From contig NZ_JAAQTL010000001.1 of NCBI RefSeq assembly GCF_011742875.1, forward strand, positions 1,922,001 to 1,986,000: DNA of 64,000 bases, in the 5' to 3' direction. A program made the translations under genes and the position numbers. Within the stretch, counting starts at the first letter, position 1; each line of letters starts with the position of its first letter. The DNA comes from Luteibacter yeojuensis. Lineage in GTDB: Bacteria; Pseudomonadota; Gammaproteobacteria; Xanthomonadales; Rhodanobacteraceae. Below the pieces are notes generated by a model. It made no database searches. It was not told the DNA's origin and worked only from the letters and a program-made list of their open reading frames with translations. Shown piece after piece: positions 1 through 64,000 of the stretch.

Positions 1-2
1 AC

Positions 3-1403
3 AACCTGTCCGCCCATGCGCAGCTGTCGCCCGGCAACCAGCGCATGACGCTGCGGGCATCGCTCAACGACGGCGGTACGGTCGACGGCAACGTCTCCGT
101 CAGCGGTGCGCAGCAGGCCCTCGGCGGCAACGTGTCGCTGCACCTGAAGAACCTTTCCGTCATCGAACTGTTCACCGCCGAGCTGGCCGAGGTGAAGGGC
201 GTGCTCGACGCCAACTTCAACCTCGGCGGTACCGTCGCCTCGCCGGCCGTCACCGGCCAGGCCGTGGTCGGCGGCTTCGCCGCGGAAGTGCCGAGCGCCG
301 GACTGAAGCTGAAGGACGGCCGGATCGGCATCGACACCAGCGACGCGAAGAACTACCTCGTCGACGGCACGATCCGCTCCGGCGAGGGCACGTTGTCCAT
401 CAAGGGCACCGCGGCACTCGGCACGGGCGCGCAGATGCGCCTGGGCATCGAAGGCACGAAGTTCACGGCGGTGGATATTCCCGCCGCGAAGGCCGTGATC
501 TCGCCCCACCTCGCCATCGTGCAGGACGCCAAGGGCATGAACGTGAGCGGCAAGCTCGACGTCGACATGGCCGATATCGACGTCGAACGCCTCCCGGGTG
601 CGGGCGCGACGAAGGCCTCGCCGGACGTGGTCGTCGTCGACGACAAGCAGCGCGAGGCGGCGGAGGAATCCGCGCCGATCAGCGCCGACATCCGCGTCGA
701 CCTCGGCCAGAAGGTGCACCTCGTCGGCTTCGGCATCGACGGTCGCATCACTGGCCAGCTCGACGTGCGCGAGCGTCCGGGGCGCGCCACCACCGGTCAG
801 GGCCAGATCGGCGTCGACGGCACCTACAAGGCGTATGGACAGGACCTGCGCATCGAACAGGGCCAGCTGCTGTTTGCCAGCACACCGATCGACAATCCCG
901 GCCTCAACATTCGCGCGGCACGCACGCTCAACCCCAACGCCACCATCGACGAAGGCCAGAAAGTCGGCCTCTACGTTTCCGGTACGGCACGTCGCCCGAT
1001 CCTCACCGTGTTCTCGAATCCGGTGATGGAGCAGTCCGACGCCCTCTCCTATCTCGTCACCGGCAAGCCGCTGTCGCAGGTGAAAGGCGGCGAAGGCAAC
1101 ATGGTGGGCGCCGCCGCCCAGGCCCTCGGCTCGGCCGCCGGCGACCTGCTCGCGAAGAGCGTGGGCTCGAAGATCGGCGTGGACGACATTGGCGTCAGCA
1201 ACAACGACGCCCTGGGCGGCACCTCGGCCTTCACCGTGGGCAAATACCTCTCGCCGCGCCTCTACCTCAGCTACGGCGTCGGCCTCTTCGACCCCGGCCA
1301 GGTCATCACCCTGCGCTACCTGTTGAGTCGCCGATGGAATTTCGAGGCACAGAACGCGACGGATTTCAGCCGGGCCAGCTTGAACTACCGGCTGGAGCGG
1401 TAG
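3..1403 (+). CDS. tamB: TamB, translocation and assembly module subunit, C-terminal part (5' end cut by window)
   Basis: This is the last ~467 residues of a TamB/DUF490 protein. The frame is open from base 3, so the real start lies upstream of the window. TamB is an inner-membrane-anchored periplasmic protein. With the Omp85 protein TamA it helps insert outer-membrane proteins and move phospholipids to the outer membrane. The visible part has the repetitive beta-rich (beta-taco) pattern. It ends in the conserved DUF490 tail: an 'SDALSYLVTGKPL' stretch, a glycine/alanine-rich helix, 'SPRLYLSYGVGLFDP', and a C-terminal aromatic beta-strand. The stop is followed by a ~100-base gap before tilS. 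Identification is by family pattern; tamA would be expected just upstream. Confidence 0.9.
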   Translation, partial: NLSAHAQLSPGNQRMTLRASLNDGGTVDGNVSVSGAQQALGGNVSLHLKNLSVIELFTAELAEVKGVLDANFNLGGTVASPAVTGQAVVGGFAAEVPSAGLKLKDGRIGIDTSDAKNYLVDGTIRSGEGTLSIKGTAALGTGAQMRLGIEGTKFTAVDIPAAKAVISPHLAIVQDAKGMNVSGKLDVDMADIDVERLPGAGATKASPDVVVVDDKQREAAEESAPISADIRVDLGQKVHLVGFGIDGRITGQLDVRERPGRATTGQGQIGVDGTYKAYGQDLRIEQGQLLFASTPIDNPGLNIRAARTLNPNATIDEGQKVGLYVSGTARRPILTVFSNPVMEQSDALSYLVTGKPLSQVKGGEGNMVGAAAQALGSAAGDLLAKSVGSKIGVDDIGVSNNDALGGTSAFTVGKYLSPRLYLSYGVGLFDPGQVITLRYLLSRRWNFEAQNATDFSRASLNYRLER

Positions 1404-1504
1404 TCGTCGTCGCGCGCCGAAGGGAGCAACGCGGCGCGTTCCTGCAGGTACGGCCTCATGGGACGCGGTAAAGTACCTGCCGGGCCTATCTACCCGGAAG
1501 TGAA

Positions 1505-2788
1505 GTGAACCTCTCCGCCCACCTCGACAGCGCGCTTGACGAAGCCGGCGAGGCGTCGCTGGTCGTGGCCTACAGTGGCGGCCCCGATTCCACCGCCCTG
1601 CTGCATGCGCTCGCCACGCGCACACCGCGCCCGGCGCTCCGCGCGCTGCACGTGGACCACGGCCTGCACGCGGAAAGCGGTGTCTGGGCGCTGCATTGCC
1701 GGCGCTTCTGCGAGTCGCTGGCGGTTCCCTTCGAAGCGATCCGCGTCACCGTCGACCTCACTCGCGGCGAGGGTGTCGAGGCAGCCGCGCGGCGCGCGCG
1801 GCGTGCCGCCTTCGCCGCCGCGCTGAAACCAGGCGAACGGCTGGTCCTGGCCCACCATCGCGACGACCAGGTCGAGACCGTGCTGCTGAAGCTGCTGCGC
1901 GGCGCCGGGCCGGAAGGACTCGCCGGCATGCGCGCGTGGCGCCCGCTGGGCGCGGGCATGCTGTGGCGCCCCCTGCTCGACCTGCCGCGCACCGCCCTGC
2001 TCGACCACGTCGCCGAATTCGACCTCGATACCGTGCACGATCCATCCAACGACGACCCCCGCATCGCCCGCGGTTACCTTCGCGCCAGCGTCGTTCCCGC
2101 GCTGGCCTCGCAGTGGCCGCAGGCCGCGGTGAGCATTGCGCACAGCGCCCGTCTTTGCGCCGAGGCCGCGGACAGTCTTCGCGACGCGTGGATGGACGCC
2201 CTCGCCCTCCTCCGCGACGATCGCGACACCCTGGACGCCCCGGCCTGGCTCGCCCTTCCTCCCGCATGGCGGGTGCCGCTGCTGGACCACTGGCTGCACG
2301 CGGCCGGACTGTCCGCGCCGACCACCGCGCAGCGCGAAGCGCTCGAGCGGCAGGTGCGCGAAGCCGCGGCGGAGCGCCTGCCGCTGGTCGGCTGGGCCGA
2401 TACGGACGTGCGGGTCTGGCGCGGCCGCCTCTGGGCGATGCGCCGTCGCGCCGGCTTCGATGCCCACTGGTCGGCGCCGTGGCGCGGCGAGCCACTCGAC
2501 CTGCCGGGCGGTGGAACGCTGTCGCTCGACGGTGCCCGCCTGGACTCCGCCCTGACCGTGCGCTACCGCCAGGGTGGCGAAGCCCTGCGGCCACACGGCG
2601 ACCGGCACACGCGCGAGCTTCGGGATCTGTTCCAGCAAGCGGCGGTACCGCCCTGGGAGCGCCCGCGCATCCCCCTCGTGGAAGCCGGCGGCCGCCTCCT
2701 CGCCGTGGCCGACAAGTGGCTGAGCGACGAGGGGAAATCGCTGTTCGCCACGGCCGGCGGAAGCCCGGTGTGGCATCGCGACGATTGA
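1505..2788 (+). CDS. tilS: tRNA(Ile)-lysidine synthase TilS
   Basis: TilS attaches lysine to C34 of the CAU-anticodon tRNA-Ile, using ATP, so that it reads AUA. The N-terminus carries the PP-loop ATP-binding motif SGGPDS at residues 24-29. An 'HVDHGLH' motif follows near residue 50 and 'HHRDDQVET' near 117. The C-terminal third contains the TilS C-terminal domain ('LTVRYRQGGEALRPHG', 'LFQQ..VPPWERPRIPL'). The length, 427 residues, is normal for the family. The start is GTG at 1505; no in-frame ATG lies close by and homology begins immediately after it. The gene stands alone between tamB and xseB. A cytoplasmic, essential function is expected. Confidence 0.95.
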   Translation: MNLSAHLDSALDEAGEASLVVAYSGGPDSTALLHALATRTPRPALRALHVDHGLHAESGVWALHCRRFCESLAVPFEAIRVTVDLTRGEGVEAAARRARRAAFAAALKPGERLVLAHHRDDQVETVLLKLLRGAGPEGLAGMRAWRPLGAGMLWRPLLDLPRTALLDHVAEFDLDTVHDPSNDDPRIARGYLRASVVPALASQWPQAAVSIAHSARLCAEAADSLRDAWMDALALLRDDRDTLDAPAWLALPPAWRVPLLDHWLHAAGLSAPTTAQREALERQVREAAAERLPLVGWADTDVRVWRGRLWAMRRRAGFDAHWSAPWRGEPLDLPGGGTLSLDGARLDSALTVRYRQGGEALRPHGDRHTRELRDLFQQAAVPPWERPRIPLVEAGGRLLAVADKWLSDEGKSLFATAGGSPVWHRDD

Positions 2789-2820
2789 TTGAAACGGCCG
2801 TGTGAGCTAGTTTTGCGGCC

Positions 2821-3081
2821 ATGCCGAAGTCCTCCGACACCCCCGCGCCCGCATCGTCGATCGCCGAATTCGAGCACTCGCTGGACGAGCTCGAGCAGCT
2901 GGTGACGCGCATGGAAGGCGGGGAACTCAGCCTCGACGATTCGCTGAAGTCGTTCGAGCGCGGCATCGGCCTTTACCGGCACTGCCAGACGGCACTGGAG
3001 CAGGCGGAATTGCGCGTGCGCCTGTTGCTCGACCCCGAAGCCCCCGATACCGCCGAACCCTTTGACTCCCGCATCGACTGA
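2821..3081 (+). CDS. xseB: Exodeoxyribonuclease VII small subunit
   Basis: This 86-residue XseB homologue binds along the XseA nuclease subunit in exonuclease VII, which degrades single-stranded DNA to oligonucleotides. The family signature is visible: '[27 protein letters not shown]' followed by '[19 protein letters not shown]', an all-helical pattern. Its 3' end overlaps the ispA start by 20 bases, the usual xseB-ispA pairing and a sign of translational coupling. xseA is not in the window. Confidence 0.93.
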
Positions 3082-3964
3082 CCTGCCGGCGCCGCTGAAG
3101 GCGCTGGTCGGCCGGGCGGACGACGCGCTCGCGCGCGTCCTTCCCGGCGAAGACCTGCCGCCCACCGACCTGCATCGCGCCATGCGCTATGCCGTTCTCG
3201 GCGGCGGCAAGCGCCTGCGTCCATTGTTCGTTTACGCCGCCGGTCACGCGCTCGGCTGCGACGGGCCGGTGCTCGACGCGCCGGCCTGCGCGGTGGAGAT
3301 CATCCACGCCTACTCGCTTGTGCATGACGACCTCCCTGCCATGGACGACGACGCGCTTCGCCGCGGTCGACCCACCTGCCACATCGTGTTCGGCGAGGCC
3401 ATGGCGATCCTGGCCGGCGATGCCTTGCAGGCGCTGGCCTTCGAGATCCTGGCCACGGCGCCGGGCGAGGACGATGCACGGCAGCGCATCGCCATGCTGC
3501 GCGCCCTCGGCGCGGCCTGCGGCGCCGAGGGCATGGCCGGCGGCCAGGCCTTCGACCTCGCGGGCGTCGGCCGCAAGCTCTCGCTGGACGAACTGGAGCG
3601 GATGCACGCCTACAAGACCGGCGCGCTCATCCGCGCGTCCGTCCGGCTGGGTGCGCTGGCCGCGGGCTGTACCGATGCGGACATGCTCGAGCGCCTGGAC
3701 CGCTACGCTCATGCCGTGGGCCTGGCCTTCCAGGTCCGCGACGACATCCTCGACGTCGAAGGCGAATCCGCGGTGATCGGCAAGACGGCCGGCAAGGACG
3801 CCGCCGCCGACAAGCCGACCTTCCCCTCCCTCCTCGGCCTGGACGCATCAAGAGACCGGCTCGCGACCCTGGTGGACGAGGCCCTCGAAGCCATCGCGCC
3901 GCTGGGTGGGCACGGCGAGTGGCTCGCCGAACTGGCGCGCTATTCAGCGCGGCGCGGACACTGA
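3062..3964 (+). CDS. ispA: Farnesyl diphosphate synthase (polyprenyl synthetase)
   Basis: This is a head-to-tail prenyltransferase of 300 residues. It condenses IPP with DMAPP/GPP to make farnesyl diphosphate for undecaprenyl phosphate, quinones and heme O. The first aspartate-rich motif is 'DDLPAMDDD' (residues 89-97), followed by 'RRGRPTCH'. The second is 'RDDILD' in the last quarter. 'GGGKRLRP' near residue 47 binds diphosphate. The start used is TTG at 3062, inside xseB, because the normal N-terminus begins there. The dxs gene that often follows ispA is absent: a repeat element and a terminator come next. Confidence 0.95.
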
Positions 3965-3976
3965 CACCGCACTGTT

Positions 3977-4056
3977 CTGTAGGAGCCGCTATAGCGGCGA
4001 GAGAAATCTTGCCAGGGTGTCGCGAGGTTTCCTCGCCGCTATAGCGGCTCCTACAG
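3977..4056. repeat. REP/BIME-like palindromic repeat, copy 1
   Basis: Two inverted copies of CTGTAGGAGCCGCTATAGCG enclose about 30 bases of spacer. Each arm also contains its own 14-bp palindrome, GCCGCTATAGCGGC. The element lies in the convergent gap between ispA and the DUF4870 gene. No transposase is linked to it. Confidence 0.85.
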
Positions 4057-4090
4057 TTAAATGAGGCGAAATGCCCGATCGCGGCGGACG

Positions 4091-4120
4091 AAAAAGAAAA
4101 GGCCCGCCGAAGCGGGCCTT
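4091..4120 (-). terminator. Rho-independent terminator after the DUF4870 gene
   Basis: A 9-bp GC-rich stem, AAGGCCCGC / GCGGGCCTT (4099-4107 and 4112-4120), has a 4-base loop. Read on the minus strand, the stem is followed by a T-rich run (complement of the A-rich 4091-4100). It sits just past the stop of the minus-strand gene and may also end ispA transcripts less efficiently. Confidence 0.8.
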
Positions 4121-4141
4121 CCTGCCCGTGAATCAACCGCC

Positions 4142-4543
4142 TCAGGCGATCAGGCGCAGCGTGAACGGATAACGATAGCTGCCGTTCGAACTCGTCTTGA
4201 CCGCCGCGATGATGCAGAACACCAGGTTGAACAGCCACAGCAGCGGCGTGAGGAACGCGCCGATGATGACGAAGGCGAGGATCCAGCAGACCACGTAGCC
4301 GATGAGCACGGTGATCTGGAAATTCAGGGCTTCCTTCGCCTCGCCGACGAGATAGGACTTGTCGGCGCGATCCTTGTGCACCAGCCACACGATGAGCGGG
4401 ACGATGATGCTGAAGATGATCCCCGAGAGATGGGTCAGCATCGCGATGTTCTTGTCGTCGGTGTTCACCACGGGCCCACTGGGCTCGTACGGCGGCGGTG
4501 ACGGCGGGGGCGACGGCGGAATCTGGTCGGACGGCGTGCTCAT
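4142..4543 (-). CDS. DUF4870 family small membrane protein
   Basis: This 133-residue protein has a proline-rich N-terminal tail ('PPSPPPSPPPYEP', residues ~9-21), then three hydrophobic segments. The DUF4870 pattern is 'IAMLTHLSGIIF...PLIVWLV.KD', then 'VGEAKEALNFQITV', then 'LWLFNLVFCIIAAVKTSSN'. It is an inner-membrane protein whose biochemical role is not known. The start at 4543 gives the usual family N-terminus; the open frame continues upstream into pmbA sequence without homology. The gene lies between two copies of the palindromic repeat and ends at a good terminator. Confidence 0.88.
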   Translation of the reverse strand: MSTPSDQIPPSPPPSPPPYEPSGPVVNTDDKNIAMLTHLSGIIFSIIVPLIVWLVHKDRADKSYLVGEAKEALNFQITVLIGYVVCWILAFVIIGAFLTPLLWLFNLVFCIIAAVKTSSNGSYRYPFTLRLIA

Positions 4544-4647
4544 GGTAGTACTCCGTGGACGATGTCGGCACCCACTCTCCCGTGCGTCCGGGTCTGTGTC
4601 AAGCCGACGTTCGGCACGGGGGCGACCGGCCGCGAGGAGACCCGTTC

Positions 4648-4727
4648 CTGTAGGAGCCGCTATAGCGGCGAGAGCAATCCTGCCGCGATATCGCGAGGTT
4701 TCCTCGCCGCTATCGCGGGCTCCTACA
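4648..4727. repeat. REP/BIME-like palindromic repeat, copy 2 (one arm degenerate)
   Basis: The left arm is intact (CTGTAGGAGCCGCTATAGCG). The right arm reads CTCGCCGCTATCGCGGGCTC, so it has diverged. It lies between the DUF4870 start and the pmbA stop, only ~13 bases from the latter, so it may shape the 3' end of the pmbA transcript. Confidence 0.8.
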
Positions 4728-4740
4728 AAGGACGCCAGGG

Positions 4741-6090
4741 TCATTCCCCGGCGATGGTCATCTTCTCCACCAGCCAGGAGCCGGTGAGAATATGCGAGCG
4801 GTGATCGACATCCGCGCCCACGGCGACCAGATTCGCATACATGTCGCGCAGGTTCGCGGCGATGGTGATCTCCTCGACCGGATACGCGATCCTGCCGTTT
4901 TCCACCCAGAAACCCGACGCCCCGCGCGAGTAATCGCCGGTAACGATCGACACGCCCTGCCCCATCACCTCGGTGACCAGCAGGCCGGTGCCGAGCTTGC
5001 GCAGCATGCCCTCGAAATCGTCGTCGCCGGTCTTCACGTAGAGGTTGTGCACGCCGCCGGCATTGCCGGTGGACGACAGGCCGAGCTTGCGCGCGGAATA
5101 GCTGCCCAGGATATAGCGCTGGAGGACACCGTCCACGACCAGCGGCGCATCCATGGTGGCCACGCCCTCCGCGTCGAAGACGGAGGAACCGAGGCCGCGC
5201 GGCACCAGCGGCTTCTCGTCGATGCGGAACCAGGACGGCAGGATCTGCTTGCCCGCATGGTCGACCAGGAAACTGGAGCGCCGATAGAGCGAACCCCCGC
5301 TCACCGCGCCCAGGAGGTGGCCGAGCAGCGAGCGCGACACTTCGGGCGCGAACAGCACCGGCGCCTGGCGCGTGCCGAGGCGACGTGCGCCCAGGCGCGA
5401 CAGCGTGCGCTCGGCGGCCTTCCGGCCGATCTCGCCCGCGTCCATGAAGTCGCCGGCGCGGCGAACGCTGTCGTACCAGTAGTCGCGCTGCATGCCCTCG
5501 TCGTCGCCGGCGATCAGCGCGACCGACAGCGAATGCCGGGTACCGCGTTCGCGGCCGAGGAAGCCGTGCGAATTGGCGTAGACGGAGAGGCTCTGGCCCA
5601 CATTGACGCTCGAACCGTCGGAATTCGTGATGCCGGCGATGGCGCGGCCGGCATCCTCGATCTCCTGGCCCAGCGCAATGGCAGCGTCCACGTCCAGGTC
5701 CCACGGATGCCAGAGGTCGAGGTCCGGGAAATCCGTAGCCATGCGCTCCGCGTCGGCGAGGCCCGAGGCCGGGTCTTCCTCGGTGAAGCGCGCGATGGCG
5801 CAGGCCTGCTCGATGGTGGCCTGGATCGAATCGGGGTTGAGGTCGGCCGTGCTCGCCGAGCCCTTGCGCCGGCCGAAATACACGGTGAGCGCGAAACCGC
5901 GGTCGCGGGTGTGCTCCACCGTCTCCACCTCGCCCAGGCGGACGTTCACGTTCAGGCCCACGTCGATGCTGGCCGACACCTCCGCCTGGCTGGCCCCCGC
6001 GGCGCGGGCGCGCCGGATCGTGTCCTCGGCCAGTCCGGCGAGGCGATCGAGGTCCTGGTGGCTGGTATCGGGGGTCGCAACTTGGCTCAC
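4741..6090 (-). CDS. pmbA: PmbA/TldE, metalloprotease-like subunit
   Basis: PmbA (TldE) is the non-catalytic half of the TldD/TldE heterodimer. In E. coli the dimer removes the leader of microcin B17 and degrades unfolded peptides and the CcdA antitoxin. The protein is 449 residues, normal for the family. It has the N-terminal 'SASIDVGLNVNVRLGEVETVEHTRDRG' pattern and a C-terminal 'NGRIAYPVEEITIAANL..MYANLVAVGADVD..S..LTGSWLVEKMTIAGE' pattern. As expected for TldE it has no HExxxH motif. Its partner tldD is in the same window at 17,899-19,338. It is divergent from the DUF1653 gene. Confidence 0.94.
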   Translation of the reverse strand: MSQVATPDTSHQDLDRLAGLAEDTIRRARAAGASQAEVSASIDVGLNVNVRLGEVETVEHTRDRGFALTVYFGRRKGSASTADLNPDSIQATIEQACAIARFTEEDPASGLADAERMATDFPDLDLWHPWDLDVDAAIALGQEIEDAGRAIAGITNSDGSSVNVGQSLSVYANSHGFLGRERGTRHSLSVALIAGDDEGMQRDYWYDSVRRAGDFMDAGEIGRKAAERTLSRLGARRLGTRQAPVLFAPEVSRSLLGHLLGAVSGGSLYRRSSFLVDHAGKQILPSWFRIDEKPLVPRGLGSSVFDAEGVATMDAPLVVDGVLQRYILGSYSARKLGLSSTGNAGGVHNLYVKTGDDDFEGMLRKLGTGLLVTEVMGQGVSIVTGDYSRGASGFWVENGRIAYPVEEITIAANLRDMYANLVAVGADVDHRSHILTGSWLVEKMTIAGE

Positions 6091-6210
6091 GTGGGCGTCC
6101 TGGGGGCTGGGCGGTTAGAATAGGGGGCCGTGCGCGGCCATTCCCATCAGATGGGGCCGCGTCGCCCGATAAAAAGCAACGCACCGTACATGGTGCCATG
6201 GAATTCCCGT

Positions 6211-6459
6211 ATGAGCGTCCGTGTCGGCTACTACCGCCACTTCAAGGGCATGCCTTACCGCGTGCTCGGGACCGCCCTGCACAGCGAAACGATGGAGGAG
6301 CTGGTGATCTACCAGGACCTCTACGACCAGCGTCGCCTGTGGGTCCGCCCCGCCACCATGTTCGCCGAAACCGTCGAACGCGACGGCACCACCGTCCCGC
6401 GCTTCGCGTTCGAACGCGAGGCCGACGATTTCCAGTCCATCACGGATGCCATGCCATGA
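6211..6459 (+). CDS. DUF1653 domain-containing protein
   Basis: This 82-residue protein matches the DUF1653 pattern: 'GYYRHFKGMPYRVLGTALHSETMEELVIYQ' followed by 'LWVRPATMF.ETV', and an RF near the end. Function is unknown; the fold is a small beta-barrel. The ATG at 6211 gives the family N-terminus. The longer frame from 6130 has no matching sequence. The stop overlaps the darP start in an ATGA arrangement (6456-6459), so the two genes are probably translationally coupled. Confidence 0.9.
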   Translation: MSVRVGYYRHFKGMPYRVLGTALHSETMEELVIYQDLYDQRRLWVRPATMFAETVERDGTTVPRFAFEREADDFQSITDAMP

Positions 6460-6995
6460 AGCCTTTCGACGACCGCCCGCACGACGAGGAAGAAGAGGAC
6501 TTCGGCCCCAGTCGCAGCGAGAAACGGCGCAACGCGCTCGACATCCTGAAGCTGGCGGGACAGCTCATGGAACTGCCGCCCAGCCGCATTCCGAAGCTGA
6601 ACCTGCCCGAGGACATCGTCGAGGAAATCGGTCGCACGCGTAAGATCACGGCGCACATCGCGCGCAAGCGCCAGCTCGCCTATCTCGCCAAGCAGATGCG
6701 CCGGCACGGCGACGAAGCCTTCGCCGATGCGCGCGCGGAACTGGGCGAGGACCGCGACCGCCAGCGCCAGGAAGCCGCGCACATGCACCGCCTCGAGGCG
6801 GCGCGCGAGAAGCTGCTGGAAGGCGGCGACGAGGCGCTGGGCGAACTGTTCGACCGCCACCCGGACCTCGACCGCCAGCACCTGCGTTCGCTGGTGCGCC
6901 AGGCGAAGGCCGAGCGCGAGGGCGGCAAGCCGCCGCATGCGTTCCGCGAGATCTACCGGATACTGAAGGAACTCGACGCTTCGTCCCCGGAATAA
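6456..6995 (+). CDS. darP: Dual-action ribosomal maturation protein DarP (YjgA/DUF615)
   Basis: This 179-residue YjgA homologue binds late 50S precursors and aids peptidyl-transferase-centre maturation in E. coli. The family pattern is clear: 'RSEKRRNALDILKLAGQLMELPPSRIPKLNLPEDIVEEI', then 'QLAYLAKQMR', and a C-terminal 'HLRSLVRQAKAER..GKPPHAFREIYRILKEL'. The N-terminus is strongly acidic. The start is fixed by the ATGA overlap with the DUF1653 gene. In E. coli yjgA lies next to pmbA; here pmbA is the divergent neighbour one gene away. Confidence 0.93.
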   Translation: MKPFDDRPHDEEEEDFGPSRSEKRRNALDILKLAGQLMELPPSRIPKLNLPEDIVEEIGRTRKITAHIARKRQLAYLAKQMRRHGDEAFADARAELGEDRDRQRQEAAHMHRLEAAREKLLEGGDEALGELFDRHPDLDRQHLRSLVRQAKAEREGGKPPHAFREIYRILKELDASSPE

Positions 6996-7002
6996 CGCTG
7001 CG

Positions 7003-7082
7003 CTGTAGGAGCCGCCATGGCGGCGAGGAAACCTGGCGACGGCCTCGCAAGATGGCTCTCGCCGCCATGGCGGCTCCCACAC
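7003..7082. repeat. REP/BIME-like palindromic repeat, copy 3
   Basis: Inverted arms CTGTAGGAGCCGCCATGGCG ... GCCGCCATGGCGGCTCCCAC. The central palindrome here is GCCGCCATGGCGGC instead of the CTATAG form, and both arms carry the same change, so the pairing is preserved. It lies in the convergent gap after darP. Confidence 0.83.
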
Positions 7083-7090
7083 AAAGCAAA

Positions 7091-7120
7091 AAAGGGCGGT
7101 GGATCGCTCCACCGCCCTTT
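7091..7120. terminator. Bidirectional rho-independent terminator between darP and the GH2-GH64 gene
   Basis: A perfect 13-bp stem, AAAGGGCGGTGGA / TCCACCGCCCTTT, has a TCGC loop (7104-7107). It is flanked by an A-run on the left (7087-7093) and a T-rich run on the right. It can terminate in both directions and sits between two convergent genes. Confidence 0.9.
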
Positions 7121-7142
7121 CTTTTGCCTTACTGCCTGCGGC

Positions 7143-10100
7143 TTACCAGCCGATCCCGAGTTCGAGATGTTCCGGCTGCGTCTCGATCAAGGTCGAGCTC
7201 TGGTCGGAAACATCGTCGTACGCGAAGCCGTACGCCTTGCCGTTCACGCCGTGCAGGTGCCAGAAGCGCGAATAGTAGTTCGCCGGCGACTGCGTGTAGA
7301 ACGAACCCGGATCCTTCCACAGGCTCGTGTCTTCCATCACGTGACGGTTGAATGCCGCGCAGATCTGGGCCTCGAGCTGGCCCTCCACACCCCACGGATC
7401 GTTCGAGCGGGCGAGGTTGCCCTTGCCTTCGAGCACGTCCTGCGTACTGGGCTTGTTCACCTTGAACAGCATGCCTTCCGGCTCGCCCTGTTCATGCGTC
7501 TCGGCCCAGTTGGTGTGGATGAAGGTCAGCACGCCGTCGACCACGGTGCCTTCGAACTGCTTGTTGCCGATCGTCATCTCCAGCACGTGGCCCTGGTAAT
7601 ACGCCCACGACTGGTCGATGTAATCGTCGAAGTAGTGCTCCTGCGGCTTGCCGGCGTCGAACGCGGCCTTGCCCGGTGCCAGGATCCGGATCGGATCGGC
7701 CTCGGTGAGCTGGAACTCCGCCGGGACCTCCTGGTTGTACTGGGCGAAGATCTGCGCACGCGTCTGCGTGATGCCCGACGATTCGTGCCTGGTCTTGTCG
7801 CCGCCATACACATCGAGCGACAACGGGATCGAGAACTGGTCGACCTGCGTCGTGTTGATGAAGATGGCGTTGTCGTTCCAGGTGAACTCGTACCAGTCGT
7901 AGGCCACGCCGATGTTCGGGTCGGTGGCATTGAGCGGGTTGGGGCCCGCGAAGCCGATCGAACCGTCGGCGGCCTTCAGGATCTTGATGTACATCGGTTC
8001 GCCGACCGAGACGAAGATCCGGCCCGAATCGAGCTTCGGCAGCTTGAGCAGCTTGGCCTGCGCGAGCGTGAAGAAGTAGTTCGGGTAGTTCTGGCCGTTC
8101 TTGGTCAGGTGGCCCGGGCCGTCGTTGTCCGCTTCCGATGCGGCGGTCACCGTGCCGTCCGGCTTGACCCACGAGAACACCTGCGTGACCGGGTCACGGC
8201 CGATGACGGCAACGAAGATCTGGTCGTCGCGCCACTTGCCGTTCGTCGTGTTGCGCAGCTGCGTACCGATGAAGCCCGGATACGTCGTGTAATCGAAGCC
8301 CTGCGACGGATCGTTCGCCTGCGGATCCTCGGGCGGCGTCGTGCCGTCGTTGGCGTCCGCGGCGTACACGCCCATCTCCCACAGCGAATAGCCGTAGGGG
8401 CTGGAGCGCTTGATGCCGCTCATCCGCACGTACTGCGCCGAGATCGCCGGGAAGGTGACCGTTTCCACCCCACCCTGGCTGTTCTCGTTGTCGTAGGCGA
8501 GGTTCCAGGTCCTGCCATCGGTGGACACTTCGATGCGGTAGGCGAGCGCATGCGCGTTCTCCCACGACAACACCACCTTTCCGATCGTCTTCACCGCGCC
8601 CAGGTCGACCTGGATCCACTGGTCGTCCGTGAAGCCCGAGGACCAGCGCGTGCCGGCGTCGCCGTCGTTCACGTTTTCCGGCTTGAACGCCACCGGATTC
8701 TCGCTGTCCGACGCCAGCACCGTGCGGTGCAGGGCCAGGTTCCCCGTGGCGGGCACGGTCGCATCCGGCTGCGGCGGAAGCTGTGGCTGCGTCTGCGCGG
8801 GCTGGTCGGTGACAGGCTGCTGCGGCTGGGTGGCCGTCGCGGCATACACCTCGAACTCGAACATGGAATTGCCGTAGCCGGTATTGCGCCTGGTGCTGTT
8901 CATGCGCACGAACCGCGCGGTCTGCGCCGCGAAGGCCTGCGTATCCACACCGCCCTTGCCCGCGACCGGCCCCTTCACGGTGTTCCAGTGCGTGCCGTCG
9001 TCCGAGGTGTCGATCGTGTACTCGGCGGACGAGGCGTTCTCCCAGCGCATGATCACATGGTCGAAGGTCTTCGGCGTACCGAAGTCCACGACCAGGTCGG
9101 CCGGATCGATGCCCGGAGCCGAACTCCAGCGGGTATCGAAGTTGCCGTCGATGGCCGCGGACGGGCTGAGGTCGCCGCGTTCCGGATCCACCGACGACGA
9201 GGCGGTGGCGCCGATGGCGATGTTCACGCCACCGTTGCCGTCGCCCGGCGTGCCGGGGCTGGGCGGATTCCCGCCGCCGTTGTCGCCACCGTTGTCGCCA
9301 TCGCCGTTACCCGGCTGCTGCACCGGCACGGTGCCGAAGACGGGGTCGAAGCCGTCGGTGGAGTTGTCGACCGCCAGCATGACGTCGTCGCTGGTCGTCG
9401 AAAGCCCCTGGGCACTGATCGCCTTCACGCGCAGGCGCGCACCGTTGTTCGCCGCGACGAGGGCCGGCGTGGCATAGGTGCCGTCCGCGGTGCTGGACAG
9501 GAACGACTCGACATCGCCACCGTCGGCGTCCTTGGTCACGTCGTACCAGTTGTAGCTGAGCGGACCGACGCCCGTCGCCTCCACGGTGAAGTGGGCGGAA
9601 CGGCCTACGCCCGCCTTCTGGCTGGTGGGCTGCGCGGTGATCAGCGGAGCGATCGCCTTCGTACCCTTCACACACAGCACGTGGCCCGGATTGTTCTCCG
9701 CCACCTCGCGGGTCTTCAGGCCGAGCGAGTTCACCTGGAAGGCGAACTGGTTGTCGGTCGGGTCCTGACCCTCGGTCCAGGTGGTCCATGCACCCGGGAA
9801 CGCCGCCGTCGAATAGTTCTGACCGCTGATGGCCAGGGCTTCGTCGACGGTCGGGAGGCGCATGCCGTCCTTCGCGCATTCGGCGATCGCCTTCGACTGG
9901 GTGAACTGGGCGCCCTGGTCGCTGAAGCCGCGCTGGGTACGATCCCATTGCAGGCCGCTCAGGGTGTCGGTCACGAGCGTGGAGCCGGTGACGGTCGTGT
10001 AACGATCCGTGACCGCGCAGCAACCGGCCGAGTCATACACCTCGAACTCATAGAGCGAATAACCGTAGTCGGTCGCACGCTTGATGCCCTGCATGCGCAC

Positions 10101-13100
10101 GTAACGGCCGGTCACCGGATGGTCGAAGGTGAAGTCCTCGGTGCCGCCGTTGCTGGTCTCGGCGTGGTACGCGTCCTGAAAGCCCGAGTCGGGGCTGTCC
10201 GAGTACTGGATCTTGTACTCGGCGGCGTGGGCATTCTCCCACTTCAGGACGACACGGTTGAAGGTTCGCGACGAGCCGAGGTCCACCGTGACGAACGCAT
10301 TGTCGTCGCCGATCTTCGAACCCCAACGAGTGGTTTCGTCACCGTCGACAGCCTGCCACGCCGCGGTACCCTGCGGGTTTTCGACTGCGCTGGACAGCGT
10401 CTGCTTCTGTCGGGCCAGGTTAGCGCCCGGGGGAGCAAGCGTGAGCTTGGCCGTGGCCGTGACGGCGGCCGCATCGCCCGTGATGTTGGTCACCGTGACG
10501 CTGTAGCTGCCGACATCGGCCTGCTGCACCGACGGGATGGTGAACGTCGGCTGGTCGTCGCCGACCGGCTGGCCATCGTGCGACCACTTGTAGTGGAACG
10601 GCGAGGTGCCGGCCACGAGCGTGGACACGTCGAACGTCGCCGGCTGGCCCGGATTCGCTCGAACGTCGGCCAGCGCGGCGGTGAACACCGGCGGACGCGC
10701 GGCGTTGACCGTGAGCAGCACCTCGTCGGAGCTCTGCTGGCTGCCGGAGTTGCTGATGAACACCCGGTACTTCCTGCCATTGTCGGCCTGGGTGAGGATC
10801 GGCGTGTCGTAGGTGGGCGCGGTGGCGTTCGGGATGGGCACGCCGTCCTTCATCCACTGGTACTTCACCTTCGGCGAACCGGACGCCACGACGGCGAAGT
10901 GGGCGGTCTGCCCCTCGTCGACGTTCTGCGCGACCGGCTGCGTGCCGATCGTCACCTGGCTGAACGGGAACACGTGCAGCGTCGCGGGAGCCGACGGTGC
11001 ATCAGGACCCTGGCCGTGGACCACCACGCTGTACTTCGCGTTGTTGTCGGCCAGCGTGGTCGCGGGCGTGGTGTAGCTCGCCCCGGTGGCACCCGGGATC
11101 TCCACACCGTTCTTCATCCAGGTGAAGCTCAGCGGCAGCGCGCCGGAAGCCGTGACGGAGAAGTGGCCGGCATCCCCGACGGTTACGCTGTCGTCGATGG
11201 GATCGGCATTGACCGCTGGCTCGCCGGAAGGGGAAGGCGCCTTTGGCACCTGCGCGATCGTGAACGAGGTATGGCCCGTCAACAGGCCCGGTGCCGACGC
11301 GCTCACCGTCACCGTACCCGTCGCGAACTTCGTGCGCAGCGCGATCTTCTGCAGACCGCCCTCGAACTGAAGCTCATGCGAGCCCGGCGAGTGGTAGTAG
11401 TGCATCGGTTCGGCGATGCCGCCGTTCTGGTCCGGGATTTCGCCGGCGCTGTAATCGACGTATTGCTGCGTACCGCCATTGAAGCTGACCAGCGAAGCGC
11501 CGCTGTCGACTTCGAAGTCGACCTTCTGCTTGGCGTCCGGCACGAGCACGCCGTTGGCGTCGACGACCCTGGCCACGATGAAGGCGGCGTCCGAGCCGTT
11601 CGCGGTGATCTGGAAGCGCGTGCCGTCCGGCTTGACGATCGGATCGGTCGTGTTCACCACCTCGAGTTCGATGTGGTGGGCCGGACCGGCCGTGGTCAGC
11701 GTGTCCTCCACGTTCGCCCCGTTGTCGTCGGTGCGCACGTTACCCAGGTTATCGAGGCATTGCGCCACCGCCTTGCCCGACTGCCACGTCACGTTCCAAT
11801 GCACCTGGCCCGGGAGCTTCGTGGTCTTCTGCGCCTTGTCGGCGCCCACGATCTTGCCGGTCAGCTCGTCCGTCGGGCCGTTTTCCAGGCCGTAAGAAGC
11901 TTCGTCGATCGTGTCCCAGGGATTCGGCACCTGGTCGGTACCCTGCTGCACGCCGTTCACCAGCAGGCGAACCTTCGGGCAGTTGCTGAAAGCGTTCACC
12001 TGGATGTCCGCAGGCGTGCCGTCGGCGTTGCCGCGGTTCCAGGTATGCGCCAGCTTCACCACCGGACGCAGGTCGTAAGGCACCCACACCGATTCGTAGA
12101 TGTAGGCCAGCATGCGTGGGAAACGGTTCGCATCGGTCATCGACGCGTTGTTGCCGCGCGCGTTGTGGCGGAAACCCTTGATCGGCGTGCCGTCAGGATG
12201 CGTCGCGATGCTCCCGTCCGGATTGCGCTGGTACGTCCAGTGCGTGGCGTCCTCCAGGCCGTCCACCAGCTCGATGGTTTCTCCCGGGGTATCGGCGAAG
12301 TACCACTGCGCCATGCCGAAGGTGCCGGCCTTGCGGGCCTGCGAGTACGGCACGAGGTAGTTGAGCGCGAAGGCCAGCTCGTAGTCGTACGCTTCGCGCG
12401 TTCCGCCCGGACCCCAGTACTCCGCGCCCCAGGCGGGCTTGTTCGGGTACTCGGTGGAGTGCAGGTAGGTTTCGCAACCCGCCTTCGAACAGCTCAGGAT
12501 GTCACCGTTGGCGGCATTCGGCGTGCGGTCGGCCGCGGCGCGGGGAGCGATATTGTCCCAGCTTCGGGCCATGGCACGCAGTTCCTGCGCGAAGGCCGTG
12601 TTCATCGCGCCGTTGTCGTGCTCCCAGGCCAGGATGGACGGATGGCTGCGGTCGCGGATCACGATGTCGCGATGGACCTCGCGCTTGATCGTCCACATGT
12701 CCGCGCAGGCCTGGTCGCCTGCCGTACAGGCGTTCGCGAAGCCGTTCTCGCCGTCGCCGCTGGGCTGCACGATGAATACGCCAAGCGCGTCGGCCGCCTC
12801 CACGAATTCCGGACTGGAGGGCGAGTGACCGGGCCGCCACAGGTTGCCGCCGTAGGAGGCCATCTGCTTCAGATCGCGCCACTGCTGTTCCTCGGGGACG
12901 GACGAACCAAGACCCGGGTAATCGTAGCGGCCGGAACCGCCCCACATGTACTGCTTCTTGCCGTTGACGTACGGGAAATCCTTGTCCCAGGTGATCGTGC
13001 GGATGCCGAGCGTGCTCTGCTTCGCATCCACCACCACGCCGTCGATGCTGACGGTATGGAAGACCTTGTACAGGTACGGCTTGCCGTCCAGGCTGTTGTT

Positions 13101-14108
13101 CGGATACCAGAGCGTCGGGTTGTTCACCGTCAGCGTTTCGTCGAACACGGGCGTCTCGTCGTGCGGAACGACGTGCGGTGCGAGCGTGGCCTGCCGCTGC
13201 TCCGAAGCGACCTTGTTACCGTTCGCGTCCACGATCTCCGTCACCAGCGTCACGTTCTGCGGCGCGTCGGTCTCGTTGACCACGTTGGTCTCGACGCGGA
13301 TCGTCGCCTGGCTGTGGTCGGCGCTGATCGACTGCGTGCCGACGTAGGTACCCCAGGTGTTCTGGCCGGCGTACACGTTCTCCGGAATGTGCACGAGGTT
13401 GGTCACGTGCAGCTTCACCGGACGGAAGATGCCCGCCTCGGCCTGGCCGAAACGGAAGGAGCCGGAGAAGCCCGGATCCTCGAAGAACCCGCCGCCGCTG
13501 CGGCTTACCTTCACGGCCAGCACGTCGGTGCCGTCGAATTTGAGGTAGGGGGTGAGGTCCACGATGTGCGGCAGGAAGCCGATCACGTGGGTGGCTTCAT
13601 AGTCGGGCTGGCCCGGCTGGTTCAACACGCCCGTACCGCGGATGAACGTGCCGTTGACATAGACACGGTCGCCCGTGTGCGCGCCTTCGAACTCCACCAT
13701 CACCTTCTTGCCGCGATACGACGCGGAATCGGCGAGTCTGGTGCGATACCAGCTGGTTTCGCCATCCAGGCTGCCCTGGCCGCCGCCGGACTCCTGGTTG
13801 ATGAAGGTAGTGAAGTCATTGGCCGCGTGCGGCAGGCCGACGGTGAGCCAGGCGCTGTCGTCGAAATTGACAGCCGCCCCGGCGTCGCCGCTCGGCACCG
13901 GCGCGTAGACCACCGGATCGTTCGGGTTGACGATGGATTGCTTGGTGTATTTCCACGGCTGTGCGCCGAGGTTGATGTCCTGGCGATCCGATTGCGCGAG
14001 CGTGACGGCCTGGGCCGTCGCGGTCACGCCGAGGAACGCCAGGGCAAGCAGGCCGGTCAGCCTGCCCAACCTGGGCGTACTCCGTGGTGATGCGGGATGT
14101 CGCTTCAT
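7143..14108 (-). CDS. Giant secreted multimodular glycosidase: GH2-like domain fused to a C-terminal GH64 beta-1,3-glucanase
   Basis: This 2,321-residue exported protein has a signal peptide at 1-34, ending in AQA. The modules are: GH2 sugar-binding (~40-240); Ig-like (~260-370); GH2 TIM barrel (~370-620) with 'HPSILAW' at 489-495 and 'GAEYW' at 561-565; beta-rich domains (~680-950); Ig-like repeats (~967-1226); F5/8C discoidin domains (~1228-1358, 1628-1755, 1790-1915); a DUF1566-like insert (~1366-1480); an Ig-like domain (~1488-1583); and GH64 (~1935-2321). In the GH64 part E2074 and D2090 have the 16-residue spacing of the catalytic pair in Streptomyces laminaripentaose-producing glucanase. 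The likely role is degradation of beta-1,3-glucan (fungal or oomycete wall, callose, laminarin). The normal GH2 acid/base glutamate is absent. Its own transcription unit ends at a strong terminator. Confidence 0.88.
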   Translation of the reverse strand: MKRHPASPRSTPRLGRLTGLLALAFLGVTATAQAVTLAQSDRQDINLGAQPWKYTKQSIVNPNDPVVYAPVPSGDAGAAVNFDDSAWLTVGLPHAANDFTTFINQESGGGQGSLDGETSWYRTRLADSASYRGKKVMVEFEGAHTGDRVYVNGTFIRGTGVLNQPGQPDYEATHVIGFLPHIVDLTPYLKFDGTDVLAVKVSRSGGGFFEDPGFSGSFRFGQAEAGIFRPVKLHVTNLVHIPENVYAGQNTWGTYVGTQSISADHSQATIRVETNVVNETDAPQNVTLVTEIVDANGNKVASEQRQATLAPHVVPHDETPVFDETLTVNNPTLWYPNNSLDGKPYLYKVFHTVSIDGVVVDAKQSTLGIRTITWDKDFPYVNGKKQYMWGGSGRYDYPGLGSSVPEEQQWRDLKQMASYGGNLWRPGHSPSSPEFVEAADALGVFIVQPSGDGENGFANACTAGDQACADMWTIKREVHRDIVIRDRSHPSILAWEHDNGAMNTAFAQELRAMARSWDNIAPRAAADRTPNAANGDILSCSKAGCETYLHSTEYPNKPAWGAEYWGPGGTREAYDYELAFALNYLVPYSQARKAGTFGMAQWYFADTPGETIELVDGLEDATHWTYQRNPDGSIATHPDGTPIKGFRHNARGNNASMTDANRFPRMLAYIYESVWVPYDLRPVVKLAHTWNRGNADGTPADIQVNAFSNCPKVRLLVNGVQQGTDQVPNPWDTIDEASYGLENGPTDELTGKIVGADKAQKTTKLPGQVHWNVTWQSGKAVAQCLDNLGNVRTDDNGANVEDTLTTAGPAHHIELEVVNTTDPIVKPDGTRFQITANGSDAAFIVARVVDANGVLVPDAKQKVDFEVDSGASLVSFNGGTQQYVDYSAGEIPDQNGGIAEPMHYYHSPGSHELQFEGGLQKIALRTKFATGTVTVSASAPGLLTGHTSFTIAQVPKAPSPSGEPAVNADPIDDSVTVGDAGHFSVTASGALPLSFTWMKNGVEIPGATGASYTTPATTLADNNAKYSVVVHGQGPDAPSAPATLHVFPFSQVTIGTQPVAQNVDEGQTAHFAVVASGSPKVKYQWMKDGVPIPNATAPTYDTPILTQADNGRKYRVFISNSGSQQSSDEVLLTVNAARPPVFTAALADVRANPGQPATFDVSTLVAGTSPFHYKWSHDGQPVGDDQPTFTIPSVQQADVGSYSVTVTNITGDAAAVTATAKLTLAPPGANLARQKQTLSSAVENPQGTAAWQAVDGDETTRWGSKIGDDNAFVTVDLGSSRTFNRVVLKWENAHAAEYKIQYSDSPDSGFQDAYHAETSNGGTEDFTFDHPVTGRYVRMQGIKRATDYGYSLYEFEVYDSAGCCAVTDRYTTVTGSTLVTDTLSGLQWDRTQRGFSDQGAQFTQSKAIAECAKDGMRLPTVDEALAISGQNYSTAAFPGAWTTWTEGQDPTDNQFAFQVNSLGLKTREVAENNPGHVLCVKGTKAIAPLITAQPTSQKAGVGRSAHFTVEATGVGPLSYNWYDVTKDADGGDVESFLSSTADGTYATPALVAANNGARLRVKAISAQGLSTTSDDVMLAVDNSTDGFDPVFGTVPVQQPGNGDGDNGGDNGGGNPPSPGTPGDGNGGVNIAIGATASSSVDPERGDLSPSAAIDGNFDTRWSSAPGIDPADLVVDFGTPKTFDHVIMRWENASSAEYTIDTSDDGTHWNTVKGPVAGKGGVDTQAFAAQTARFVRMNSTRRNTGYGNSMFEFEVYAATATQPQQPVTDQPAQTQPQLPPQPDATVPATGNLALHRTVLASDSENPVAFKPENVNDGDAGTRWSSGFTDDQWIQVDLGAVKTIGKVVLSWENAHALAYRIEVSTDGRTWNLAYDNENSQGGVETVTFPAISAQYVRMSGIKRSSPYGYSLWEMGVYAADANDGTTPPEDPQANDPSQGFDYTTYPGFIGTQLRNTTNGKWRDDQIFVAVIGRDPVTQVFSWVKPDGTVTAASEADNDGPGHLTKNGQNYPNYFFTLAQAKLLKLPKLDSGRIFVSVGEPMYIKILKAADGSIGFAGPNPLNATDPNIGVAYDWYEFTWNDNAIFINTTQVDQFSIPLSLDVYGGDKTRHESSGITQTRAQIFAQYNQEVPAEFQLTEADPIRILAPGKAAFDAGKPQEHYFDDYIDQSWAYYQGHVLEMTIGNKQFEGTVVDGVLTFIHTNWAETHEQGEPEGMLFKVNKPSTQDVLEGKGNLARSNDPWGVEGQLEAQICAAFNRHVMEDTSLWKDPGSFYTQSPANYYSRFWHLHGVNGKAYGFAYDDVSDQSSTLIETQPEHLELGIGW

Positions 14109-14176
14109 TGGGTCTGGATCCCCTGTCTGGGCAACGTACGGAAGACGGCCGGTTTATCGAACGCGCACGCACGCAG

Positions 14177-14199
14177 AGCCGACGCTCGATGCGTCGGCT
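14177..14199. promoter_or_regulatory. Perfect inverted repeat in the leader of the giant glycosidase gene
   Basis: AGCCGACGC (14177-14185), a 5-base loop, then GCGTCGGCT (14191-14199). It lies 68 bases upstream of the start codon. It could be an operator or an mRNA leader hairpin; no T-run follows on either strand, so a terminator is unlikely. Confidence 0.4.
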
Positions 14200-14546
14200 T
14201 TCCGTCGTTACGCGATGAGTGGACTGTTCGCCCTGGTGCCGGTCTGTACGAGCCCCTGCAGGCCTCCCGGGTTCAGCCGTCCATACGCCGTCGCCGCGGA
14301 TCATCCCCTTGCTGGATGACACTCACAATACCAATTCGGGGAACGAAGCCGAAAATTCATACCGCACGTTCGCATTCCGTGATGTGCTTCCGGTTTGAGG
14401 ATCGATGCACACGAAGGGATAGGTTTGGGCAAGACGATCGAGGACATAAAAAGCGTCACTACGGCATCGCGCCTTCCGCGCGCATTCCACGTCACCCGTC
14501 AAAATTGCGACGATCTAAGGATCGTTGCAAACAGGGAAACAACGTC

Positions 14547-14560
14547 AGCGGCTCCTACAA
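14547..14560. repeat. Remnant of one REP arm
   Basis: The sequence AGCGGCTCCTACAA matches the right arm of the palindromic repeat, but the partner arm is missing. It lies ~75 bases beyond the alpha/beta hydrolase stop, in the usual 3' position of this repeat family. Confidence 0.5.
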
Positions 14561-14634
14561 AAGGTGTGGCGGCACCGGCTTTGCCCACCCCTCGCCGTAC
14601 TTCGGTGATCGGAGAGGTGCCGGGGCCGTTGCGG

Positions 14635-15723
14635 TTAGTTGGCGCTGGCCTTTCGCAGCAGGGTGTCGAACGCCGCAGACGTCTGCTCGTCGGTAAAGTT
14701 GCAATGGCCCTCGCCCACGGGATCGAGCACGGTAAGCCACCGCGCGCTTCCCGCCCGCTTGATCTGCTCCGGGTACACCGCATGGAAGCGTGAGGGGATG
14801 GTTTCGTCGAACGCATTCCACTGCATCACGAGCGGGACTTCGATATGGCCCGTCAGGGTGACGTTTCGCCTGGCATAGGCCACCGCCGCCGGTGAGGCGT
14901 CGTAGCGACGCACGCTGCGATTGAACGCGGCATCGTCGCCGAAGCCTTCGTACACGGCTTTTCGATTGTCGACAGGCATGCCGCCCGCACGCTTTTCGAA
15001 TTCGCGGAGCACCATGTAATACAGCGCCAGCGTCGGCAGCGTTTCCGGCTTCTCCTCGAGGCGCCTTGCCAGCACGGCGGCCTCCCCAGGATGCTTTTCG
15101 ACCGCCTTGGCGATGGCCTCGAATTGAATCGCCGGCGGGGCATCGGGCGCGGCCAGATCGGGGATGACACCCGGGATCAACGCATCGAACGCCAGCAGGG
15201 GTGTCACCACGCCCCGGGCCAGCATGTCCGGAGTGGACACTGTCATCCCGCAAGTGATCATCGCGCCCGTATACGCATGGGGATAACGTTCGATGCTTGC
15301 GGCGACTTCCAGCCCTCCCAGCGAAAACCCATAGATATAGGTATGCGCTGGCTGGACATACGTTCGGACAAAGTACTGGCGGAGTCTCTCGGTGTCGGCA
15401 ATCGCGTCGCTCACCGCCCAGCCTTGCGATGCATATTGGCTCTGGGCGACCGCGAATCCTTTCTCGAGGAACACGGGAGTCGCATCCGCGGCAGCCATCG
15501 GCGTCGAGACGGGGGCCCCCACGGGCTGATAGCCATGCATGAGCATGACAAGGTCGCCGTTCCAGTCGGCAGGGACGTCGATACGGTAGAGGGCATTGTG
15601 CAACGTGCCGGTATAGGCGCCCGGGCCGGGCTTTGCGGCATGGGCCGGCCAGGAAGCGAGGACGACGCACATGATCGCGGCCATGCAGCGTCCGGTTGCG
15701 TTGCGCATTGCTGTAGAGGTCAT
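14635..15723 (-). CDS. Exported alpha/beta hydrolase
   Basis: This 362-residue protein has a signal peptide (~1-29, 'VVLASWPAHA-A') and an alpha/beta-hydrolase fold. The nucleophile elbow is 'YGFSLGG' with S134; likely partners are D306 ('NAFDET') and H340 ('GEGHCNF'). An 'LMHGY' oxyanion-hole motif lies near residue 62. The substrate cannot be read from the sequence; an esterase or peptidase is most likely. The start at 15723 is preceded by GGAG at a good distance and gives the signal peptide; the longer frame to 15810 does not. It lies 86 bases downstream of the M56/BlaI pair on the same strand and is probably part of that regulated operon. Confidence 0.8.
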   Translation of the reverse strand: MTSTAMRNATGRCMAAIMCVVLASWPAHAAKPGPGAYTGTLHNALYRIDVPADWNGDLVMLMHGYQPVGAPVSTPMAAADATPVFLEKGFAVAQSQYASQGWAVSDAIADTERLRQYFVRTYVQPAHTYIYGFSLGGLEVAASIERYPHAYTGAMITCGMTVSTPDMLARGVVTPLLAFDALIPGVIPDLAAPDAPPAIQFEAIAKAVEKHPGEAAVLARRLEEKPETLPTLALYYMVLREFEKRAGGMPVDNRKAVYEGFGDDAAFNRSVRRYDASPAAVAYARRNVTLTGHIEVPLVMQWNAFDETIPSRFHAVYPEQIKRAGSARWLTVLDPVGEGHCNFTDEQTSAAFDTLLRKASAN

Positions 15724-15809
15724 TTCATCACTCCGATGGTCGGAACGGGGGCGCAGGGCTGCCCGTGCGGCCCAGGGGGTCGCCGGCGGGTACACGGTGT
15801 GGCCGGGCA

Positions 15810-17399
15810 TCAGACGTCAGGCGGCGAGGCCATGGGCGAGTACCGCACGGCGTTCGCCAGGGTGCCATCTGCATCCACCACCAGCATGATCGTTTCCTCG
15901 CCATTCCTGCGCTTGACGAGGTAGGTATCCGAGCCGAATGCGTTCACCCCGGTGAACGCGTAGGACTGAACCGGCCCGATACGGGCAAGATAGTCTTCAC
16001 GCGCGGCTTTTTGCTGCTGGCGTTGCCAGGCGAGTTCGGGACTCATGCCGGCACCGCTGTCGGGATCGCTGAGAAACAGGCGCAGCGCCTTTTCGCTGCC
16101 GGGAAAAGGCTTCTGCGCCTTGATGCGGACGGCGAGCGCATTCTTGATCCGCTGCGCGGTCGCCTCGTCGATGCGGGGCCGATCGAGCACGACGCGTCCC
16201 GCCTGGGTAGCGACCAGGCGCACGGCGCGCCCGGAGGCATCCGTCACGAAACGGACGGCCAGGGCATCGTTGCCTTGTACCGCGAATCGATCATTACCGA
16301 CGAGAACGAGGTGGAAGGGCCTGGGTGCGGCCATCTGTCCGCTGATGCTGACGGAAAGGCTCCCGTCGGCCCGTGTCACCTCGATGAGCGAAATGGGGCT
16401 GATCTGGAAGAAACCGGTGTAGCGATCCAACGCCTCGGGGCCTGGCGTCACCGAAGATCGCATGCCTGGGCGGATCGCAGCGGGCGGAGCGACCTGCGCC
16501 GCGACCACCGCCATGCCGATCGAAAGGCATAGGAACAGCACGGTGGATGCCCGGACCCACTTGCCGGGCTTGCGCAGCATCTGCCGGATGCGGAGTTCAA
16601 GAAACGAGACGGAATCGCTCATCGCCGGCAGCAGGGGGATATGCGACGACTTCTTCTGGCCGACGTAGAGCAGCGTTTCGCAGTAAGCGGAAACATCGCA
16701 TCCACACTGAAGAACCCGGGCATCGCAGTCCATCTCGATGGCGCGGCGCAGTCGGTGAAACTGCCACCACAGCAACACGTTCCACGGCATCAGCGCCAGC
16801 AGGCCCAACGCGACGCCGATGACAGAAGGGTCGCGGGCGTCCAGGTGGGAGCGCTCGTGGGCCAGCGCATATCCCTGTTGCTCCCGGCTCATCTGGAGAA
16901 GCCACTCGGGCACGACGATTTGCGGACGGATCAAGCCGACGACGGCTGGACCCGTATGGGGTGCGATGCAAACCTGTTCGCCGTACAAGGTCTCCTGGCG
17001 CCAGCCGCGTTTGCGTCGCAACACCCAGACCGCGCCCAGCGAGAGCGTCACCATCATGAGTGCCGATGCGGACACCCACAGGACAACGGCGACGGCATCG
17101 GCGCTGACGGACACCCCATACACCGGCACATCGTCGAGATGGATCTGCGTCAGGGGCGTTCGAATCGACGTCGCGCCGCTCAGCACCAGCGACGCCGCGG
17201 CGTTGCCCCCGGCAAGGCTATCGGGAAGCCGTATCGATGCGCAGGCTGCGAGGATGGGCACCGCCAAGGATCCGAGCATGGACGCGACCCATGGCCATCT
17301 CGTCGGCGCTCCACGACCCTTGGCGGCCCGTTCGGCCATGAATGCAGCCGCGGTCAATGCAAGGGCGACCAGCACGGCATAAAGCATCCAGGCAATCAT
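15810..17399 (-). CDS. M56 family (BlaR1/MecR1-like) membrane metallopeptidase with a non-penicillin-binding C-terminal domain
   Basis: This 529-residue protein has TM helices near 1-20, 38-55, 98-126, 190-208 and 283-302. The zinc site is HERSH (181-185), with E222 in 'IEMDCDARVL' as the probable third ligand. BlaR1 family members sense a signal outside the cell and inactivate the partner BlaI repressor. Here the ~225 residues after the last helix do not show the class D beta-lactamase-like sensor motifs (no SxxK next to a serine sensor). They resemble the DUF3471-type beta-rich tail of some serine hydrolases ('YTGFFQISP...'). The start overlaps the blaI-like stop by 4 bases, so the two are translationally coupled. 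The inducer is unknown. Confidence 0.82.
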   Translation of the reverse strand: MIAWMLYAVLVALALTAAAFMAERAAKGRGAPTRWPWVASMLGSLAVPILAACASIRLPDSLAGGNAAASLVLSGATSIRTPLTQIHLDDVPVYGVSVSADAVAVVLWVSASALMMVTLSLGAVWVLRRKRGWRQETLYGEQVCIAPHTGPAVVGLIRPQIVVPEWLLQMSREQQGYALAHERSHLDARDPSVIGVALGLLALMPWNVLLWWQFHRLRRAIEMDCDARVLQCGCDVSAYCETLLYVGQKKSSHIPLLPAMSDSVSFLELRIRQMLRKPGKWVRASTVLFLCLSIGMAVVAAQVAPPAAIRPGMRSSVTPGPEALDRYTGFFQISPISLIEVTRADGSLSVSISGQMAAPRPFHLVLVGNDRFAVQGNDALAVRFVTDASGRAVRLVATQAGRVVLDRPRIDEATAQRIKNALAVRIKAQKPFPGSEKALRLFLSDPDSGAGMSPELAWQRQQQKAAREDYLARIGPVQSYAFTGVNAFGSDTYLVKRRNGEETIMLVVDADGTLANAVRYSPMASPPDV

Positions 17400-17773
17400 C
17401 GGGGCTCGTCCTCGCCGGAGCGTTCGGCCAGCAGTCGCCGCATGCGCTCGATCTGCTCGGGGCTGAGCTTCTGCTCAGCCACCATGTGCGAAAAAAGCAG
17501 CTCCGCCGAACCCTTGAACAGCTTGTCCGTCAGGTGCTGGATCGCGTTCCGTCGCGCCGCCTTCTGCTTCACGCTGGCGAAATAGCGATGCCCCCGGCCC
17601 TCTTCCTGGTGCCCTACGTAACCTTTGCTCTCGAGAACGCGCAGTACCGTCAGCACCGTGGTGTAAGCCAGCTTGTCGCTCAGGTGCTCGCGAACCTCGG
17701 CGACCAGGCATGGCCCCTGGTCCCAAAGCACCTGCATGACGTCGGCTTCGCGATCGGTCAGTGAGATAGGCAT
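17396..17773 (-). CDS. BlaI/MecI/CopY family transcriptional repressor
   Basis: This 125-residue repressor has the BlaI winged-helix pattern: 'LTDREADVMQVLWDQGPCLVAEV', 'YTTVLTVLRVLESKGYVGHQEEGRGHRYFA', and a C-terminal dimerisation helix region ending in 'LSPEQIERMRRLL'. It is expected to bind the palindrome just upstream and to be cleaved or released through the M56 partner. I chose the ATG at 17773. The ATG at 17788 would leave almost no 5' leader given the promoter at 17804-17832, and it lacks a ribosome site. The hydrolase downstream is the likely structural target gene. Confidence 0.88.
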   Translation of the reverse strand: MPISLTDREADVMQVLWDQGPCLVAEVREHLSDKLAYTTVLTVLRVLESKGYVGHQEEGRGHRYFASVKQKAARRNAIQHLTDKLFKGSAELLFSHMVAEQKLSPEQIERMRRLLAERSGEDEPR

Positions 17774-17789
17774 GTTCCGGGTCCGCATC

Positions 17790-17805
17790 TACTATGAACA
17801 TAGTA
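17790..17805 (-). promoter_or_regulatory. BlaI-type operator
   Basis: A perfect palindrome, TACTATG-AA-CATAGTA, with 7-bp arms and a 2-base spacer. It resembles the TACTA/TAGTA ends of known BlaI/MecI boxes. It overlaps the -10 element and covers the expected transcription start of the blaI-like gene, as expected for autorepression. Confidence 0.75.
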
Positions 17806-17832
17806 ATTACCCGGCCGGGGAACGGAAGTCAA
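17804..17832 (-). promoter_or_regulatory. Sigma-70 promoter of the blaI-like operon
   Basis: On the minus strand TTGACT (17827-17832) is followed, after exactly 17 bases, by TAATTA (17804-17809). This is one of the best sigma-70 matches in the window. The -10 hexamer shares two bases with the palindromic operator. Confidence 0.72.
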
Positions 17833-17852
17833 CTAGGGGAGTAGTAGAGGGG

Positions 17853-17882
17853 CCGTGACCCGGCGTGCGCCGGGGTCACGGG
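17853..17882 (-). terminator. Probable terminator hairpin after tldD
   Basis: GTGACCCGGC...GCCGGGGTCACG forms a strong stem with one bulged base. It begins ~17 bases after the tldD stop and separates the tldD run from the blaI-like operon. The following bases are not a clean T-run, so efficiency is uncertain. Confidence 0.55.
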
Positions 17883-17898
17883 TAGCGCTGAAACGGGG

Positions 17899-19338
17899 TT
17901 ATGCGGCGGTGCCGCCCACCGTCATGCCGTCTACGCGAAGCGTCGGCTGGCCTACGCCTACCGGGACGCTCTGGCCATCCTTGCCGCAGACGCCTACGCC
18001 TTCGTCGAGGGCGAGATCGTTGCCGATCATCGAGACACGGGTCAGCACGTCGGGACCGGAACCCACCAGCGTGGCGCCCTTCACCGGACGCGTGATCTTG
18101 CCGTCCTCGATCAGGTAGGCCTCGCTCGCCGAGAACACGAACTTGCCGTTCGTGATGTCGACCTGGCCGCCGCCGAAGTTCACCGCGTAGAGACCCCGCT
18201 TCACCGAGCGGACGATCTCTTCCGGCTCGCGGTTACCCGCCAGCATGTACGTGTTCGTCATGCGCGGCATCGGCAGCTGCGCGAAGGACTCGCGGCGACC
18301 GTTGCCCGTCGACTTCACGCCCATCAGGCGCGCGTTGAGCTTGTCCTGCATGTAGCCCTTAAGGATGCCGTTCTCGATCAGCGTGGTGCACTCCGTCGGC
18401 GTGCCCTCGTCGTCGATGCTCAGCGAGCCGCGGCGGCCCGGCAGCGTGCCGTCGTCGACGACGGTGACGCCTTCGGCCGCCACGCGCTGGCCGATGCGGC
18501 CCGCGAAGGCGGAACTGCCCTTGCGGTTGAAGTCGCCTTCCAGGCCATGGCCGATCGCCTCGTGCAGCAGGATGCCCGGCCAGCCGGGACCGAGCACGAC
18601 GCTCATGCTGCCAGCCGGCGCATCGACCGCCTCGAGGTTCACCAGCGCCTGGCGCACCGCTTCCGCGGCGAAGGCGTGCGCGCGGCCGTTGTCGATCAGC
18701 TCGCGATAACCGTAACGGCCGCCGCCGCCGGCGTGTCCCTGTTCGCGGCGACCGTTCTGCTCGGCGATCACCTGCACGTTGAGGCGCACGAGCGGACGGA
18801 CGTCGGCGGCCAGCGTGCCATCGGAACCGGCGACAAGGATGGTGTCCATCGTGGCGGCGAGGCTCACGACCACCTGCTTCACCCGCGGATCGCGGGAGCG
18901 CGCGTAGGCGTCCACCTCGCGCAGCAGCGCGATCTTGTCTTCGTTCGGCAGGCTTTCCACCGGATCGATGGCGGGATACAGGCCGCGACCCGTTGCGATC
19001 GCCAGCGGCTTGCCCGCGCCCGCGCCGCCCTGCGCGATCGCGCGCGCGGCGCGCGAGGCCTCGAGCAGCTGCGGCAACACGATTTCGTCGGAATAGGAAA
19101 AGCCGGTCTTTTCGCCGGAGATGGCGCGCACGCCGACGCCCTGCTCGATCGAGTGGCTGCCGTCCTTCACGATGCCCTCTTCCAGCACCCACGACTCGCT
19201 GCGCGAATGCTGGAAATAGAGGTCCGCCGCGTCGATCGACGGTCCCATCAACTGGGAGAACACGCGATCGAGGTCGTTGGCGGCGAGGCCTCCGGGGGTG
19301 AGGAGACGGCGTTCGGCGAGGGAGATCAGGGAATCCAT
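17899..19338 (-). CDS. tldD: TldD, metalloprotease subunit
   Basis: TldD is the catalytic half of the TldD/TldE (PmbA) protease. It forms a nanochamber that cuts unfolded peptides and RiPP leaders such as that of microcin B17. The zinc motif HEAIGH (HExxxH) lies in '[19 protein letters not shown]', in the middle of the 479-residue chain. The C-terminal '[28 protein letters not shown]' pattern is typical. It is the last gene of the conserved maf-rng-yhdP-tldD cluster, 74 bases downstream of yhdP. Its partner pmbA is encoded separately at 4,741-6,090. Confidence 0.96.
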
Positions 19339-19412
19339 GGGGCAGCCGGTAAAGGGAACGATGAAGCCCCTGATCTGGGGCCATGACGGTCTAGCTTAAA
19401 CCCTATCTACAG

Positions 19413-22400
19413 CTATGGCGTCGGGGACGCGGTGGACGGCTGGCCCTTGTCGATGGGGGTGAAGACGGGTTTATCCCAGCTGCCGGTCACGTGGTAGCGC
19501 TTGCGGGCGGCCTGGTTCAGGCCCTTGCCCAGGATGCCCTGCACCGCCAGGCCCGCCGCCGCGCCCACCGGGCCACCGGCCAGCGCGCCCACCACCGGAA
19601 GACTGTTGCCGACGTGCGGCACGATCAGCACTTCCTGGTCGTAGTCGCGCGCCTTGAGGCCCGCGCGGCCGGTGATCGTGATCTCCGCCGCCGGGGCACG
19701 GATCTTCAGGTTCTGCGTGGTGGCGTTGCCGCCGGCGAAGCGGAAATCGCCCTTGATCGAGTCGAAGCCGAAGCCCTTGCCCAGCACGTCGCCGAAATCC
19801 AGCGAAAGGCGGCGCGGCAGCTCGGTGACGGAGACGAGGCCGAAGAGACGGCCGACGCCGGGCTGGACCTCGAGGATGCGGCCGTTGGCAAGATCGACCT
19901 TCAGCGTACCGTCCATGTTGGCGAGCGCGAGCGCGGAAGGACCGCCGGGCCAGGTGGCATCCAATCGGGCCGAAGTGCGTCCGCCCTGGAGGATGCCGGC
20001 GAAACCGAGGGCGTCGAACATGCGTGCGACGTCCTCGGAATTGAAGTCGATGGCCAGGTGCGTGCGGCTGCGCTTCTCGTCGCCGTTCCAGTCGCCCGAC
20101 GCGGTGATCTGCACGTTCTTCGACTGCGCGCGCAACTGGTCGATGTGCATGCCCTCGTCGGTGGGCCAGGTCTCGAGGCGGGCTTCGCCCAGCCGCGCAT
20201 TGCCCAGGCGCATATCGCTCACGTGGAGGTGCAGCGGCGGCAGGCTCGAAGGCGCCACGCCCGCTTCGTTCGCGTCCGGCGGGTTCGCCGCCGCGGCTTG
20301 ATGGGTCTTCGCCTCTTCCGCCTTCGCCACGGTGGCGGCGGTCGTCGCGGCGGCGCCGGCGGCGGCCTTGCCCTTCTTCGCCGCGGTGGCCGCATCGTCG
20401 GCCGCCGGCCACCAGAGGCGCTCCATGCGCGCGGTGATGCCCCGGCGCCGGAGTTCTTCGTTGGGCACGGTCAGCTGGCCGGCCATGCCATCGCCGTCGA
20501 CACGCAGAGAGAGTTCCTGCGGACCCGGCTTCGCCACCAGGTGCATGTTCTTGAAGTGCTGGCCGAAAACCTCGGCATCGTCGGTCGTGACGTCCAGGGC
20601 GGAAAGTCCCGGACCGGACTGGCCCGTGGAGAGGCCCACGACGTACTGCACCCAGCCCGATGCGTCGAGTTTCGACGCGTGGCCGCCAATGAGGTAGCCC
20701 TGCGCGGGCAGCGTCGCCGGCACGGTGCCGCCCAGGTTGAACGCGGCGGCGATCGGCTGGCTGTCGGTCGGGAGACGCAGGCGGCCGCGCACGATGTCGC
20801 CGAGTGCGATGTCCAGCCGCGCGCCGTCGACGGGCAGGCCGACGCTCACGGAAAGCGGCGTGGACACGTTCGCGGGTTTCTTCACCGGCGTGGGCATGGC
20901 CAGTTCCACGCCGCTCAGATCCGAATCCACGCGCAAGGTCTGTGCGGTGGCGTCGCCCTGCCCGGTCTTGCGCAGGTCGAAGCCGACGCGGAACTGGCCA
21001 CGACCCTTCGCGATGTCGGCCAGCCACTTCAGGTTTTCGAAGTCGCCCACCATCTCGTCCACGGTGAAGGCGCCGGTGAGCGAGGCGTCGAGGATCTTTG
21101 CCGGATCGCCGGTGGCACCGGCGATGGCGAGGTCGAGCTGCGCGGGCTGGCCATGGAACGATGTCTTCAGGCCCTTGGCGCTAAACCCGGCGCCGTCGAA
21201 AGTCATCGGTCCCGTGATCTTGTCCAGGCGCAGCTTCCACGCGTCGGCGACGAGGTCGGCATCCCTGATCGTCGCCTTGCCTTGCAGCGTGAAGTCCTTC
21301 GCGCTCTTCAACGGCATAAGCAGGTTGAAACCGAACTCGCCGGTACCGCCAAGCTTCATCTTGTCCAGTGCGTCGCGGCTGTGGCTGGCGATGGGGCTGT
21401 TCTTGATGAAATCGAGGTAACTGCCGCCGGTGCCCGCGCCGCTGACCTTGAGGTCGAGCACACCGTCGGAGAAATCGGGGATGGCCGCCGTGGCGGTGCT
21501 CACCGCGTTGCCCAGCGAGTTTCCGGCACTGGCCTCCACGTACATGCCGTTGCCGATGAAGCTCGCCACCGCAGAGACGCCTTCGGCACGCGGCCAGCCG
21601 ACGCCATAGTCGAGCACGGTGTCCTCGATGACCGCGCGCCCCTCGAACCGGCCTTCCTGGTTCCGGAACGGGAACTCGCGGAGGTTGCCGCGGATCAGCG
21701 CGGAACCGCCCGCGATACGCCCGGCGACAAGACCGCGGTTGAGCCAGTTCTGCGCGGCCTCGGACATCGAATGGACGGGCCAGAACAGTTTCGCGGCGGG
21801 TACCTCGCCCTCGCCCAGCGCCACGTACATGTCCATGAAGGGACCGGTGTCCGCCGCGGGCAGCACCAGTTCGCCGCGTGCCTGGCCGCTGTAGCCTTCG
21901 CCGCGGAAGTCGAGCGGATCCACGCCGACGTGCCAGTCGCCGTCGTCCTTGTAGACCGCGACGTCGCCGCCGAGCGAGGACATCGCGAACGGTTTGCGGA
22001 AGATGCCGGTGGCGTCGATCGTGGTCGCCTGGTCGGGAAGACTGAGCGCCAGCGCTTCGCCGTCCCCGAACACTTCACCCTTCAGCGAGGAGATGCCGGG
22101 CAGGCTTCCGCTCGCATCGATGCCCAACCCGGAAAACGCCGCATGCGCGAAGCTCAGGCCCGATACCGAATTCCAGTCGGCGCGCAGGTGGTCGAAACGT
22201 CCGCGCGGGTGGCCGTCGCCCAGCCAGCGGGCCAGCGACGGCGAGACCTGCGGCAGGACGCCTGCCCACGGCAGCAATGGGGCGAGGTCCAGCCTGCGCC
22301 CCACCAGCGTGCCGTCGCTCCGTGCGCCCTCGTGCCGGAGGACGAGCGCGAGATCGCTGCCGTCGTGTCCCGCCCAGTCGACCCTTGTGCCGTCCGTGGT

Positions 22401-23285
22401 GCGATGAATGTCGACGATGCCGTGCAGCCCGGCGGTGCGCACCGTGCGCGCGGGCCCGCGCACGGCGAGATGGTCGAGATCCACGCGCCATGTGGCACGC
22501 ACCACGTGGGCGTCGCGCCAGTCCAGCCAGCTTTCGAAACCGCCCTTGCCGCCGGCGAGCGCATAGCCGTCGATGTCGAAATCGCCGGTCAGTCCCGCGA
22601 AGTCGACATCGACGCCCCTGACGTAGATGCGCCCGCTCGAACCGTCCTCGGCGAAGCGCCCGGCCGCGGTGAGCCGCCCGGAAGCATTCTCGCGGCGCAG
22701 GCTGCCGCCGAAGCGGATCGCATGGCCGCGCAGGCTGATCTGCAACTGGTCGGCGACCAGTCCGTAATGCCGCCGCGTGGTTTCGTCGGCGATGTCGAGG
22801 CGCAGGTTGCCGAGCCACAGGTCGGCGGAGAGATTGCCCAGCGATACTTTCTGCGTGCCGCCGCCGGCGCCGAAACCGTCGATGCTCCAGCGCCCGTCGA
22901 CCGCGCGGCGCAGGCCGAGGCGGAGGTCTTGCAGGCGCAGGTTGATGAGATGGCGCGACGGCAGGACGAAGGCGCCGAAATCGAGTTTCACCGCCGCCTG
23001 CGGCAGGTGCAGCGGCTCGCCGCCCTCGGCCGGCGCGATGGTGACGTCGCGCATGACGAACAGCGGGCCGGACGGCCGCCAGAAACCCTCCAGCGAGGCG
23101 AAGCGCACGGGACGATGCAACTGCTCGCCGAGCAGCGTGGCCACGCGCTCCGGATAGCGCGCCGCCAGCGGCAGCAGCAGCTGGCCGAGCGCCATGACGA
23201 TCGCGAGCGCGACCAGCACGCCCGCGACCAGTCCCAACAAGACGAACCGCAGGCGTCGCGCGCGATGGCGCCAGTTCGGATTCAC
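19413..23285 (-). CDS. yhdP: YhdP family AsmA-like phospholipid transport protein
   Basis: This 1,290-residue protein has one N-terminal TM helix (~13-36) followed by a very long periplasmic beta-rich region (DUF3971 then AsmA2-type C-terminal domain). YhdP, with TamB and YdbH, bridges the envelope and carries phospholipids to the outer membrane. Typical elements are the start 'RLRFVLLGLVAGVLVAL', 'LNRGLVAGRIAGGSALIRGNL', and near the end 'GRILEVQPGVGRLFGLVSVTELPRRLSLDF' and 'RKRYHVTGSWDKPVFTP'. A linker near residues ~960-1010 is alanine/lysine-rich. It starts 12 bases after the rng stop in the conserved order. tamB, its functional relative, is also in this window. Confidence 0.94.
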   Translation of the reverse strand: MNPNWRHRARRLRFVLLGLVAGVLVALAIVMALGQLLLPLAARYPERVATLLGEQLHRPVRFASLEGFWRPSGPLFVMRDVTIAPAEGGEPLHLPQAAVKLDFGAFVLPSRHLINLRLQDLRLGLRRAVDGRWSIDGFGAGGGTQKVSLGNLSADLWLGNLRLDIADETTRRHYGLVADQLQISLRGHAIRFGGSLRRENASGRLTAAGRFAEDGSSGRIYVRGVDVDFAGLTGDFDIDGYALAGGKGGFESWLDWRDAHVVRATWRVDLDHLAVRGPARTVRTAGLHGIVDIHRTTDGTRVDWAGHDGSDLALVLRHEGARSDGTLVGRRLDLAPLLPWAGVLPQVSPSLARWLGDGHPRGRFDHLRADWNSVSGLSFAHAAFSGLGIDASGSLPGISSLKGEVFGDGEALALSLPDQATTIDATGIFRKPFAMSSLGGDVAVYKDDGDWHVGVDPLDFRGEGYSGQARGELVLPAADTGPFMDMYVALGEGEVPAAKLFWPVHSMSEAAQNWLNRGLVAGRIAGGSALIRGNLREFPFRNQEGRFEGRAVIEDTVLDYGVGWPRAEGVSAVASFIGNGMYVEASAGNSLGNAVSTATAAIPDFSDGVLDLKVSGAGTGGSYLDFIKNSPIASHSRDALDKMKLGGTGEFGFNLLMPLKSAKDFTLQGKATIRDADLVADAWKLRLDKITGPMTFDGAGFSAKGLKTSFHGQPAQLDLAIAGATGDPAKILDASLTGAFTVDEMVGDFENLKWLADIAKGRGQFRVGFDLRKTGQGDATAQTLRVDSDLSGVELAMPTPVKKPANVSTPLSVSVGLPVDGARLDIALGDIVRGRLRLPTDSQPIAAAFNLGGTVPATLPAQGYLIGGHASKLDASGWVQYVVGLSTGQSGPGLSALDVTTDDAEVFGQHFKNMHLVAKPGPQELSLRVDGDGMAGQLTVPNEELRRRGITARMERLWWPAADDAATAAKKGKAAAGAAATTAATVAKAEEAKTHQAAAANPPDANEAGVAPSSLPPLHLHVSDMRLGNARLGEARLETWPTDEGMHIDQLRAQSKNVQITASGDWNGDEKRSRTHLAIDFNSEDVARMFDALGFAGILQGGRTSARLDATWPGGPSALALANMDGTLKVDLANGRILEVQPGVGRLFGLVSVTELPRRLSLDFGDVLGKGFGFDSIKGDFRFAGGNATTQNLKIRAPAAEITITGRAGLKARDYDQEVLIVPHVGNSLPVVGALAGGPVGAAAGLAVQGILGKGLNQAARKRYHVTGSWDKPVFTPIDKGQPSTASPTP

Positions 23286-23297
23286 CGGCAGGCCAGT

Positions 23298-24785
23298 TCA
23301 GAGCAGGACGACATCGAACTGTTCCTGCGAGTAGTGCTCCTCCGCCTGGAAGCGGATGCTCTTGGCGATGAATTCCTCCAGCTCGGCCACCGCCGCCGAT
23401 TCTTCCTCGAGGATGCGACCGACCACCTTGGGGCTGGCCATCACCAGCAGCTTCTGCGCGTTGAACTGGCGCACCGCGCGGGTGATCTCGCGGAAGATCT
23501 CGTAGATCACCGTCTCGGCCGTCTTCAACGTACCGCGCCCGCTGCATGCGGGGCAGGGTTCGCAGAGCTGGCGCTCCAGGCTTTCGGTGGTGCGCTTGCG
23601 GGTCATTTCCACCAGGCCCAGTGCCGACATCGGGTACACGGTGGTCTTCGCGTGATCCTTCGACAGGCCTTTCTCGAGCATGCGCAGCACCTGGCGCTTG
23701 TGTTCGTCGTCGGTCATGTCGATGAAGTCGATGATGACGATGCCGCCGAGGTTGCGCAGGCGCAGCTGGCGCGCCGCCGCCTGTGCGGCCTCGAGGTTCG
23801 TGCGGTACACGGTTTCCTCGAGGTTGCGGGTGCCGAGGTAACCGCCCGTGTTGACGTCGATGGTGGTCATCGCCTCGGTCTGGTCGACGATGAGGTAACC
23901 GCCCGACTTCAGCGGCACCTCCTTGCGCAGCGCGCGCTGGATCTCGTCTTCCACGCCGTAGAGGTCGAAGATCGGTCGCTCGCCCGAGTAATGCTCGATG
24001 CGGTCGGAAAGCACCGGCATGAACTTCTGCACGAACCGGGCGGTTTTCTCGAAGGTCTCGCGCGAGTCCACGCGCACCTTCTCGATCCCGTCGTTGAGCG
24101 AATCGCGCAAGGAGCGCAGCGGCAGCGAGAGTTCCTCGTACACGCGCTCGCCCACCTTCGCCTTCTGGATGTTCTCCTGCACCACGCGCCAAACCTTGCC
24201 GAGGTAGGTCACGTCGAAGGCCAGGGATTCTTCCGACTGGCCTTCCGCGTTCGTGCGGACGATGTAGCCCAGGTGGTTCTCGCCGATCAGCGGAAGGATG
24301 ATGTCCTTGAGGCGCTGGCGCTCGGCCTCGTCCTCGATGCGCACCGACACGCCCAGCGTGCGCGAGTGCGGCAGGAGCACGAGGTAGCGGGAGGGAATGG
24401 ACAGGTGCGTCGAAAGGCGCGCGCCCTTGCTGCCGATGGGGTCCTTCACCACCTGCACGACGATTTCCTGGCCCTCGTGCACCAGTTCGGAAATCGACGG
24501 GACGGGCCCGTGGCCGTTGCCCTTCCCCTCGGCGGGGGCGTCGGTCGGCGGCAACGACGGGCGCACGATGTCGGAAGCGTGCAGGAACGCGGCGCGCTCC
24601 AGCCCTATCTCCACGAACACCGCCTGCATACCGGGCATGACGCGCTGGACGCGGCCCTTGTACACGTTGCCCACGTAGCCGCGCTTCTGGGCGCGCTCCA
24701 CGTGGACTTCCTGCAGCATGCCGTTTTCGACGATCGCCACGCGTGTCTCACGCGGCGTGACATTGATCAGGATTTCCTCGCTCAC
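23298..24785 (-). CDS. rng: Ribonuclease G
   Basis: RNase G (RNase E/G family) matures the 5' end of 16S rRNA and degrades some mRNAs. The chain has an S1 RNA-binding domain near residues 35-120, the RNase H-like and DNase I-like catalytic regions ('VDVNTGGYLG', 'GGIVIIDFIDM.D..H...VL'), and the zinc-link 'CPACSGRG'. I chose GTG at 24785: it is preceded by AAGGAAAAGG at a good distance and gives the family N-terminus ('EEILINVTPRETRVA'). An ATG at 24812 would add nine residues and has no ribosome site. It lies between maf and yhdP. Confidence 0.93.
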   Translation of the reverse strand: MSEEILINVTPRETRVAIVENGMLQEVHVERAQKRGYVGNVYKGRVQRVMPGMQAVFVEIGLERAAFLHASDIVRPSLPPTDAPAEGKGNGHGPVPSISELVHEGQEIVVQVVKDPIGSKGARLSTHLSIPSRYLVLLPHSRTLGVSVRIEDEAERQRLKDIILPLIGENHLGYIVRTNAEGQSEESLAFDVTYLGKVWRVVQENIQKAKVGERVYEELSLPLRSLRDSLNDGIEKVRVDSRETFEKTARFVQKFMPVLSDRIEHYSGERPIFDLYGVEDEIQRALRKEVPLKSGGYLIVDQTEAMTTIDVNTGGYLGTRNLEETVYRTNLEAAQAAARQLRLRNLGGIVIIDFIDMTDDEHKRQVLRMLEKGLSKDHAKTTVYPMSALGLVEMTRKRTTESLERQLCEPCPACSGRGTLKTAETVIYEIFREITRAVRQFNAQKLLVMASPKVVGRILEEESAAVAELEEFIAKSIRFQAEEHYSQEQFDVVLL

Positions 24786-24840
24786 CGCGCTGCCTTTTCC
24801 TTCGGTCGTCATGCTTTATAGCCCGTGCATCGACGCCATG

Positions 24841-25419
24841 TCACTGATCGCGCAGGAGCCGGGAGGTTTCGAACAGGGGTAGCCCCATCACGCCCGAATA
24901 ACTGCCGGAAAGGTGCGCCACGAAGGCCCCGGCGCGCCCCTGGATGGCATAGGCGCCCGCCTTGCCCACGTATTCCCCGGTGGCCACGTAGGCGGCGATA
25001 TCGGCGTCGGACAGCGTGGCGAAGCGCACCGTGGAAACGGACATGGCGCAACGCTCGTCCCCGGCCCGGACCAGCCATACGGCGGAAACGACCCGGTGCT
25101 CGCGGCCTTCGAGGCGGCGCAGCATGGCGGCCGCGGCGGCGGCGTCGCGGGGTTTGCCGAACACTTCGTCGTCCAGCACCACCTCGGTATCGGCGCCCAG
25201 CACGCGGGCGCCCGCCTCCCCCCTCACGAGGGCGAAACCGGCGCGTGCCTTGTCCAGGGCCACCCGCGAGACGTAATCGTCCGGCGATTCGGCCGGATCC
25301 CGCGCCTCCTCCACGTCGATGTCCAGCGTGCGGTGGGGCTCGCCGAGCTGGTCGAGGAGTTCGCGACGGCGCGGCGATCGAGAGGCGAGGTACAGCACGG
25401 CGAGCGGTCCTTCAGGCAC
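24841..25419 (-). CDS. maf: Maf family nucleoside triphosphate pyrophosphatase (dTTP/UTP type)
   Basis: This 192-residue Maf-like house-cleaning pyrophosphatase hydrolyses non-canonical or excess NTPs to NMP and PPi. Signatures are '[14 protein letters not shown]' (residues ~9-22), '[18 protein letters not shown]' with the conserved D, and '[16 protein letters not shown]' near residue 152. It overlaps the rlmH stop by 8 bases, so the genes are coupled. It corresponds to E. coli yhdE by its position just before rng. Confidence 0.93.
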
Positions 25420-25882
25420 GGTGATAGGGGTGCCCGGACAGGAGTGTCGTGGCGCGGTAGAGCTGTTCGGCCAGCACGAGGCGGACCAGCATGTGCGGCA
25501 ACGTCAGCGGCCCGAGCGACCAGCGCTGGTCGGCGCGGGCCAGCACGTCGGGCGCATGCCCGTCGGGCCCGCCGATGAGGAAAGCGATATCGCGGCCGCT
25601 CATGCGCCATTGCTCGAGCTGCTGGCCCAGGTCCTCGCTGGACCAGGCCTTGCCGCGTCCGTCCAGCGCCACGACGTGGGTGTCGCGCGGCATGGCGGCC
25701 AGGATCGCGGCGCCTTCGTCGAGGATCGCCTTCGCGTCGTCGCGGCCCTTGCCGCGCGTGCCGGGCTTGATCTCGATCAGTTCGAGGGGCAACTCGTGGG
25801 ACAGCCTCTTGCGGTATTCCGCAAAGCCTTCGGCCACCCAGGACGGCATGCGTTCGCCGACGGCGATGAGGCGAGCCCGCAC
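25412..25882 (-). CDS. rlmH: 23S rRNA (pseudouridine1915-N3)-methyltransferase RlmH
   Basis: RlmH methylates pseudouridine 1915 in helix 69 of 23S rRNA in assembled 70S ribosomes. It is a small SPOUT enzyme. The SAM-binding knot region '[13 protein letters not shown]' and the C-terminal '[28 protein letters not shown]' are clear. The start chosen is GTG at 25882, which gives a 156-residue protein of the exact family length beginning '[13 protein letters not shown]'. The upstream extension to 25948 overlaps rsfS and shows no homology. It lies 7 bases after rsfS. Confidence 0.95.
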
Positions 25883-25889
25883 GACGGGC

Positions 25890-26276
25890 TCAGTCGTTTG
25901 CGGCTTCGGCGCCGTCGTCGCCCACGGTCCACAGGCGTTCCAGGCCATAGAACTCGCGGATGCGCGGCATCATCACGTGGACGATGATGTCGCCGAGGTC
26001 GACGAGCACCCATTCGGCTTCGGTCTGTCCTTCGACGCCGAGCGGCATCACGCCCGCTTCCTTCGCGAACTTGATGACTTCGTCGGCGATGGATTTCACG
26101 TGGCGGGCCGAGGTACCCGAGGCGATGAAGAGGGTATCCGCGATGGAGGTCTTGCCGCGAACGTCGATTTCGCGAACGTCCTTGGCCTTGAGGTCTTCGA
26201 GGGCGGCCACCACGCGCTGGCGCAGATGCTCGTTGCTGGCGGCGGATTTTGCCTTGCGGGATGCGGTCGAACTCAA
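25890..26276 (-). CDS. rsfS: Ribosomal silencing factor RsfS
   Basis: RsfS binds uL14 on the 50S subunit and blocks subunit joining under nutrient limitation. The 128-residue chain has the conserved 'VREIDVRGKTSIADTLFIASGTSARHVKSIADEV', 'GVEGQTEAEWVLVDLGDIIVHVM', and 'REFYGLERLW'. The first ~15 residues are a basic tail outside the conserved domain. It is followed directly by rlmH, as in most proteobacteria. Confidence 0.96.
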   Translation of the reverse strand: MSSTASRKAKSAASNEHLRQRVVAALEDLKAKDVREIDVRGKTSIADTLFIASGTSARHVKSIADEVIKFAKEAGVMPLGVEGQTEAEWVLVDLGDIIVHVMMPRIREFYGLERLWTVGDDGAEAAND

Positions 26277-26383
26277 GATGCGGAAACCTCGTACGGCGGG
26301 ATGCCGGGGTTGGCGGCAGTATAACGCCCGAGCGTTCCGGCGGCGTCAAATGTCCTGGCAGGTATATTCACGCGATGCCTTCT

Positions 26384-26468
26384 TGTAGGAGCCGCTATAG
26401 CGGCGAGGGAACCTGCCTCGCGGCTTCATCGCTTCGTTGGCTCCTCGCCGCTATAGCGGCTCCTACAG
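26384..26468. repeat. REP/BIME-like palindromic repeat, copy 4
   Basis: The arms TGTAGGAGCCGCTATAGCGG and its exact inverse are separated by ~45 bases that include GGCTTCATCGCTTCGTTGG. That same spacer motif recurs in the copy at 43190-43276, so the spacer is part of the family. It lies between nadD and rsfS and may divide the operon transcript. Confidence 0.87.
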
Positions 26469-26515
26469 TTCCGGCCAGACCGCTCGTCGCTTAGCGGCTC
26501 CGGACAAGGGCTCGG

Positions 26516-27157
26516 TTAGTGGCCCAGGGCGCGGTAGGGCGCCAGCAGGGCTTCATCTTCGAAACAGGCCGAGGGCAGCAGGAAGCGGGGCTCGTTGCCG
26601 GCCGCGAAGGATTCGCGGATCGCCGTGGCGGCGATGTCCAGCGGCGTGATGGCGATGTCCACGACGCTGCCCGCCGGGCCGTGTACGCGGGCGGCCCGGC
26701 GCCCGGCCACGAAGCCGGCGAGCGGGCCGGTGGGCTCCTGCGCGCCGCCCGGACGGGTGAGCACGCCGATGTGCGCGAACGCGAACAGCTCCTGCCAGAG
26801 ATGCCAGGAGGCCAGCCCCGCGAAGGCGTCGGCGCCGACGAGCAGCACCAGGGGCCGGGCCGGGCCGATGTCGGCGCGCAGGGAGGCCAGTGTGTCCACG
26901 GTGTACGAGGGGCCGTCGCGGTCCAGCTCCCGGGTGTCGATGACGAGCCGGTTCTGCCCGGCGAGCGCGGCGCGAAGCAGGGCCACCCGGCCGGCGGCGT
27001 CGGCCACCGGCGGCGGCCGGTGCGGCGGCGTCCGGGCCGGGACCATGCGCACCTCGGCGTCCAGTGCCTCGGCGGCCTCCCAGGCGGCGCGCAGGTGCCC
27101 ATGATGGACCGGGTCGAAGGTGCCGCCGAGGACGGCGAGCGGACGCAGGTCGCTCAT
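26516..27157 (-). CDS. nadD: Nicotinate-nucleotide adenylyltransferase NadD
   Basis: NadD converts nicotinate mononucleotide and ATP to deamido-NAD. The nucleotidyltransferase motif 'GGTFDPVHHGHLR' is at residues 11-23, with 'PPHRPPP' near residue 45 and a C-terminal 'ATAIRESFAAG', the family's (S/T)xxR-type motif. The length, 213 residues, is normal. The start at 27157 overlaps the holA stop by 4 bases. The open frame extends far upstream antisense or in another frame of holA, but that part is not coding. Confidence 0.95.
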   Translation of the reverse strand: MSDLRPLAVLGGTFDPVHHGHLRAAWEAAEALDAEVRMVPARTPPHRPPPVADAAGRVALLRAALAGQNRLVIDTRELDRDGPSYTVDTLASLRADIGPARPLVLLVGADAFAGLASWHLWQELFAFAHIGVLTRPGGAQEPTGPLAGFVAGRRAARVHGPAGSVVDIAITPLDIAATAIRESFAAGNEPRFLLPSACFEDEALLAPYRALGH

Positions 27158-28164
27158 CCGAAGGCGACCGCGGCGCGCGGTTCGGCGATGGCGGCGATCA
27201 GCCGCTCCGCTTCGAGCCAGGGATCGCCCTGCTCCCGCCCCTTCGCCATGCGGTCGATCCGCGCGGCCCGGGCGAGGCATGCCATCCAGTGTTCGCGCGG
27301 CGCACGGCGCAGCGCCTTGCGGAAGAGCTGTTCGCGCGCCGGCCACAGGCGCTCCGCCTTCGCCTGCGCGCCAAAGTCGCGCGCGTTCGCCAGACGCATC
27401 GCCAGCTGCAGCTGATTCACCAGCCAGCCCATCAGGGCGATCAGTTCGTCGCCCTCGGCGCGCAGGCCGGCGAGGATGCGCAGCGCGCGCCCGCCCTCGC
27501 CCGCGAACGCGGCATCGGTGAGTTTGAATGCGTCGAAGCGTGCGCTGTCGGCGACGAGGCCTTCCAGCGTGGCCGCGTCGAGCGGCCGGTCGCCGGCGAG
27601 GACGACGAGCTTGTCGATTTCCTGGGCGGCGGCGAGCAGGTTGCCCTCCACGCGCTCGGCGAGCATCGCGACGGCATCGGGCGTGGCCTTCAGGCCTCGC
27701 GAAGCCAGCCGCGTGCCGACCCACTTGGACCATTCGTGCGGTCGCGGCGCCTGGAACAGTACCTGGATGCCGCCCTGGTCGACGGTCTTCGTCCACGCAG
27801 CCTCGTGCTTGCTGCTCCACTCGGTGGCGGTGATCAGCAAGGTAGTGTCGGGTGGCGGATCCGCCACGAACGCGGCGATTGCCTGACCACCGTCCTTGCC
27901 CGCGCGGCCACCGGCCAGACGCAGGTCGAGGAGGCGCTGCGTGGCGAACAGGGACAGGCCAGCCGAGGCCCGCGCCAGGTCGTCCCAGTCGAAGCGGCTG
28001 TCGGCCTCGAGCACGTCGCGTTCGTTGTAGCCGAGCCGGCGCGCCATCGCGCGCACGGCGTCGGCGGCCTCGAGCACCAGCAGTTCTTCGCCGGCCAGCA
28101 GGTAGACCGGCGCCATGCGGTCGCCCGCGAGGTGCTTCTGCCACTGGACCGGATTGAGGGGCAC
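27154..28164 (-). CDS. holA: DNA polymerase III delta subunit
   Basis: HolA is the clamp-loader wrench that opens the beta sliding clamp. The 336-residue chain matches HolA: 'VYLLAGEELLVLEAADAVR' near residue 20, 'DWDDLARASAGLSLFATQRLLDLRL', 'EGNLLAAAQEIDKLVVLA', and the C-terminal helical collar. It lies between lptE and nadD in the classical order and overlaps nadD by 4 bases. Confidence 0.94.
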   Translation of the reverse strand: MPLNPVQWQKHLAGDRMAPVYLLAGEELLVLEAADAVRAMARRLGYNERDVLEADSRFDWDDLARASAGLSLFATQRLLDLRLAGGRAGKDGGQAIAAFVADPPPDTTLLITATEWSSKHEAAWTKTVDQGGIQVLFQAPRPHEWSKWVGTRLASRGLKATPDAVAMLAERVEGNLLAAAQEIDKLVVLAGDRPLDAATLEGLVADSARFDAFKLTDAAFAGEGGRALRILAGLRAEGDELIALMGWLVNQLQLAMRLANARDFGAQAKAERLWPAREQLFRKALRRAPREHWMACLARAARIDRMAKGREQGDPWLEAERLIAAIAEPRAAVAFG

Positions 28165-28181
28165 GCTGGTTTACCCGGGGC

Positions 28182-28733
28182 TCAGTTCGAGGTCGCCGGA
28201 ACCGGCGCAGGCGACGCCACCGCGGGATGCTCGGCGGCGGCCTGGAGCCGGAACAGGATCGCCTGGACCATGTCGCCGATCAGGCTGCGCTGAAGCTCCT
28301 CGGTCTGGCTCGCCGTGCCGATGGTGTTGGTCGCGTCGTAGCTGAACTCGCGCGACATGTCGACCGACTGCGTCGGGATGATCACGGTGCCGTCGGCCGC
28401 CTTCGCGTTGAAGTCGACGTGGTAGCGCACGGCGTATTCGGTGACGCGCGCGGTGCCGCTCACGGTGAGCGAGTCGGTACGGAAGGTGTTCGAGGTGATC
28501 GCCAGTTCCGCCGCGTCGGGCGCGGGCGCGTCCACCACCGTCACGTCGGAGTTCCCCAGCGCCCGGGTGAGATCGCGCTCGAGCTTGCCGCCACCGGACA
28601 CCGTGAGGTGGATCTTCTTCATTCCCGGCGGCAGCGATGCGCTCTGCCGCAGGTGGAAGCCGCAGGCGGAGAGCGCGGCCACGGCGGAGAGCAGCACGGC
28701 GATGCGGAACGAACGAAGGAGGTTCGGGCTCAT
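28182..28733 (-). CDS. lptE: LPS-assembly lipoprotein LptE
   Basis: LptE is the outer-membrane lipoprotein that plugs the LptD barrel and helps insert lipopolysaccharide. A lipoprotein signal ends at 'ALSAC' with C24, followed by the family start 'GFHLRQSASLPPGMKKIHL'. The protein is 183 residues and has the LptE alpha/beta pattern, ending in 'RSLIGDMVQAILFRLQA' plus a proline/alanine tail. It starts 2 bases after leuS. Confidence 0.94.
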   Translation of the reverse strand: MSPNLLRSFRIAVLLSAVAALSACGFHLRQSASLPPGMKKIHLTVSGGGKLERDLTRALGNSDVTVVDAPAPDAAELAITSNTFRTDSLTVSGTARVTEYAVRYHVDFNAKAADGTVIIPTQSVDMSREFSYDATNTIGTASQTEELQRSLIGDMVQAILFRLQAAAEHPAVASPAPVPATSN

Positions 28734-28735
28734 GG

Positions 28736-31483
28736 TTATCCTGCGACGATGTTGACGATCTTGCCGGGCACGACGATCACCTTGCGCACGGTCTGGCCTT
28801 CGAGCAGGCGGGCCACGTTCGGCTCGGCCCGCGCCATCGCCTCGGCCTCTTCCTTCGAGGCCGACGCCGGCACCTCGATGGTAGCGCGAAGCTTGCCGTT
28901 CACCTGCACGGCATAGGTCAGGGAGTCGCGGACCAGCGCCGCCGGGTCCACCTGCGGCCAGCCCGCGTCCTCGACCAGGGTCTCGGCATGGCCCAGGACC
29001 TGCCACAGTGCGTGCGCCACGTGGGGCGTGAACGGGTTGATCAGCTGCACCATGGCCGTGAAGGCCTCCTGGCGCAAGGCCACGCCCTGGGCGCTGGCAT
29101 CGTCGAACTTGCCCAGCGCGTTCAGCAGTTCCATGAGCGCCGCGATGGCCGTGTTGAACGACTGGCGGCGGCCGATGTCGTCGCCGACCTTCTGGATGGT
29201 CTCGTGCAGCTGGCGCCGCAGCGCCTTGCGCGCGCCCTCCCCGGCCGGATTGTCGCCGGTACCGCCGGGCGCGGCTTCCGCATGGGCGGTGACGTCGCGC
29301 CACAGCCGGCGCAGGAAGCGGGCCATGCCCTCCACGCCCGCCTCGTTCCATTCCAGCGACTGGTCCGGCGGCGCGGCGAACATCGAGAACAGGCGCACGG
29401 TGTCCGCGCCGTACTTCTCGACCATGGACTGCGGGTCCACGCCGTTGTTCTTCGACTTCGCCATCTTCTCGATGCCGCCGATCTCCACCGGTTTGCCGTC
29501 GGCACGCAGCACGGCGCCGACGATGCGCGCGCGTTCGTCGCGCTGCACGTCGACGTCCGCGGGGTTGAACCAGGTGGCCGAGCCGTCGGCTTCCTTGCGG
29601 AAGTAGGTCTCGGCGATCACCATGCCCTGGCAGAGCAGGTTCGTGGCCGGCTCGTCGCCGTGCACCATGCCCTCGTCGCGCATGAGCTTGTGATAGAAGC
29701 GGAAGTACAGCAGGTGCAGGATCGCGTGTTCGATGCCGCCGATGTACTGGTCGACCGGCATCCAGTAGTTCGCGCGCTCGTCCACCATGGCGTTCGCGCC
29801 GGGGCTCGTGTAGCGGGCCGGATACCAGCTCGACTCCATGAAGGTGTCGAAGGTGTCGGTCTCGCGCTCGGCCGGGCCGCCGCAGTTCGGGCAGGTGGTC
29901 TTGCGCCACTCCGGGTCGGCCTTGATCGGCGACTGCACGCCCGAGAATTCCACGTCCTCGGGCAGCACGACGGGCAGCTGGTCTTCCGGCACGGGCACGA
30001 CGTCGCACGTCACGCAGTAGATCGCCGGGATCGGGCAACCCCAGTAGCGCTGGCGGCTCACTCCCCAATCGCGGATGCGCCAGTTCACGCGGCGCTCGCC
30101 ATGACCGTTCGCAGCCAGCTTCGCCGCGATCGCCTCGAACGCGTCCTTGAATTCCAGGCCGTCGAACTCGCCCGAATGGATGAGGGTGCCGTATTCCGTG
30201 TATGCCTCGACGTTCTGGATACGGTTCTCGAACGCCTTGATGGTCTCCACGGCGGCGGACGACTGGTAGGCGTCGGACGAGCCTCCCTCCAGCGCGTTCT
30301 GCACCGTGTCCGTGCCTTCGGCGGCAAGGTCGCGCTTCAGTTCCGCCACGGCATCGACGACGCCGCGGTCGACGACCACCATCCGGATGGGCAGCGAATA
30401 CTTCTGGGCGAACTCCCAGTCGCGCTGGTCGTGGCCGGGCACGGCCATCACGGCACCGGTGCCGTACGCCATGAGGACGAAATTCGCGACCCAGATGGGC
30501 AGTTTCTCGCCGGTGATGGGGTGCGTGGCATCCACGCCGGTGTAGTAACCGCGCTTTTCCTGCGTCTCCAGCTCGGCTTCGGAGATGCCGCCGGTCTTGC
30601 AGCTTTCGATGAACGCGGCGAGGTCGGGGTTGGTTTCGGCGGCGCGCGCGGCGATGGGATGCTCCGCGGCCACGGCGAGATACGATGCGCCCATGAGCGT
30701 GTCCGCGCGCGTCGTGAACACGGTGAGCGGCTCGCTCCAGCCATCCACGTCGAACGCGATCTCCAGGCCTTCGGAACGGCCCAGCCAGTTGCGCTGCATG
30801 GTCTTCACCGCGTCCGGCCAGCCGGGCAGCGTGTCGAGGCCGTCGAGCAGCTCCTGCGCGTAAGCAGTGATCTTCAGGAACCACTGCGGGATCTCGCGCT
30901 TCTCCACCAGCGCGCCGGAGCGCCAGCCACGTCCTTCGATCACCTGCTCGTTCGCCAGCACCGTCTGGTCCACCGGATCCCAGTTCACGACGCTGTTCTT
31001 GCGGTAGACGAGGCCCTTCTTCATCAGCCGGGTGAACATGAGCTGTTCCCACCGGTAGTAGTCGGGCTTGCAGGTGGTGACCTCACGGTTCCAGTCGTAC
31101 GCGAAACCCATGCGCTTCAGCTGCTCGCGCATGTGCTCGATGTTCTTGTAGGTCCACTTCGCCGGCGCCGTGCGGTTCTTGATCGCGGCGTTCTCGGCGG
31201 GCAGGCCGAACGCGTCCCAGCCCATCGGCTGCACCACGTTCCTGCCTTGCTGGCGCTGGAAGCGGCTGATGACGTCGCCGATGGTGTAGTTGCGCACGTG
31301 GCCCATGTGCAGGGCGCCCGACGGATACGGGAGCATCGAGAGGCAGTAGAACTTCGGTTTGGCCGAGTCTTCGGTGACCTCGAAGGCGCGGGTGTCGTTC
31401 CAGAAGCGCTGGGCAGCCGTCTCGACGACGTCCGGGGCGTAACCGCCCTGCTCGCGCGTGCCCTGATCGTGGGTGTCCTGCAT
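28736..31483 (-). CDS. leuS: Leucyl-tRNA synthetase
   Basis: This is a class I synthetase of 915 residues. The HIGH-type motif is '[13 protein letters not shown]' near residue 57. The CP1 editing domain includes '[19 protein letters not shown]'. The KMSKS loop reads KMAKS ('[13 protein letters not shown]'), a Ser-to-Ala change from the usual KMSKS. The tail carries the anticodon-binding and C-terminal LeuS domains. It leads the leuS-lptE-holA-nadD run. No T-box or other leader element is visible in the ~100 bases upstream. Confidence 0.97.
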
Positions 31484-31586
31484 GGTGTTCGGTACCGGTG
31501 GGGATGCTCGGGTGGCCGCGCGGAAAACGCGGCGGTCAATCGCGGGAGACTATCCCACGAGGGCGGCAAGGCCAAGCCCGCCAGTC

Positions 31587-31671
31587 CTGTAGGAGCCGCT
31601 ATAGCGGCGAGGGAACCCGCCTCTCCGCTTCGTCGCTCCGTGGGCTCTCGCCGCTATAGCGGCTCCCACAG
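31587..31671. repeat. REP/BIME-like palindromic repeat, copy 5
   Basis: Arms CTGTAGGAGCCGCTATAGCG and CGCTATAGCGGCTCCCACAG enclose a GC-rich spacer. It lies between the leuS start and the pqiC stop, on the 3' side of the pqi operon. Confidence 0.85.
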
Positions 31672-31686
31672 TTGAGGCAAGCTCCC

Positions 31687-31711
31687 GCTCGCCGCCATAG
31701 CGGCTCCTACG
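31687..31711. repeat. Extra single REP arm next to copy 5
   Basis: A third arm, CGCCGCCATAGCGGCTCCTA with flanks, follows copy 5 after 15 bases and touches the pqiC stop codon. Its central palindrome is imperfect (CCATAG). Confidence 0.7.
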
Positions 31712-32306
31712 GCGATGGGCAGTTTGCCGCCTGGCCGGCGGCGATGGCGCGCACCGCGGCCGCCACCTGGTCGGCCACCTTGCCCAGCCCGCGCTGGTGG
31801 GCCTCCACGAGGCTGTCGTAGCTGGATCCGGCCGGCTCGGCGACGCGCGAGGCGCAGCTCGCCGCCCCGCCACCGGTCCCGCGCACGGACCAGGCGGCCT
31901 CGAGCGTGGCATCGCCACCCACGACCGAATCGAAGCGGCGGACGTCGAGCTGCACGCGGACCACTTTCGCGTCCTTCCCGCGCGGCAGGCCGTGTACGTC
32001 GTGCGTGCCCAGGCGCGCGGCGAGGTCGGCGGAAAGAGCGCCACGGATCTCGTCGCCCAAGGGCGAGGCCCAGCGTTCGCCATCGAGCACGGCGACGCCG
32101 CTCGCGCCCTGGCGCAAGACCAGCGCGGGCTGGTCGACCTGGGGCGGCACGCCCACGGGCAGCACGTCGATGACGAAGGGCGCGGTGGCCGCCGGCAGCG
32201 GCGCCGGCGGGGGAATCAGCGTGTGGAAGTGCATCGGCGCCGAGGCGCAGGCACCGATACCGGCCACGAGGAGGGCGACACCGGCGAGGCGGAGGGAGTG
32301 GATCAT
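31707..32306 (-). CDS. pqiC: PqiC-type ABC transport auxiliary lipoprotein (DUF330)
   Basis: This 199-residue lipoprotein has a signal ending 'AGIGAC' with C20 and a short DUF330 domain ('VLPVGVPPQVDQPALVLRQG', 'VLDGERWASPLGDEIRGALSADLAARLG'). PqiC sits in the outer membrane and docks the PqiB needle. It overlaps the pqiB stop by 4 bases, completing a pqiA-pqiA'-pqiB-pqiC operon. Confidence 0.9.
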   Translation of the reverse strand: MIHSLRLAGVALLVAGIGACASAPMHFHTLIPPPAPLPAATAPFVIDVLPVGVPPQVDQPALVLRQGASGVAVLDGERWASPLGDEIRGALSADLAARLGTHDVHGLPRGKDAKVVRVQLDVRRFDSVVGGDATLEAAWSVRGTGGGAASCASRVAEPAGSSYDSLVEAHQRGLGKVADQVAAAVRAIAAGQAANCPSP

Positions 32307-33979
32307 GGCTGTTCTTCCTTGCCCTGGCTCGTGGACGGGGTGGCGATCTTCGGCGGCGCTTCGGCCCCGCGGCCACGCAGCAGCGCTTCCGGGTGACGGC
32401 CGAGGTAATCGGTGAAAGCCCGCACCGAACGCACCGTGCGCTGCAGTTCCTCGAGCGTGTTGGCGATGTTGATCTGCAGCGGCGAGTTCTCGGACAGGGC
32501 GTCGTTGGCCGTGCCCATCGTGTGGTTCACGCCTTGCAGCGTCTTTTTCGCCTCGGGCAGCAGGTCGCCGTTCACCTGCTTGAGGGTGCCGTTGAGTTCC
32601 TTGAGGCTGCCGTCGAGGTTGCGGCCGATCGAATCGAACGGGATCTTCTGGACCTTGTCCACGATGCTCGATATCTGTTCCTGCAGGTGGTCGAAGTCGC
32701 CCGGCGTGGTCGGAATCTCCACCGGCTTGGCGCCTGGATCGAAGGCGACCTTCTTCGCTTTCGCGTCGAAATCGAGCGCGATGTAGAGCTGCCCGGTAAG
32801 CAGGTTGCCGGTGCGCGCCTGCGCACGCAGGCCCTGCGCGACCAGTCCGCTCATGATCCGCGGGAACAGCGTCTCGTCGTCGCCGCCGATGGCCTTGGCC
32901 AGCTTTTCATGGGCCTGGCCGAGGCGCTGCGGATAGACCAGGGCGCCCACCAGCACCGGGAAGGTCTTCGTCGCGGGGTCGTAGTCGAGGTTCACCGACA
33001 CGACGCGACCTACCTTCACGCCGAGGAATTCCACCGGCGCGTCGACCGCGAGGCCCCGCAGCGAGTGCTCGAAACGCATGCGGATGTAGCGCGGCTTGCC
33101 GTCCGGCGGTGCCAGCGCGGTCGCCTGGTCGTTGAACAGCGTGTATTCCGACATCTCCGGGGCGATCACGACCTCGTGCGGTCCGGGCGGGTCCTGGAAG
33201 GCGACGCCGCCGGCAATCACCGTCGCAAGGGACTGCGTGTTCATCCTGAGACCGTCGGCGCCAAGCGAGACATCGACGCCGCTGGCGTTCCAAAAGCGCG
33301 AGTCCTTCGACACGAAGCGGTCGTTGGGCCCGTCGATGAACAGCTGCAGCGAAACGCCCTTGCCATCCTTGTCCAGTTCATAGGACACGATCCGGCCGAC
33401 CTGGATGCGCCGGTAATAGACGGGCGAGCCGATATCCAGGGAGCCCAGGTCGGCGGCATGCAGCACGAAGCGCCGGCCCGGCGCGCCGTGGGTTACCGCC
33501 GGAGGCGTCTCCAACCCGGTGAAGTCGCTCTGTTCCTCGTCCGAATCGCCGGCGTCGGCGCCGATGAAGGCACCGGACAGCAGCGTGTCGATGCCGGACA
33601 CGCCGCTGGCGCCGATGCGCGGACGCACGACCCAGTAGCGCGTCCCCTTCGTGGCGAAGGCGCGCGCGTCCTTGTCGAGGTCGATCATCACCGTGATGTG
33701 GGTGCGGTCCTTCGACAGGCGCATGGTGGTGACCTTGCCGATCACCACGTTCTTGTACTTCACCTGCGTCTTGCCCGCCTCGATGCCCTCCGCGGTGAGG
33801 AAGGAAACGGTGATCTGCGGGCCCGCCGACATGAAGTGGCTGACCAGCAGCGAGATGCCCACCAGCGCCGCGACGATGGGCACCAGCCAGATCAGCGAGA
33901 AGCCCAGCTTCGACTTGCGCACCACGGGCTGGGGCAGGTCCTCGTCGGGCGGCATGTTTCCTTCGTTGGCGTCGCTCAT
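32303..33979 (-). CDS. pqiB: PqiB, MCE-domain intermembrane lipid transport protein
   Basis: This 558-residue protein has one N-terminal TM helix (~27-48) followed by three MCE domains ('ITVSFLTAEGIEAGKTQVKYKNVVIGKV', 'LGSLDIGSPVYYRRIQVGRI', 'LRGLAVDAPVEFLGVKVGRV'). A long coiled-coil tail comes next ('LQEQISSIVDKVQKIP...LKELNGTLKQVNGDLLPE'). PqiB hexamers form a hollow needle that spans the periplasm and carries lipids. It overlaps both neighbours by 4 bases, so the operon is tightly coupled. Confidence 0.94.
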   Translation of the reverse strand: MSDANEGNMPPDEDLPQPVVRKSKLGFSLIWLVPIVAALVGISLLVSHFMSAGPQITVSFLTAEGIEAGKTQVKYKNVVIGKVTTMRLSKDRTHITVMIDLDKDARAFATKGTRYWVVRPRIGASGVSGIDTLLSGAFIGADAGDSDEEQSDFTGLETPPAVTHGAPGRRFVLHAADLGSLDIGSPVYYRRIQVGRIVSYELDKDGKGVSLQLFIDGPNDRFVSKDSRFWNASGVDVSLGADGLRMNTQSLATVIAGGVAFQDPPGPHEVVIAPEMSEYTLFNDQATALAPPDGKPRYIRMRFEHSLRGLAVDAPVEFLGVKVGRVVSVNLDYDPATKTFPVLVGALVYPQRLGQAHEKLAKAIGGDDETLFPRIMSGLVAQGLRAQARTGNLLTGQLYIALDFDAKAKKVAFDPGAKPVEIPTTPGDFDHLQEQISSIVDKVQKIPFDSIGRNLDGSLKELNGTLKQVNGDLLPEAKKTLQGVNHTMGTANDALSENSPLQINIANTLEELQRTVRSVRAFTDYLGRHPEALLRGRGAEAPPKIATPSTSQGKEEQP

Positions 33980-34596
33980 TGCGATTTCCTGTTGTCCCAG
34001 ATCAGGCGGGGATCGAAGCTCATGGCGGAGAGCATCGTGAGCACGACGACCACCCCGAAATAGACCACGCCGGGCAGGGGCTCCACCCGGCTCAGTATCT
34101 TGAAATGGACCAGGGCCGACAGGATCGCCACGACGAACACGTCGAGCATCGACCAGTATCCGACCAGTTCCACGAAACGGTAGAGCCTGGCGCGTTGCCG
34201 CGCCACGAGCCCGCTGGAGCGCTGCACCGACACCAGCAGGAAGCCCATGATGACGAACTTCAGCACGGGCACGATGATGCTCGCCGTGAAGACGATCGCC
34301 GCCAGCCCCGGGGAGCCCGCCCGCCAGAGCTCGAAGATGCCGCTCAGGATCGTGTTGTCGTCGCGCGACGAGATGCTCTGCGTGCGCATGATCGGGAACA
34401 CGTTCGCCGGGATGTAGAAGACCGCCGCGGCGATCAGGAGCGCCCACGCGCGGGAAATGCTGCCGTGCTTGCGGGCGTGCAGGGTGTTTCCGCAGCGCGG
34501 GCAGTGGGCGTGCGGATCCTCGGTATACGCCGTGATCTGGCGGCACACGTGGCAGCTCGTGATGCCCAGGTCGCGGGCGCGTGGCGGCGCGTTCAC
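33976..34596 (-). CDS. pqiA: PqiA domain protein, second half (separate gene)
   Basis: This 206-residue protein matches the second PqiA repeat. It has a zinc-ribbon 'CHVCRQITAYTEDPHAHCPRCGNTL' at the N-terminus, then four TM helices, including 'IPANVFPIMRTQSISSRDDNTILSGI' and 'VELVGYWSMLDVFVVAILSALV'. In E. coli both PqiA halves are one protein of ~417 residues; here the second half starts with its own GTG at 34596, overlapping the first half's TGA in a GTGA arrangement. PqiA is the inner-membrane partner of PqiB. Confidence 0.88.
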   Translation of the reverse strand: MNAPPRARDLGITSCHVCRQITAYTEDPHAHCPRCGNTLHARKHGSISRAWALLIAAAVFYIPANVFPIMRTQSISSRDDNTILSGIFELWRAGSPGLAAIVFTASIIVPVLKFVIMGFLLVSVQRSSGLVARQRARLYRFVELVGYWSMLDVFVVAILSALVHFKILSRVEPLPGVVYFGVVVVLTMLSAMSFDPRLIWDNRKSQ

Positions 34597-35204
34597 GCGG
34601 CATCCTCGCGGGTCAGGTTCCAGAGCTCCCGCGGATCGAGGCTCGAGAACACGGTGACGAGGAGCGTGAGGACGCCGAAGGCCCAGATGCCGGGGCCCGG
34701 CACCACGTCGAAATACGTATGCGCCTTGACCACCGCCACGAGGGTGCCGAGCATGAACACCTCGATCATGCTCCACGGCTTGACCCTGACCAGCGCCGAC
34801 ATGGCTTGCGCGAACCACGGCGCGCGCCTGCCGTCGCGGGCGAACCAGAGTACCCAGCCGAAGATGAGGATCTGGCTGAGCGGAAAGAAGAACAGCGTCA
34901 TCGCGCTCAGGAAGGCCACGACCTGCGCGCCGTCCTTCCACATGGCGATCACGGCACCCCACAGCGTCGTGGCGGCCGTCATGCCGGAAAGGCCGAGCGT
35001 GACGATGGGCGAGACGTTGGCGATGACGAAAACGATGAGCGCCGTCGCGATGAGGGCGAACTGGGCATCCACGCCAAGCCATTGGTGGCGCTCCAGCACG
35101 GCCCCGCAGACGACGCAGTCGGCCACGTCGCCGCGCGCGAGTTCGCGCCTCCGGTAAACGGAGTCGCAGTGCTCGCAGACGATCAGGTCCCGGACGTTGT
35201 GCAT
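34593..35204 (-). CDS. pqiA: PqiA domain protein, first half (separate gene)
   Basis: This 203-residue protein has a zinc-ribbon 'CEHCDSVYRRRELARGDVADCVVCGAVL' and four TM helices with the PqiA motif 'IANVSPIVTLGLSG.....TLWGAVIAMW' and 'VKPWSMIEVFMLGTLVAVVKA'. The start at 35204 is preceded by a strong GGAAGG site. It heads the pqi operon, divergent from cnoX across a 181-base gap. The operon is linked to membrane stress in other species; no clear SoxS-type site was seen. Confidence 0.88.
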   Translation of the reverse strand: MHNVRDLIVCEHCDSVYRRRELARGDVADCVVCGAVLERHQWLGVDAQFALIATALIVFVIANVSPIVTLGLSGMTAATTLWGAVIAMWKDGAQVVAFLSAMTLFFFPLSQILIFGWVLWFARDGRRAPWFAQAMSALVRVKPWSMIEVFMLGTLVAVVKAHTYFDVVPGPGIWAFGVLTLLVTVFSSLDPRELWNLTREDAA

Positions 35205-35385
35205 GCCTTCCAGAGGTCGGAGGCCGCAACGGCCCTCGTCATATGATCGCAAATCCGCGTAAACGGCGCATGACGGGGTCCGTAGGGGCAGCCTGAGCCG
35301 TCGCGCGAGGCCCGCGACGGACCTTGATATCCTCCCTTTCTTACCCGACTTTCCGGACATCGACTTTCGTCCCCAGGAGCATTCC

Positions 35386-36258
35386 GTGAGCAGCGCCCAG
35401 ACCCCCGGCAAACACGTCTTCGACGCGACCACGGCCGGTTTCGAGAACGACGTCATCAACGCCTCCCTCGACACGCCCATCCTGGTCGACCTCTGGGCCG
35501 AATGGTGCGGGCCGTGCAAGACCCTGGGGCCCATCCTCGAGAAGCTCGCCGTCGAATACGGCGGCGCGTTCCGTCTCGCGAAGATCGACGTCGAGGCGGA
35601 ACAGCAGCTTGCCGCCATGTTCGGCGTACGCAGCATCCCCACCGTCGTCCTCATCAGCGGCGGACAGGTGGTCGACGGTTTCGCGGGCGCCCTGCCCGAA
35701 GGCGAGATCCGCAAGTTCCTCGCCAAGCATGGCCTGGAACCTCTCGACGGCGAAGCCGCCGCCGAGGCACCGGCGACCACGGCTGAGACGCCGGAGGAAG
35801 CGATCAACCGCATCCAGCAGGCGATCGCCGGCGAGCCCGATCGCGCGGAACTGAAGCTCGATCTCGCACTCGCGCTCATGCGCGCCGGCCAGGTCGAACC
35901 CGCGCAGGCGGAACTCGACGCCCTGCCCGCCAACCTCGCCACCGATGCGCGTGCCGTGCGCCTGCGCAGCCAGCTCGAACTGGCCCGCGCGCTCGCCGGC
36001 GCGCCGTCGATGGAAGCACTGCGCGCACGCGTGCAGTCCGACGACGCCGACTGGGAGGCGCGCGACCTGCTCGGCGTGCGTCTGCTCATCGAGGGCGAGG
36101 TCGCCGCCGGCCTCGACCAGTTCCTGGACATCCTGAAGCGCCAGCGCGACTGGCAGGATGGCCAGGCGAAGAAGCGCATGCTCGCCGCCTTCGCCACGCT
36201 CGACGATGCGGAACTGGTGGGAAGCTATCGTCGCAAGATGGCGTCGTTGCTGTTCTGA
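35386..36258 (+). CDS. cnoX: CnoX/YbbN-type thioredoxin-like co-chaperone
   Basis: This 290-residue protein has an N-terminal thioredoxin domain with an intact WCGPC motif (C41, C44) and a C-terminal TPR-like domain ('AINRIQQAIAGEPDRAELKLDLALALMRAGQ'). CnoX proteins protect clients from over-oxidation and hand them to GroEL. E. coli CnoX lacks the CxxC motif, but versions with active cysteines are known (Caulobacter). The start is GTG at 35386, 5 bases after AGGAG. It ends 7 bases from the convergent toxin-like gene. Confidence 0.92.
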   Translation: MSSAQTPGKHVFDATTAGFENDVINASLDTPILVDLWAEWCGPCKTLGPILEKLAVEYGGAFRLAKIDVEAEQQLAAMFGVRSIPTVVLISGGQVVDGFAGALPEGEIRKFLAKHGLEPLDGEAAAEAPATTAETPEEAINRIQQAIAGEPDRAELKLDLALALMRAGQVEPAQAELDALPANLATDARAVRLRSQLELARALAGAPSMEALRARVQSDDADWEARDLLGVRLLIEGEVAAGLDQFLDILKRQRDWQDGQAKKRMLAAFATLDDAELVGSYRRKMASLLF

Positions 36259-36265
36259 GCCCGCT

Positions 36266-39200
36266 TCATCCGCCGGCCGACATGCGCGGCTCCTTCGGAG
36301 CGTCCGGTTGCAGGGACGGGAAGAGGAATTCGGCGACGCCTGCCGACGCCTCCGCGTGGCGGGTGCCGAGATGGATCGCGGTTTCGGCCAGGCCATGCAA
36401 GACCGAGGCAGGCACGTCGTCCGGCGACGGCGTGCCGTCGTACGGCGGCGCGAAGTAGGTCATGTAATCCCGGCGTGCGTGGCGCGTCTGCAGCCAGTCC
36501 AGTCCCGCATGCCGGGCGGGCTCGCCGCTTGCATGACGACGATGCATGTAGCCGACATAGGCCCGCTCGGAAATCGGATCGTTGCGGGGACTCCACAGAT
36601 GGGGCCTGAACGCTGTCGAGAGCACCCGCTCGGTGAAATCGATCGGCGATTCGCGCGCCTCCGTGCCGTTGGGCAGCAACCGCTTCATCGTCACGCCGGC
36701 CGCCTGCCATCGGCGCGCGACCTCGCGGACCCGGGCGGGATAGTCCGCCGCGGTCGCCCTGACGCCGTACATGTCGTCGACGATGACCGTGCCGGCCGGC
36801 AGGTCCGCCACGCGCCGGCCCTCCGCGCCGCCGGATGTCGCGAAGCCGAGCGTGCCCGCGTCCACCGGCATGGCCAGGATCAGCACGTGATCCGGCGTCG
36901 CACCGAGCAGCACGAGGTGCGTGTCCTCGCGCAACATGCCACGCAGGCGCCGGGCGTTCGCCAGTGCCTTGATATGGCGGTTGCCGAATCCGGCCGCCAC
37001 GAAGGCACTGATCGGGCTTTCCCCTTCTTGCAGTCTCAGCTGGGTCGCCGGGTCTGGTGCCGGGCCGTGGCGAACGGCGGCAAGGCCGTCGGGCACAGGC
37101 AGCACGAGTTGCCTGTCCGCCGCCTGCGCGGCCGGCACGTCAACCTGCCGCGGTGCCGTCGACGGGCGCGCAACGGGTCTTCCCCTTCCGTCGACCCGGG
37201 TGGCGAAGATCATCGGCCGACCCGCCGCCGGAGGCTCGAGTACCAGCTCCAGCCCGCCGTCGGCGGCCGTTCGAACGGACGTCAGCGACCGGCGGACGAA
37301 GGGCAGCAGGGGTTGCGGGACGCTCCCGGCGATACGTCCGAGGCTTCCGGCATCCGCTTCGACGCCGGCCGGCATGTGGGAAGCCAGCAGCATCATCGCC
37401 TTCGCGTACTCCCTGGGGTCGAGGGGAGCGAAACCGTCGCGCAGGTTCGCGTCGGGAAACCACATGCCGTCGAGTTCGGTGACGTAGTAACCGGTGGTCC
37501 GGTTTTCGTCGCTCCCCGGCACGAGGATCTCGGCCATGCCGCCCGGACGGTCCGGTCCCGTCTCGACGACCTGCATGCGTCCGTCCAGGTGGCGCAACCG
37601 GACGTAGTGGCGGCCCTCCTCGCTCCACCGGTCCACCCGTCGTCCGCCGGCCCGCTGCAACACGACGGCATCCTTGACCAGCAAGCGGTCGAGGGCCGCG
37701 GGAAGCAGGGCGCTTTCCTTGTCGACGATCTTCGCAAGAAGGCTGGCGAAGCCCGGCGCGCCGGCGGAGGCGGCGTCCTCGCCAGGCTCTTCGACGTCGC
37801 GAAGCCACTGGCGCTGGTCGGCCGTCAAGGCCTCGTGCCGGTCGACCAGGGCGTGGCGCAGACGCGAAATGCGCCGTAGCACCTGCCCTTCCCTCGTCGA
37901 CCGCAGGGACGGCGTCATCCAGTGCCGATGCATGCGCCGGAGTGCCTGACGGGTGGACGCGGTGTCGATGGCATCGGCCAGTTGGCGGCGGAACGCAGCC
38001 TCGCGCAACGCGGGCGTCGGTGCGTCCTGGCTTCCCTGCGGACGCATGTGTTCCGCCACCGCGGCGAAGACCGAAGCGTGCTCGTCGGACGGGCCGCGGC
38101 CATCGAGGACGGTATAGCGCCCGTCGCGGCGCTGCAGGCGCAGCGTGTCGGACGGCACGCGGTCGGCGGCGAATTCCGTCCCGTCGGGCAAGACGCCGAA
38201 GTGGAAACCCCCGTCCCGGCGATAAAGCGCCAGCGGACGTCCCAGATGCCGGGCGACGATCGGCGCGACGAGACCCACCTCCCTGGCGCTCCACACCGTG
38301 GCCCGGGTATCGCGCAGGCGGGTGGGAAGCGTCTCGATGAATCCATGACCGAGGGCAAGGACCAGCAGCGGTTCCATCGCTCCCGCCTCGTGGCCGGAAA
38401 GATGCGGCAACGCCATCGTCGCCTCCGCGACGCCTAACTGCGCCAGTACGTGCGCGGCGCGATGCAGCGTGTGCGGGTCCGCGGTGAGATCGCGCCCGAC
38501 GATCTGGGCGAGGATGCTGCCGGGAAGGTAGTCGCGCTCGCCCGAACCGAGCAGCCAGGTGTCGTTCCCCTGCCTTTCGACGTGCGGCCCGGCGGTGCCG
38601 TCGCGCAGCAGGATCCGGTATCCGCCCGTTTCGGCATCGGCGACGACACGCACCGCGCGGAGGCCGTAGCCGCGAAGGATCAGGGGCACATAGCGCGCCT
38701 GGTGGTGGATCAGGATGCCGTCGGCCCGCGGCACGGCATCCCTCGGCAGGGGCACCAGGTGGCGGTCCGCCTCGGCGGCGATCCAGAGGGCCGGCGCGCC
38801 GTCCCGCCGGCGATACAGCCGGTTCACCAGGTCGTGCGGCCAGCCGGGGGGCCGCGTCGGACCGAGCGGATAGCCCGGCCGGCCATTCACCCTCTGCCAT
38901 GGAACGAAGGCAGGCCGCGTTCCCTCTTTCGTGGCGGCAGCACCCTCGGCGCCTTCCGCTTTCAGGCCACCGAACACCGCGCCGACGGGAACGCTGGTGA
39001 TCGCCGTCGTCAGCGTCTGCTCCAGTCCCGCCTTCCTTTCCTCCGCCGTCCGGCCGTTGATGCCCTGGTCGATGCCGGTGGCCGCGCTCGCCAGGCCGGC
39101 CACTGCCTGGACCGGGATGGCGAGGGGCGGGACATAGCCCAAGGGACCCAGCAGGGCCACGCTGCGGTTGATCGTTGCTCGCCATGCCTCCCAGGCCGTG

Positions 39201-40570
39201 CTCGCCCGTATTCGCGCGTCGCGCCGCATGCGCGTTTCCATCTGCACGCCCATGTCCTCGAACACGTCGCCGGCGATGAGCGCATTCGCATGGTCGATCG
39301 CGCCGGCGTCGGCCGGCCATCGTCCGCCACCCAGGTGCTCCAGGCCATGTTTCACGCCCGTCCAGAAGATCCCGTCCTGGCCGTCATAGAGGGAAAAGTG
39401 CGCAAGCAACCGGTCGAGACTGTCCGGGTTCTCCGCCTGCTGGCGCACCCATTGGCGAAGCTCGCGCTCGCTGTCCTTCGCGACGAAGGACGGATGACCG
39501 CCGGGGACGTACATCACTTCGCGGCCATCGTCGGCGACGAAGCGGACGAGGTCCGTGGCCGCGTAGCCATTGATGTCCAGGCGCCTTGCCCTGACCCGCT
39601 CGCCGGGAGGCGAGGAACGCAATTGCGCCAGCGCGATCGGGCCGGTGAGGGGAACCTTCGCCGCTCCGCCGCGCATGACCAGGCGGTATTGCGCGTCGTC
39701 GAGCAGGCCGGTGTCGCGCGCGTGTCGCGCCTGCTGGACGAACTCGTAGCGCGCCAGCACCGGCCATCCGGCACGGTTCTCCGCCCAGTACCGGTCCAGC
39801 TCGTCGTTGAGCTTCCTCACGTAAGGAAGCTCGGCAAAGGCTCCCGGCGCGCCGAATCGTTCGACCAGCAACGACAGGCGTATCGGGCTGGCGTATGCCT
39901 CGGCGAACCCGCCGGCACGGTACACACCGAACGCTTCGTCCAGCGACCGCGCGTCTTCGGCCACCGTCTCGACGACATTGCCGCGGGCGAAAAACGTGTT
40001 GTACAGGTAGCCCGGTCCCGTCCGGCTCCACAGGAACCTGCCCAACCGGGCGAAGAAATCCTTCGCGTCGCCGCTGTGCGCGAGGCGATCGACCAGCGAG
40101 ACGATGCCGGGACTCTGGCCGCCTCCCGAGGAAAGAGCGCCGACGGTATCGGAGAGCCCGGCGAAGAAGCTGTGCCGGGAGTGTTCCGGAAACGCTTCCA
40201 TCAACGCATCCGTCAGTGCGACCGCGCGATCGGGTACACCGCGCGTCCGGTCCGCCGGCGTGGCGAAGTGCGCCACGACGTAATCGTCGCCGTCGATACC
40301 CAGGTTTTCCCTGATGAAATCGCGCGAGAGCTTTCGCGGATCGGGGACCGGCGAGGCACTCGCCCTGGCGGAAATTTTCAGGAACGCGTCGATATCCCCT
40401 GGCGACGCGAACTGGGGGGCGACCGGCGAGGCGGAAAGATCGATGCCTTCGACGTGATAATAAGTGGCGGCGTCCATGGGCACCGCCATGGCAGGGACAG
40501 GGAACAGCGCCGCAACGGCCAGGACCGCGCCGGCGCCGACGAACCGGTGGAGGGAAGGAAGACGATTCAT
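36266..40570 (-). CDS. Very large secreted DUF6543 (dermonecrotic toxin-like) protein, paralogue 1
   Basis: This 1,434-residue protein has a signal peptide (~1-29, 'AALFPVPAMA'). Residues ~90-480 match the DUF6543 'dermonecrotic toxin' pattern of large Pseudomonas/Xanthomonadales toxins: 'LTDALMEAFPEHSRHSFF', 'DINGYAATDLVRFVADDGREVMYVPGG', 'LLAHFSLYDGQDGIFWTGVKHGLEHL'. A mixed middle follows, then a C-terminal ~350-residue region absent from paralogue 2. That region has 'GNRH' at 1196-1199, 'DHVLIL' with H1228, and 'VIVDD' near 1265, in the order of a papain-like fold but with Arg for the expected Cys. The start is uncertain: 40570 gives the signal peptide but has no clear ribosome site; 40591 is an alternative. 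No immunity gene is evident. Function is inferred from domains only. Confidence 0.72.
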   Translation of the reverse strand: MNRLPSLHRFVGAGAVLAVAALFPVPAMAVPMDAATYYHVEGIDLSASPVAPQFASPGDIDAFLKISARASASPVPDPRKLSRDFIRENLGIDGDDYVVAHFATPADRTRGVPDRAVALTDALMEAFPEHSRHSFFAGLSDTVGALSSGGGQSPGIVSLVDRLAHSGDAKDFFARLGRFLWSRTGPGYLYNTFFARGNVVETVAEDARSLDEAFGVYRAGGFAEAYASPIRLSLLVERFGAPGAFAELPYVRKLNDELDRYWAENRAGWPVLARYEFVQQARHARDTGLLDDAQYRLVMRGGAAKVPLTGPIALAQLRSSPPGERVRARRLDINGYAATDLVRFVADDGREVMYVPGGHPSFVAKDSERELRQWVRQQAENPDSLDRLLAHFSLYDGQDGIFWTGVKHGLEHLGGGRWPADAGAIDHANALIAGDVFEDMGVQMETRMRRDARIRASTAWEAWRATINRSVALLGPLGYVPPLAIPVQAVAGLASAATGIDQGINGRTAEERKAGLEQTLTTAITSVPVGAVFGGLKAEGAEGAAATKEGTRPAFVPWQRVNGRPGYPLGPTRPPGWPHDLVNRLYRRRDGAPALWIAAEADRHLVPLPRDAVPRADGILIHHQARYVPLILRGYGLRAVRVVADAETGGYRILLRDGTAGPHVERQGNDTWLLGSGERDYLPGSILAQIVGRDLTADPHTLHRAAHVLAQLGVAEATMALPHLSGHEAGAMEPLLVLALGHGFIETLPTRLRDTRATVWSAREVGLVAPIVARHLGRPLALYRRDGGFHFGVLPDGTEFAADRVPSDTLRLQRRDGRYTVLDGRGPSDEHASVFAAVAEHMRPQGSQDAPTPALREAAFRRQLADAIDTASTRQALRRMHRHWMTPSLRSTREGQVLRRISRLRHALVDRHEALTADQRQWLRDVEEPGEDAASAGAPGFASLLAKIVDKESALLPAALDRLLVKDAVVLQRAGGRRVDRWSEEGRHYVRLRHLDGRMQVVETGPDRPGGMAEILVPGSDENRTTGYYVTELDGMWFPDANLRDGFAPLDPREYAKAMMLLASHMPAGVEADAGSLGRIAGSVPQPLLPFVRRSLTSVRTAADGGLELVLEPPAAGRPMIFATRVDGRGRPVARPSTAPRQVDVPAAQAADRQLVLPVPDGLAAVRHGPAPDPATQLRLQEGESPISAFVAAGFGNRHIKALANARRLRGMLREDTHLVLLGATPDHVLILAMPVDAGTLGFATSGGAEGRRVADLPAGTVIVDDMYGVRATAADYPARVREVARRWQAAGVTMKRLLPNGTEARESPIDFTERVLSTAFRPHLWSPRNDPISERAYVGYMHRRHASGEPARHAGLDWLQTRHARRDYMTYFAPPYDGTPSPDDVPASVLHGLAETAIHLGTRHAEASAGVAEFLFPSLQPDAPKEPRMSAGG

Positions 40571-40703
40571 GGGAGGAAGACGGGAGCGCATGCAAAGTCT
40601 GCAAACGTAGCCCGCTTCCGCCGATCGGGGTGCCGTCGCATTCCGCGACGGCGAACCCGCAATCACCGAATGTCTTGTCGGCCGAATCTCCCCGCGTGCG
40701 CTC

Positions 40704-41156
40704 CTACGGGGCGCGAGGTTTCTTGCGGCGCACGTAGAGCTGCTTGCGCACCGTCGCCACCAGCTCGCCGGAGGCGGTGCGGATGTCGGTGTCGAACCAG
40801 CGCAGGTATTTCTCGCCGTTCGCCGTGCCCGCGCGCAATTCCTCGAGCGTGGCTTCGTCGATGCGGAACTCCGCGTAAACGTCCTCCCTCCCCGGGGCGA
40901 CGAAGCGGATCTCGCCTGCCTGGTCCCACACGATGTAATCGCTGCCCAGGCTCTTCAGCGTCATGAGCATCCAGAACGGGTCGGTCATGGCGAACAGGCT
41001 GCCGCCGAAATGCGTTCGCACGTAATTGCGGTTGTACCAGGTCAGCTTGAGCCGGACCTTGGCGTAACGGTAATCGTCGAAGACGACGACACGGATGCCG
41101 GCGAAGAGGAAAGGCGGCCAGGTGTTGAGGATACGCCGCATCGTGCGAGCTTTCAT
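40704..41156 (-). CDS. DUF4442 hotdog-fold thioesterase-like protein
   Basis: This 150-residue protein matches DUF4442: 'WPPFLFAGIRVVVFDDYRYAKVRLKLTWYNRNYVRTHFGGSLFAMTDPFWMLM' in its first half, which is the hotdog-fold helix and its entry strand. Family members are related to acyl-CoA thioesterases, but the substrate is not known. It is cytoplasmic with no signal peptide. It lies alone, divergent from the M61 gene. Confidence 0.85.
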   Translation of the reverse strand: MKARTMRRILNTWPPFLFAGIRVVVFDDYRYAKVRLKLTWYNRNYVRTHFGGSLFAMTDPFWMLMTLKSLGSDYIVWDQAGEIRFVAPGREDVYAEFRIDEATLEELRAGTANGEKYLRWFDTDIRTASGELVATVRKQLYVRRKKPRAP

Positions 41157-41299
41157 GCCGCGATGCTAGCGACGTGGACGGCGCGAACGATAGCCCCCCG
41201 TTTCAAACGCAACCATGGGGCCCATGACCTCTGGCACACGTCCGCGCGGTCAACGGACGCCGACTATCGAAAGTCGACAACCGCCAGGGGCCATGAGCC

Positions 41300-43180
41300 A
41301 TGCGCCATCCGCTTCGCCGCGCCACCCTCGCCGCCGCCGTCGCCTCCGCGATGGCCTTTTCCGCCCCTCATGCCACGGCCGCCGATCTTCCCGTCGCCGT
41401 CGACCAGCCCTACCCCGGCACGCTCACGCTGCGTGTCGATCTCTCGGATGCGTCGAAACACCTCTACCACGTGCACGAGACCATTCCGGTCAGCGCGGGA
41501 CACGCGATCCTCTATTACCCGAAGTGGATCCCGGGCGTGCACGCCCCATCCGGTCCGCTGGCCAATGTCGCGGGCTTCATCGTCCGCGCGAACGGCAAGC
41601 AGATTCCGTGGCGCCGCGACCTGAAGGAAATGTATGCCTTCCACGTGGATGTACCCGACGGCGTGGACAAGCTGGACCTGGCCTTCGAGTACCTCGCGCC
41701 GGCCACGCCCAACTACGTGCCCCTCTCCTTCAATGAAGTGGCCTTCTATCCCGCCGGCCACTACACCAGCCGGATCACCATCCAGCCCACGGTGAAACTG
41801 CCCGCGGGCTGGAAGTACGCTTCCGCGCTGGAGACCGCCTCGCAGTCCGGCGACGAAGTGCGCTTCAAGCCGGTGAGCTTCGAGAACCTGGTCGACTCGC
41901 CGCTGATGACCGGCAAGTACTTCAACCGCATCGACCTCGCGCCGGGGCAGGACACGCAGGTGCACCTCGACATCACCGGCGACACCGCGGCGGGCGTGAA
42001 GCCCACCGACGAGCAGATCGCCAGGCAGCGCTCGCTCGTGGTCCAGGCCAACAGGCTCTTCGGCGCACACCACTACGGACACTATGACTTCCTGCTGGTC
42101 ACGTCCGACCATACGGGGCACTTCGGCCTGGAACACCACCAGTCCAGCGACGATCGCCTCTACGCCAACTTCTTCACCGATCCCGACGTGAACGTGGCCG
42201 CGGGCACGCTGCTTCCGCACGAATACATCCATTCGTGGAACGGCAAGTTCCGCCGTCCGGCGGACCTCTGGACACCGACCTTCACCGAGCCGATGCAGGA
42301 TGACCTGCTCTGGGTATACGAAGGCCTCACCGACTATTGGGCGGGCGTGCTCACCGCGCGGTCGGGCATCTGGACCACCGCGCAATGGCGCGATTCGCTC
42401 GCCGGCATCGCGGCCGACATGTCCGCGCGCACGGGACGCTCGTGGCGCTCGCTGCAGGATACCGCGGACGGCATCCCGCTCTCCGCCCGACGGGGCCATG
42501 GCTGGACGAACCTGCGCCGCAGCTCGGATTACTATCCGGAAGGCCAGTTGCTGTGGCTCGACGTCGATACGAAGATGCGCGACCTCTCCGGCGGCAAGCA
42601 TACGCTGGACGAATTCGCCCGCGCCTTCTACGGCATGGACAACGGCAGCTACACACCGAAGACCTATACCTTCGAGGACGTGGTCTCCACGCTCAACGGC
42701 ATCCAGCCGTTCGACTGGGCGGCATTCCTGCGCCAGCGCCTGGACTACACCGGCGACACGCTGCCTGAGCACGGCATCGAGGGCGGCGGCTGGAAGCTTG
42801 TCTACGACGACAAACCCACCGCCTTCGCCAAGACGGCCGAGAAGGTGCGCAAGACGGTCAATCTCGCCTATTCGCTGGGCATCCAGGTCTCGGACAAGGG
42901 CGAAGTCACCGATTCGCAGTGGGACGGCGTCGCGGCGAAGGCGGGACTGGTCCCCGGCGTGACGATCGTGGCGGTGAACGGCAAGGACTATTCGGCGCAG
43001 GTGTTGAAGGACGCGGTGACGGCGGCGAAATCCACGAGCACGCCGATCGAGTTCCTCATCAAGGACATCGAGGACTACGCGACCGTGAAGGTCGACTACC
43101 ACGGCGGCCTGAAGTATCCGCACCTCGTGCGCGGCGAGGGCAAGGACCTCATCGGCGCCATTGCCACGCCGCGAAAATAA
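41300..43180 (+). CDS. M61 family metallopeptidase (glycyl aminopeptidase-like), exported
   Basis: This 626-residue protein has a signal peptide (~1-28, 'PHATAA') and the M61 layout: an N-terminal beta domain ('LYYPKWIPGVHAPSGPLANVAGF'), the catalytic domain with HEYIH at 307-311 and E341 ('VYEGLTDYW') as third zinc ligand, and a C-terminal PDZ domain (~495-600). 'GHFGLEHHQSS' near 273-283 takes the place of the GAMEN exopeptidase motif. M61 enzymes remove N-terminal Gly or Ala and are common in the periplasm of Xanthomonadales. It ends at a repeat element in a convergent gap. Confidence 0.92.
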   Translation: MRHPLRRATLAAAVASAMAFSAPHATAADLPVAVDQPYPGTLTLRVDLSDASKHLYHVHETIPVSAGHAILYYPKWIPGVHAPSGPLANVAGFIVRANGKQIPWRRDLKEMYAFHVDVPDGVDKLDLAFEYLAPATPNYVPLSFNEVAFYPAGHYTSRITIQPTVKLPAGWKYASALETASQSGDEVRFKPVSFENLVDSPLMTGKYFNRIDLAPGQDTQVHLDITGDTAAGVKPTDEQIARQRSLVVQANRLFGAHHYGHYDFLLVTSDHTGHFGLEHHQSSDDRLYANFFTDPDVNVAAGTLLPHEYIHSWNGKFRRPADLWTPTFTEPMQDDLLWVYEGLTDYWAGVLTARSGIWTTAQWRDSLAGIAADMSARTGRSWRSLQDTADGIPLSARRGHGWTNLRRSSDYYPEGQLLWLDVDTKMRDLSGGKHTLDEFARAFYGMDNGSYTPKTYTFEDVVSTLNGIQPFDWAAFLRQRLDYTGDTLPEHGIEGGGWKLVYDDKPTAFAKTAEKVRKTVNLAYSLGIQVSDKGEVTDSQWDGVAAKAGLVPGVTIVAVNGKDYSAQVLKDAVTAAKSTSTPIEFLIKDIEDYATVKVDYHGGLKYPHLVRGEGKDLIGAIATPRK

Positions 43181-43189
43181 CCGCGCTCC

Positions 43190-43276
43190 CGTAGGAGCCG
43201 CTATAGCGGCCAGGGGAAACTGGCCTCGCCGCTTCATCGCTTCGTTGGCTTCTCGCCGCCATAGCGGCTCCTACAG
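43190..43276. repeat. REP/BIME-like palindromic repeat, copy 6
   Basis: Arms GTAGGAGCCGCTATAGCGGC and GCCGCCATAGCGGCTCCTAC. The spacer contains GCTTCATCGCTTCGTTGGCT, shared with copy 4. It lies between the convergent M61 and dps genes. Confidence 0.85.
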
Positions 43277-43287
43277 GATCCGCACGC

Positions 43288-43809
43288 TCAACGAGTTTCG
43301 CGCGCGGTCTCGAACAGGAACCACACGCGGCGCTCGGCCTGGTCGATCCAGTTCTCGATGAGGCTGGCCGTCGCCACGTCGCCGTATTCGTCGCACACGC
43401 CGTGCGTTTCGCGGAGGAAGCCGACGAAGCGCTCGTTGTCGTCGCGCAGTTCCGCGATCATGTCCTGCGGCGTGACGAACTCGGCGTCGTTGTCGGAAAG
43501 ACGCTGCTGGCGGGCCACGTGCCCGATGGAGCGCAGCGTGGTACCGCCGATCTTGCGCGCGCGCTCGGCGATGTCGTCGGTGATGGCGAAGATTTCCGTG
43601 GCCTGCTCGTCAAGCAGGAGGTGCAGGTCGCGGAAGTGCTGACCGGACATGTGCCAGTGGAAATTCTTCGTCTTCAGGTACAGCGCGAAAGTATCCGCAA
43701 GCAGTATGCCCAGGGCGCCGGAGATGTCGCGGGTGGCATCGGCGCCAAGGCCGTTCGGCGTCTTCAGCGCGGCCTTCCGCAGGTTCCTGGTGGCTTGGGG
43801 GTTCTTCAT
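43288..43809 (-). CDS. dps: Dps family ferritin-like DNA-protection protein
   Basis: This 173-residue protein has the Dps ferroxidase pattern between subunits: 'LKTKNFHWHMSGQHFRDLHLLLDEQATEIF' (residues ~46-74; the HWH pair at 51-53 and the acidic DEQATE at 67-72). 'IAERARKIGGTTLRSIGH' follows. Dps dodecamers store iron and shield DNA from oxidants. The N-terminus carries several Lys/Arg residues, which may bind DNA. The start at 43809 gives the family N-terminus; the longer open frame runs into the histidine kinase gene and is not coding. Confidence 0.92.
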   Translation of the reverse strand: MKNPQATRNLRKAALKTPNGLGADATRDISGALGILLADTFALYLKTKNFHWHMSGQHFRDLHLLLDEQATEIFAITDDIAERARKIGGTTLRSIGHVARQQRLSDNDAEFVTPQDMIAELRDDNERFVGFLRETHGVCDEYGDVATASLIENWIDQAERRVWFLFETARETR

Positions 43810-43889
43810 CGTGATGCGCTCCAGATCGGTTGGGCTCCCGAGGATGCGCCAGACGCATGGCGCAGGATTGGACGAAACACGCTCGCCCA

Positions 43890-45281
43890 TCACGCCAGCG
43901 GCAGGCTTACCACCACGCGCAGGCCAGAACCGCCGTTGCCGTCCAGCAGACGGATGCTCGCGCCATGCAGTTCGACCGCGCGTTGCACGATCGACAGCCC
44001 CAGGCCATAACCGCTCGCTTGCGTATCCAGGCCGCGCTGGAAGCGGGTGAACATGGCCTCGCGCCGCTCCGGCGGGATGCCCGGGCCGTCGTCGACCACC
44101 TCGATCAGCGCCTGCCCTTCCTCGCGGTGGATGGACAGTTCCACATGTCCGCCATCCGGCACGTGGCGGAAGGCGTTTTCCAGCAGGTTGCGCAGCAACG
44201 AGGCCAGGGCCACGCCGTAACCGTCGACGACGAGGCCGTCGGAAAGATCGATACCCAACTCGACGCCACCGGTGCCGATCAGGGGCGACAGCTCGTCGAC
44301 CACGTCCAGCGCCAGCGCGCCCAGGTCCACAGGGCTGCGCGGTCCCGCGGCCACGCCCGCCTCGAGCCGCGCCAGCGCCAGCAACTGCTCGGTGCGCCGG
44401 GCGAGCGACACCAGGCACTCCCTGGCGGCCTTCAGCGCCGCCTGGGCCTCGTCGGGCTGCGCGGATGCCATGGCGTCTTCCAGGTTGATCATCGTGGACG
44501 CCAGCGGCGTGCGCAGCTCGTGGGCCACGTCGGCGCTGAACCGGCGTTCGCGCTCAAGGGCTTCCTCGAGGCGGTCTATCTGGTCGTTCAGGGCAGCCAG
44601 CACCGGCTGCAACTCGGTGGGCGCGTCGTCGAGGCGCACCGGCTCCCGGCTACCCGGCTTGCGCCGCGACAGCACCCGGGCCAGGCCGTCCAACGGCCGC
44701 AGGCCACGACGGATCGCCCAGCCGACCAGGAACGCCATCAGGGGCAGTCCCAGCAGCATCGGCAGGCTATGCTCGATCCACAGGGCGCGGGTGATCTCGT
44801 TGCGGCTGTCGTAACGCTCGCCGGCACGGATCGTGACTCCGTCGTCCTCCTGGATCAGGGTGAACACGCGCCATTTGTACTTGCCCTTGCGGATGTTCTC
44901 GAAGGCACCGTCGGGCGCATGCGTATTCGGCACGTTGGCGAGGTTCTCCGTCGCCAGCAGCAGGGTGCCGTCGCGATCGAAGACCTGGAAACCCACCTCC
45001 GATTCGAAGGTACGCCCTTGCACGGTCATTTCCGGCGGATGGTTGGAAACGCTCGGCACCAGCAGGCGCGTTCCGCGTTGCCGGCGCAGCTCGTCCACGC
45101 CGATGCGGCCGACCAGCACCTCCAGCGTGCGCGCCGCCTGGGCCAGGCGGCCATCGGACAACTCGTCCACCTCTTCGAGCGTGTGCTTGATGCTCAGCAC
45201 GCCGAGCGGCAGGAGCACCGCCGCCAGCACCAGCACGATCAACGCGAGCAGGCGCGAGCGCAGGCTGCCGGTAACGGTCAC
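43890..45281 (-). CDS. Two-component sensor histidine kinase (QseC/PmrB-type)
   Basis: This 463-residue kinase has a TM helix at ~10-30, a periplasmic sensor of ~130 residues, a second TM helix at ~172-190, HAMP, then HisKA with 'FSADVAHELRTPLAS' (H254) and a HATPase domain with N-, G1- and G2-boxes ('LLRNLLENAFRHV', 'VVDDGPGIPPE', 'GYGLGLSIV'). Domain order and neighbour fit the QseC/PmrB/TctE group, whose regulators often control lipid A modification. It overlaps the response regulator stop by 4 bases. The signal is not known. Confidence 0.9.
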   Translation of the reverse strand: MTVTGSLRSRLLALIVLVLAAVLLPLGVLSIKHTLEEVDELSDGRLAQAARTLEVLVGRIGVDELRRQRGTRLLVPSVSNHPPEMTVQGRTFESEVGFQVFDRDGTLLLATENLANVPNTHAPDGAFENIRKGKYKWRVFTLIQEDDGVTIRAGERYDSRNEITRALWIEHSLPMLLGLPLMAFLVGWAIRRGLRPLDGLARVLSRRKPGSREPVRLDDAPTELQPVLAALNDQIDRLEEALERERRFSADVAHELRTPLASTMINLEDAMASAQPDEAQAALKAARECLVSLARRTEQLLALARLEAGVAAGPRSPVDLGALALDVVDELSPLIGTGGVELGIDLSDGLVVDGYGVALASLLRNLLENAFRHVPDGGHVELSIHREEGQALIEVVDDGPGIPPERREAMFTRFQRGLDTQASGYGLGLSIVQRAVELHGASIRLLDGNGGSGLRVVVSLPLA

Positions 45282-45943
45282 TGCGGCTCCCGCGGCAGCA
45301 TGTAGCCGAATCCACGCACCGTCTGGATGGCACCGTGGCTGAGCTTGCGCCGCAGCGAATGCACCAGCACCTCCAGCGCGCTGGTGCTCATGACATTGTC
45401 GGGACCGTACAGCGACGTCTCCAGCGACTCGCGGCGCACGATGCGCCCTGCCCGCTCCATCAACGCCTGCAACAGCGCGAACTCGCGCCGGGTCAGCTCC
45501 ACCCGCTCGCCGTGCCAGGTGACTTCGAACGTACCCAGGTCGAGGCTGAGCGCGCCGGCCTCCAGCCGGTTCACGGCCGCGCCGCGCACGCGCCGTGCCA
45601 AAGAGCGGATGCGCGCCGCGAGTTCGTCGAGATGGAACGGCTTCACCAGGTAATCGTCCGCGCCGGCATCGAGCACGCTGATGCGCGAATCGACCGCGTC
45701 GCGCGCCGACATCACGATCACCGGCGTGGTCACGCGCAGGCGACGCGCTTCGGTCAGCACGTCCATGCCGTCCTTGCCGGGCAGGCCGAGGTCGAGCAGC
45801 ACCAGGTCCGCGTCGTGGTCGCGCAGGGCCAGGAGGGCCTCGTTGCCGTTGCGGAACCAGCTTATGGTGTAGGCCAGCCGTTCGAGGGCCCGGCGAATGG
45901 CTTCGCCGAGCTGGACGTCGTCTTCGACCAGGATGATGTGCAA
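45278..45943 (-). CDS. OmpR-family response regulator (QseB/PmrA-type)
   Basis: This 221-residue regulator has a receiver domain with D51 ('LVLLDLGLPGKDG'), 'VIVMSARD' and K at 'DDYLVKPF', then an OmpR winged-helix domain ('LTRREFALLQALMERAGRIVRRESLE', 'LRRKLSHGAIQTVRGFGYML'). The start is TTG at 45943, the only start giving the normal 'HIILVEDD' N-terminus. A CTAAG-N6-CTAAG direct repeat lies 47 bases upstream, with a good -10 (GATAAT) after it, so the operon probably activates itself. The same site occurs before the GT39 and GT9 genes. Confidence 0.92.
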   Translation of the reverse strand: MHIILVEDDVQLGEAIRRALERLAYTISWFRNGNEALLALRDHDADLVLLDLGLPGKDGMDVLTEARRLRVTTPVIVMSARDAVDSRISVLDAGADDYLVKPFHLDELAARIRSLARRVRGAAVNRLEAGALSLDLGTFEVTWHGERVELTRREFALLQALMERAGRIVRRESLETSLYGPDNVMSTSALEVLVHSLRRKLSHGAIQTVRGFGYMLPREPQ

Positions 45944-45972
45944 GGCGGTGGCCTATCGTGCTGCTGGAGGGC

Positions 45973-45978
45973 GATTAT
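45973..45978 (-). promoter_or_regulatory. Candidate -10 element of the response-regulator operon
   Basis: On the minus strand GATAAT (five of six matches to TATAAT) lies ~12 bases downstream of the CTAAG repeat box. The usual -35 position falls inside the box and has no good hexamer, which fits an activator-dependent promoter. Confidence 0.5.
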
Positions 45979-45990
45979 CCTTTCGCCCAG

Positions 45991-46006
45991 CTTAGCGCGC
46001 CCTTAG
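45991..46006 (-). promoter_or_regulatory. PmrA/QseB-like direct-repeat box, upstream of the response regulator
   Basis: On the minus (coding) strand CTAAG-GGCGCG-CTAAG, two 5-base half-sites with an 11-base period. This is the arrangement of PmrA-type boxes, whose half-site is CTTAAG-like. It ends 47 bases before the start codon. Confidence 0.6.
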
Positions 46007-46022
46007 GAAGGCTAGAAGAACG

Positions 46023-46047
46023 GCCCCACCGGCCCCCACGGCGGGGC
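46023..46047 (-). terminator. Possible terminator of the second toxin-like gene
   Basis: GCCCCACCG (46023-46031) can pair with CGGCGGGGC (46039-46047) with one G-T pair. It lies just past the stop of the minus-strand gene, but the T-run is weak (CGTTCTTCT). Confidence 0.4.
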
Positions 46048-46064
46048 GAAATAACCCCTGCCCT

Positions 46065-49000
46065 TCAAAGACTGACGAACGTCGGGAGCGTCTCCTTCTG
46101 GAAAAACCACATGCCGTAAGCCTCGGCGACATGGCGACCCGTGCCGCGGTTTTCGCCCTCGCCCGGCGCGAGGATTTCGCTGCGCTGGCCCACCCGGTAG
46201 GGGCTCTCCGGAACATAGGGCGCCGTCTCGACAATCTGCGTGCGTCCGTCGAGGCGCCGCAATCGTACGTAGTGGCGGCCATCCGATATCCAGTGATCCG
46301 AGGCCTGCAAGGCCGCGTCCAGCAAGACCGATTCGTCGGCGACGACCAGGTGGTCGAGCCCATCGGGCAGCAACCCGTCATAGCCCTCCGCCACTCGCCG
46401 CAGGAGATCGGTGAGGTACTCGGTGTCGGCCGGCAAGAGCTCGCCCTCCTCGTCGGCGACCTTCGCCATCAGCTCGTCGAACGGCGCGCGAGCGTATGGC
46501 TGGCCCGGAGACAATGCACCATGTCGTGCCTGATCCGCCCACTCCAGTTGCTCCAGCTCGCGGGGACTCAGTTCGGTGTACCTGTCGAACACGGCATGGC
46601 GAAGACGCGACAGGTCCCCGAGCATTTGCCGCTGCTCGGCGGGAAGTTCCAGCGGCTCGACCCAGCGCTCGACCATGGCGCGTTCGGGGGCGGTGGACCG
46701 GGCGTCGAAACGGACGGCCAGCTCCCGTCGGAAGTACCTTTCCGAAGCTCTCAGGCTATAGCCGAGCCGCAGACCCAGCGCCTGGAAGATCGTCCGCCGC
46801 GTACGGGACAGGTTCGACCCTCCCAGCCCCATGTCGACGTAGAGTTCGCCCACGCGTCGCAACCTGAGCGCACCGGGGGGCAACCCTGCGGCGCCGCTCT
46901 CCGTGCCGTCGGCCTGCACCGCGAACCGGAACTGCCCGTCCTCGCCGAAGAAGGCCAGGGGAAGGTTGACCGTCCGGGCCATTTCCGGCGCCATCAGTTG
47001 GATTTCCCGGTCGCTCCACACTTCGATGGTCCGATCGCGCAACCGTCCGGGCAGCGTCTCGATGAGGGCTTGTCCGACCGCCACTTTCAGGACCGGACCC
47101 ACGCCCGACGCGTGGGAGGCGAGCAGGTCCGCCTCGGAAGACCCCAACTGCTCCAGTATCTCCGCGGTCCGATGAAGGACGTCGGGATGCAGGGTGTAGG
47201 ACTCGTCCACGTGCTGCGCGACGACGCTGCCCTGAAAATAGTTGTCGTCGGTCAGGGCGAGATCCCAGAATCCGTCGGCATGCCTGACGACACGTGGGCC
47301 CGGCACACCGCCCCGGAAGGCGAGCCGGTAACCGGTTCCATCGGGCAGGACGTCCGCCACGCGATGGCCTCGCATGATCACCGTTGTCCTGTCGCCGCGA
47401 ACGAAGACACCCGAACGCGTTGCCTCCATATGGTTGGGCAGGTAGGTCAAGGTGTGCGAGGACAGGTCGGCGCTCGTCCAGCGGACCAGCTCGCCGCTCG
47501 GGCCCACGTATAGACGGATATCCGAGTTACGCGGAATCCCCGGGGCTCTCGTCGGGCTCATGAGGTATCCGACCCGGCCGTTGATCCGTTTCGGTGGAAC
47601 GAAGAACGGCGGCCGTCGCACCGGCGCCGCCGGGCCCTCTTCTTGACGGGCCTGCCCCTGACGGCCGAGCAGACCGGCCAGCGCCACATGCGTGACGATC
47701 GTCATTCCCGCCTGCTCCAGTCCGAGCCTGCGTTCCTGCAACGTCCTGCCGTCGAGGGTCCGTTCCACGCCCGTACCGGTCTGGACAACACCGAGGACCA
47801 CCTGCACGGGGACGACCAGGGGACGCACGAAACCCAAGGGGGAGAGCAGTGTCGCCGTGCGATCGATCGTGGCCCGCCAGGCCTCCCAGGCGGTACTCGC
47901 ACGCATGCCGGCGTCGCCACGCATACGCTGCTCCGTCGCGGCCCGCATGTCTTCGAACATGTCCCCGTCGATGACGGCGTTCGCGTGGTCGATGCTGCCG
48001 CTATCGGCCTGCCAGCGGCCGCTGCCGAGGTTTTCCAGGCCGTGCCTGACGCCGGTCCAGAACACGCCGTCCTGCGCATCGTGGATCGAGAACCGCGAGA
48101 GCAGTCCATCGAGCGCCTGCGGATCCTTCGTCTGCTGCAGTACCCATTGGCGCAGAGCGCGCTCGTCGCCGGCCACCACGAAGGAAGGGGTGTGGCCGGG
48201 AAGGTACATCACTTCGCTGCCGTCGACGGCGACGAAGCGGACCAGGTTGGTGGCCGGATAACCGTTGATATCGAAGCGCCTCATGTCGACGTCGCTCCGC
48301 TGCGCCGTCTTGCGCAACTGCGCCATGCCGACCGGGCCATCGAGGGGCACATGCGGCGCCCCGCCACGCATGACGAGTTCGTACTGCGCCCGGTTGAGCA
48401 GCCCCGCATCGCGCGCCAGCCGCGCGCGAAGGACGAACCGATAGCGGGCCAGCACGGGCCAGTCGGCCTTATTCCGTTGCCAGAAGGCGTCCAGATCGGC
48501 ATTCAGCCGCTTGACGTAGGGAAGTTCGGCGAACATGCCGGGCGCCTTGAATGCGTCGACGAGCCCCGACAACGTGAAGGTACTTTCGTGCGCCTTGTCG
48601 AAGCCGCCGGTCCGATAGATGCCGAAAGCGTCGTCGAGCGCGCGGGCGTCTTCACCGACCGTCTCGACGACGTTTCCTTCGGCGAAAAAGGTGTTGTAGA
48701 GATAGCCCGGACCTGTCCGGCTCCACAGGAAGGCGCCGATGTCCCTGAAGACCGCCTTGACGTCGTCGTGCCGCAAGCGCTCGCCCAGGGTCACGATCGT
48801 GGGGCTTCCGGCGCCGCCATTGACGATGCCTCCCACCAGATCCGACGAGCCCGCGAAGAAGCCGTGCCGCGCATGGCCCGGAAACGCCTCCATGAGCGCC
48901 TCGGTGAGCGACGTCGTGCGATCCGGCCTGCCGTTCCGCCGGTCTTCCGCGGAAGCGAAATGGGCCACGACATGGCCGTCGCCGTCGATGCCAAGGTGCT

Positions 49001-49292
49001 CGCGGATGAAATCCCTGGCCGCACTGCCGGCATCGGCTGGAGCCAAGGCATCCATCCTGGCCGCGAGTGCCTCGAATGCCTCGGCGTCGCCGTCGGTGGC
49101 GAACTGGAGGGCGACCATCCATACCTGCGACGTCTTTCCACTCCCGGCAGCGGCGACTTCGTAGTGCCGGTCATCCGCCGCATCGACGTCCCGGGCACTG
49201 GCGGCGACCGGGTCGGCGCCGGTCGCCATGGCCGCGACGATCAGCATGGCGGCGATCGCCGGCGGGAATGCGGGGAAAGCGGTCCTGGTCAT
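46065..49292 (-). CDS. Very large secreted DUF6543 (dermonecrotic toxin-like) protein, paralogue 2
   Basis: This 1,075-residue paralogue of the protein at 36,266-40,570 has a signal peptide (~1-31, 'AAMATGADPVAA'). The N-terminal region is closely similar to paralogue 1: 'RDFIREHLGIDGDGHVVAHF', 'FLWSRTGPGYLYNTFFAEGN', 'DINGYPATNLVRFVA', 'DGVFWTGVRHGLENLG'. It stops at the point where paralogue 1 continues into its extra C-terminal region ('GMWFFQKETLPTFVSL'). It may lack the effector domain or may be the ancestral short form. The start at 49292 is preceded by GAGATGG; 49301 is the alternative. No immunity gene is visible. It lies between the two-component genes and the M14 gene. Confidence 0.7.
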   Translation of the reverse strand: MTRTAFPAFPPAIAAMLIVAAMATGADPVAASARDVDAADDRHYEVAAAGSGKTSQVWMVALQFATDGDAEAFEALAARMDALAPADAGSAARDFIREHLGIDGDGHVVAHFASAEDRRNGRPDRTTSLTEALMEAFPGHARHGFFAGSSDLVGGIVNGGAGSPTIVTLGERLRHDDVKAVFRDIGAFLWSRTGPGYLYNTFFAEGNVVETVGEDARALDDAFGIYRTGGFDKAHESTFTLSGLVDAFKAPGMFAELPYVKRLNADLDAFWQRNKADWPVLARYRFVLRARLARDAGLLNRAQYELVMRGGAPHVPLDGPVGMAQLRKTAQRSDVDMRRFDINGYPATNLVRFVAVDGSEVMYLPGHTPSFVVAGDERALRQWVLQQTKDPQALDGLLSRFSIHDAQDGVFWTGVRHGLENLGSGRWQADSGSIDHANAVIDGDMFEDMRAATEQRMRGDAGMRASTAWEAWRATIDRTATLLSPLGFVRPLVVPVQVVLGVVQTGTGVERTLDGRTLQERRLGLEQAGMTIVTHVALAGLLGRQGQARQEEGPAAPVRRPPFFVPPKRINGRVGYLMSPTRAPGIPRNSDIRLYVGPSGELVRWTSADLSSHTLTYLPNHMEATRSGVFVRGDRTTVIMRGHRVADVLPDGTGYRLAFRGGVPGPRVVRHADGFWDLALTDDNYFQGSVVAQHVDESYTLHPDVLHRTAEILEQLGSSEADLLASHASGVGPVLKVAVGQALIETLPGRLRDRTIEVWSDREIQLMAPEMARTVNLPLAFFGEDGQFRFAVQADGTESGAAGLPPGALRLRRVGELYVDMGLGGSNLSRTRRTIFQALGLRLGYSLRASERYFRRELAVRFDARSTAPERAMVERWVEPLELPAEQRQMLGDLSRLRHAVFDRYTELSPRELEQLEWADQARHGALSPGQPYARAPFDELMAKVADEEGELLPADTEYLTDLLRRVAEGYDGLLPDGLDHLVVADESVLLDAALQASDHWISDGRHYVRLRRLDGRTQIVETAPYVPESPYRVGQRSEILAPGEGENRGTGRHVAEAYGMWFFQKETLPTFVSL

Positions 49293-49511
49293 CGTATCCA
49301 TCTCTCGACTGGGCTCATGGGAGCCGACGACGTTAGTCGCCACCCCCGCGCGAACGCAGTCGTTCGACATGGAAGGCCATGCCGGTCGTCGTCCCCGGGC
49401 CGTGTCGGACACTGGCGCAAGGACCGCGACCGTGGTTCGGTCCTATGGACGACGGTGCCGATCCGCGACCCGGGTGCCTACAATGCCCGCTTCACCCGAC
49501 GGACCAATGCC

Positions 49512-51314
49512 ATGCCTGGGATCTTCCCCGCACGCCTCCTCTTCACCCTCGCCGCGCTATCGCCGGTCGTGGTCCATGCCAAGGACACGTGGATCACGCC
49601 GGCCGAGGCGTCGTCGTTCCGCACCACGCCGAGCTATGCGGAAACGGTCGCATATCTGCGCCGACTGGCCGATGCCGCGCCGGGTACGCTTCGCATGGAG
49701 ACCTTCGGGACCACTCCCGAAGGCCGCCCGATGACGGTGATGATCGCGGCGAAGGACGGCGACCTGACACCCGCGAAGGCGCACGCGGCCGGAAAGCCGG
49801 TGATCCTGGTCCAGGCGGGCATCCATCCCGGCGAAATCGAAGGCAAGGACGCCGGCCTGATGCTCCTGCGCGACATCGCTGTCACCGGCCGCCTGCCGCA
49901 CCTGCTCGATCATGCCGTGCTGGTGTATATCCCGGTGTACAGCGTGGACGGCCACGAGAATTCGGGACCGTATTTCCGGATCAACCAGAATGGCCCGGAG
50001 AAGATGGGCTTCCGCGGCCAGTCGCAGTACCTCAACCTCAACCGCGACTACGTGAAGGCCGATGCGCCGGAAACGCGCGCGTGGCTGACGCTGTGGAACA
50101 CCTGGCGGCCTGACCTGCTCGTCGACATCCACACCACCGACGGCGCCGACTACCAGCCGGACCTCACCTGGTACGCGGAAGACCCGCACAAGCTGCCGCC
50201 CTCGATCGCCGCCTGGCAGGGGCATGCTTTCGCCGGCGACGCCATTCCCCGGTTCGAGAAAATGGGCCATATCGCTTCGCCGTACCTCGAATTCCGCGAC
50301 GGTCGCGACATTACCAAGGGGATCGAGAACTTCGGCTCCGGGCCGCGCTTTTCCACCGGTTACGCGGCGATCCGCAACCGCGCGGGGCTGCTGATCGAAA
50401 CGCACATGCTGAAGCCCTACGCGGTGCGCGTGCGCGGCAGCTACGATGTCGTGCGCAGCGTGCTGGAGACCGTCGACGAGGATCCGGCCGCCCTGCTGAA
50501 GGCCTCGAAGGAGGCCGACGCGTGGGCCGCCTCGTTGTCCGCCGGACCGGAGGCTTCCGTTCCCGTCACCTTCAAGAAGGACCCGTCACCGAAGCCGTTC
50601 ACACTGAAAGGCTTCGCGTTCACTCAAACGAAGAGCGACATCTCGGGCGATATCTGGGTCCGTTACGACACCTCGCAGAAGAAGACCTACGAGATCCAGA
50701 GCTGGAACGACCTGTTGCCGGACGTGTCCGCGCCCCTTCCCGCCGCCTGGGCCATTCCGCCGCAGTGGACCGTCGTGATCGACCGCCTCGACGCGCACGG
50801 CATTCCGTACACGCGTCTTGCCACCGCCACGCGCGTGAAGGTCGTGCGCGACGAACTCACCCAGCCGACCTGGGCGGACAAGCCCTTCGAGGGGCATCAC
50901 ATGCTCAGGGACGTGGCCATCGCCCCGACGCGGGAAGACATGACCTTGCCGGCCGGCACGGTCATCGTGCGCGCGGACAACACCGACGCCGTGCTTGCGC
51001 TCAACCTGCTCGACGCTCGCGCGCCGGACTCCCTGCTGCGCTGGGGTTACCTCGATGCCATCTTCGAGGCAAAGGAATACGGCGAGCCCCGTGTCCTCGA
51101 AGCGCTTGCGCGCAAGATGATGGCGGAAGATCCGTCGCTGAAGACCGCGTTCGAGGCGAAGGTGAAGAGCGATCCGGCATTTGCCGCGAATGCGCGTGCA
51201 CGCCTGATGTTCTTCTTCGAACGCAGCCCCTGGTACACGGCACAGAAGGTGGGAGCGTATCCGGTGGTCCGCCTGAATGCGGCGACACTCCAAACCCTTC
51301 CGCCTTCGTTGTAG
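49512..51314 (+). CDS. Exported M14 family zinc carboxypeptidase
   Basis: This 600-residue protein has a signal peptide (~1-23, 'LSPVVVHA') and an M14 catalytic domain. The zinc ligands are H105 and E108 ('GIHPGEIEGKD') and H207 ('DIHTTDG'); the probable catalytic glutamate is E296 ('LLIETHML'). 'NLNRDYVKADAPE' near 175-187 lines the substrate site. A ~250-residue beta-rich C-terminal part follows. Its substrate could be peptides or murein peptides. The start at 49512 gives the signal peptide; the very long upstream open frame is antisense to the toxin-like gene and rejected. Confidence 0.88.
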   Translation: MPGIFPARLLFTLAALSPVVVHAKDTWITPAEASSFRTTPSYAETVAYLRRLADAAPGTLRMETFGTTPEGRPMTVMIAAKDGDLTPAKAHAAGKPVILVQAGIHPGEIEGKDAGLMLLRDIAVTGRLPHLLDHAVLVYIPVYSVDGHENSGPYFRINQNGPEKMGFRGQSQYLNLNRDYVKADAPETRAWLTLWNTWRPDLLVDIHTTDGADYQPDLTWYAEDPHKLPPSIAAWQGHAFAGDAIPRFEKMGHIASPYLEFRDGRDITKGIENFGSGPRFSTGYAAIRNRAGLLIETHMLKPYAVRVRGSYDVVRSVLETVDEDPAALLKASKEADAWAASLSAGPEASVPVTFKKDPSPKPFTLKGFAFTQTKSDISGDIWVRYDTSQKKTYEIQSWNDLLPDVSAPLPAAWAIPPQWTVVIDRLDAHGIPYTRLATATRVKVVRDELTQPTWADKPFEGHHMLRDVAIAPTREDMTLPAGTVIVRADNTDAVLALNLLDARAPDSLLRWGYLDAIFEAKEYGEPRVLEALARKMMAEDPSLKTAFEAKVKSDPAFAANARARLMFFFERSPWYTAQKVGAYPVVRLNAATLQTLPPSL

Positions 51315-51389
51315 GAGCCGCCATGGCGGCGAGGGAAACCTCGCGACGGCATCGCATGAGTGCTCTCGCCGCTATAGCGGCTCCTACAG
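51310..51389. repeat. REP/BIME-like palindromic repeat, copy 7
   Basis: Arms TGTAGGAGCCGCCATGGCGG and CCGCTATAGCGGCTCCTACA. One arm has the CCATGG centre and the other the CTATAG centre, so this copy is a hybrid. It overlaps the M14 stop codon and sits in a convergent gap. Confidence 0.83.
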
Positions 51390-51410
51390 AGTGCGGTCAG
51401 CCGCCTGCGC

Positions 51411-53030
51411 TCACACCACCTCGAACGGCCGCATCATCTCGTTGGCCTCGTGTTCGGCCAGGTGGCAGTGCCAGGCGTAGCGCCCGGGATACCCGTCGAA
51501 CGTGGCGACGATGCGGGTGACCATACCGGGATGCGCCTGCACCACGTCCTTCCAGCCGCGCTCGTGCGGCGGCGGTTCCTGGGCGGGACCGAGGTAACGG
51601 AGGGTCTTCTTTTCCAGGTACTCGTCCACGTCGAAAGGCCGGCGATCGAGGATCTGGAAGCGGACCAGGTGCAGGTGGATGGGATGGGTGTCCTCGGTCA
51701 GGTTCACCAGGCGCCACGTTTCCGTGCTGCCGAGCCTCACCTTTTCCGTCACCGGATCGTGCCAGCGCTTGCCGTTGAGCAACATGAGCATGGGCGTCGC
51801 CACGCAATCGCTGTACTCGTCCAGGGTCAGCTCGCGCGTCTTCGAGGCGGTCGTCTCGTCCACCCGCGGAAGATCGCGCAACGCGTCCGGCACGCGACTG
51901 TCGTCGCGCACCAGGCCCCGGCCGACCGCGAAACGCATCAGCGGCAGCGCGTCGTTCATGAGTTCGGCCGCGCCGCTTCGAAGATCGGCGAAGTCCACCA
52001 CGATGTCCGCGCGCTCTCCCGGCGCAAGGAAGATCGAGGTCATCGCGGCCGGCGCGGCCAGCAGCCCCTGGTCGGAACCGACGACCTGGAACGCCCGGCC
52101 GTCGCGGAAGCGGAGGTGGTAGAAGCGGCCGTTGGCCGCGTTCAGCACGCGCAGGCGATAGCGCCTCGCCTGCACCTCGGCGCGCGGAAGGATCGCGCCG
52201 TTGACCAGCGTGAGGTTGCCGAACACCTCGGGTACCCACGGCGACTTCGCGTCGCCGGAATCGGGGTAGTAAAGACGCCCGTCTTCGCGCAAGAGGCGGT
52301 CGGCCAGCACCAGCGGCAGTTCCTGGTCGCCGGACGGCAGGCCGAGGGATAGTTCGTGCTCGTCGCGCAACAGGTAAAGGCCGGCCAGCCCCGCATACAT
52401 GTTGAGCCGGTTTATGCCCATGGCATGGTCGTGGTACCAGAGGGTAGCCGCGTCCTGTGCGTTCGGATAACGATGCCGGCGAGACCCGCCGGGCACGTAC
52501 CAGTCTTCCGGGTATCCATCGTCCTTGCGGGGCACCTTGGCGCCATGCAGGTGCACGATGGCGCGGACGTCGGGCTTGTCGTCTTCCGCCCCGCAGATCG
52601 TATGGTCGATGGGCAGGAAATGCCTCGCCGGCAGGGCATTCTCCCAGACCACCTCGACGGGGCGGCCACGATGCGCTTCGATCGTCGGCCCCGGATAGTG
52701 TCCGCCGTACGTCCACAGCTTCGTCGGCGGAAGATCGCGATGCAGCTTCTGGGCGGTCTCCGCCATGCGCACGTGCAAGATTCCGCCCGGCTCCGCGCGC
52801 AGGACCGGAGGCAACGGCAACGTGTCCACGAAGGGCGCCAGCTTCGCCGGATCGACGAGCCCCGGCAGGTGCGTCACGTCGCCCATCGCATGCATGCACA
52901 GGTCGTTGCCGACCTGTCCGGCCGGTCCCGCTTTCATCGCATGCTTGTCGTGCGCGAAGAGCCGCGGCGGGATCCACCCCGCCGCGGCCATCCACCCTGC
53001 CGTCGCCAGGAAGCGGCGGCGATCAACCAT
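51411..53030 (-). CDS. Multicopper oxidase (CotA/bilirubin-oxidase-like)
   Basis: This 539-residue, three-cupredoxin enzyme oxidises phenols, bilirubin-like compounds or metal ions with reduction of O2 to water. Copper motifs are complete: HLHG (160-163), WYHDH (198-202), 'HPIHLH' and 'HCHLAEHEANEM' near the C-terminus; the methionine after the last histidine is a type 1 copper ligand. The N-terminus 'DRRRFLATAG' is a Tat-type signal. The start at 53030 overlaps the phospholipase stop by 8 bases, so the genes are coupled. The methionine at 53066 would add twelve residues and spoil the signal. Confidence 0.92.
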   Translation of the reverse strand: MVDRRRFLATAGWMAAAGWIPPRLFAHDKHAMKAGPAGQVGNDLCMHAMGDVTHLPGLVDPAKLAPFVDTLPLPPVLRAEPGGILHVRMAETAQKLHRDLPPTKLWTYGGHYPGPTIEAHRGRPVEVVWENALPARHFLPIDHTICGAEDDKPDVRAIVHLHGAKVPRKDDGYPEDWYVPGGSRRHRYPNAQDAATLWYHDHAMGINRLNMYAGLAGLYLLRDEHELSLGLPSGDQELPLVLADRLLREDGRLYYPDSGDAKSPWVPEVFGNLTLVNGAILPRAEVQARRYRLRVLNAANGRFYHLRFRDGRAFQVVGSDQGLLAAPAAMTSIFLAPGERADIVVDFADLRSGAAELMNDALPLMRFAVGRGLVRDDSRVPDALRDLPRVDETTASKTRELTLDEYSDCVATPMLMLLNGKRWHDPVTEKVRLGSTETWRLVNLTEDTHPIHLHLVRFQILDRRPFDVDEYLEKKTLRYLGPAQEPPPHERGWKDVVQAHPGMVTRIVATFDGYPGRYAWHCHLAEHEANEMMRPFEVV

Positions 53031-54726
53031 GCCCGCCGTTTCCGAACGGCCAGAACGGCCATCCACCGTGCTGCCTGGGTTCGCCGGTGGACTCGTCCAG
53101 GATCAGCTTGCGGTCGAACAGGCGCGGCAGGAAGAAGTCGAACATGGGGTCCAGGCGTCCCGCCTGCGCATCGCTGGAACCGCCGCCGATGCGCTTGCCG
53201 TCGAGCCAGTTGTCCTCGATGAAGCGCGTGATCGAGCTCTGGTCGGTCACCGTGTGGTCCACCATGTTCTCGCGCGCCCACGGCGACACCACGAGCAGCG
53301 GCAGGCGCGGTCCGAAGCCGCAGCGTCCCTGCGCGGGCGTCTTGCCGTCGAGGCCGGGCAAGGTGCCGTGGCCCTTGCACACGCCGTCGCCGTCGAGTGC
53401 GTCGGTGGCGCCCCGCGAGCCGTTGACGTGCGGCGGCTCCTGGTGGTCGTACCAGCCGTCGGAGTCGTCGTAGGCGATCACCACCGCGGTATCCCGCCAT
53501 TCGCCGGTCTGCTGCAGCGCGTTGATCACGTGCACCACGAACGCCTGCTCGTCCAACGGATCGGAATAGCCGGCATGACCGTCCTGGTAGGCCGGCGCCT
53601 TGAGGAAACTCACCGCCGGCAAGTTGCCGGCGTCGAGGGCATCGTAGAAGTCCTCGATGTCGTACTGGTGGTTGGCCGCGTCGCCGCTGTGGCCGATGGC
53701 CGCCACGGAGGCCGGACGGGCATGGGTCGGGTTCGCCGTGGACGGGTAGTACTGGAACGGCTCGTGGTGCGGGCTGTAGTCGTTGGAGGTGCTGTGGGTG
53801 ACGTTCGACAATGTGCGCCGCGTGCAGCCGCTGCTGCCGTCGGGGTTCGTCCGGCTGACGTCGAAACCGCCCTGGAACCAGCCCCAGGTGATGCCGCGGT
53901 CGTTCAGCAGGTCGCCGATGTTGCGGCCGCCCATGCTGACCTGGCTCGCCGTCGGCGACGAGCAGATGTCGCCGATGGGATCGGGGTCGCCGATCATCGT
54001 GAGGCCGCCGTTGCCGTCGTCCGTGGTGGCGCCCGTGCCGTTGAGGGTGGCGGACACGCCGGCCGTCTGACCGGAGACGAGGTTGATCGCGCCCGGCGAC
54101 GAAGGACCGAAGGTCGTGTTGTAGCTGTTGTCGCTCATCGCGAAGTTCTGCGCGTAGTTCCAGAGTGCGGTGACGGTGTTGCCGTCGTAGTAGCCCATCA
54201 CCTGGCCCTTGCCTTCCTGCGAGGCGTCGCCGCCGGGAAGCGCTTCGCCACGGCCGGTGTACTTCGGGAACAGGTCCATCTTCCCGCCGTCGAAGGCGCG
54301 CTGTTCGGAGGTGTAGCCGTGGTCCTGGTCGGCCGTGGCGGCCTGCGTGCGGGCGAGGCGGAACGGATTGATCGCGCCGTCGGCGTTGTCGGCATTGCGC
54401 GCGTTGGGATTCTTCGTAAGCAGGCGACGGTCGAGTCCGTTCACCGGCGGGGTGAACGGCCGGGCGTAGAACACCGGGTCGCCCTTCGGATTCGCGGCAT
54501 AGGGGTAGGTACCGAAGTAGTGGTCGAAGGACACGTTCTCCTGGAAGATCACCACCAGGTGCTTGATCGGGGTGGCGGTGCGCGGCGCGCCGTGGCCGCC
54601 ATGGCCGAAGCCGAGCACCCCGGCCGCGTCGGCGGCAGGGACCTGGCCGGCCTGCCCGGCGGCGACGATCGAGGCGGCGGAGAGTGTAAGCACGCAGGCG
54701 ATGCCCGCGGCCAGTAGCTTGCGCAT
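53023..54726 (-). CDS. Phospholipase C / acid phosphatase-like phosphoesterase (AcpA family), exported
   Basis: This 567-residue protein has a signal peptide (~1-23, 'AASIVAA'). It starts the family fold with 'IKHLVVIFQENVSFDHYFGTYPYA', the metal/nucleophile region of bacterial phosphatidylcholine phospholipases and AcpA phosphatases (N or T nucleophile, here in 'QENVSFD'). Further family motifs are 'YAQNFAMSDNSYNTTFGPSSPG', 'VIAYDDSDGWYDH' and 'LPLLVVSPWARENMVDHT'. It frees phosphate from phospholipids or phosphomonoesters. A Pho box 83 bases upstream suggests induction by phosphate starvation. The multicopper oxidase follows in the same operon. Confidence 0.92.
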   Translation of the reverse strand: MRKLLAAGIACVLTLSAASIVAAGQAGQVPAADAAGVLGFGHGGHGAPRTATPIKHLVVIFQENVSFDHYFGTYPYAANPKGDPVFYARPFTPPVNGLDRRLLTKNPNARNADNADGAINPFRLARTQAATADQDHGYTSEQRAFDGGKMDLFPKYTGRGEALPGGDASQEGKGQVMGYYDGNTVTALWNYAQNFAMSDNSYNTTFGPSSPGAINLVSGQTAGVSATLNGTGATTDDGNGGLTMIGDPDPIGDICSSPTASQVSMGGRNIGDLLNDRGITWGWFQGGFDVSRTNPDGSSGCTRRTLSNVTHSTSNDYSPHHEPFQYYPSTANPTHARPASVAAIGHSGDAANHQYDIEDFYDALDAGNLPAVSFLKAPAYQDGHAGYSDPLDEQAFVVHVINALQQTGEWRDTAVVIAYDDSDGWYDHQEPPHVNGSRGATDALDGDGVCKGHGTLPGLDGKTPAQGRCGFGPRLPLLVVSPWARENMVDHTVTDQSSITRFIEDNWLDGKRIGGGSSDAQAGRLDPMFDFFLPRLFDRKLILDESTGEPRQHGGWPFWPFGNGGHG

Positions 54727-54809
54727 GACGGATGCTCCTCGTAATGGGATCGGTGGCTTGCCCTGGGCCGCATCCCCTGCATGCGGTGGTTCGAGGCTAG
54801 ATAGCCGTC

Positions 54810-54827
54810 ATGACAGCCGCGGGACAG
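54810..54827 (-). promoter_or_regulatory. Pho box (PhoB-binding site) of the phospholipase-oxidase operon
   Basis: On the minus strand CTGTCCC-GCGG-CTGTCAT. Both half-sites carry CTGTC with an 11-base period, as in the consensus CTGTCAT-N4-CTGTCAC; only the last two bases of the first half differ. It lies 83 bases upstream of the phospholipase start and points toward it. Confidence 0.65.
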
Positions 54828-54963
54828 TCGTCGCGAGTTATTGCGAAATGTCGCCAACCATGACTTTCGTCACAGTCGCCCCCTGTACGGCGGCCCCAGC
54901 CGCTATGCTCGGACCCCTGCGGCGCCGGGGGCGTCGTCAGTCACCACGTAACGAGGGACACCC

Positions 54964-57105
54964 ATGACCAAGCAGTATCTGAAGCCGCTCGCGCTGGCGC
55001 TCTCCGTGGCGCTGGCCGGCACGGCGTGCAGCAAGCACAACGACGACGCGGCAGCGCCGGGGGGCAGCCAGCCGTCGTCGACGTCCACCGCGGCGCCCGC
55101 CGCCGCCGGCAGCACCGCCGCGGCCACGCCCGCCGGCCCGACGTTCAACATCGCCGAACTCGACACCGGCATCGACGCTTGCGCCGATTTCAACGGTTTC
55201 GTCAACGCGAAGTGGGTGGCCGCCAACCCGATTCCCGAAGACCGTACCCGCTGGGGCGCCTTCGACCAGCTGGCCGAGAACAGCCTGAACACGCAGCACG
55301 ATATCGTCGACGCGATGGACAAGGGCGCGGCCAATGCCAAGGCCGGGTCGATCGAGCAGAAGATCGGCCTGCTCTATCGCTCGGGCATGAACGAGGACGC
55401 CATCGAAAAGGCGGGCATCGAGCCGCTGAAGCCGGAACTGGCGAAGATCGACGCGCTGAAGAGCTCGCAGGACATCGCCGATTTCCTCGATGCCAGCTTC
55501 AACGAAGGCGACGGCTACGTCTTCGGCTTCGGCTCGGGCGCGGACTTCCAGAACGCGAAGATGCAGATCGCCTACGCGCAGCAGGATGGCCTGGGCCTGC
55601 CGACCAAGGATTACTACACCGATCCGAAGCAGGCCGATAACCGCAAGGCCTACCTCGCGTACATCGCCAAGACCCTGACCCTCGCCGGCGTGCCCGAGGC
55701 CGATGCGAAGAAGCAGGCCGATGACGTGATGAAGTTCGAGACCCGGCTCGCCGCCGCCTCGCTCGCACCGGTGGAACTGCGCGTGCCGGAGAACCAGTAC
55801 CACTTCGTCTCCGTGAACGACGCGGACAAGCTGACCCCGCACTTCAACTGGGAGAAGTTCTTCGCCGCCCAAGGCGTGAAGGTCGACAAGGGCTTCTCGC
55901 TGTCGCAGCCGAAGTTCTTCAAGGAATTCGACAAGATGCTGGCGTCCACGCCGGTGTCCACCTGGCAGGCCTACCTGCGTTTCCACGCCATCGACAGCGC
56001 CTCGCCGTACCTGTCCAAGCCGTTCCAGGACAACAAGTTCGACTTCTACAACAAGACCCTCGCCGGCCAGCCGCAGCAGAAGCCGCGCTGGAAGCGCGTG
56101 CTCGGCACGGTCAACAGCTCGATGGGCGAGGCCCTCGGCCAGCTCTACGTCGCCAAGGTGTTCAAGCCGGAAGCGAAGCAACGCGCCAACGAACTGGTCG
56201 ACAACGTGCGCAACGCCCTCAAGACGCGCATCGAGAACCTCGACTGGATGAGCGACGAGACCAAGCAGAAGGCGATCCAGAAGTGGAACACCTTCCTGCC
56301 GAAGATCGGCTACCCGGACAAGTGGCGCGACTGGTCGGGCCTGGACATCGACGGCGAGAACTACTTCGCCAACGTCGAGGCCGCCAGCAAGTTCAACTAC
56401 CACTACGACATCGCGAAGATCGGCAAGCCGACCGATCGCCTCGAATGGGGCATGACGCCGCAGACGGTCAACGCCTATTACAACCCGACCGACAACACGA
56501 TCAACTTCCCGGCCGCCATCCTGCAGCCGCCGTTCTTCGACGCCAACGGCGACGACGCCATCAACTACGGCGGTATCGGCGCGGTGATCGGCCATGAGGC
56601 CAGCCATGGCTTCGACGACGAGGGCAGCCAGTTCGACGGCGACGGCAACAACAAGAACTGGTGGACCAAGGAAGACCGCGCCAAGTTCGACGAACGCGCC
56701 GGCAAGCTGGTGAAGCAGTTCGACGAGTACGCGCCGATCAAGGACCACCCGGACCTGCACGTCAACGGCAAGCTCACCCTGGGCGAGAACATTGCCGATC
56801 TGGGTGGCCTCAACGTGGCCTACGACGCGCTGCAGGAAGCGCTCAAGAAGAACCCGCAGGAAGCCAACGCGAAGATCGACGGTTACACCCAGGACCAGCG
56901 CTTCTTCCTCAACTGGGCCCGCGTGTGGCGCGGCAACGTCCGCGAGAAGCAGGCGATGCTGTACCTCAACGTCGACCCGCACGCACCGGCCTCGCTGCGC
57001 GCCATCGGCGCGCCGTCGAACATGGAAGCCTTCGCCACGGCGTTCCAGTGCAAGCCGGACGCGAAGATGGTCCGTGCGACCGACAAGCAGGTGAAGATCT
57101 GGTAA
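54964..57105 (+). CDS. pepO: M13 (neprilysin-type) zinc endopeptidase
   Basis: This 713-residue endopeptidase has an export signal with a lipoprotein-like 'ALAGTAC' (C22) and an Ala/Pro/Ser-rich linker to ~55. The N-terminal M13 domain follows, then the catalytic domain: 'NAYYNP', HEASH at 544-548 ('GHEASHGFDDEGSQFD'), and E608 in 'GENIADLGG' as third zinc ligand. The tail 'CKPDAKM..' is typical. It is a periplasmic or outer-membrane oligopeptidase. Codons are strongly biased, suggesting high expression. A strong terminator follows ~30 bases after the stop. Confidence 0.95.
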   Translation: MTKQYLKPLALALSVALAGTACSKHNDDAAAPGGSQPSSTSTAAPAAAGSTAAATPAGPTFNIAELDTGIDACADFNGFVNAKWVAANPIPEDRTRWGAFDQLAENSLNTQHDIVDAMDKGAANAKAGSIEQKIGLLYRSGMNEDAIEKAGIEPLKPELAKIDALKSSQDIADFLDASFNEGDGYVFGFGSGADFQNAKMQIAYAQQDGLGLPTKDYYTDPKQADNRKAYLAYIAKTLTLAGVPEADAKKQADDVMKFETRLAAASLAPVELRVPENQYHFVSVNDADKLTPHFNWEKFFAAQGVKVDKGFSLSQPKFFKEFDKMLASTPVSTWQAYLRFHAIDSASPYLSKPFQDNKFDFYNKTLAGQPQQKPRWKRVLGTVNSSMGEALGQLYVAKVFKPEAKQRANELVDNVRNALKTRIENLDWMSDETKQKAIQKWNTFLPKIGYPDKWRDWSGLDIDGENYFANVEAASKFNYHYDIAKIGKPTDRLEWGMTPQTVNAYYNPTDNTINFPAAILQPPFFDANGDDAINYGGIGAVIGHEASHGFDDEGSQFDGDGNNKNWWTKEDRAKFDERAGKLVKQFDEYAPIKDHPDLHVNGKLTLGENIADLGGLNVAYDALQEALKKNPQEANAKIDGYTQDQRFFLNWARVWRGNVREKQAMLYLNVDPHAPASLRAIGAPSNMEAFATAFQCKPDAKMVRATDKQVKIW

Positions 57106-57137
57106 GCGCGACACGCCATCGCTGAAGCGATGGACCC

Positions 57138-57168
57138 AAGGCGCCGCACGCGAGTGCGGCGCCTTTTT
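57138..57168 (+). terminator. Rho-independent terminator after the M13 gene
   Basis: A 12-bp stem, AAGGCGCCGCAC / GTGCGGCGCCTT, has a 4-base loop (57150-57153) and is followed by a T-run. It separates the M13 gene from the peptide/YcaO locus, which therefore needs its own promoter. Confidence 0.93.
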
Positions 57169-57243
57169 CATGAGGGTCGCTCGTTCGCAGCGTGGCGTGG
57201 GAGAGAACATCGCCGGAGCGACGACGTCGATCTCGGAATTCGC

Positions 57244-57273
57244 TTGCAAGGATCTCAGGGCTCGTCCAATGAT
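57244..57273 (+). promoter_or_regulatory. Weak promoter candidate for the YcaO locus
   Basis: TTGCAA (57244-57249), an 18-base spacer, and AATGAT (57268-57273). It lies after the M13 terminator and upstream of the leader hairpin. The match is moderate and other positions are possible. Confidence 0.3.
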
Positions 57274-57303
57274 CGGCCGACTCACGCTCTCCTAGTCTGG
57301 ATG

Positions 57304-57330
57304 TGCCGTCGCACCACTCCCGCGACGGCA
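57304..57330 (+). promoter_or_regulatory. Leader hairpin upstream of the precursor peptide gene
   Basis: A perfect 9-bp inverted repeat, TGCCGTCGC (57304-57312) / GCGACGGCA (57322-57330), has a 9-base loop. It lies ~14 bases before the AAGGAG ribosome site of the peptide gene. It could stabilise the mRNA or be an operator. Confidence 0.5.
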
Positions 57331-57357
57331 TCCCCTAACGAAACAAGGAGAATCCCC

Positions 57358-57474
57358 ATGGGATACATGACCCGCGCCTTCGCTCACCTGCCCGGCGAGA
57401 ACGAGCAGGAAGACGCCGCGACCGTCGTCGCCCGTCTGGCACCGACCGAGCTCGACGAGATCGCCGAGGATTGA
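57358..57474 (+). CDS. Putative RiPP precursor peptide (38 aa)
   Basis: A 38-residue ORF starts 7 bases after a strong AAGGAG site, 47 bases upstream of the YcaO gene. It begins MGYMTRAFAHLPGE, then has an acidic stretch (ENEQED), and ends in an amphipathic helix-like 'LAPTELDEIAED'. It contains no Cys and no Ser; Thr5, Thr22 and Thr30 are the only hydroxyl residues apart from Tyr3. The ending resembles the 'ELdxiAGG' end of many leader peptides but without GG and with nothing after it. An N-terminal core with a C-terminal follower, as in bottromycin, is therefore possible. The call rests on context and ribosome site; no known family was recognised. Confidence 0.68.
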   Translation: MGYMTRAFAHLPGENEQEDAATVVARLAPTELDEIAED

Positions 57475-57481
57475 CGGCAGT

Positions 57482-57506
57482 GGAACGGGGCCGATGGCCC
57501 CGTTCC
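57482..57506 (+). terminator. Intercistronic hairpin between precursor and YcaO genes (probable leaky terminator)
   Basis: A perfect 11-bp stem, GGAACGGGGCC (57482-57492) / GGCCCCGTTCC (57496-57506), has a GAT loop. Only TT follows, so termination is probably partial. It sits 7 bases after the peptide stop and immediately before the YcaO ribosome site. Confidence 0.7.
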
Positions 57507-57521
57507 TTCATGGAGGAGCAC

Positions 57522-58739
57522 ATGATTCCATTCGAACGCGAATTCCCATTAGCCGCCGCCCGCGCACGCATCGAGGCCGCCCTCGCCGACCACGGGCTGC
57601 GCTGGCGCGCGACGGTCCACGGCGAAGCCCTGCATGCCACCCTGGTCGAACTGTTCGATGCGGAAGGCAGGCCCTTGTGCACGGGCGTGGGGAAGGGCGA
57701 TGCGGAAACAGCGCTCGTCGGCGGGTTGTTCGAAGCCTTCGAACATCATCTCGCGCTGCACGATGCATGCTCCGCGCACCATGTGCTGACGCCGGCGGCA
57801 CGGGTTCCCCAGGGACTGGGCAAGGCGATCGACGCCCTGCTCGCCGAGCAGCCGGAAAGCTCGATGGCCTGCCGCGTCTATGCCGACTTCTTCCATGGCG
57901 GCGCGGCGCTGTATCCGCTCGCCCTCGCCCGCCCCACCTATATCGACGATCCCGCCCCCGGCGACGACTTCGACTATGCGAGCCTTCGCCGTTATGCCTG
58001 CAACAGCGGCACGGCTATCGGGTCCACGCCCACGGAGGCGAGCCTGCACGCGATGAACGAAGCCATCGAACGCGACGACGTTTCCCATTTTCTGCGCGCG
58101 CATTTCCACGACCGCGACGACGAGGCACTGCGCGTGGTCGACCGGCGGACCGTCGAGCGCGACATCGAGCGGCTCTGGTCGCTGGCAGAGCGCGAACTGG
58201 GTCAGGATGCCATCCTGCTCGACATTTCCTCGCACAAGTCCGCGCACACCTTCCTGGCCTTCGCCCCCACCTGTCCCCACCCCGTGCACGTCTACGGAAG
58301 CGGCAGCTCCGCGCGGGCATCGCATGGCATGCGCCGCGCCCTGAGCGAACTGGTGCAGATGCATGTCATGGCGCAGGTCGCGCCGGCCGTGGCGAACGAC
58401 CTGATCCGCGCGGAGTTACGCCTCCGTCCGTGGCCGCGACTGCACCGGGCCTGCGTCGCCGACCTTCCCGCGCGATTCGACGCGGCACGGCGGCAGCATG
58501 TAACGCCACGGAACACCGCCTCCGCCGGCAGCGTCGCCGCGCAGCTGTCGCAAGGCATGCGCGGGCTGCGTGACGAGGGTTATTCGCCACTCGTCCACAC
58601 GATCCACTGCCGCCATGGCGATATCGCGTTGTGCCAGGTCCTCGTGCCCGGCTTCGAGCATTACCATATCGTCGGACACGGCAACCTCGTGGTTCCCTCC
58701 TTCCCGATCCGACGTGCCAGCCATGCGCGATACGCCTGA
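57522..58739 (+). CDS. YcaO family RiPP-modifying enzyme (stand-alone)
   Basis: This 405-residue YcaO-domain protein has the ATP-binding features of the family: 'VGKGDAETALVGGLFEAFEHH' (residues ~56-76) and 'SGTAIGSTPTEASLHAMNEAIERDD' (~162-186) with the conserved glutamates. YcaO enzymes phosphorylate backbone amides and form azolines, thioamides or amidines. It has no fused E1-like/ThiF domain and no TfuA partner nearby, and its C-terminus is not proline-rich, so it is not a typical azoline synthase. The start at 57522 is set by GGAGG five bases upstream; the frame is open back to 57471. It overlaps the methyltransferase start by 17 bases. Promiscuous ribosomal S12-type YcaO is less likely because of the peptide gene. 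Confidence 0.82.
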   Translation: MIPFEREFPLAAARARIEAALADHGLRWRATVHGEALHATLVELFDAEGRPLCTGVGKGDAETALVGGLFEAFEHHLALHDACSAHHVLTPAARVPQGLGKAIDALLAEQPESSMACRVYADFFHGGAALYPLALARPTYIDDPAPGDDFDYASLRRYACNSGTAIGSTPTEASLHAMNEAIERDDVSHFLRAHFHDRDDEALRVVDRRTVERDIERLWSLAERELGQDAILLDISSHKSAHTFLAFAPTCPHPVHVYGSGSSARASHGMRRALSELVQMHVMAQVAPAVANDLIRAELRLRPWPRLHRACVADLPARFDAARRQHVTPRNTASAGSVAAQLSQGMRGLRDEGYSPLVHTIHCRHGDIALCQVLVPGFEHYHIVGHGNLVVPSFPIRRASHARYA

Positions 58740-59727
58740 CTGGCTCCGCGACGAGCGGCAATGGCGCGACCGCATGCGCGACGCACGCGGCGACGCGCCA
58801 CGGCGGTACCGGCTCGTCGAGCGATCGTCCGAGGCGCGACAGCCCTACTTCCTGCTGCGGCATCGCGATAGGCAGTGGCTGGGACGCAGGTCGGTCATGG
58901 ACTCGCCCGCCGGCCCCTCGTTGTCGAACCGCATCCATGCAACGCACCTGCTTGGCGACCGACTCGACATGTCGTTGTGCAGCGAGATGCTCCTCTTCGA
59001 TTTCACCCTGCGCACGGCCACGGAGGCCGAGGGGTTCCTGCGCGAGGCTTCCGGCGATCCTTCGAGCGATCTCGTCTTTCCCTTCCCTCCGCTCGACGCC
59101 GGCGGCCGCGAAGCGGTCTGTCCACCGGCGTTCTGGGCGCGCCTCGCCTCGCGGCCGGCGCGCCTCGCCGAGGACGAGCTACATATGCGCTCCCTGTGTG
59201 CGGATACCCTGGCGCGGTGGCTGCGTCCCGGCGCGGTGGTGCGCGACCCGGCATGTTCCACCGGTGATTTCGTCGCCGCGATGGCCGCGAGCTGCCCCCT
59301 CTTGCGCTTCGAAGGCAGCGATATCTCGGCGAGCATGATCGACACCGCAAGGACACGGCACGCCGGCAGCGCGGTGGCCTTCGAGGTGGCCGACGCCACC
59401 GGAACAGGAATGGCATCGTGCGACGGCCTCATCGTGCGCTTCCTCAATGCCGAGGTCGTCACTCGCGCGCAGGCCTTGGCGATCTTCGACCGCCTCGTGG
59501 TTACCGTGCGTCCCGGCGGCATCGTCATACTCTTCGGACACACCCCCCTGCTCGTCCCGGTTCGCGGGCAGGCAGCCATGCACGGCCTGCGCGTCGTCCA
59601 GTGCAGCGCGGCGCTCCCGGAGGGCCCGGCGCTCGTCCAGTATTACGTGCTGGAGGTTCCCGACATGGGCAGGAGACCACCTTCCTCCAGAGGTCGGGAT
59701 GCGCACGTACTCTGCCGAAAGGCATAG
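58723..59727 (+). CDS. SAM-dependent class I methyltransferase of the YcaO locus
   Basis: This 334-residue protein has a ~155-residue N-terminal region of unknown fold ('RYRLVERSSEARQPYFLLRHRDRQWLG') and a Rossmann methyltransferase domain. Motif I is 'VVRDPACSTGDF' (172-183), followed by 'FEGSDISASMI' (196-206) and 'FLNAEVVTRAQALAIFDRLVVTVRPGGIVILFGH'. The start at 58723 overlaps the YcaO stop (58739), so the genes are coupled. It probably methylates the peptide, for example its N-terminus or a carboxylate, but the target cannot be read. Its N-terminal region is a candidate for substrate recognition. Confidence 0.8.
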   Translation: MRDTPDWLRDERQWRDRMRDARGDAPRRYRLVERSSEARQPYFLLRHRDRQWLGRRSVMDSPAGPSLSNRIHATHLLGDRLDMSLCSEMLLFDFTLRTATEAEGFLREASGDPSSDLVFPFPPLDAGGREAVCPPAFWARLASRPARLAEDELHMRSLCADTLARWLRPGAVVRDPACSTGDFVAAMAASCPLLRFEGSDISASMIDTARTRHAGSAVAFEVADATGTGMASCDGLIVRFLNAEVVTRAQALAIFDRLVVTVRPGGIVILFGHTPLLVPVRGQAAMHGLRVVQCSAALPEGPALVQYYVLEVPDMGRRPPSSRGRDAHVLCRKA

Positions 59728-59759
59728 TGCGCCTTTCCGGCAAGATCGTACTTCCGGTT

Positions 59760-59775
59760 CTAAGGACACCCTAAG
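59760..59775 (+). promoter_or_regulatory. PmrA/QseB-like direct-repeat box, upstream of the ArnT-like gene
   Basis: CTAAG-GACACC-CTAAG on the coding strand, 11-base period. A possible -10 (TACCAT, 59786-59791) lies 10 bases after it, close to the spacing at the response-regulator promoter. The start codon follows 22 bases after the box. Confidence 0.6.
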
Positions 59776-59797
59776 CGCAGATTCTTACCATCCACAC

Positions 59798-61369
59798 ATG
59801 CCGCACATCCTCAGCCATTTCGATGGGCCGGTACGCCGTCCATGGCTATGGATGGGTCTTGTCGCCTTCGTCGCGGTCCTTCTTCCGGCGGTCCCCGTCG
59901 ACGAGACGCGGTATCTCACCGTCGCATGGGAGCTTCAGCACAGCGACGGTTTCGCGTGGCTGACCTTGAACGGCCGCCCCTACCTGGACAAGCCGCCGCT
60001 CCTTTTCTGGCTGATCGGACTCGCCTGGCAGCTGTTGGGCCATTCGATCTGGGCGGCGCGCATGGTCTCGCTCGCGGCGGCGGCGGGAACCATAGCGCTG
60101 CTCGGCGCGATCGAGCGGCGGCTGGTCGCCGGCGGCCAGAACCCGCCGCTCGCACCGTGGATCCTGCTTCCCTTCGTCCTCTTCGATGCGTTCTCGGGCA
60201 GCATCATGTTCGACGTGCCGCTGTGCTTCTTCGTCGCCGGCAGCCTGCTTGCCCTGATCCACTGGCTGCGCGACGGGCACGGCACCGCCCTCGTGTTGCT
60301 GTTCGCCTGCGCGGCGCTGGGCATGCTGATGAAAGGCCCGGTCGTCGCGGTGCACCTGATCGGTCCGATCCTGCTGAGCCCCTGGTGGAACGCTCCCCAT
60401 CCGGCGAGACCCTGGCGCATCGGACTGGCGCTCGTCGCACTCCTGCTGTCCTGCCTTCCGCTGGCCTGGTGGGCCGCGAGCGCCGCGGCGGAAGTCGACC
60501 ATGTGCCGGTCGTCGAGACGTTGCGCCACCAGGCATTCGGCCGGGTGACCGACAGTTTCGCGCATCGTCGCGGCCCGTACTGGTACCTGTTGCTTTTACC
60601 GCTGCTTTCCCTGCCCTGGATCCTGTGGATTCGCTGGCGGCCTTTCGCACGCGGAGCGCGCGACGCACGTCGGGATCCCCGCCTGCGTTTCGGCATCGCC
60701 TCGTCGGCCGTCGCGCTGCTGCTGTTCTCCCTCATCAGCGGCAAGCAGGTGCATTACCTGCTTCCGTTGCTGCCGGGAGCCTCGCTGATCCTCGCCGCCA
60801 TCGTGGCCGCGCAACCGGAGACGATCGCCCATCGCCGCCCGGTTTACGCGATCCTTCTCGCCGCCGCGGCATGCGCGTGGCCCGTCGCCCTCGCGTTGTC
60901 GGGAAGGAGTGAGCACGCCGGATGGTTATCCACGGCGGCGGCGGCTTTCGCCTTGCTGGCCCTTGCGACGTTCGTCTCGGCACGCCGCCACCGTGGGATC
61001 GAGGCGACCTCGGTGGCTTCGCTGTGCATCGTGGTCGCACTGTTGCTTCAGCTCGGCACGGTGCTCGGGCGATCGCCCAACGTCGACGACCTTGCCGGAT
61101 ACGTTCGCGACCTGCGCCAGCGCGGCGTGCCCCTGGTCGCCCTCGACGACGAACCCGGCATGGTCGGGTTCCTCGCCCGGCTGCCCGAGCCCCTGCCTGT
61201 CGTCGATGCGGCCGATGCCGCCCGGTGGGCGACCGAGAACCCCGGGGGTGTCGCCCTGATCCACGGAGGAAAGAGCCAGCCACCCGCCGGAGCGCTTCTC
61301 GTCGTGAAGCTGGCGGACGGCTGGGAAGGCCTGGTGCCTGCGCCGATAGTGCGCCGTGGCGCCTATTGA
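59798..61369 (+). CDS. ArnT-like GT39 family glycosyltransferase
   Basis: This 523-residue membrane enzyme has ~11-12 TM helices. The first periplasmic loop carries the catalytic-type acidic pair 'PVDETRYLTVAWE' (D35, E36), followed by 'GRPYLDKPPLLFWL', the pattern of ArnT and other lipid-linked sugar transferases. A small periplasmic C-terminal domain follows ~residue 430. ArnT moves L-Ara4N from undecaprenyl phosphate to lipid A and gives polymyxin resistance; the donor here is unknown and no arn genes are in the window. No ribosome site is evident at 59798, and the predicted promoter would give a nearly leaderless mRNA. Its 3' end overlaps the GT9 gene by 7 bases. Confidence 0.84.
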   Translation: MPHILSHFDGPVRRPWLWMGLVAFVAVLLPAVPVDETRYLTVAWELQHSDGFAWLTLNGRPYLDKPPLLFWLIGLAWQLLGHSIWAARMVSLAAAAGTIALLGAIERRLVAGGQNPPLAPWILLPFVLFDAFSGSIMFDVPLCFFVAGSLLALIHWLRDGHGTALVLLFACAALGMLMKGPVVAVHLIGPILLSPWWNAPHPARPWRIGLALVALLLSCLPLAWWAASAAAEVDHVPVVETLRHQAFGRVTDSFAHRRGPYWYLLLLPLLSLPWILWIRWRPFARGARDARRDPRLRFGIASSAVALLLFSLISGKQVHYLLPLLPGASLILAAIVAAQPETIAHRRPVYAILLAAAACAWPVALALSGRSEHAGWLSTAAAAFALLALATFVSARRHRGIEATSVASLCIVVALLLQLGTVLGRSPNVDDLAGYVRDLRQRGVPLVALDDEPGMVGFLARLPEPLPVVDAADAARWATENPGGVALIHGGKSQPPAGALLVVKLADGWEGLVPAPIVRRGAY

Positions 61370-62517
61370 GCGCCGGTCTCGGGGGCGGGTGAAGCGCGAC
61401 GCTCGAGGTGCGCGGCAACCCTCGCGACGACACTGCGCGGGTCGCCGTCTTCGCAGGACACCGCCGTGTTGTTTCTTCCATAGGGCGCGTAGCGCGCGGG
61501 ATCGGTGTGGCCGAAGAGACCGACCGCCGTCGCCGACGTGGCCGCCGCCAGGTGCATCACGCCACAGTCGGCGCTGAGGTAAGTGCCCGCGGCTTCGATG
61601 AACGCGGCGAGCTTGCGCGGATCGCTCGTGTAATACGTCGGATACGCGCCACCGAGTCGCGACTGGCCGTCGGCCGAGACCAGTTCGACGATGCGCAAGG
61701 CGCCATGACGTGCGACCAGTTCGGCGGTAAACGTGCTCCACCATTCGGGCGCGAGCCGCTTGGCCCCCGTGGCGTTCGGGAAGATCGCCAGCACCGGTGG
61801 CGCATGCTCGCCGGCGGGGCCGAGCACCCGCGACAGCGCTTCGCGTCCGCAGCGGCGCTCGGCATCGGTCAGGCGCAGGTCCAACGGGGGCACCGGCGCA
61901 TCGCCGGGCAACCCGAGCGCCCAGCGCAGCGCATGCACCGGCCGCGCCGCGAGGTGCGTGGCGGTCGCTCCGCCGGACAGCGCGTCCACCCGCAACTGGA
62001 AACGTGCCTTCACCATCGCGCTCGCGAAACGTCCCGACGAGGATCCCGAGGCGGCATCGACGACGAGATCGTAGCGACGGGCGCGCAGCTTGCGCAGCGC
62101 GGCCCAGGTCGCAAGCGGGTGGCGAACCGCACGGCGGTCCAGCGTCACGCAGTCGCCAACGATGTCGAAGCCGCGGAAGATCGCGCGGGCCGCGGGGCCT
62201 GCCGACAGGAGATCGACCTCGGCCCCGGGAAAGCGCCGTTCGATCTCCACCAGCAGCGGCGTCAGCAGCAAGGTATTGCCCAGCCGGTGGTTGGGACGGC
62301 AGACGAGGATGCGCTGGATCCCGAATGCGGGAAGTTCGCCCGCGCCGACGAGGTTCTTCTGGGGGGCCAGCAAATGCCGTGCCAGCCACGCCGCGGCGCG
62401 CCTTCGCCAGGTTGCCGCGTTCCCGTGCAGGGGCTTGCGGGCAGGCACCACCGATGGGCCGGACGAATGGGTTGCGACGGGTGACATAGACGAAGCACTC
62501 TGAAATGTGCCACTCAC
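61363..62517 (-). CDS. GT9 (heptosyltransferase-type) glycosyltransferase
   Basis: This 384-residue cytoplasmic protein follows the GT9 pattern: 'IQRILVCRPNHRLGNTLLLTPLLVEIERRFPGAEVDLLSA' at the start of the N-terminal Rossmann domain, 'YDLVVDAASGSSSGRFAS', and 'YLSADCGVMHLAAATSATAVGLFGHTDPARYAPYG' in the nucleotide-sugar-binding domain. Such enzymes add heptose or a similar sugar to LPS core. The start at 62517 is GTG; the ATG at 62487 is an alternative, and neither has a strong ribosome site. It is convergent with the ArnT-like gene and preceded by the CTAAG repeat box. Confidence 0.88.
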   Translation of the reverse strand: MSGTFQSASSMSPVATHSSGPSVVPARKPLHGNAATWRRRAAAWLARHLLAPQKNLVGAGELPAFGIQRILVCRPNHRLGNTLLLTPLLVEIERRFPGAEVDLLSAGPAARAIFRGFDIVGDCVTLDRRAVRHPLATWAALRKLRARRYDLVVDAASGSSSGRFASAMVKARFQLRVDALSGGATATHLAARPVHALRWALGLPGDAPVPPLDLRLTDAERRCGREALSRVLGPAGEHAPPVLAIFPNATGAKRLAPEWWSTFTAELVARHGALRIVELVSADGQSRLGGAYPTYYTSDPRKLAAFIEAAGTYLSADCGVMHLAAATSATAVGLFGHTDPARYAPYGRNNTAVSCEDGDPRSVVARVAAHLERRASPAPETGAQ

Positions 62518-62575
62518 GATGCCATCGCATGCTTATTTCTTCCTGTCGGCAAAATGACGATTCCCCTACGCTGCG

Positions 62576-62591
62576 CTTAGCGGGCCCTTAG
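62576..62591 (-). promoter_or_regulatory. PmrA/QseB-like direct-repeat box, upstream of the GT9 gene
   Basis: On the minus strand CTAAG-GGCCCG-CTAAG, 11-base period, 58 bases before the GT9 start. It reads in the same orientation relative to its gene as the other two boxes. No convincing -10 was seen after it. Confidence 0.55.
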
Positions 62592-62602
62592 TTTCGGATA
62601 CG

Positions 62603-62623
62603 ATTGCAAATCGTTCTCATTAA
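62603..62623 (+). promoter_or_regulatory. Fur box upstream of the siderophore receptor
   Basis: ATTGCAAATCGTTCTCATTAA matches the Fur-box pattern: the right half TTCTCATT is canonical and the left half (GCAAATC) is a weaker version. It lies ~155 bases upstream of the receptor start. It predicts repression by iron. Confidence 0.65.
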
Positions 62624-62775
62624 ACTTACGATAGGCAGCCAGACGGGTCCCGTACCCGCGCACGCCCGACCCAGGGACAACAGGAGTCTTGCCCTCGCAC
62701 CACCCCGGTGACGCGCGAGCGGTGGCGTATGCGCGAACGAAGGCCGTTCCCTTCATTCGCACAAGGAATCGATCC

Positions 62776-64000
62776 ATGGCCTTCATCACGAGCCGGAAGC
62801 ACGGCGCTCCCGCCGCGCGCACCGTCGGCACCGCCGTTCTTCTCGCCCTCGCCCACGGTGCCACCGCTGCGGAGGTTCCCGTCGACGTCCCCGCGCCCCC
62901 GCAGCAGGCCAAGGTCAACGACGCGCAGGCATTGCCCGGCATGAAGGTCGAGGCCGACCGCTCCAGCGACTACCGCGTCGACAAGGTTTCCTCGCCGAAA
63001 TTCACCCAGTCGCTGCTCGACACGACGCAGACCATCCAGGTCATCGGCAAGCAGCTGATCCAGCAGCAGGGCGCCACCACGCTGACGGAAGCGCTACGGA
63101 ACAGCCCCGGCGTGGGCACCTTCTTCGTCGGCGAAAACGGTTCGACGAACACCGGCGATTCCATCTATATGCGCGGCTTCGACACGTCCGGCAGCATCTT
63201 CGTGGACGGCGTGCGCGACCTGGGCACCGTCTCGCGCGATGTCTTCAACATCGAACAGGTGGAAGTCACCAAGGGCCCGGACGGCACCGAATACGGGCGC
63301 ACCGCGCCGACCGGCGCCGTGAACCTCGTGACCAAACAGCCCGTGCTCGGGAATGGCGTTTCCGGCTCCGTGCAGTTCGGCAGCGGGCAGCGCCGCCGCG
63401 CCACGGCCGACTGGAACCAGTCGATGGGCAACGATGCCGCCTTCCGTCTCAACGTGATGGGCCAGGAAAGCGGCGTCTACGGCCGCGACCAGGTGGAAAC
63501 CAACCGCTGGGGCATCGCGCCGTCGCTCGCCTTCGGTCTGGGCACGCCTACCCGCGTCTACCTCGATTACCTGCACATCAAGCAGAACAACGTGCCCGAC
63601 GGCGGCGTGCCGACCATCGGCCTGCCCGGCTACACCAGCCCGGATTCGCGTACGTTCCTCGACCATGCCCGCAAGGTCGACCAGGACAACTTCTACGGCA
63701 CGAGCCAGGACCACGACCATGTCACCCAGGACATGTTCACGGTGATCGTGGAGCACGATGTCAGCGACACGCTCACGCTGCACAACACCTCGCGCTGGGG
63801 TCGCACCACGCAGGACTACCTGCTCACCTCGTTCCTGGGCTCGGCGGCCAACCTGCGGACGCCGGATCCGGCCGATCCGTTCGCCTGGACGATCGCGCGC
63901 AGCAATCCCACGTTCAAGCACCAGTCCAACCGCATCGCCACCAACCAGACCAACCTGACCGCCTCGATCGGCAGCGGCGCCGTGACGCAGGACATCAGCA
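62776..64000 (+). CDS. TonB-dependent catecholate siderophore receptor (Fiu-like), cut by window end
   Basis: The frame is open from ATG 62776 to the window end (408 codons seen). A signal peptide (~1-32, 'AHGATAA') is followed by the plug domain: 'TQSLLDTTQTIQVIGKQLIQQQGATTLTEALRNSPGV', then 'GDSIYMRGFDTSGSIFVDGVRDLG' and 'DVFNIEQVEVTKGP', the pattern of Fiu-type catecholate receptors. The end of the plug, 'GRTAPTGAVNLVTKQP', and the first barrel strands are present. It imports ferric catecholates through the outer membrane with TonB-ExbBD. A Fur box lies upstream. The final strands and C-terminal aromatic residue lie outside the window. Confidence 0.92.
   Translation, partial: MAFITSRKHGAPAARTVGTAVLLALAHGATAAEVPVDVPAPPQQAKVNDAQALPGMKVEADRSSDYRVDKVSSPKFTQSLLDTTQTIQVIGKQLIQQQGATTLTEALRNSPGVGTFFVGENGSTNTGDSIYMRGFDTSGSIFVDGVRDLGTVSRDVFNIEQVEVTKGPDGTEYGRTAPTGAVNLVTKQPVLGNGVSGSVQFGSGQRRRATADWNQSMGNDAAFRLNVMGQESGVYGRDQVETNRWGIAPSLAFGLGTPTRVYLDYLHIKQNNVPDGGVPTIGLPGYTSPDSRTFLDHARKVDQDNFYGTSQDHDHVTQDMFTVIVEHDVSDTLTLHNTSRWGRTTQDYLLTSFLGSAANLRTPDPADPFAWTIARSNPTFKHQSNRIATNQTNLTASIGSGAVTQDIS

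Follow-up and report, generated by a model that had tools for sequence, protein, structure and literature searches.

A putative bottromycin-like RiPP cassette joining a Met-Gly peptide, a YcaO and an isonocardicin synthase-like enzyme in Luteibacter yeojuensis

Closest described systems

The bottromycin pathway (btm/bot/bmb) is the closest described parallel to the locus analysed here, a three-gene cassette in a 64-kb stretch of Luteibacter yeojuensis DNA (the window). Its precursor starts Met-Gly and has the core at the N-terminus and a follower at the C-terminus, the organization we propose for the window peptide, and the follower displays an LSxxExxxL pattern (LSALEMEEL) as in most relatives of that peptide. 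The second bottromycin YcaO, which we take to be BtmF from the letters and order of the genes, is also the nearest of the reference YcaOs at hand. Like the one here, the bottromycin YcaOs operate without partner proteins (PMC7136475). Macrocyclisation in that pathway depends on Met1 removal and BtmF, with the amidohydrolase BtmI also required (PMC5103208). The differences are nevertheless considerable. Bottromycin employs two YcaOs, whereas the present genome holds one; the window peptide lacks the Cys of a bottromycin core; and the three-gene insertion contains no radical SAM methyltransferase, P450, BtmI-type or other amidohydrolase, aminopeptidase or transporter, while a NAT-like enzyme is added. 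Furthermore, the bottromycin precursor model NF033414, which itself finds 2 of 392 Streptomyces genomes, gave no match at E 10 to the window peptide or nine relatives.

For the third gene the described counterpart is isonocardicin synthase (NAT) of the nocardicin pathway (PDB 8zhu and 8zhv, the latter containing nocardicin G), which it resembles in sequence and fold across almost the full length, with the CSTG and GHTPVL motifs in common. The NAT acceptor is a phenol, which would fit Tyr3 of the peptide; its substrate is however a non-ribosomal beta-lactam, whereas the neighbour here is a ribosomal peptide. The microcin C pathway is not known to include a YcaO, and its enzyme MccD targets the nucleotide part of an intermediate. 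MccD represents another RiPP case of aminocarboxypropyl transfer from SAM; it modifies an intermediate late in microcin C formation and is apparently no homologue of NAT (PMC10491745). Streptamidine (ami) is a YcaO-dependent amidine RiPP with precursors not rich in Ser, Thr or Cys; as described (PMC8442711), it has a core with both leader and follower, an ALV motif, a requirement for AmiB and AmiE and a proline-rich YcaO C-terminus, none of which occurs in the window cassette. With a different precursor, lacking ALV, and different partners, we rejected membership in that family. Thioamitides were likewise set aside, with no TfuA found in the one genome searched, the organism's own, as were azol(in)e RiPPs (LAP/TOMM), the peptide having no Cys or Ser and three Thr, and the insertion no E1-like or ThiF-like partner.

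Layout of the cassette and its precursor

The features are as follows.
57,138-57,165, + strand: terminator hairpin of the upstream M13 peptidase gene, the left neighbour of the cassette (fold: 12-bp stem and T run)
57,173-59,717, no strand: the cassette as an insertion, approximate extent (tblastn of neighbours, flank alignment against G003)
57,358-57,474, + strand: precursor peptide, 38 residues, MGYMTRAFAHLPGENEQEDAATVVARLAPTELDEIAED (ORF, homologous peptides, conservation)
57,482-57,506, + strand: intercistronic hairpin between peptide and YcaO (fold; stem of at least 8 bp in 49 of 60 loci)
57,522-58,739, + strand: stand-alone YcaO, 405 residues (PF02624, 80.1 bits; AlphaFold model, pLDDT 89)
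58,723-59,727, + strand: predicted isonocardicin synthase (NAT)-like SAM-dependent 3-amino-3-carboxypropyl transferase, 334 residues (profile, fold and sequence comparison)

The original prediction, made from the letters of the window, described this gene order with a 47-base spacer and a 17-base overlap, a strong ribosome site before the peptide and a terminator upstream, and all were recovered by a check of ORFs and coordinates, including the Shine-Dalgarno AAGGAG and the upstream hairpin with its T run (z -4.9 for 57,105-57,172). A simple promoter/terminator scanner applied to the window reported no promoter and no + strand hairpin or terminator site. Folding also exposed an additional hairpin, absent from that prediction, between peptide and YcaO (11 bp, z -3.4). 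With G-U pairs allowed, the 11 loci that fall below 8 bp comprise seven of the eight actinobacterial loci scored as well as L061, L097, L141 and L144. The hairpin is a probable attenuator that would yield more peptide than enzyme.

In a relative without the cassette (G003), the genes for the M13 peptidase and a PMT-type glycosyltransferase are separated by about 165 bases. Homology to this empty site ends at about 57,172 and restarts at about 59,718, with the last codons and stop of the NAT-like gene falling in the shared DNA. From this comparison, the insertion unit consists of just the three genes. Congruent with the initial description, it encodes neither a dedicated protease nor an exporter, and the suggested TldD/PmbA stand-ins exist, as two such domain genes in the genome, both within the window.

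The peptide starts Met-Gly and contains three Thr with no Cys or Ser, again as first described, in line with the claim that an azole-type core is absent. The proposed core begins at Gly2, after Met1 removal, and takes in Tyr3, the only Tyr; the proposed follower is ARLAPTELDEIAED. All 27 NAT-linked peptides share M1-G2-Y3 and a conserved C-terminal block flanking a variable middle, which favors the predicted N-terminal core and C-terminal follower as in bottromycin; at the sequence level, the window peptide has the Met-Gly core and follower arrangement of that family. A follower motif, [LF][TS]xxE, selected after the data had been viewed, occurs in 51 of 71 peptides versus 6.4 by shuffling. 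The followers of the window peptide (LAPTE) and of L105 fall outside its strict form, which is found in only 8 of 24 peptides of the ABC transporter-linked subtype.

Related peptide ORFs precede related YcaO genes, as judged by locus comparison, and all pairwise comparisons of 15 Pseudomonas peptides of equal length give, in total, 754/649/1901 differences at the three codon positions, the pattern of a coding gene. On the strength of these two comparisons, the peptide ORF exceeds what chance would give. The C-terminal block also resembles the LSxxExxxV(G) block found in classical leaders, and the small ORF could be the remnant of a leader or have arisen by chance, with the YcaO acting on another protein. 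Considering the codon-position pattern, the Met-Gly start in 60 of 62 related ORFs (see below), the hairpin belonging to the gene and the invariant M-G-Y, we regard this as highly improbable.

The two enzymes

The cassette YcaO is the only one found in its genome. With the family profile, the second bottromycin YcaO is the nearest reference at 239 bits, the remainder scoring 13-78, and a reciprocal search from the bottromycin enzyme reaches the window YcaO at E 2e-21 (68.8 bits), with references at 24 bits or less save for two Pseudomonas/Stenotrophomonas YcaOs at 36-38. A maximum-likelihood tree failed to place the joining point of the bottromycin YcaO, the deep forks being unsupported, and the nearness to this macroamidine-type enzyme is therefore a matter of profile scores. 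In a fold search with the YcaO model, the E. coli YcaO came first, followed by archaeal and cyanobactin YcaOs (TM about 0.6), and a profile search gave MusD and MJ1094 as nearest, weakly; no bottromycin YcaO appears in either list.

The third gene product matches isonocardicin synthase along almost its entire length (profile E 1.2e-40; about 30% identity), and its model aligns with that enzyme at E 8e-25 and TM up to 0.86, the next entries being at 6e-10. The match takes in the stretch ahead of the Rossmann part as well as the GHTPVL motif at the C-terminus. The gene was initially labelled a SAM methyltransferase, a label we replace: the product is a predicted NAT-type transferase, and with no more than about 30% identity the group moved is probably, rather than certainly, 3-amino-3-carboxypropyl.

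Two alternatives concern the chemistry. The original prediction left the product as thioamide or amidine, and of the two the amidine appears the likelier, on the strength of the nearest reference YcaO. The same architecture with a thioamide near the N-terminal Gly is unlikely. YcaOs lacking TfuA can form thioamides, as E. coli YcaO does on uL16 (PMC13063428), the best PDB folds include the E. coli and archaeal enzymes, and the McrA-glycine thioamidation model TIGR03266 matches weakly (21 bits, far below cut-off); against this stand the profile ranking, in which long-frame YcaOs that we presume to be E. coli-type score only 13-15 bits, and the lack of TfuA in the genome. Still less likely, in our view, the third gene encodes a conventional methyltransferase that modifies the peptide at an O, N or C atom. 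Pfam Methyltransf_25 does score above cut-off, and most definite source names of relatives read class I SAM-dependent methyltransferase, several JGI names being isonocardicin synthase. NAT is however the best match in sequence and fold by a wide margin, and methyltransferases align to approximately positions 142-297 only.

Related loci and the proposed product

Among 77 related loci, a small ORF with Shine-Dalgarno and ATG lies upstream of the YcaO in 62, and 60 of these start Met-Gly, compared with 38 of 848 other similar ORFs of the same loci (99/917 when the peptides themselves are included). This bears out the prediction of a RiPP-type precursor beside its own YcaO. A search for related YcaO genes devoid of a peptide, the refuting condition named in the original prediction, also spoke for it: we found a Met-Gly ORF in 71 of the 77 loci, a decayed Met-Ser ORF in one (L136) and no Met-Gly ORF in five (L021, L022, L025, L027 and L029), where 11 of the 71 were accepted on the Met-Gly start despite failing the start-codon, Shine-Dalgarno or distance filter. 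L032 and L156 share identical YcaO rows and are probably one record twice, so that one locus or more is counted twice both among the 77 and among the 24 with an ABC transporter. Across the loci, the type of downstream partner goes with the N-terminus of the peptide:
NAT: MGY, 27 loci
ABC transporter: MG-x-(K/R)-R-(S/T)-E, 24 loci
NACHT protein: MGNVVDY-like, 8 loci
PLP enzyme: CCMY, 4 loci

Tyr3 is present in 27/27 NAT loci, as the sole Tyr in 24 of them, versus 1/45 non-NAT loci, that one being decayed. The pairing is striking, yet on the YcaO tree NAT changes just four times independently, with Tyr3 following in three (p 0.25), too few for significance, and we make no formal claim of it. Within one Pseudomonas genus group, 22 of 398 genomes carry the NAT-like gene, directly preceded by YcaO and an MGY peptide in 22/22, and plasmid NAT matches adjoin a YcaO match in 3/3, the one peptide examined starting MGYL. 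A four-gene version of the cassette in Pseudomonas includes an alpha/beta hydrolase in addition. The cassette is found in 4 of 233 family genomes, and in a phylum-wide sample the NAT search returned the organism's own genome only (1/398). We tentatively read the window cassette, at somewhat less than even odds, as representing one branch of a so far undescribed superfamily in which every leaderless Met-Gly peptide is coupled to a bottromycin-type YcaO and to a partner that can be swapped (NAT, ABC transporter, NACHT ATPase, PLP enzyme or SagB-type dehydrogenase), the product of this branch carrying an N-terminal amidine and O-(3-amino-3-carboxypropyl)tyrosine. The locus was initially called apparently undescribed; no description of such cassettes was found in a literature search with limited coverage of subscription journals.

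Our main reading, to which we assign a probability of about 0.5, is that peptide, YcaO and NAT form a complete, mobile RiPP cassette with bottromycin-like logic, yielding a product with both modifications. The most likely route involves an N-terminal core, a C-terminal follower, a YcaO amidine and Tyr3 alkylation. The peptide would be made in excess over the enzymes, as suggested by the hairpin after its gene, and host methionine aminopeptidase would remove Met1 to free the N-terminal Gly, position 2 being Gly as a rule across the loci. The YcaO would then bind the follower and activate a backbone amide near the N-terminus, for attack by the Gly amine to form an amidine as in bottromycin, a step suggested by the Met-Gly start, the similar follower motif and the bottromycin enzyme as closest reference YcaO. 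Alkylation of Tyr3 by the NAT-like enzyme and cleavage of the follower by a protease encoded elsewhere would leave a short N-terminal peptide with amidine and O-(3-amino-3-carboxypropyl)tyrosine, a side-chain modification not known to occur in any ribosomal peptide. If so, the bottromycin strategy, known to us only from actinobacteria, reaches common Gram-negative bacteria in cassettes of two to four genes that lend themselves to expression in E. coli, and NAT-type enzymes gain a peptide substrate, which would provide a genetically encoded means of attaching a further amino acid to tyrosine. Because N-terminus and partner are paired, substrate specificity can moreover be tested directly.

Rather than an antibiotic, the product may serve the producer as a cofactor, metallophore or signal, in a PQQ-like maturation system. 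The cassette has no exporter, the peptide type is kept across many Pseudomonas, and aminocarboxypropyl transfer is known in metallophores (PMC10491745). The patchy spread and the empty site fit a dispensable trait instead, and the sister subtype has an ABC transporter, making this reading somewhat unlikely. TonB receptors in the vicinity of the Luteibacter loci seem to belong to the old neighbourhood: of 14 other loci from the same genus, all in genomes without this YcaO, five (one a partial match) have such a receptor directly behind the M13 gene, which disfavors a siderophore link. Broken frames, counted as found, comprise an internal TGA in one of the 22 Pseudomonas NATs (G874), a TAA in three YcaOs (G731, G827 and G880) and a YcaO split in two in both L031 and L033.

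Anatomy and insertion of the cassette

The original prediction of a small ORF, a 47-base gap, a YcaO gene and, in 17-base overlap with the latter, a third gene was borne out, coordinates included. The peptide, YcaO and third genes form one unit, laid out as follows:

57138-57165, + strand: strong terminator hairpin, at the end of the M13 peptidase gene upstream of the cassette
57358-57474, + strand: precursor peptide ORF of 38 codons, with AAGGAG ahead of its ATG
57482-57506, + strand: second hairpin (11 bp), between the peptide gene and the YcaO gene
57522-58739, + strand: YcaO gene (PF02624, 80.1 bits)
58723-59727, + strand: third gene, resembling NAT (isonocardicin synthase), sharing 17 bases with the YcaO gene

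The extent of this unit is seen against G003, a relative without a window-type YcaO that carries the most similar M13 gene (94%). There, the M13 gene is followed after ~165 bases by a glycosyltransferase gene, and the same glycosyltransferase gene sits 3' of the third gene in the window. In the flank alignment homology ends at ~57172 and restarts at ~59718, thus the insertion comprises the peptide, YcaO and third genes with no further gene visible; the third gene's final codons fall within old flank DNA. Fourteen other same-genus loci with the M13 gene, followed for 1.5 kb or less past it, displayed the glycosyltransferase in one, a TonB receptor in five (one partial) and neither in eight; of these eight, two (G004 and G010) carry a peptide and YcaO copy of their own farther along. 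This kind of YcaO is rare, being found in 3 of 61 genomes of relatives and 4 of 233 of the family (own genome counted in both), and the window YcaO was the sole one detected in its own genome. G010 holds two divergent Met-Gly/YcaO loci, L006 and L008, both without NAT; L006 adjoins the same M13 gene as the window cassette, and its peptide starts MGLYMCYCHHLP and has two Cys and two His.

TldD/PmbA-type proteases mature some RiPPs. The genome has two TldD/PmbA-domain matches, and both fall inside the window on the minus strand (5791-5985 and 19033-19227), with the cassette 38-52 kb away.

Conservation of the upstream peptide

Related YcaO loci were sampled from a genome-contig scan (25 loci), 398 Pseudomonas genomes (47 YcaO places in 46 genomes) and eight plasmid records (three inspected), with 77 loci entering the joint peptide analysis. 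They show the peptide to be real and conserved. In 62 of the 77, YcaO is preceded by at least one small ORF that has both a Shine-Dalgarno site and ATG, and in 60 of these 62 loci one such ORF starts Met-Gly, against 38 of 848 comparable ORFs elsewhere within the same loci. When we searched for YcaO homologues lacking a peptide, and counted also peptides failing the SD/ATG filter, a Met-Gly ORF was present in 71/77; none was found upstream of YcaO in five, and the decayed locus L136 has a Met-Ser ORF. Both other same-genus genomes with YcaO (three loci) carry a Met-Gly peptide upstream of it in each locus. Among 15 equal-length Pseudomonas peptides, differences at codon positions 1, 2 and 3 numbered 754, 649 and 1901, summed over all pairs and hence not independent. 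Behind the peptide gene, 49 of 60 loci have a stem of 8 bp or longer (mean stem 10.0 bp versus 5.1 shuffled), and attenuation may operate here.

Across 27 NAT-linked peptides (25 different), M1, G2 and Y3 are invariant, Tyr3 being the sole Tyr in 24. Their C-termini share the block L-x-L-(T/S)-E-x-E-x-x-E-L, key positions of which are common to 19-25 of the 27; the window peptide deviates at several positions (LAPTELDEI). More broadly, [LF][TS]xxE, a motif picked after the peptides were seen, occurs in the C-terminal part of 51/71 peptides versus 6.4 shuffled, in just 8 of 24 peptides of the ABC transporter subtype, and is missing from the window peptide. Judged from sequence, two conserved ends are the pattern expected of a core at the N-terminus and a follower at the C-terminus; Met1 would be removed and the C-terminal part would act as follower.

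Homologies of the third gene and YcaO

While Pfam assigns the third gene a generic methyltransferase domain, the only strong PDB sequence match of its protein is isonocardicin synthase, a SAM-dependent 3-amino-3-carboxypropyl transferase (E 2.3e-23, single protein, residues 84-310). A five-member profile extended the match to E 1.2e-40 (positions 32-314 of 318, chain 41-324 of 326). The AlphaFold model (pLDDT 92) likewise matched the nocardicin 3-amino-3-carboxypropyl transferase best (E 8e-25; TM 0.72-0.73 by query, 0.83-0.86 by target), followed by O-methyltransferases at E 6e-10 and TM ~0.38. Alkylation of Tyr3 may be the corresponding step. In Pseudomonas, the NAT-like gene occurs in 22 of 398 genomes (one with an internal TGA), with YcaO and an MGY peptide directly upstream in 22/22.

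A homologue of the alpha/beta hydrolase of locus L010 (9997-11010 there; Pfam, run on this copy alone, includes Hydrolase_4/S33), which we take to resemble prolyl aminopeptidase, lies near the NAT-like gene in 20 of 25 non-Luteibacter loci (24 Pseudomonas, one Pantoea). It is usually directly 3', though upstream in L104, the match in L102 is partial, and it is a candidate maturation peptidase of most Pseudomonas clusters, missing from the window cassette. Adjoining YcaO and NAT matches with equal scores were also observed on large plasmids of two genera (L062 of Pantoea eucrina, Pantoea sp. PSNIH1 and Acinetobacter venetianus), which points to recent transfer; the one of these three plasmid loci inspected for a peptide has MGYL.

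For bottromycin, the precursor model matched 2 of 392 Streptomyces, and both clusters were taken as references. Their precursors likewise open with Met-Gly (MGPV), and hold LSALEMEEL in the follower. The family profile scored 239 and 238 bits with the second YcaO of the two clusters and 65 and 55 with the first. Other reference YcaOs, a set holding no thioamide, klebsazolicin or streptamidine YcaO under its own name, reached 13-78 bits (presumed E. coli-type 13-15, types being guessed from frame length), and an uncharacterised second Stenotrophomonas YcaO 162. With the second bottromycin YcaO itself as query, family members came top, the window YcaO at 68.8 bits (E 2e-21), and references scored 24 or lower apart from two at 36-38; of these two, one groups within the family on the tree. 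We read this second gene, from gene letters and order, as BtmF; Crone et al. 2016 (PMC5103208) attribute macroamidine formation to BtmF with BtmI, and propose BtmE for thiazoline formation. Amidine formation may thus be envisaged for the present family. The YcaO tree leaves the bottromycin branching unsettled, and a fold search of the YcaO model ranks E. coli YcaO first. No publication describing this peptide/YcaO family was found in a search that reached few subscription journals.

Partner genes and peptide N-termini

The gene 3' of YcaO correlates with the peptide N-terminus across loci.

Peptide and partner subtypes (partners grouped by BLAST, Pfam on one member per group)
MGY peptide; NAT; 24 loci by BLAST grouping, 27 by profile
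MG-x-(K/R)-R-(S/T)-E peptide; ABC transporter; 24 loci
MGNVVDY and like peptide; NACHT ATPase; 8 loci
CCMYINEF peptide; Cys/Met-metabolism PLP enzyme; 4 loci
Partner SagB/nitroreductase-type dehydrogenase; two Streptomyces loci

The remaining loci, L006, L008 and L009 included, showed no common partner in the BLAST grouping. Tyr3 is present in 27/27 NAT loci versus 1/45 non-NAT loci, the one being L136. NAT changes four times along the YcaO tree, Tyr3 following in three with no difference in one (sign test p 0.25, which cannot reach significance). In L136 (genome G747) YcaO is open, NAT is absent and the peptide is a 25-residue MSYM ORF without follower, possibly a natural record of cassette loss.

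In L014-L020 and L026 (Nonomuraea, Spongiactinospora, Acrocarpospora), an MGNVVDY-like peptide and YcaO precede a further protein, a NACHT NTPase in L015, and five of these loci have a divergent trypsin-like protein upstream (Pfam on L015); the link of a RiPP-type cassette to a NACHT protein suggests a role in conflict or signalling. The ABC transporter homologue follows an MG-x-(K/R)-R-(S/T)-E-(I/V) peptide and YcaO in L030-L033, L061 and L141-L159, from Pseudomonas and a conjugative Vibrio plasmid. L137-L140 encode MGxxCCMYINEF peptides, with Cys-Cys in the core, then YcaO and the PLP enzyme (identified by Pfam in L137); the YcaO of these loci is closest to the NAT-linked YcaO of Pantoea. 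Finally, L009/L054 of Stenotrophomonas tumulicola has a very short hydrophobic MGIFGIPFLISG peptide ~215 bases ahead of YcaO, in a genome whose second, distant YcaO is the one scoring 162 bits with the family profile.
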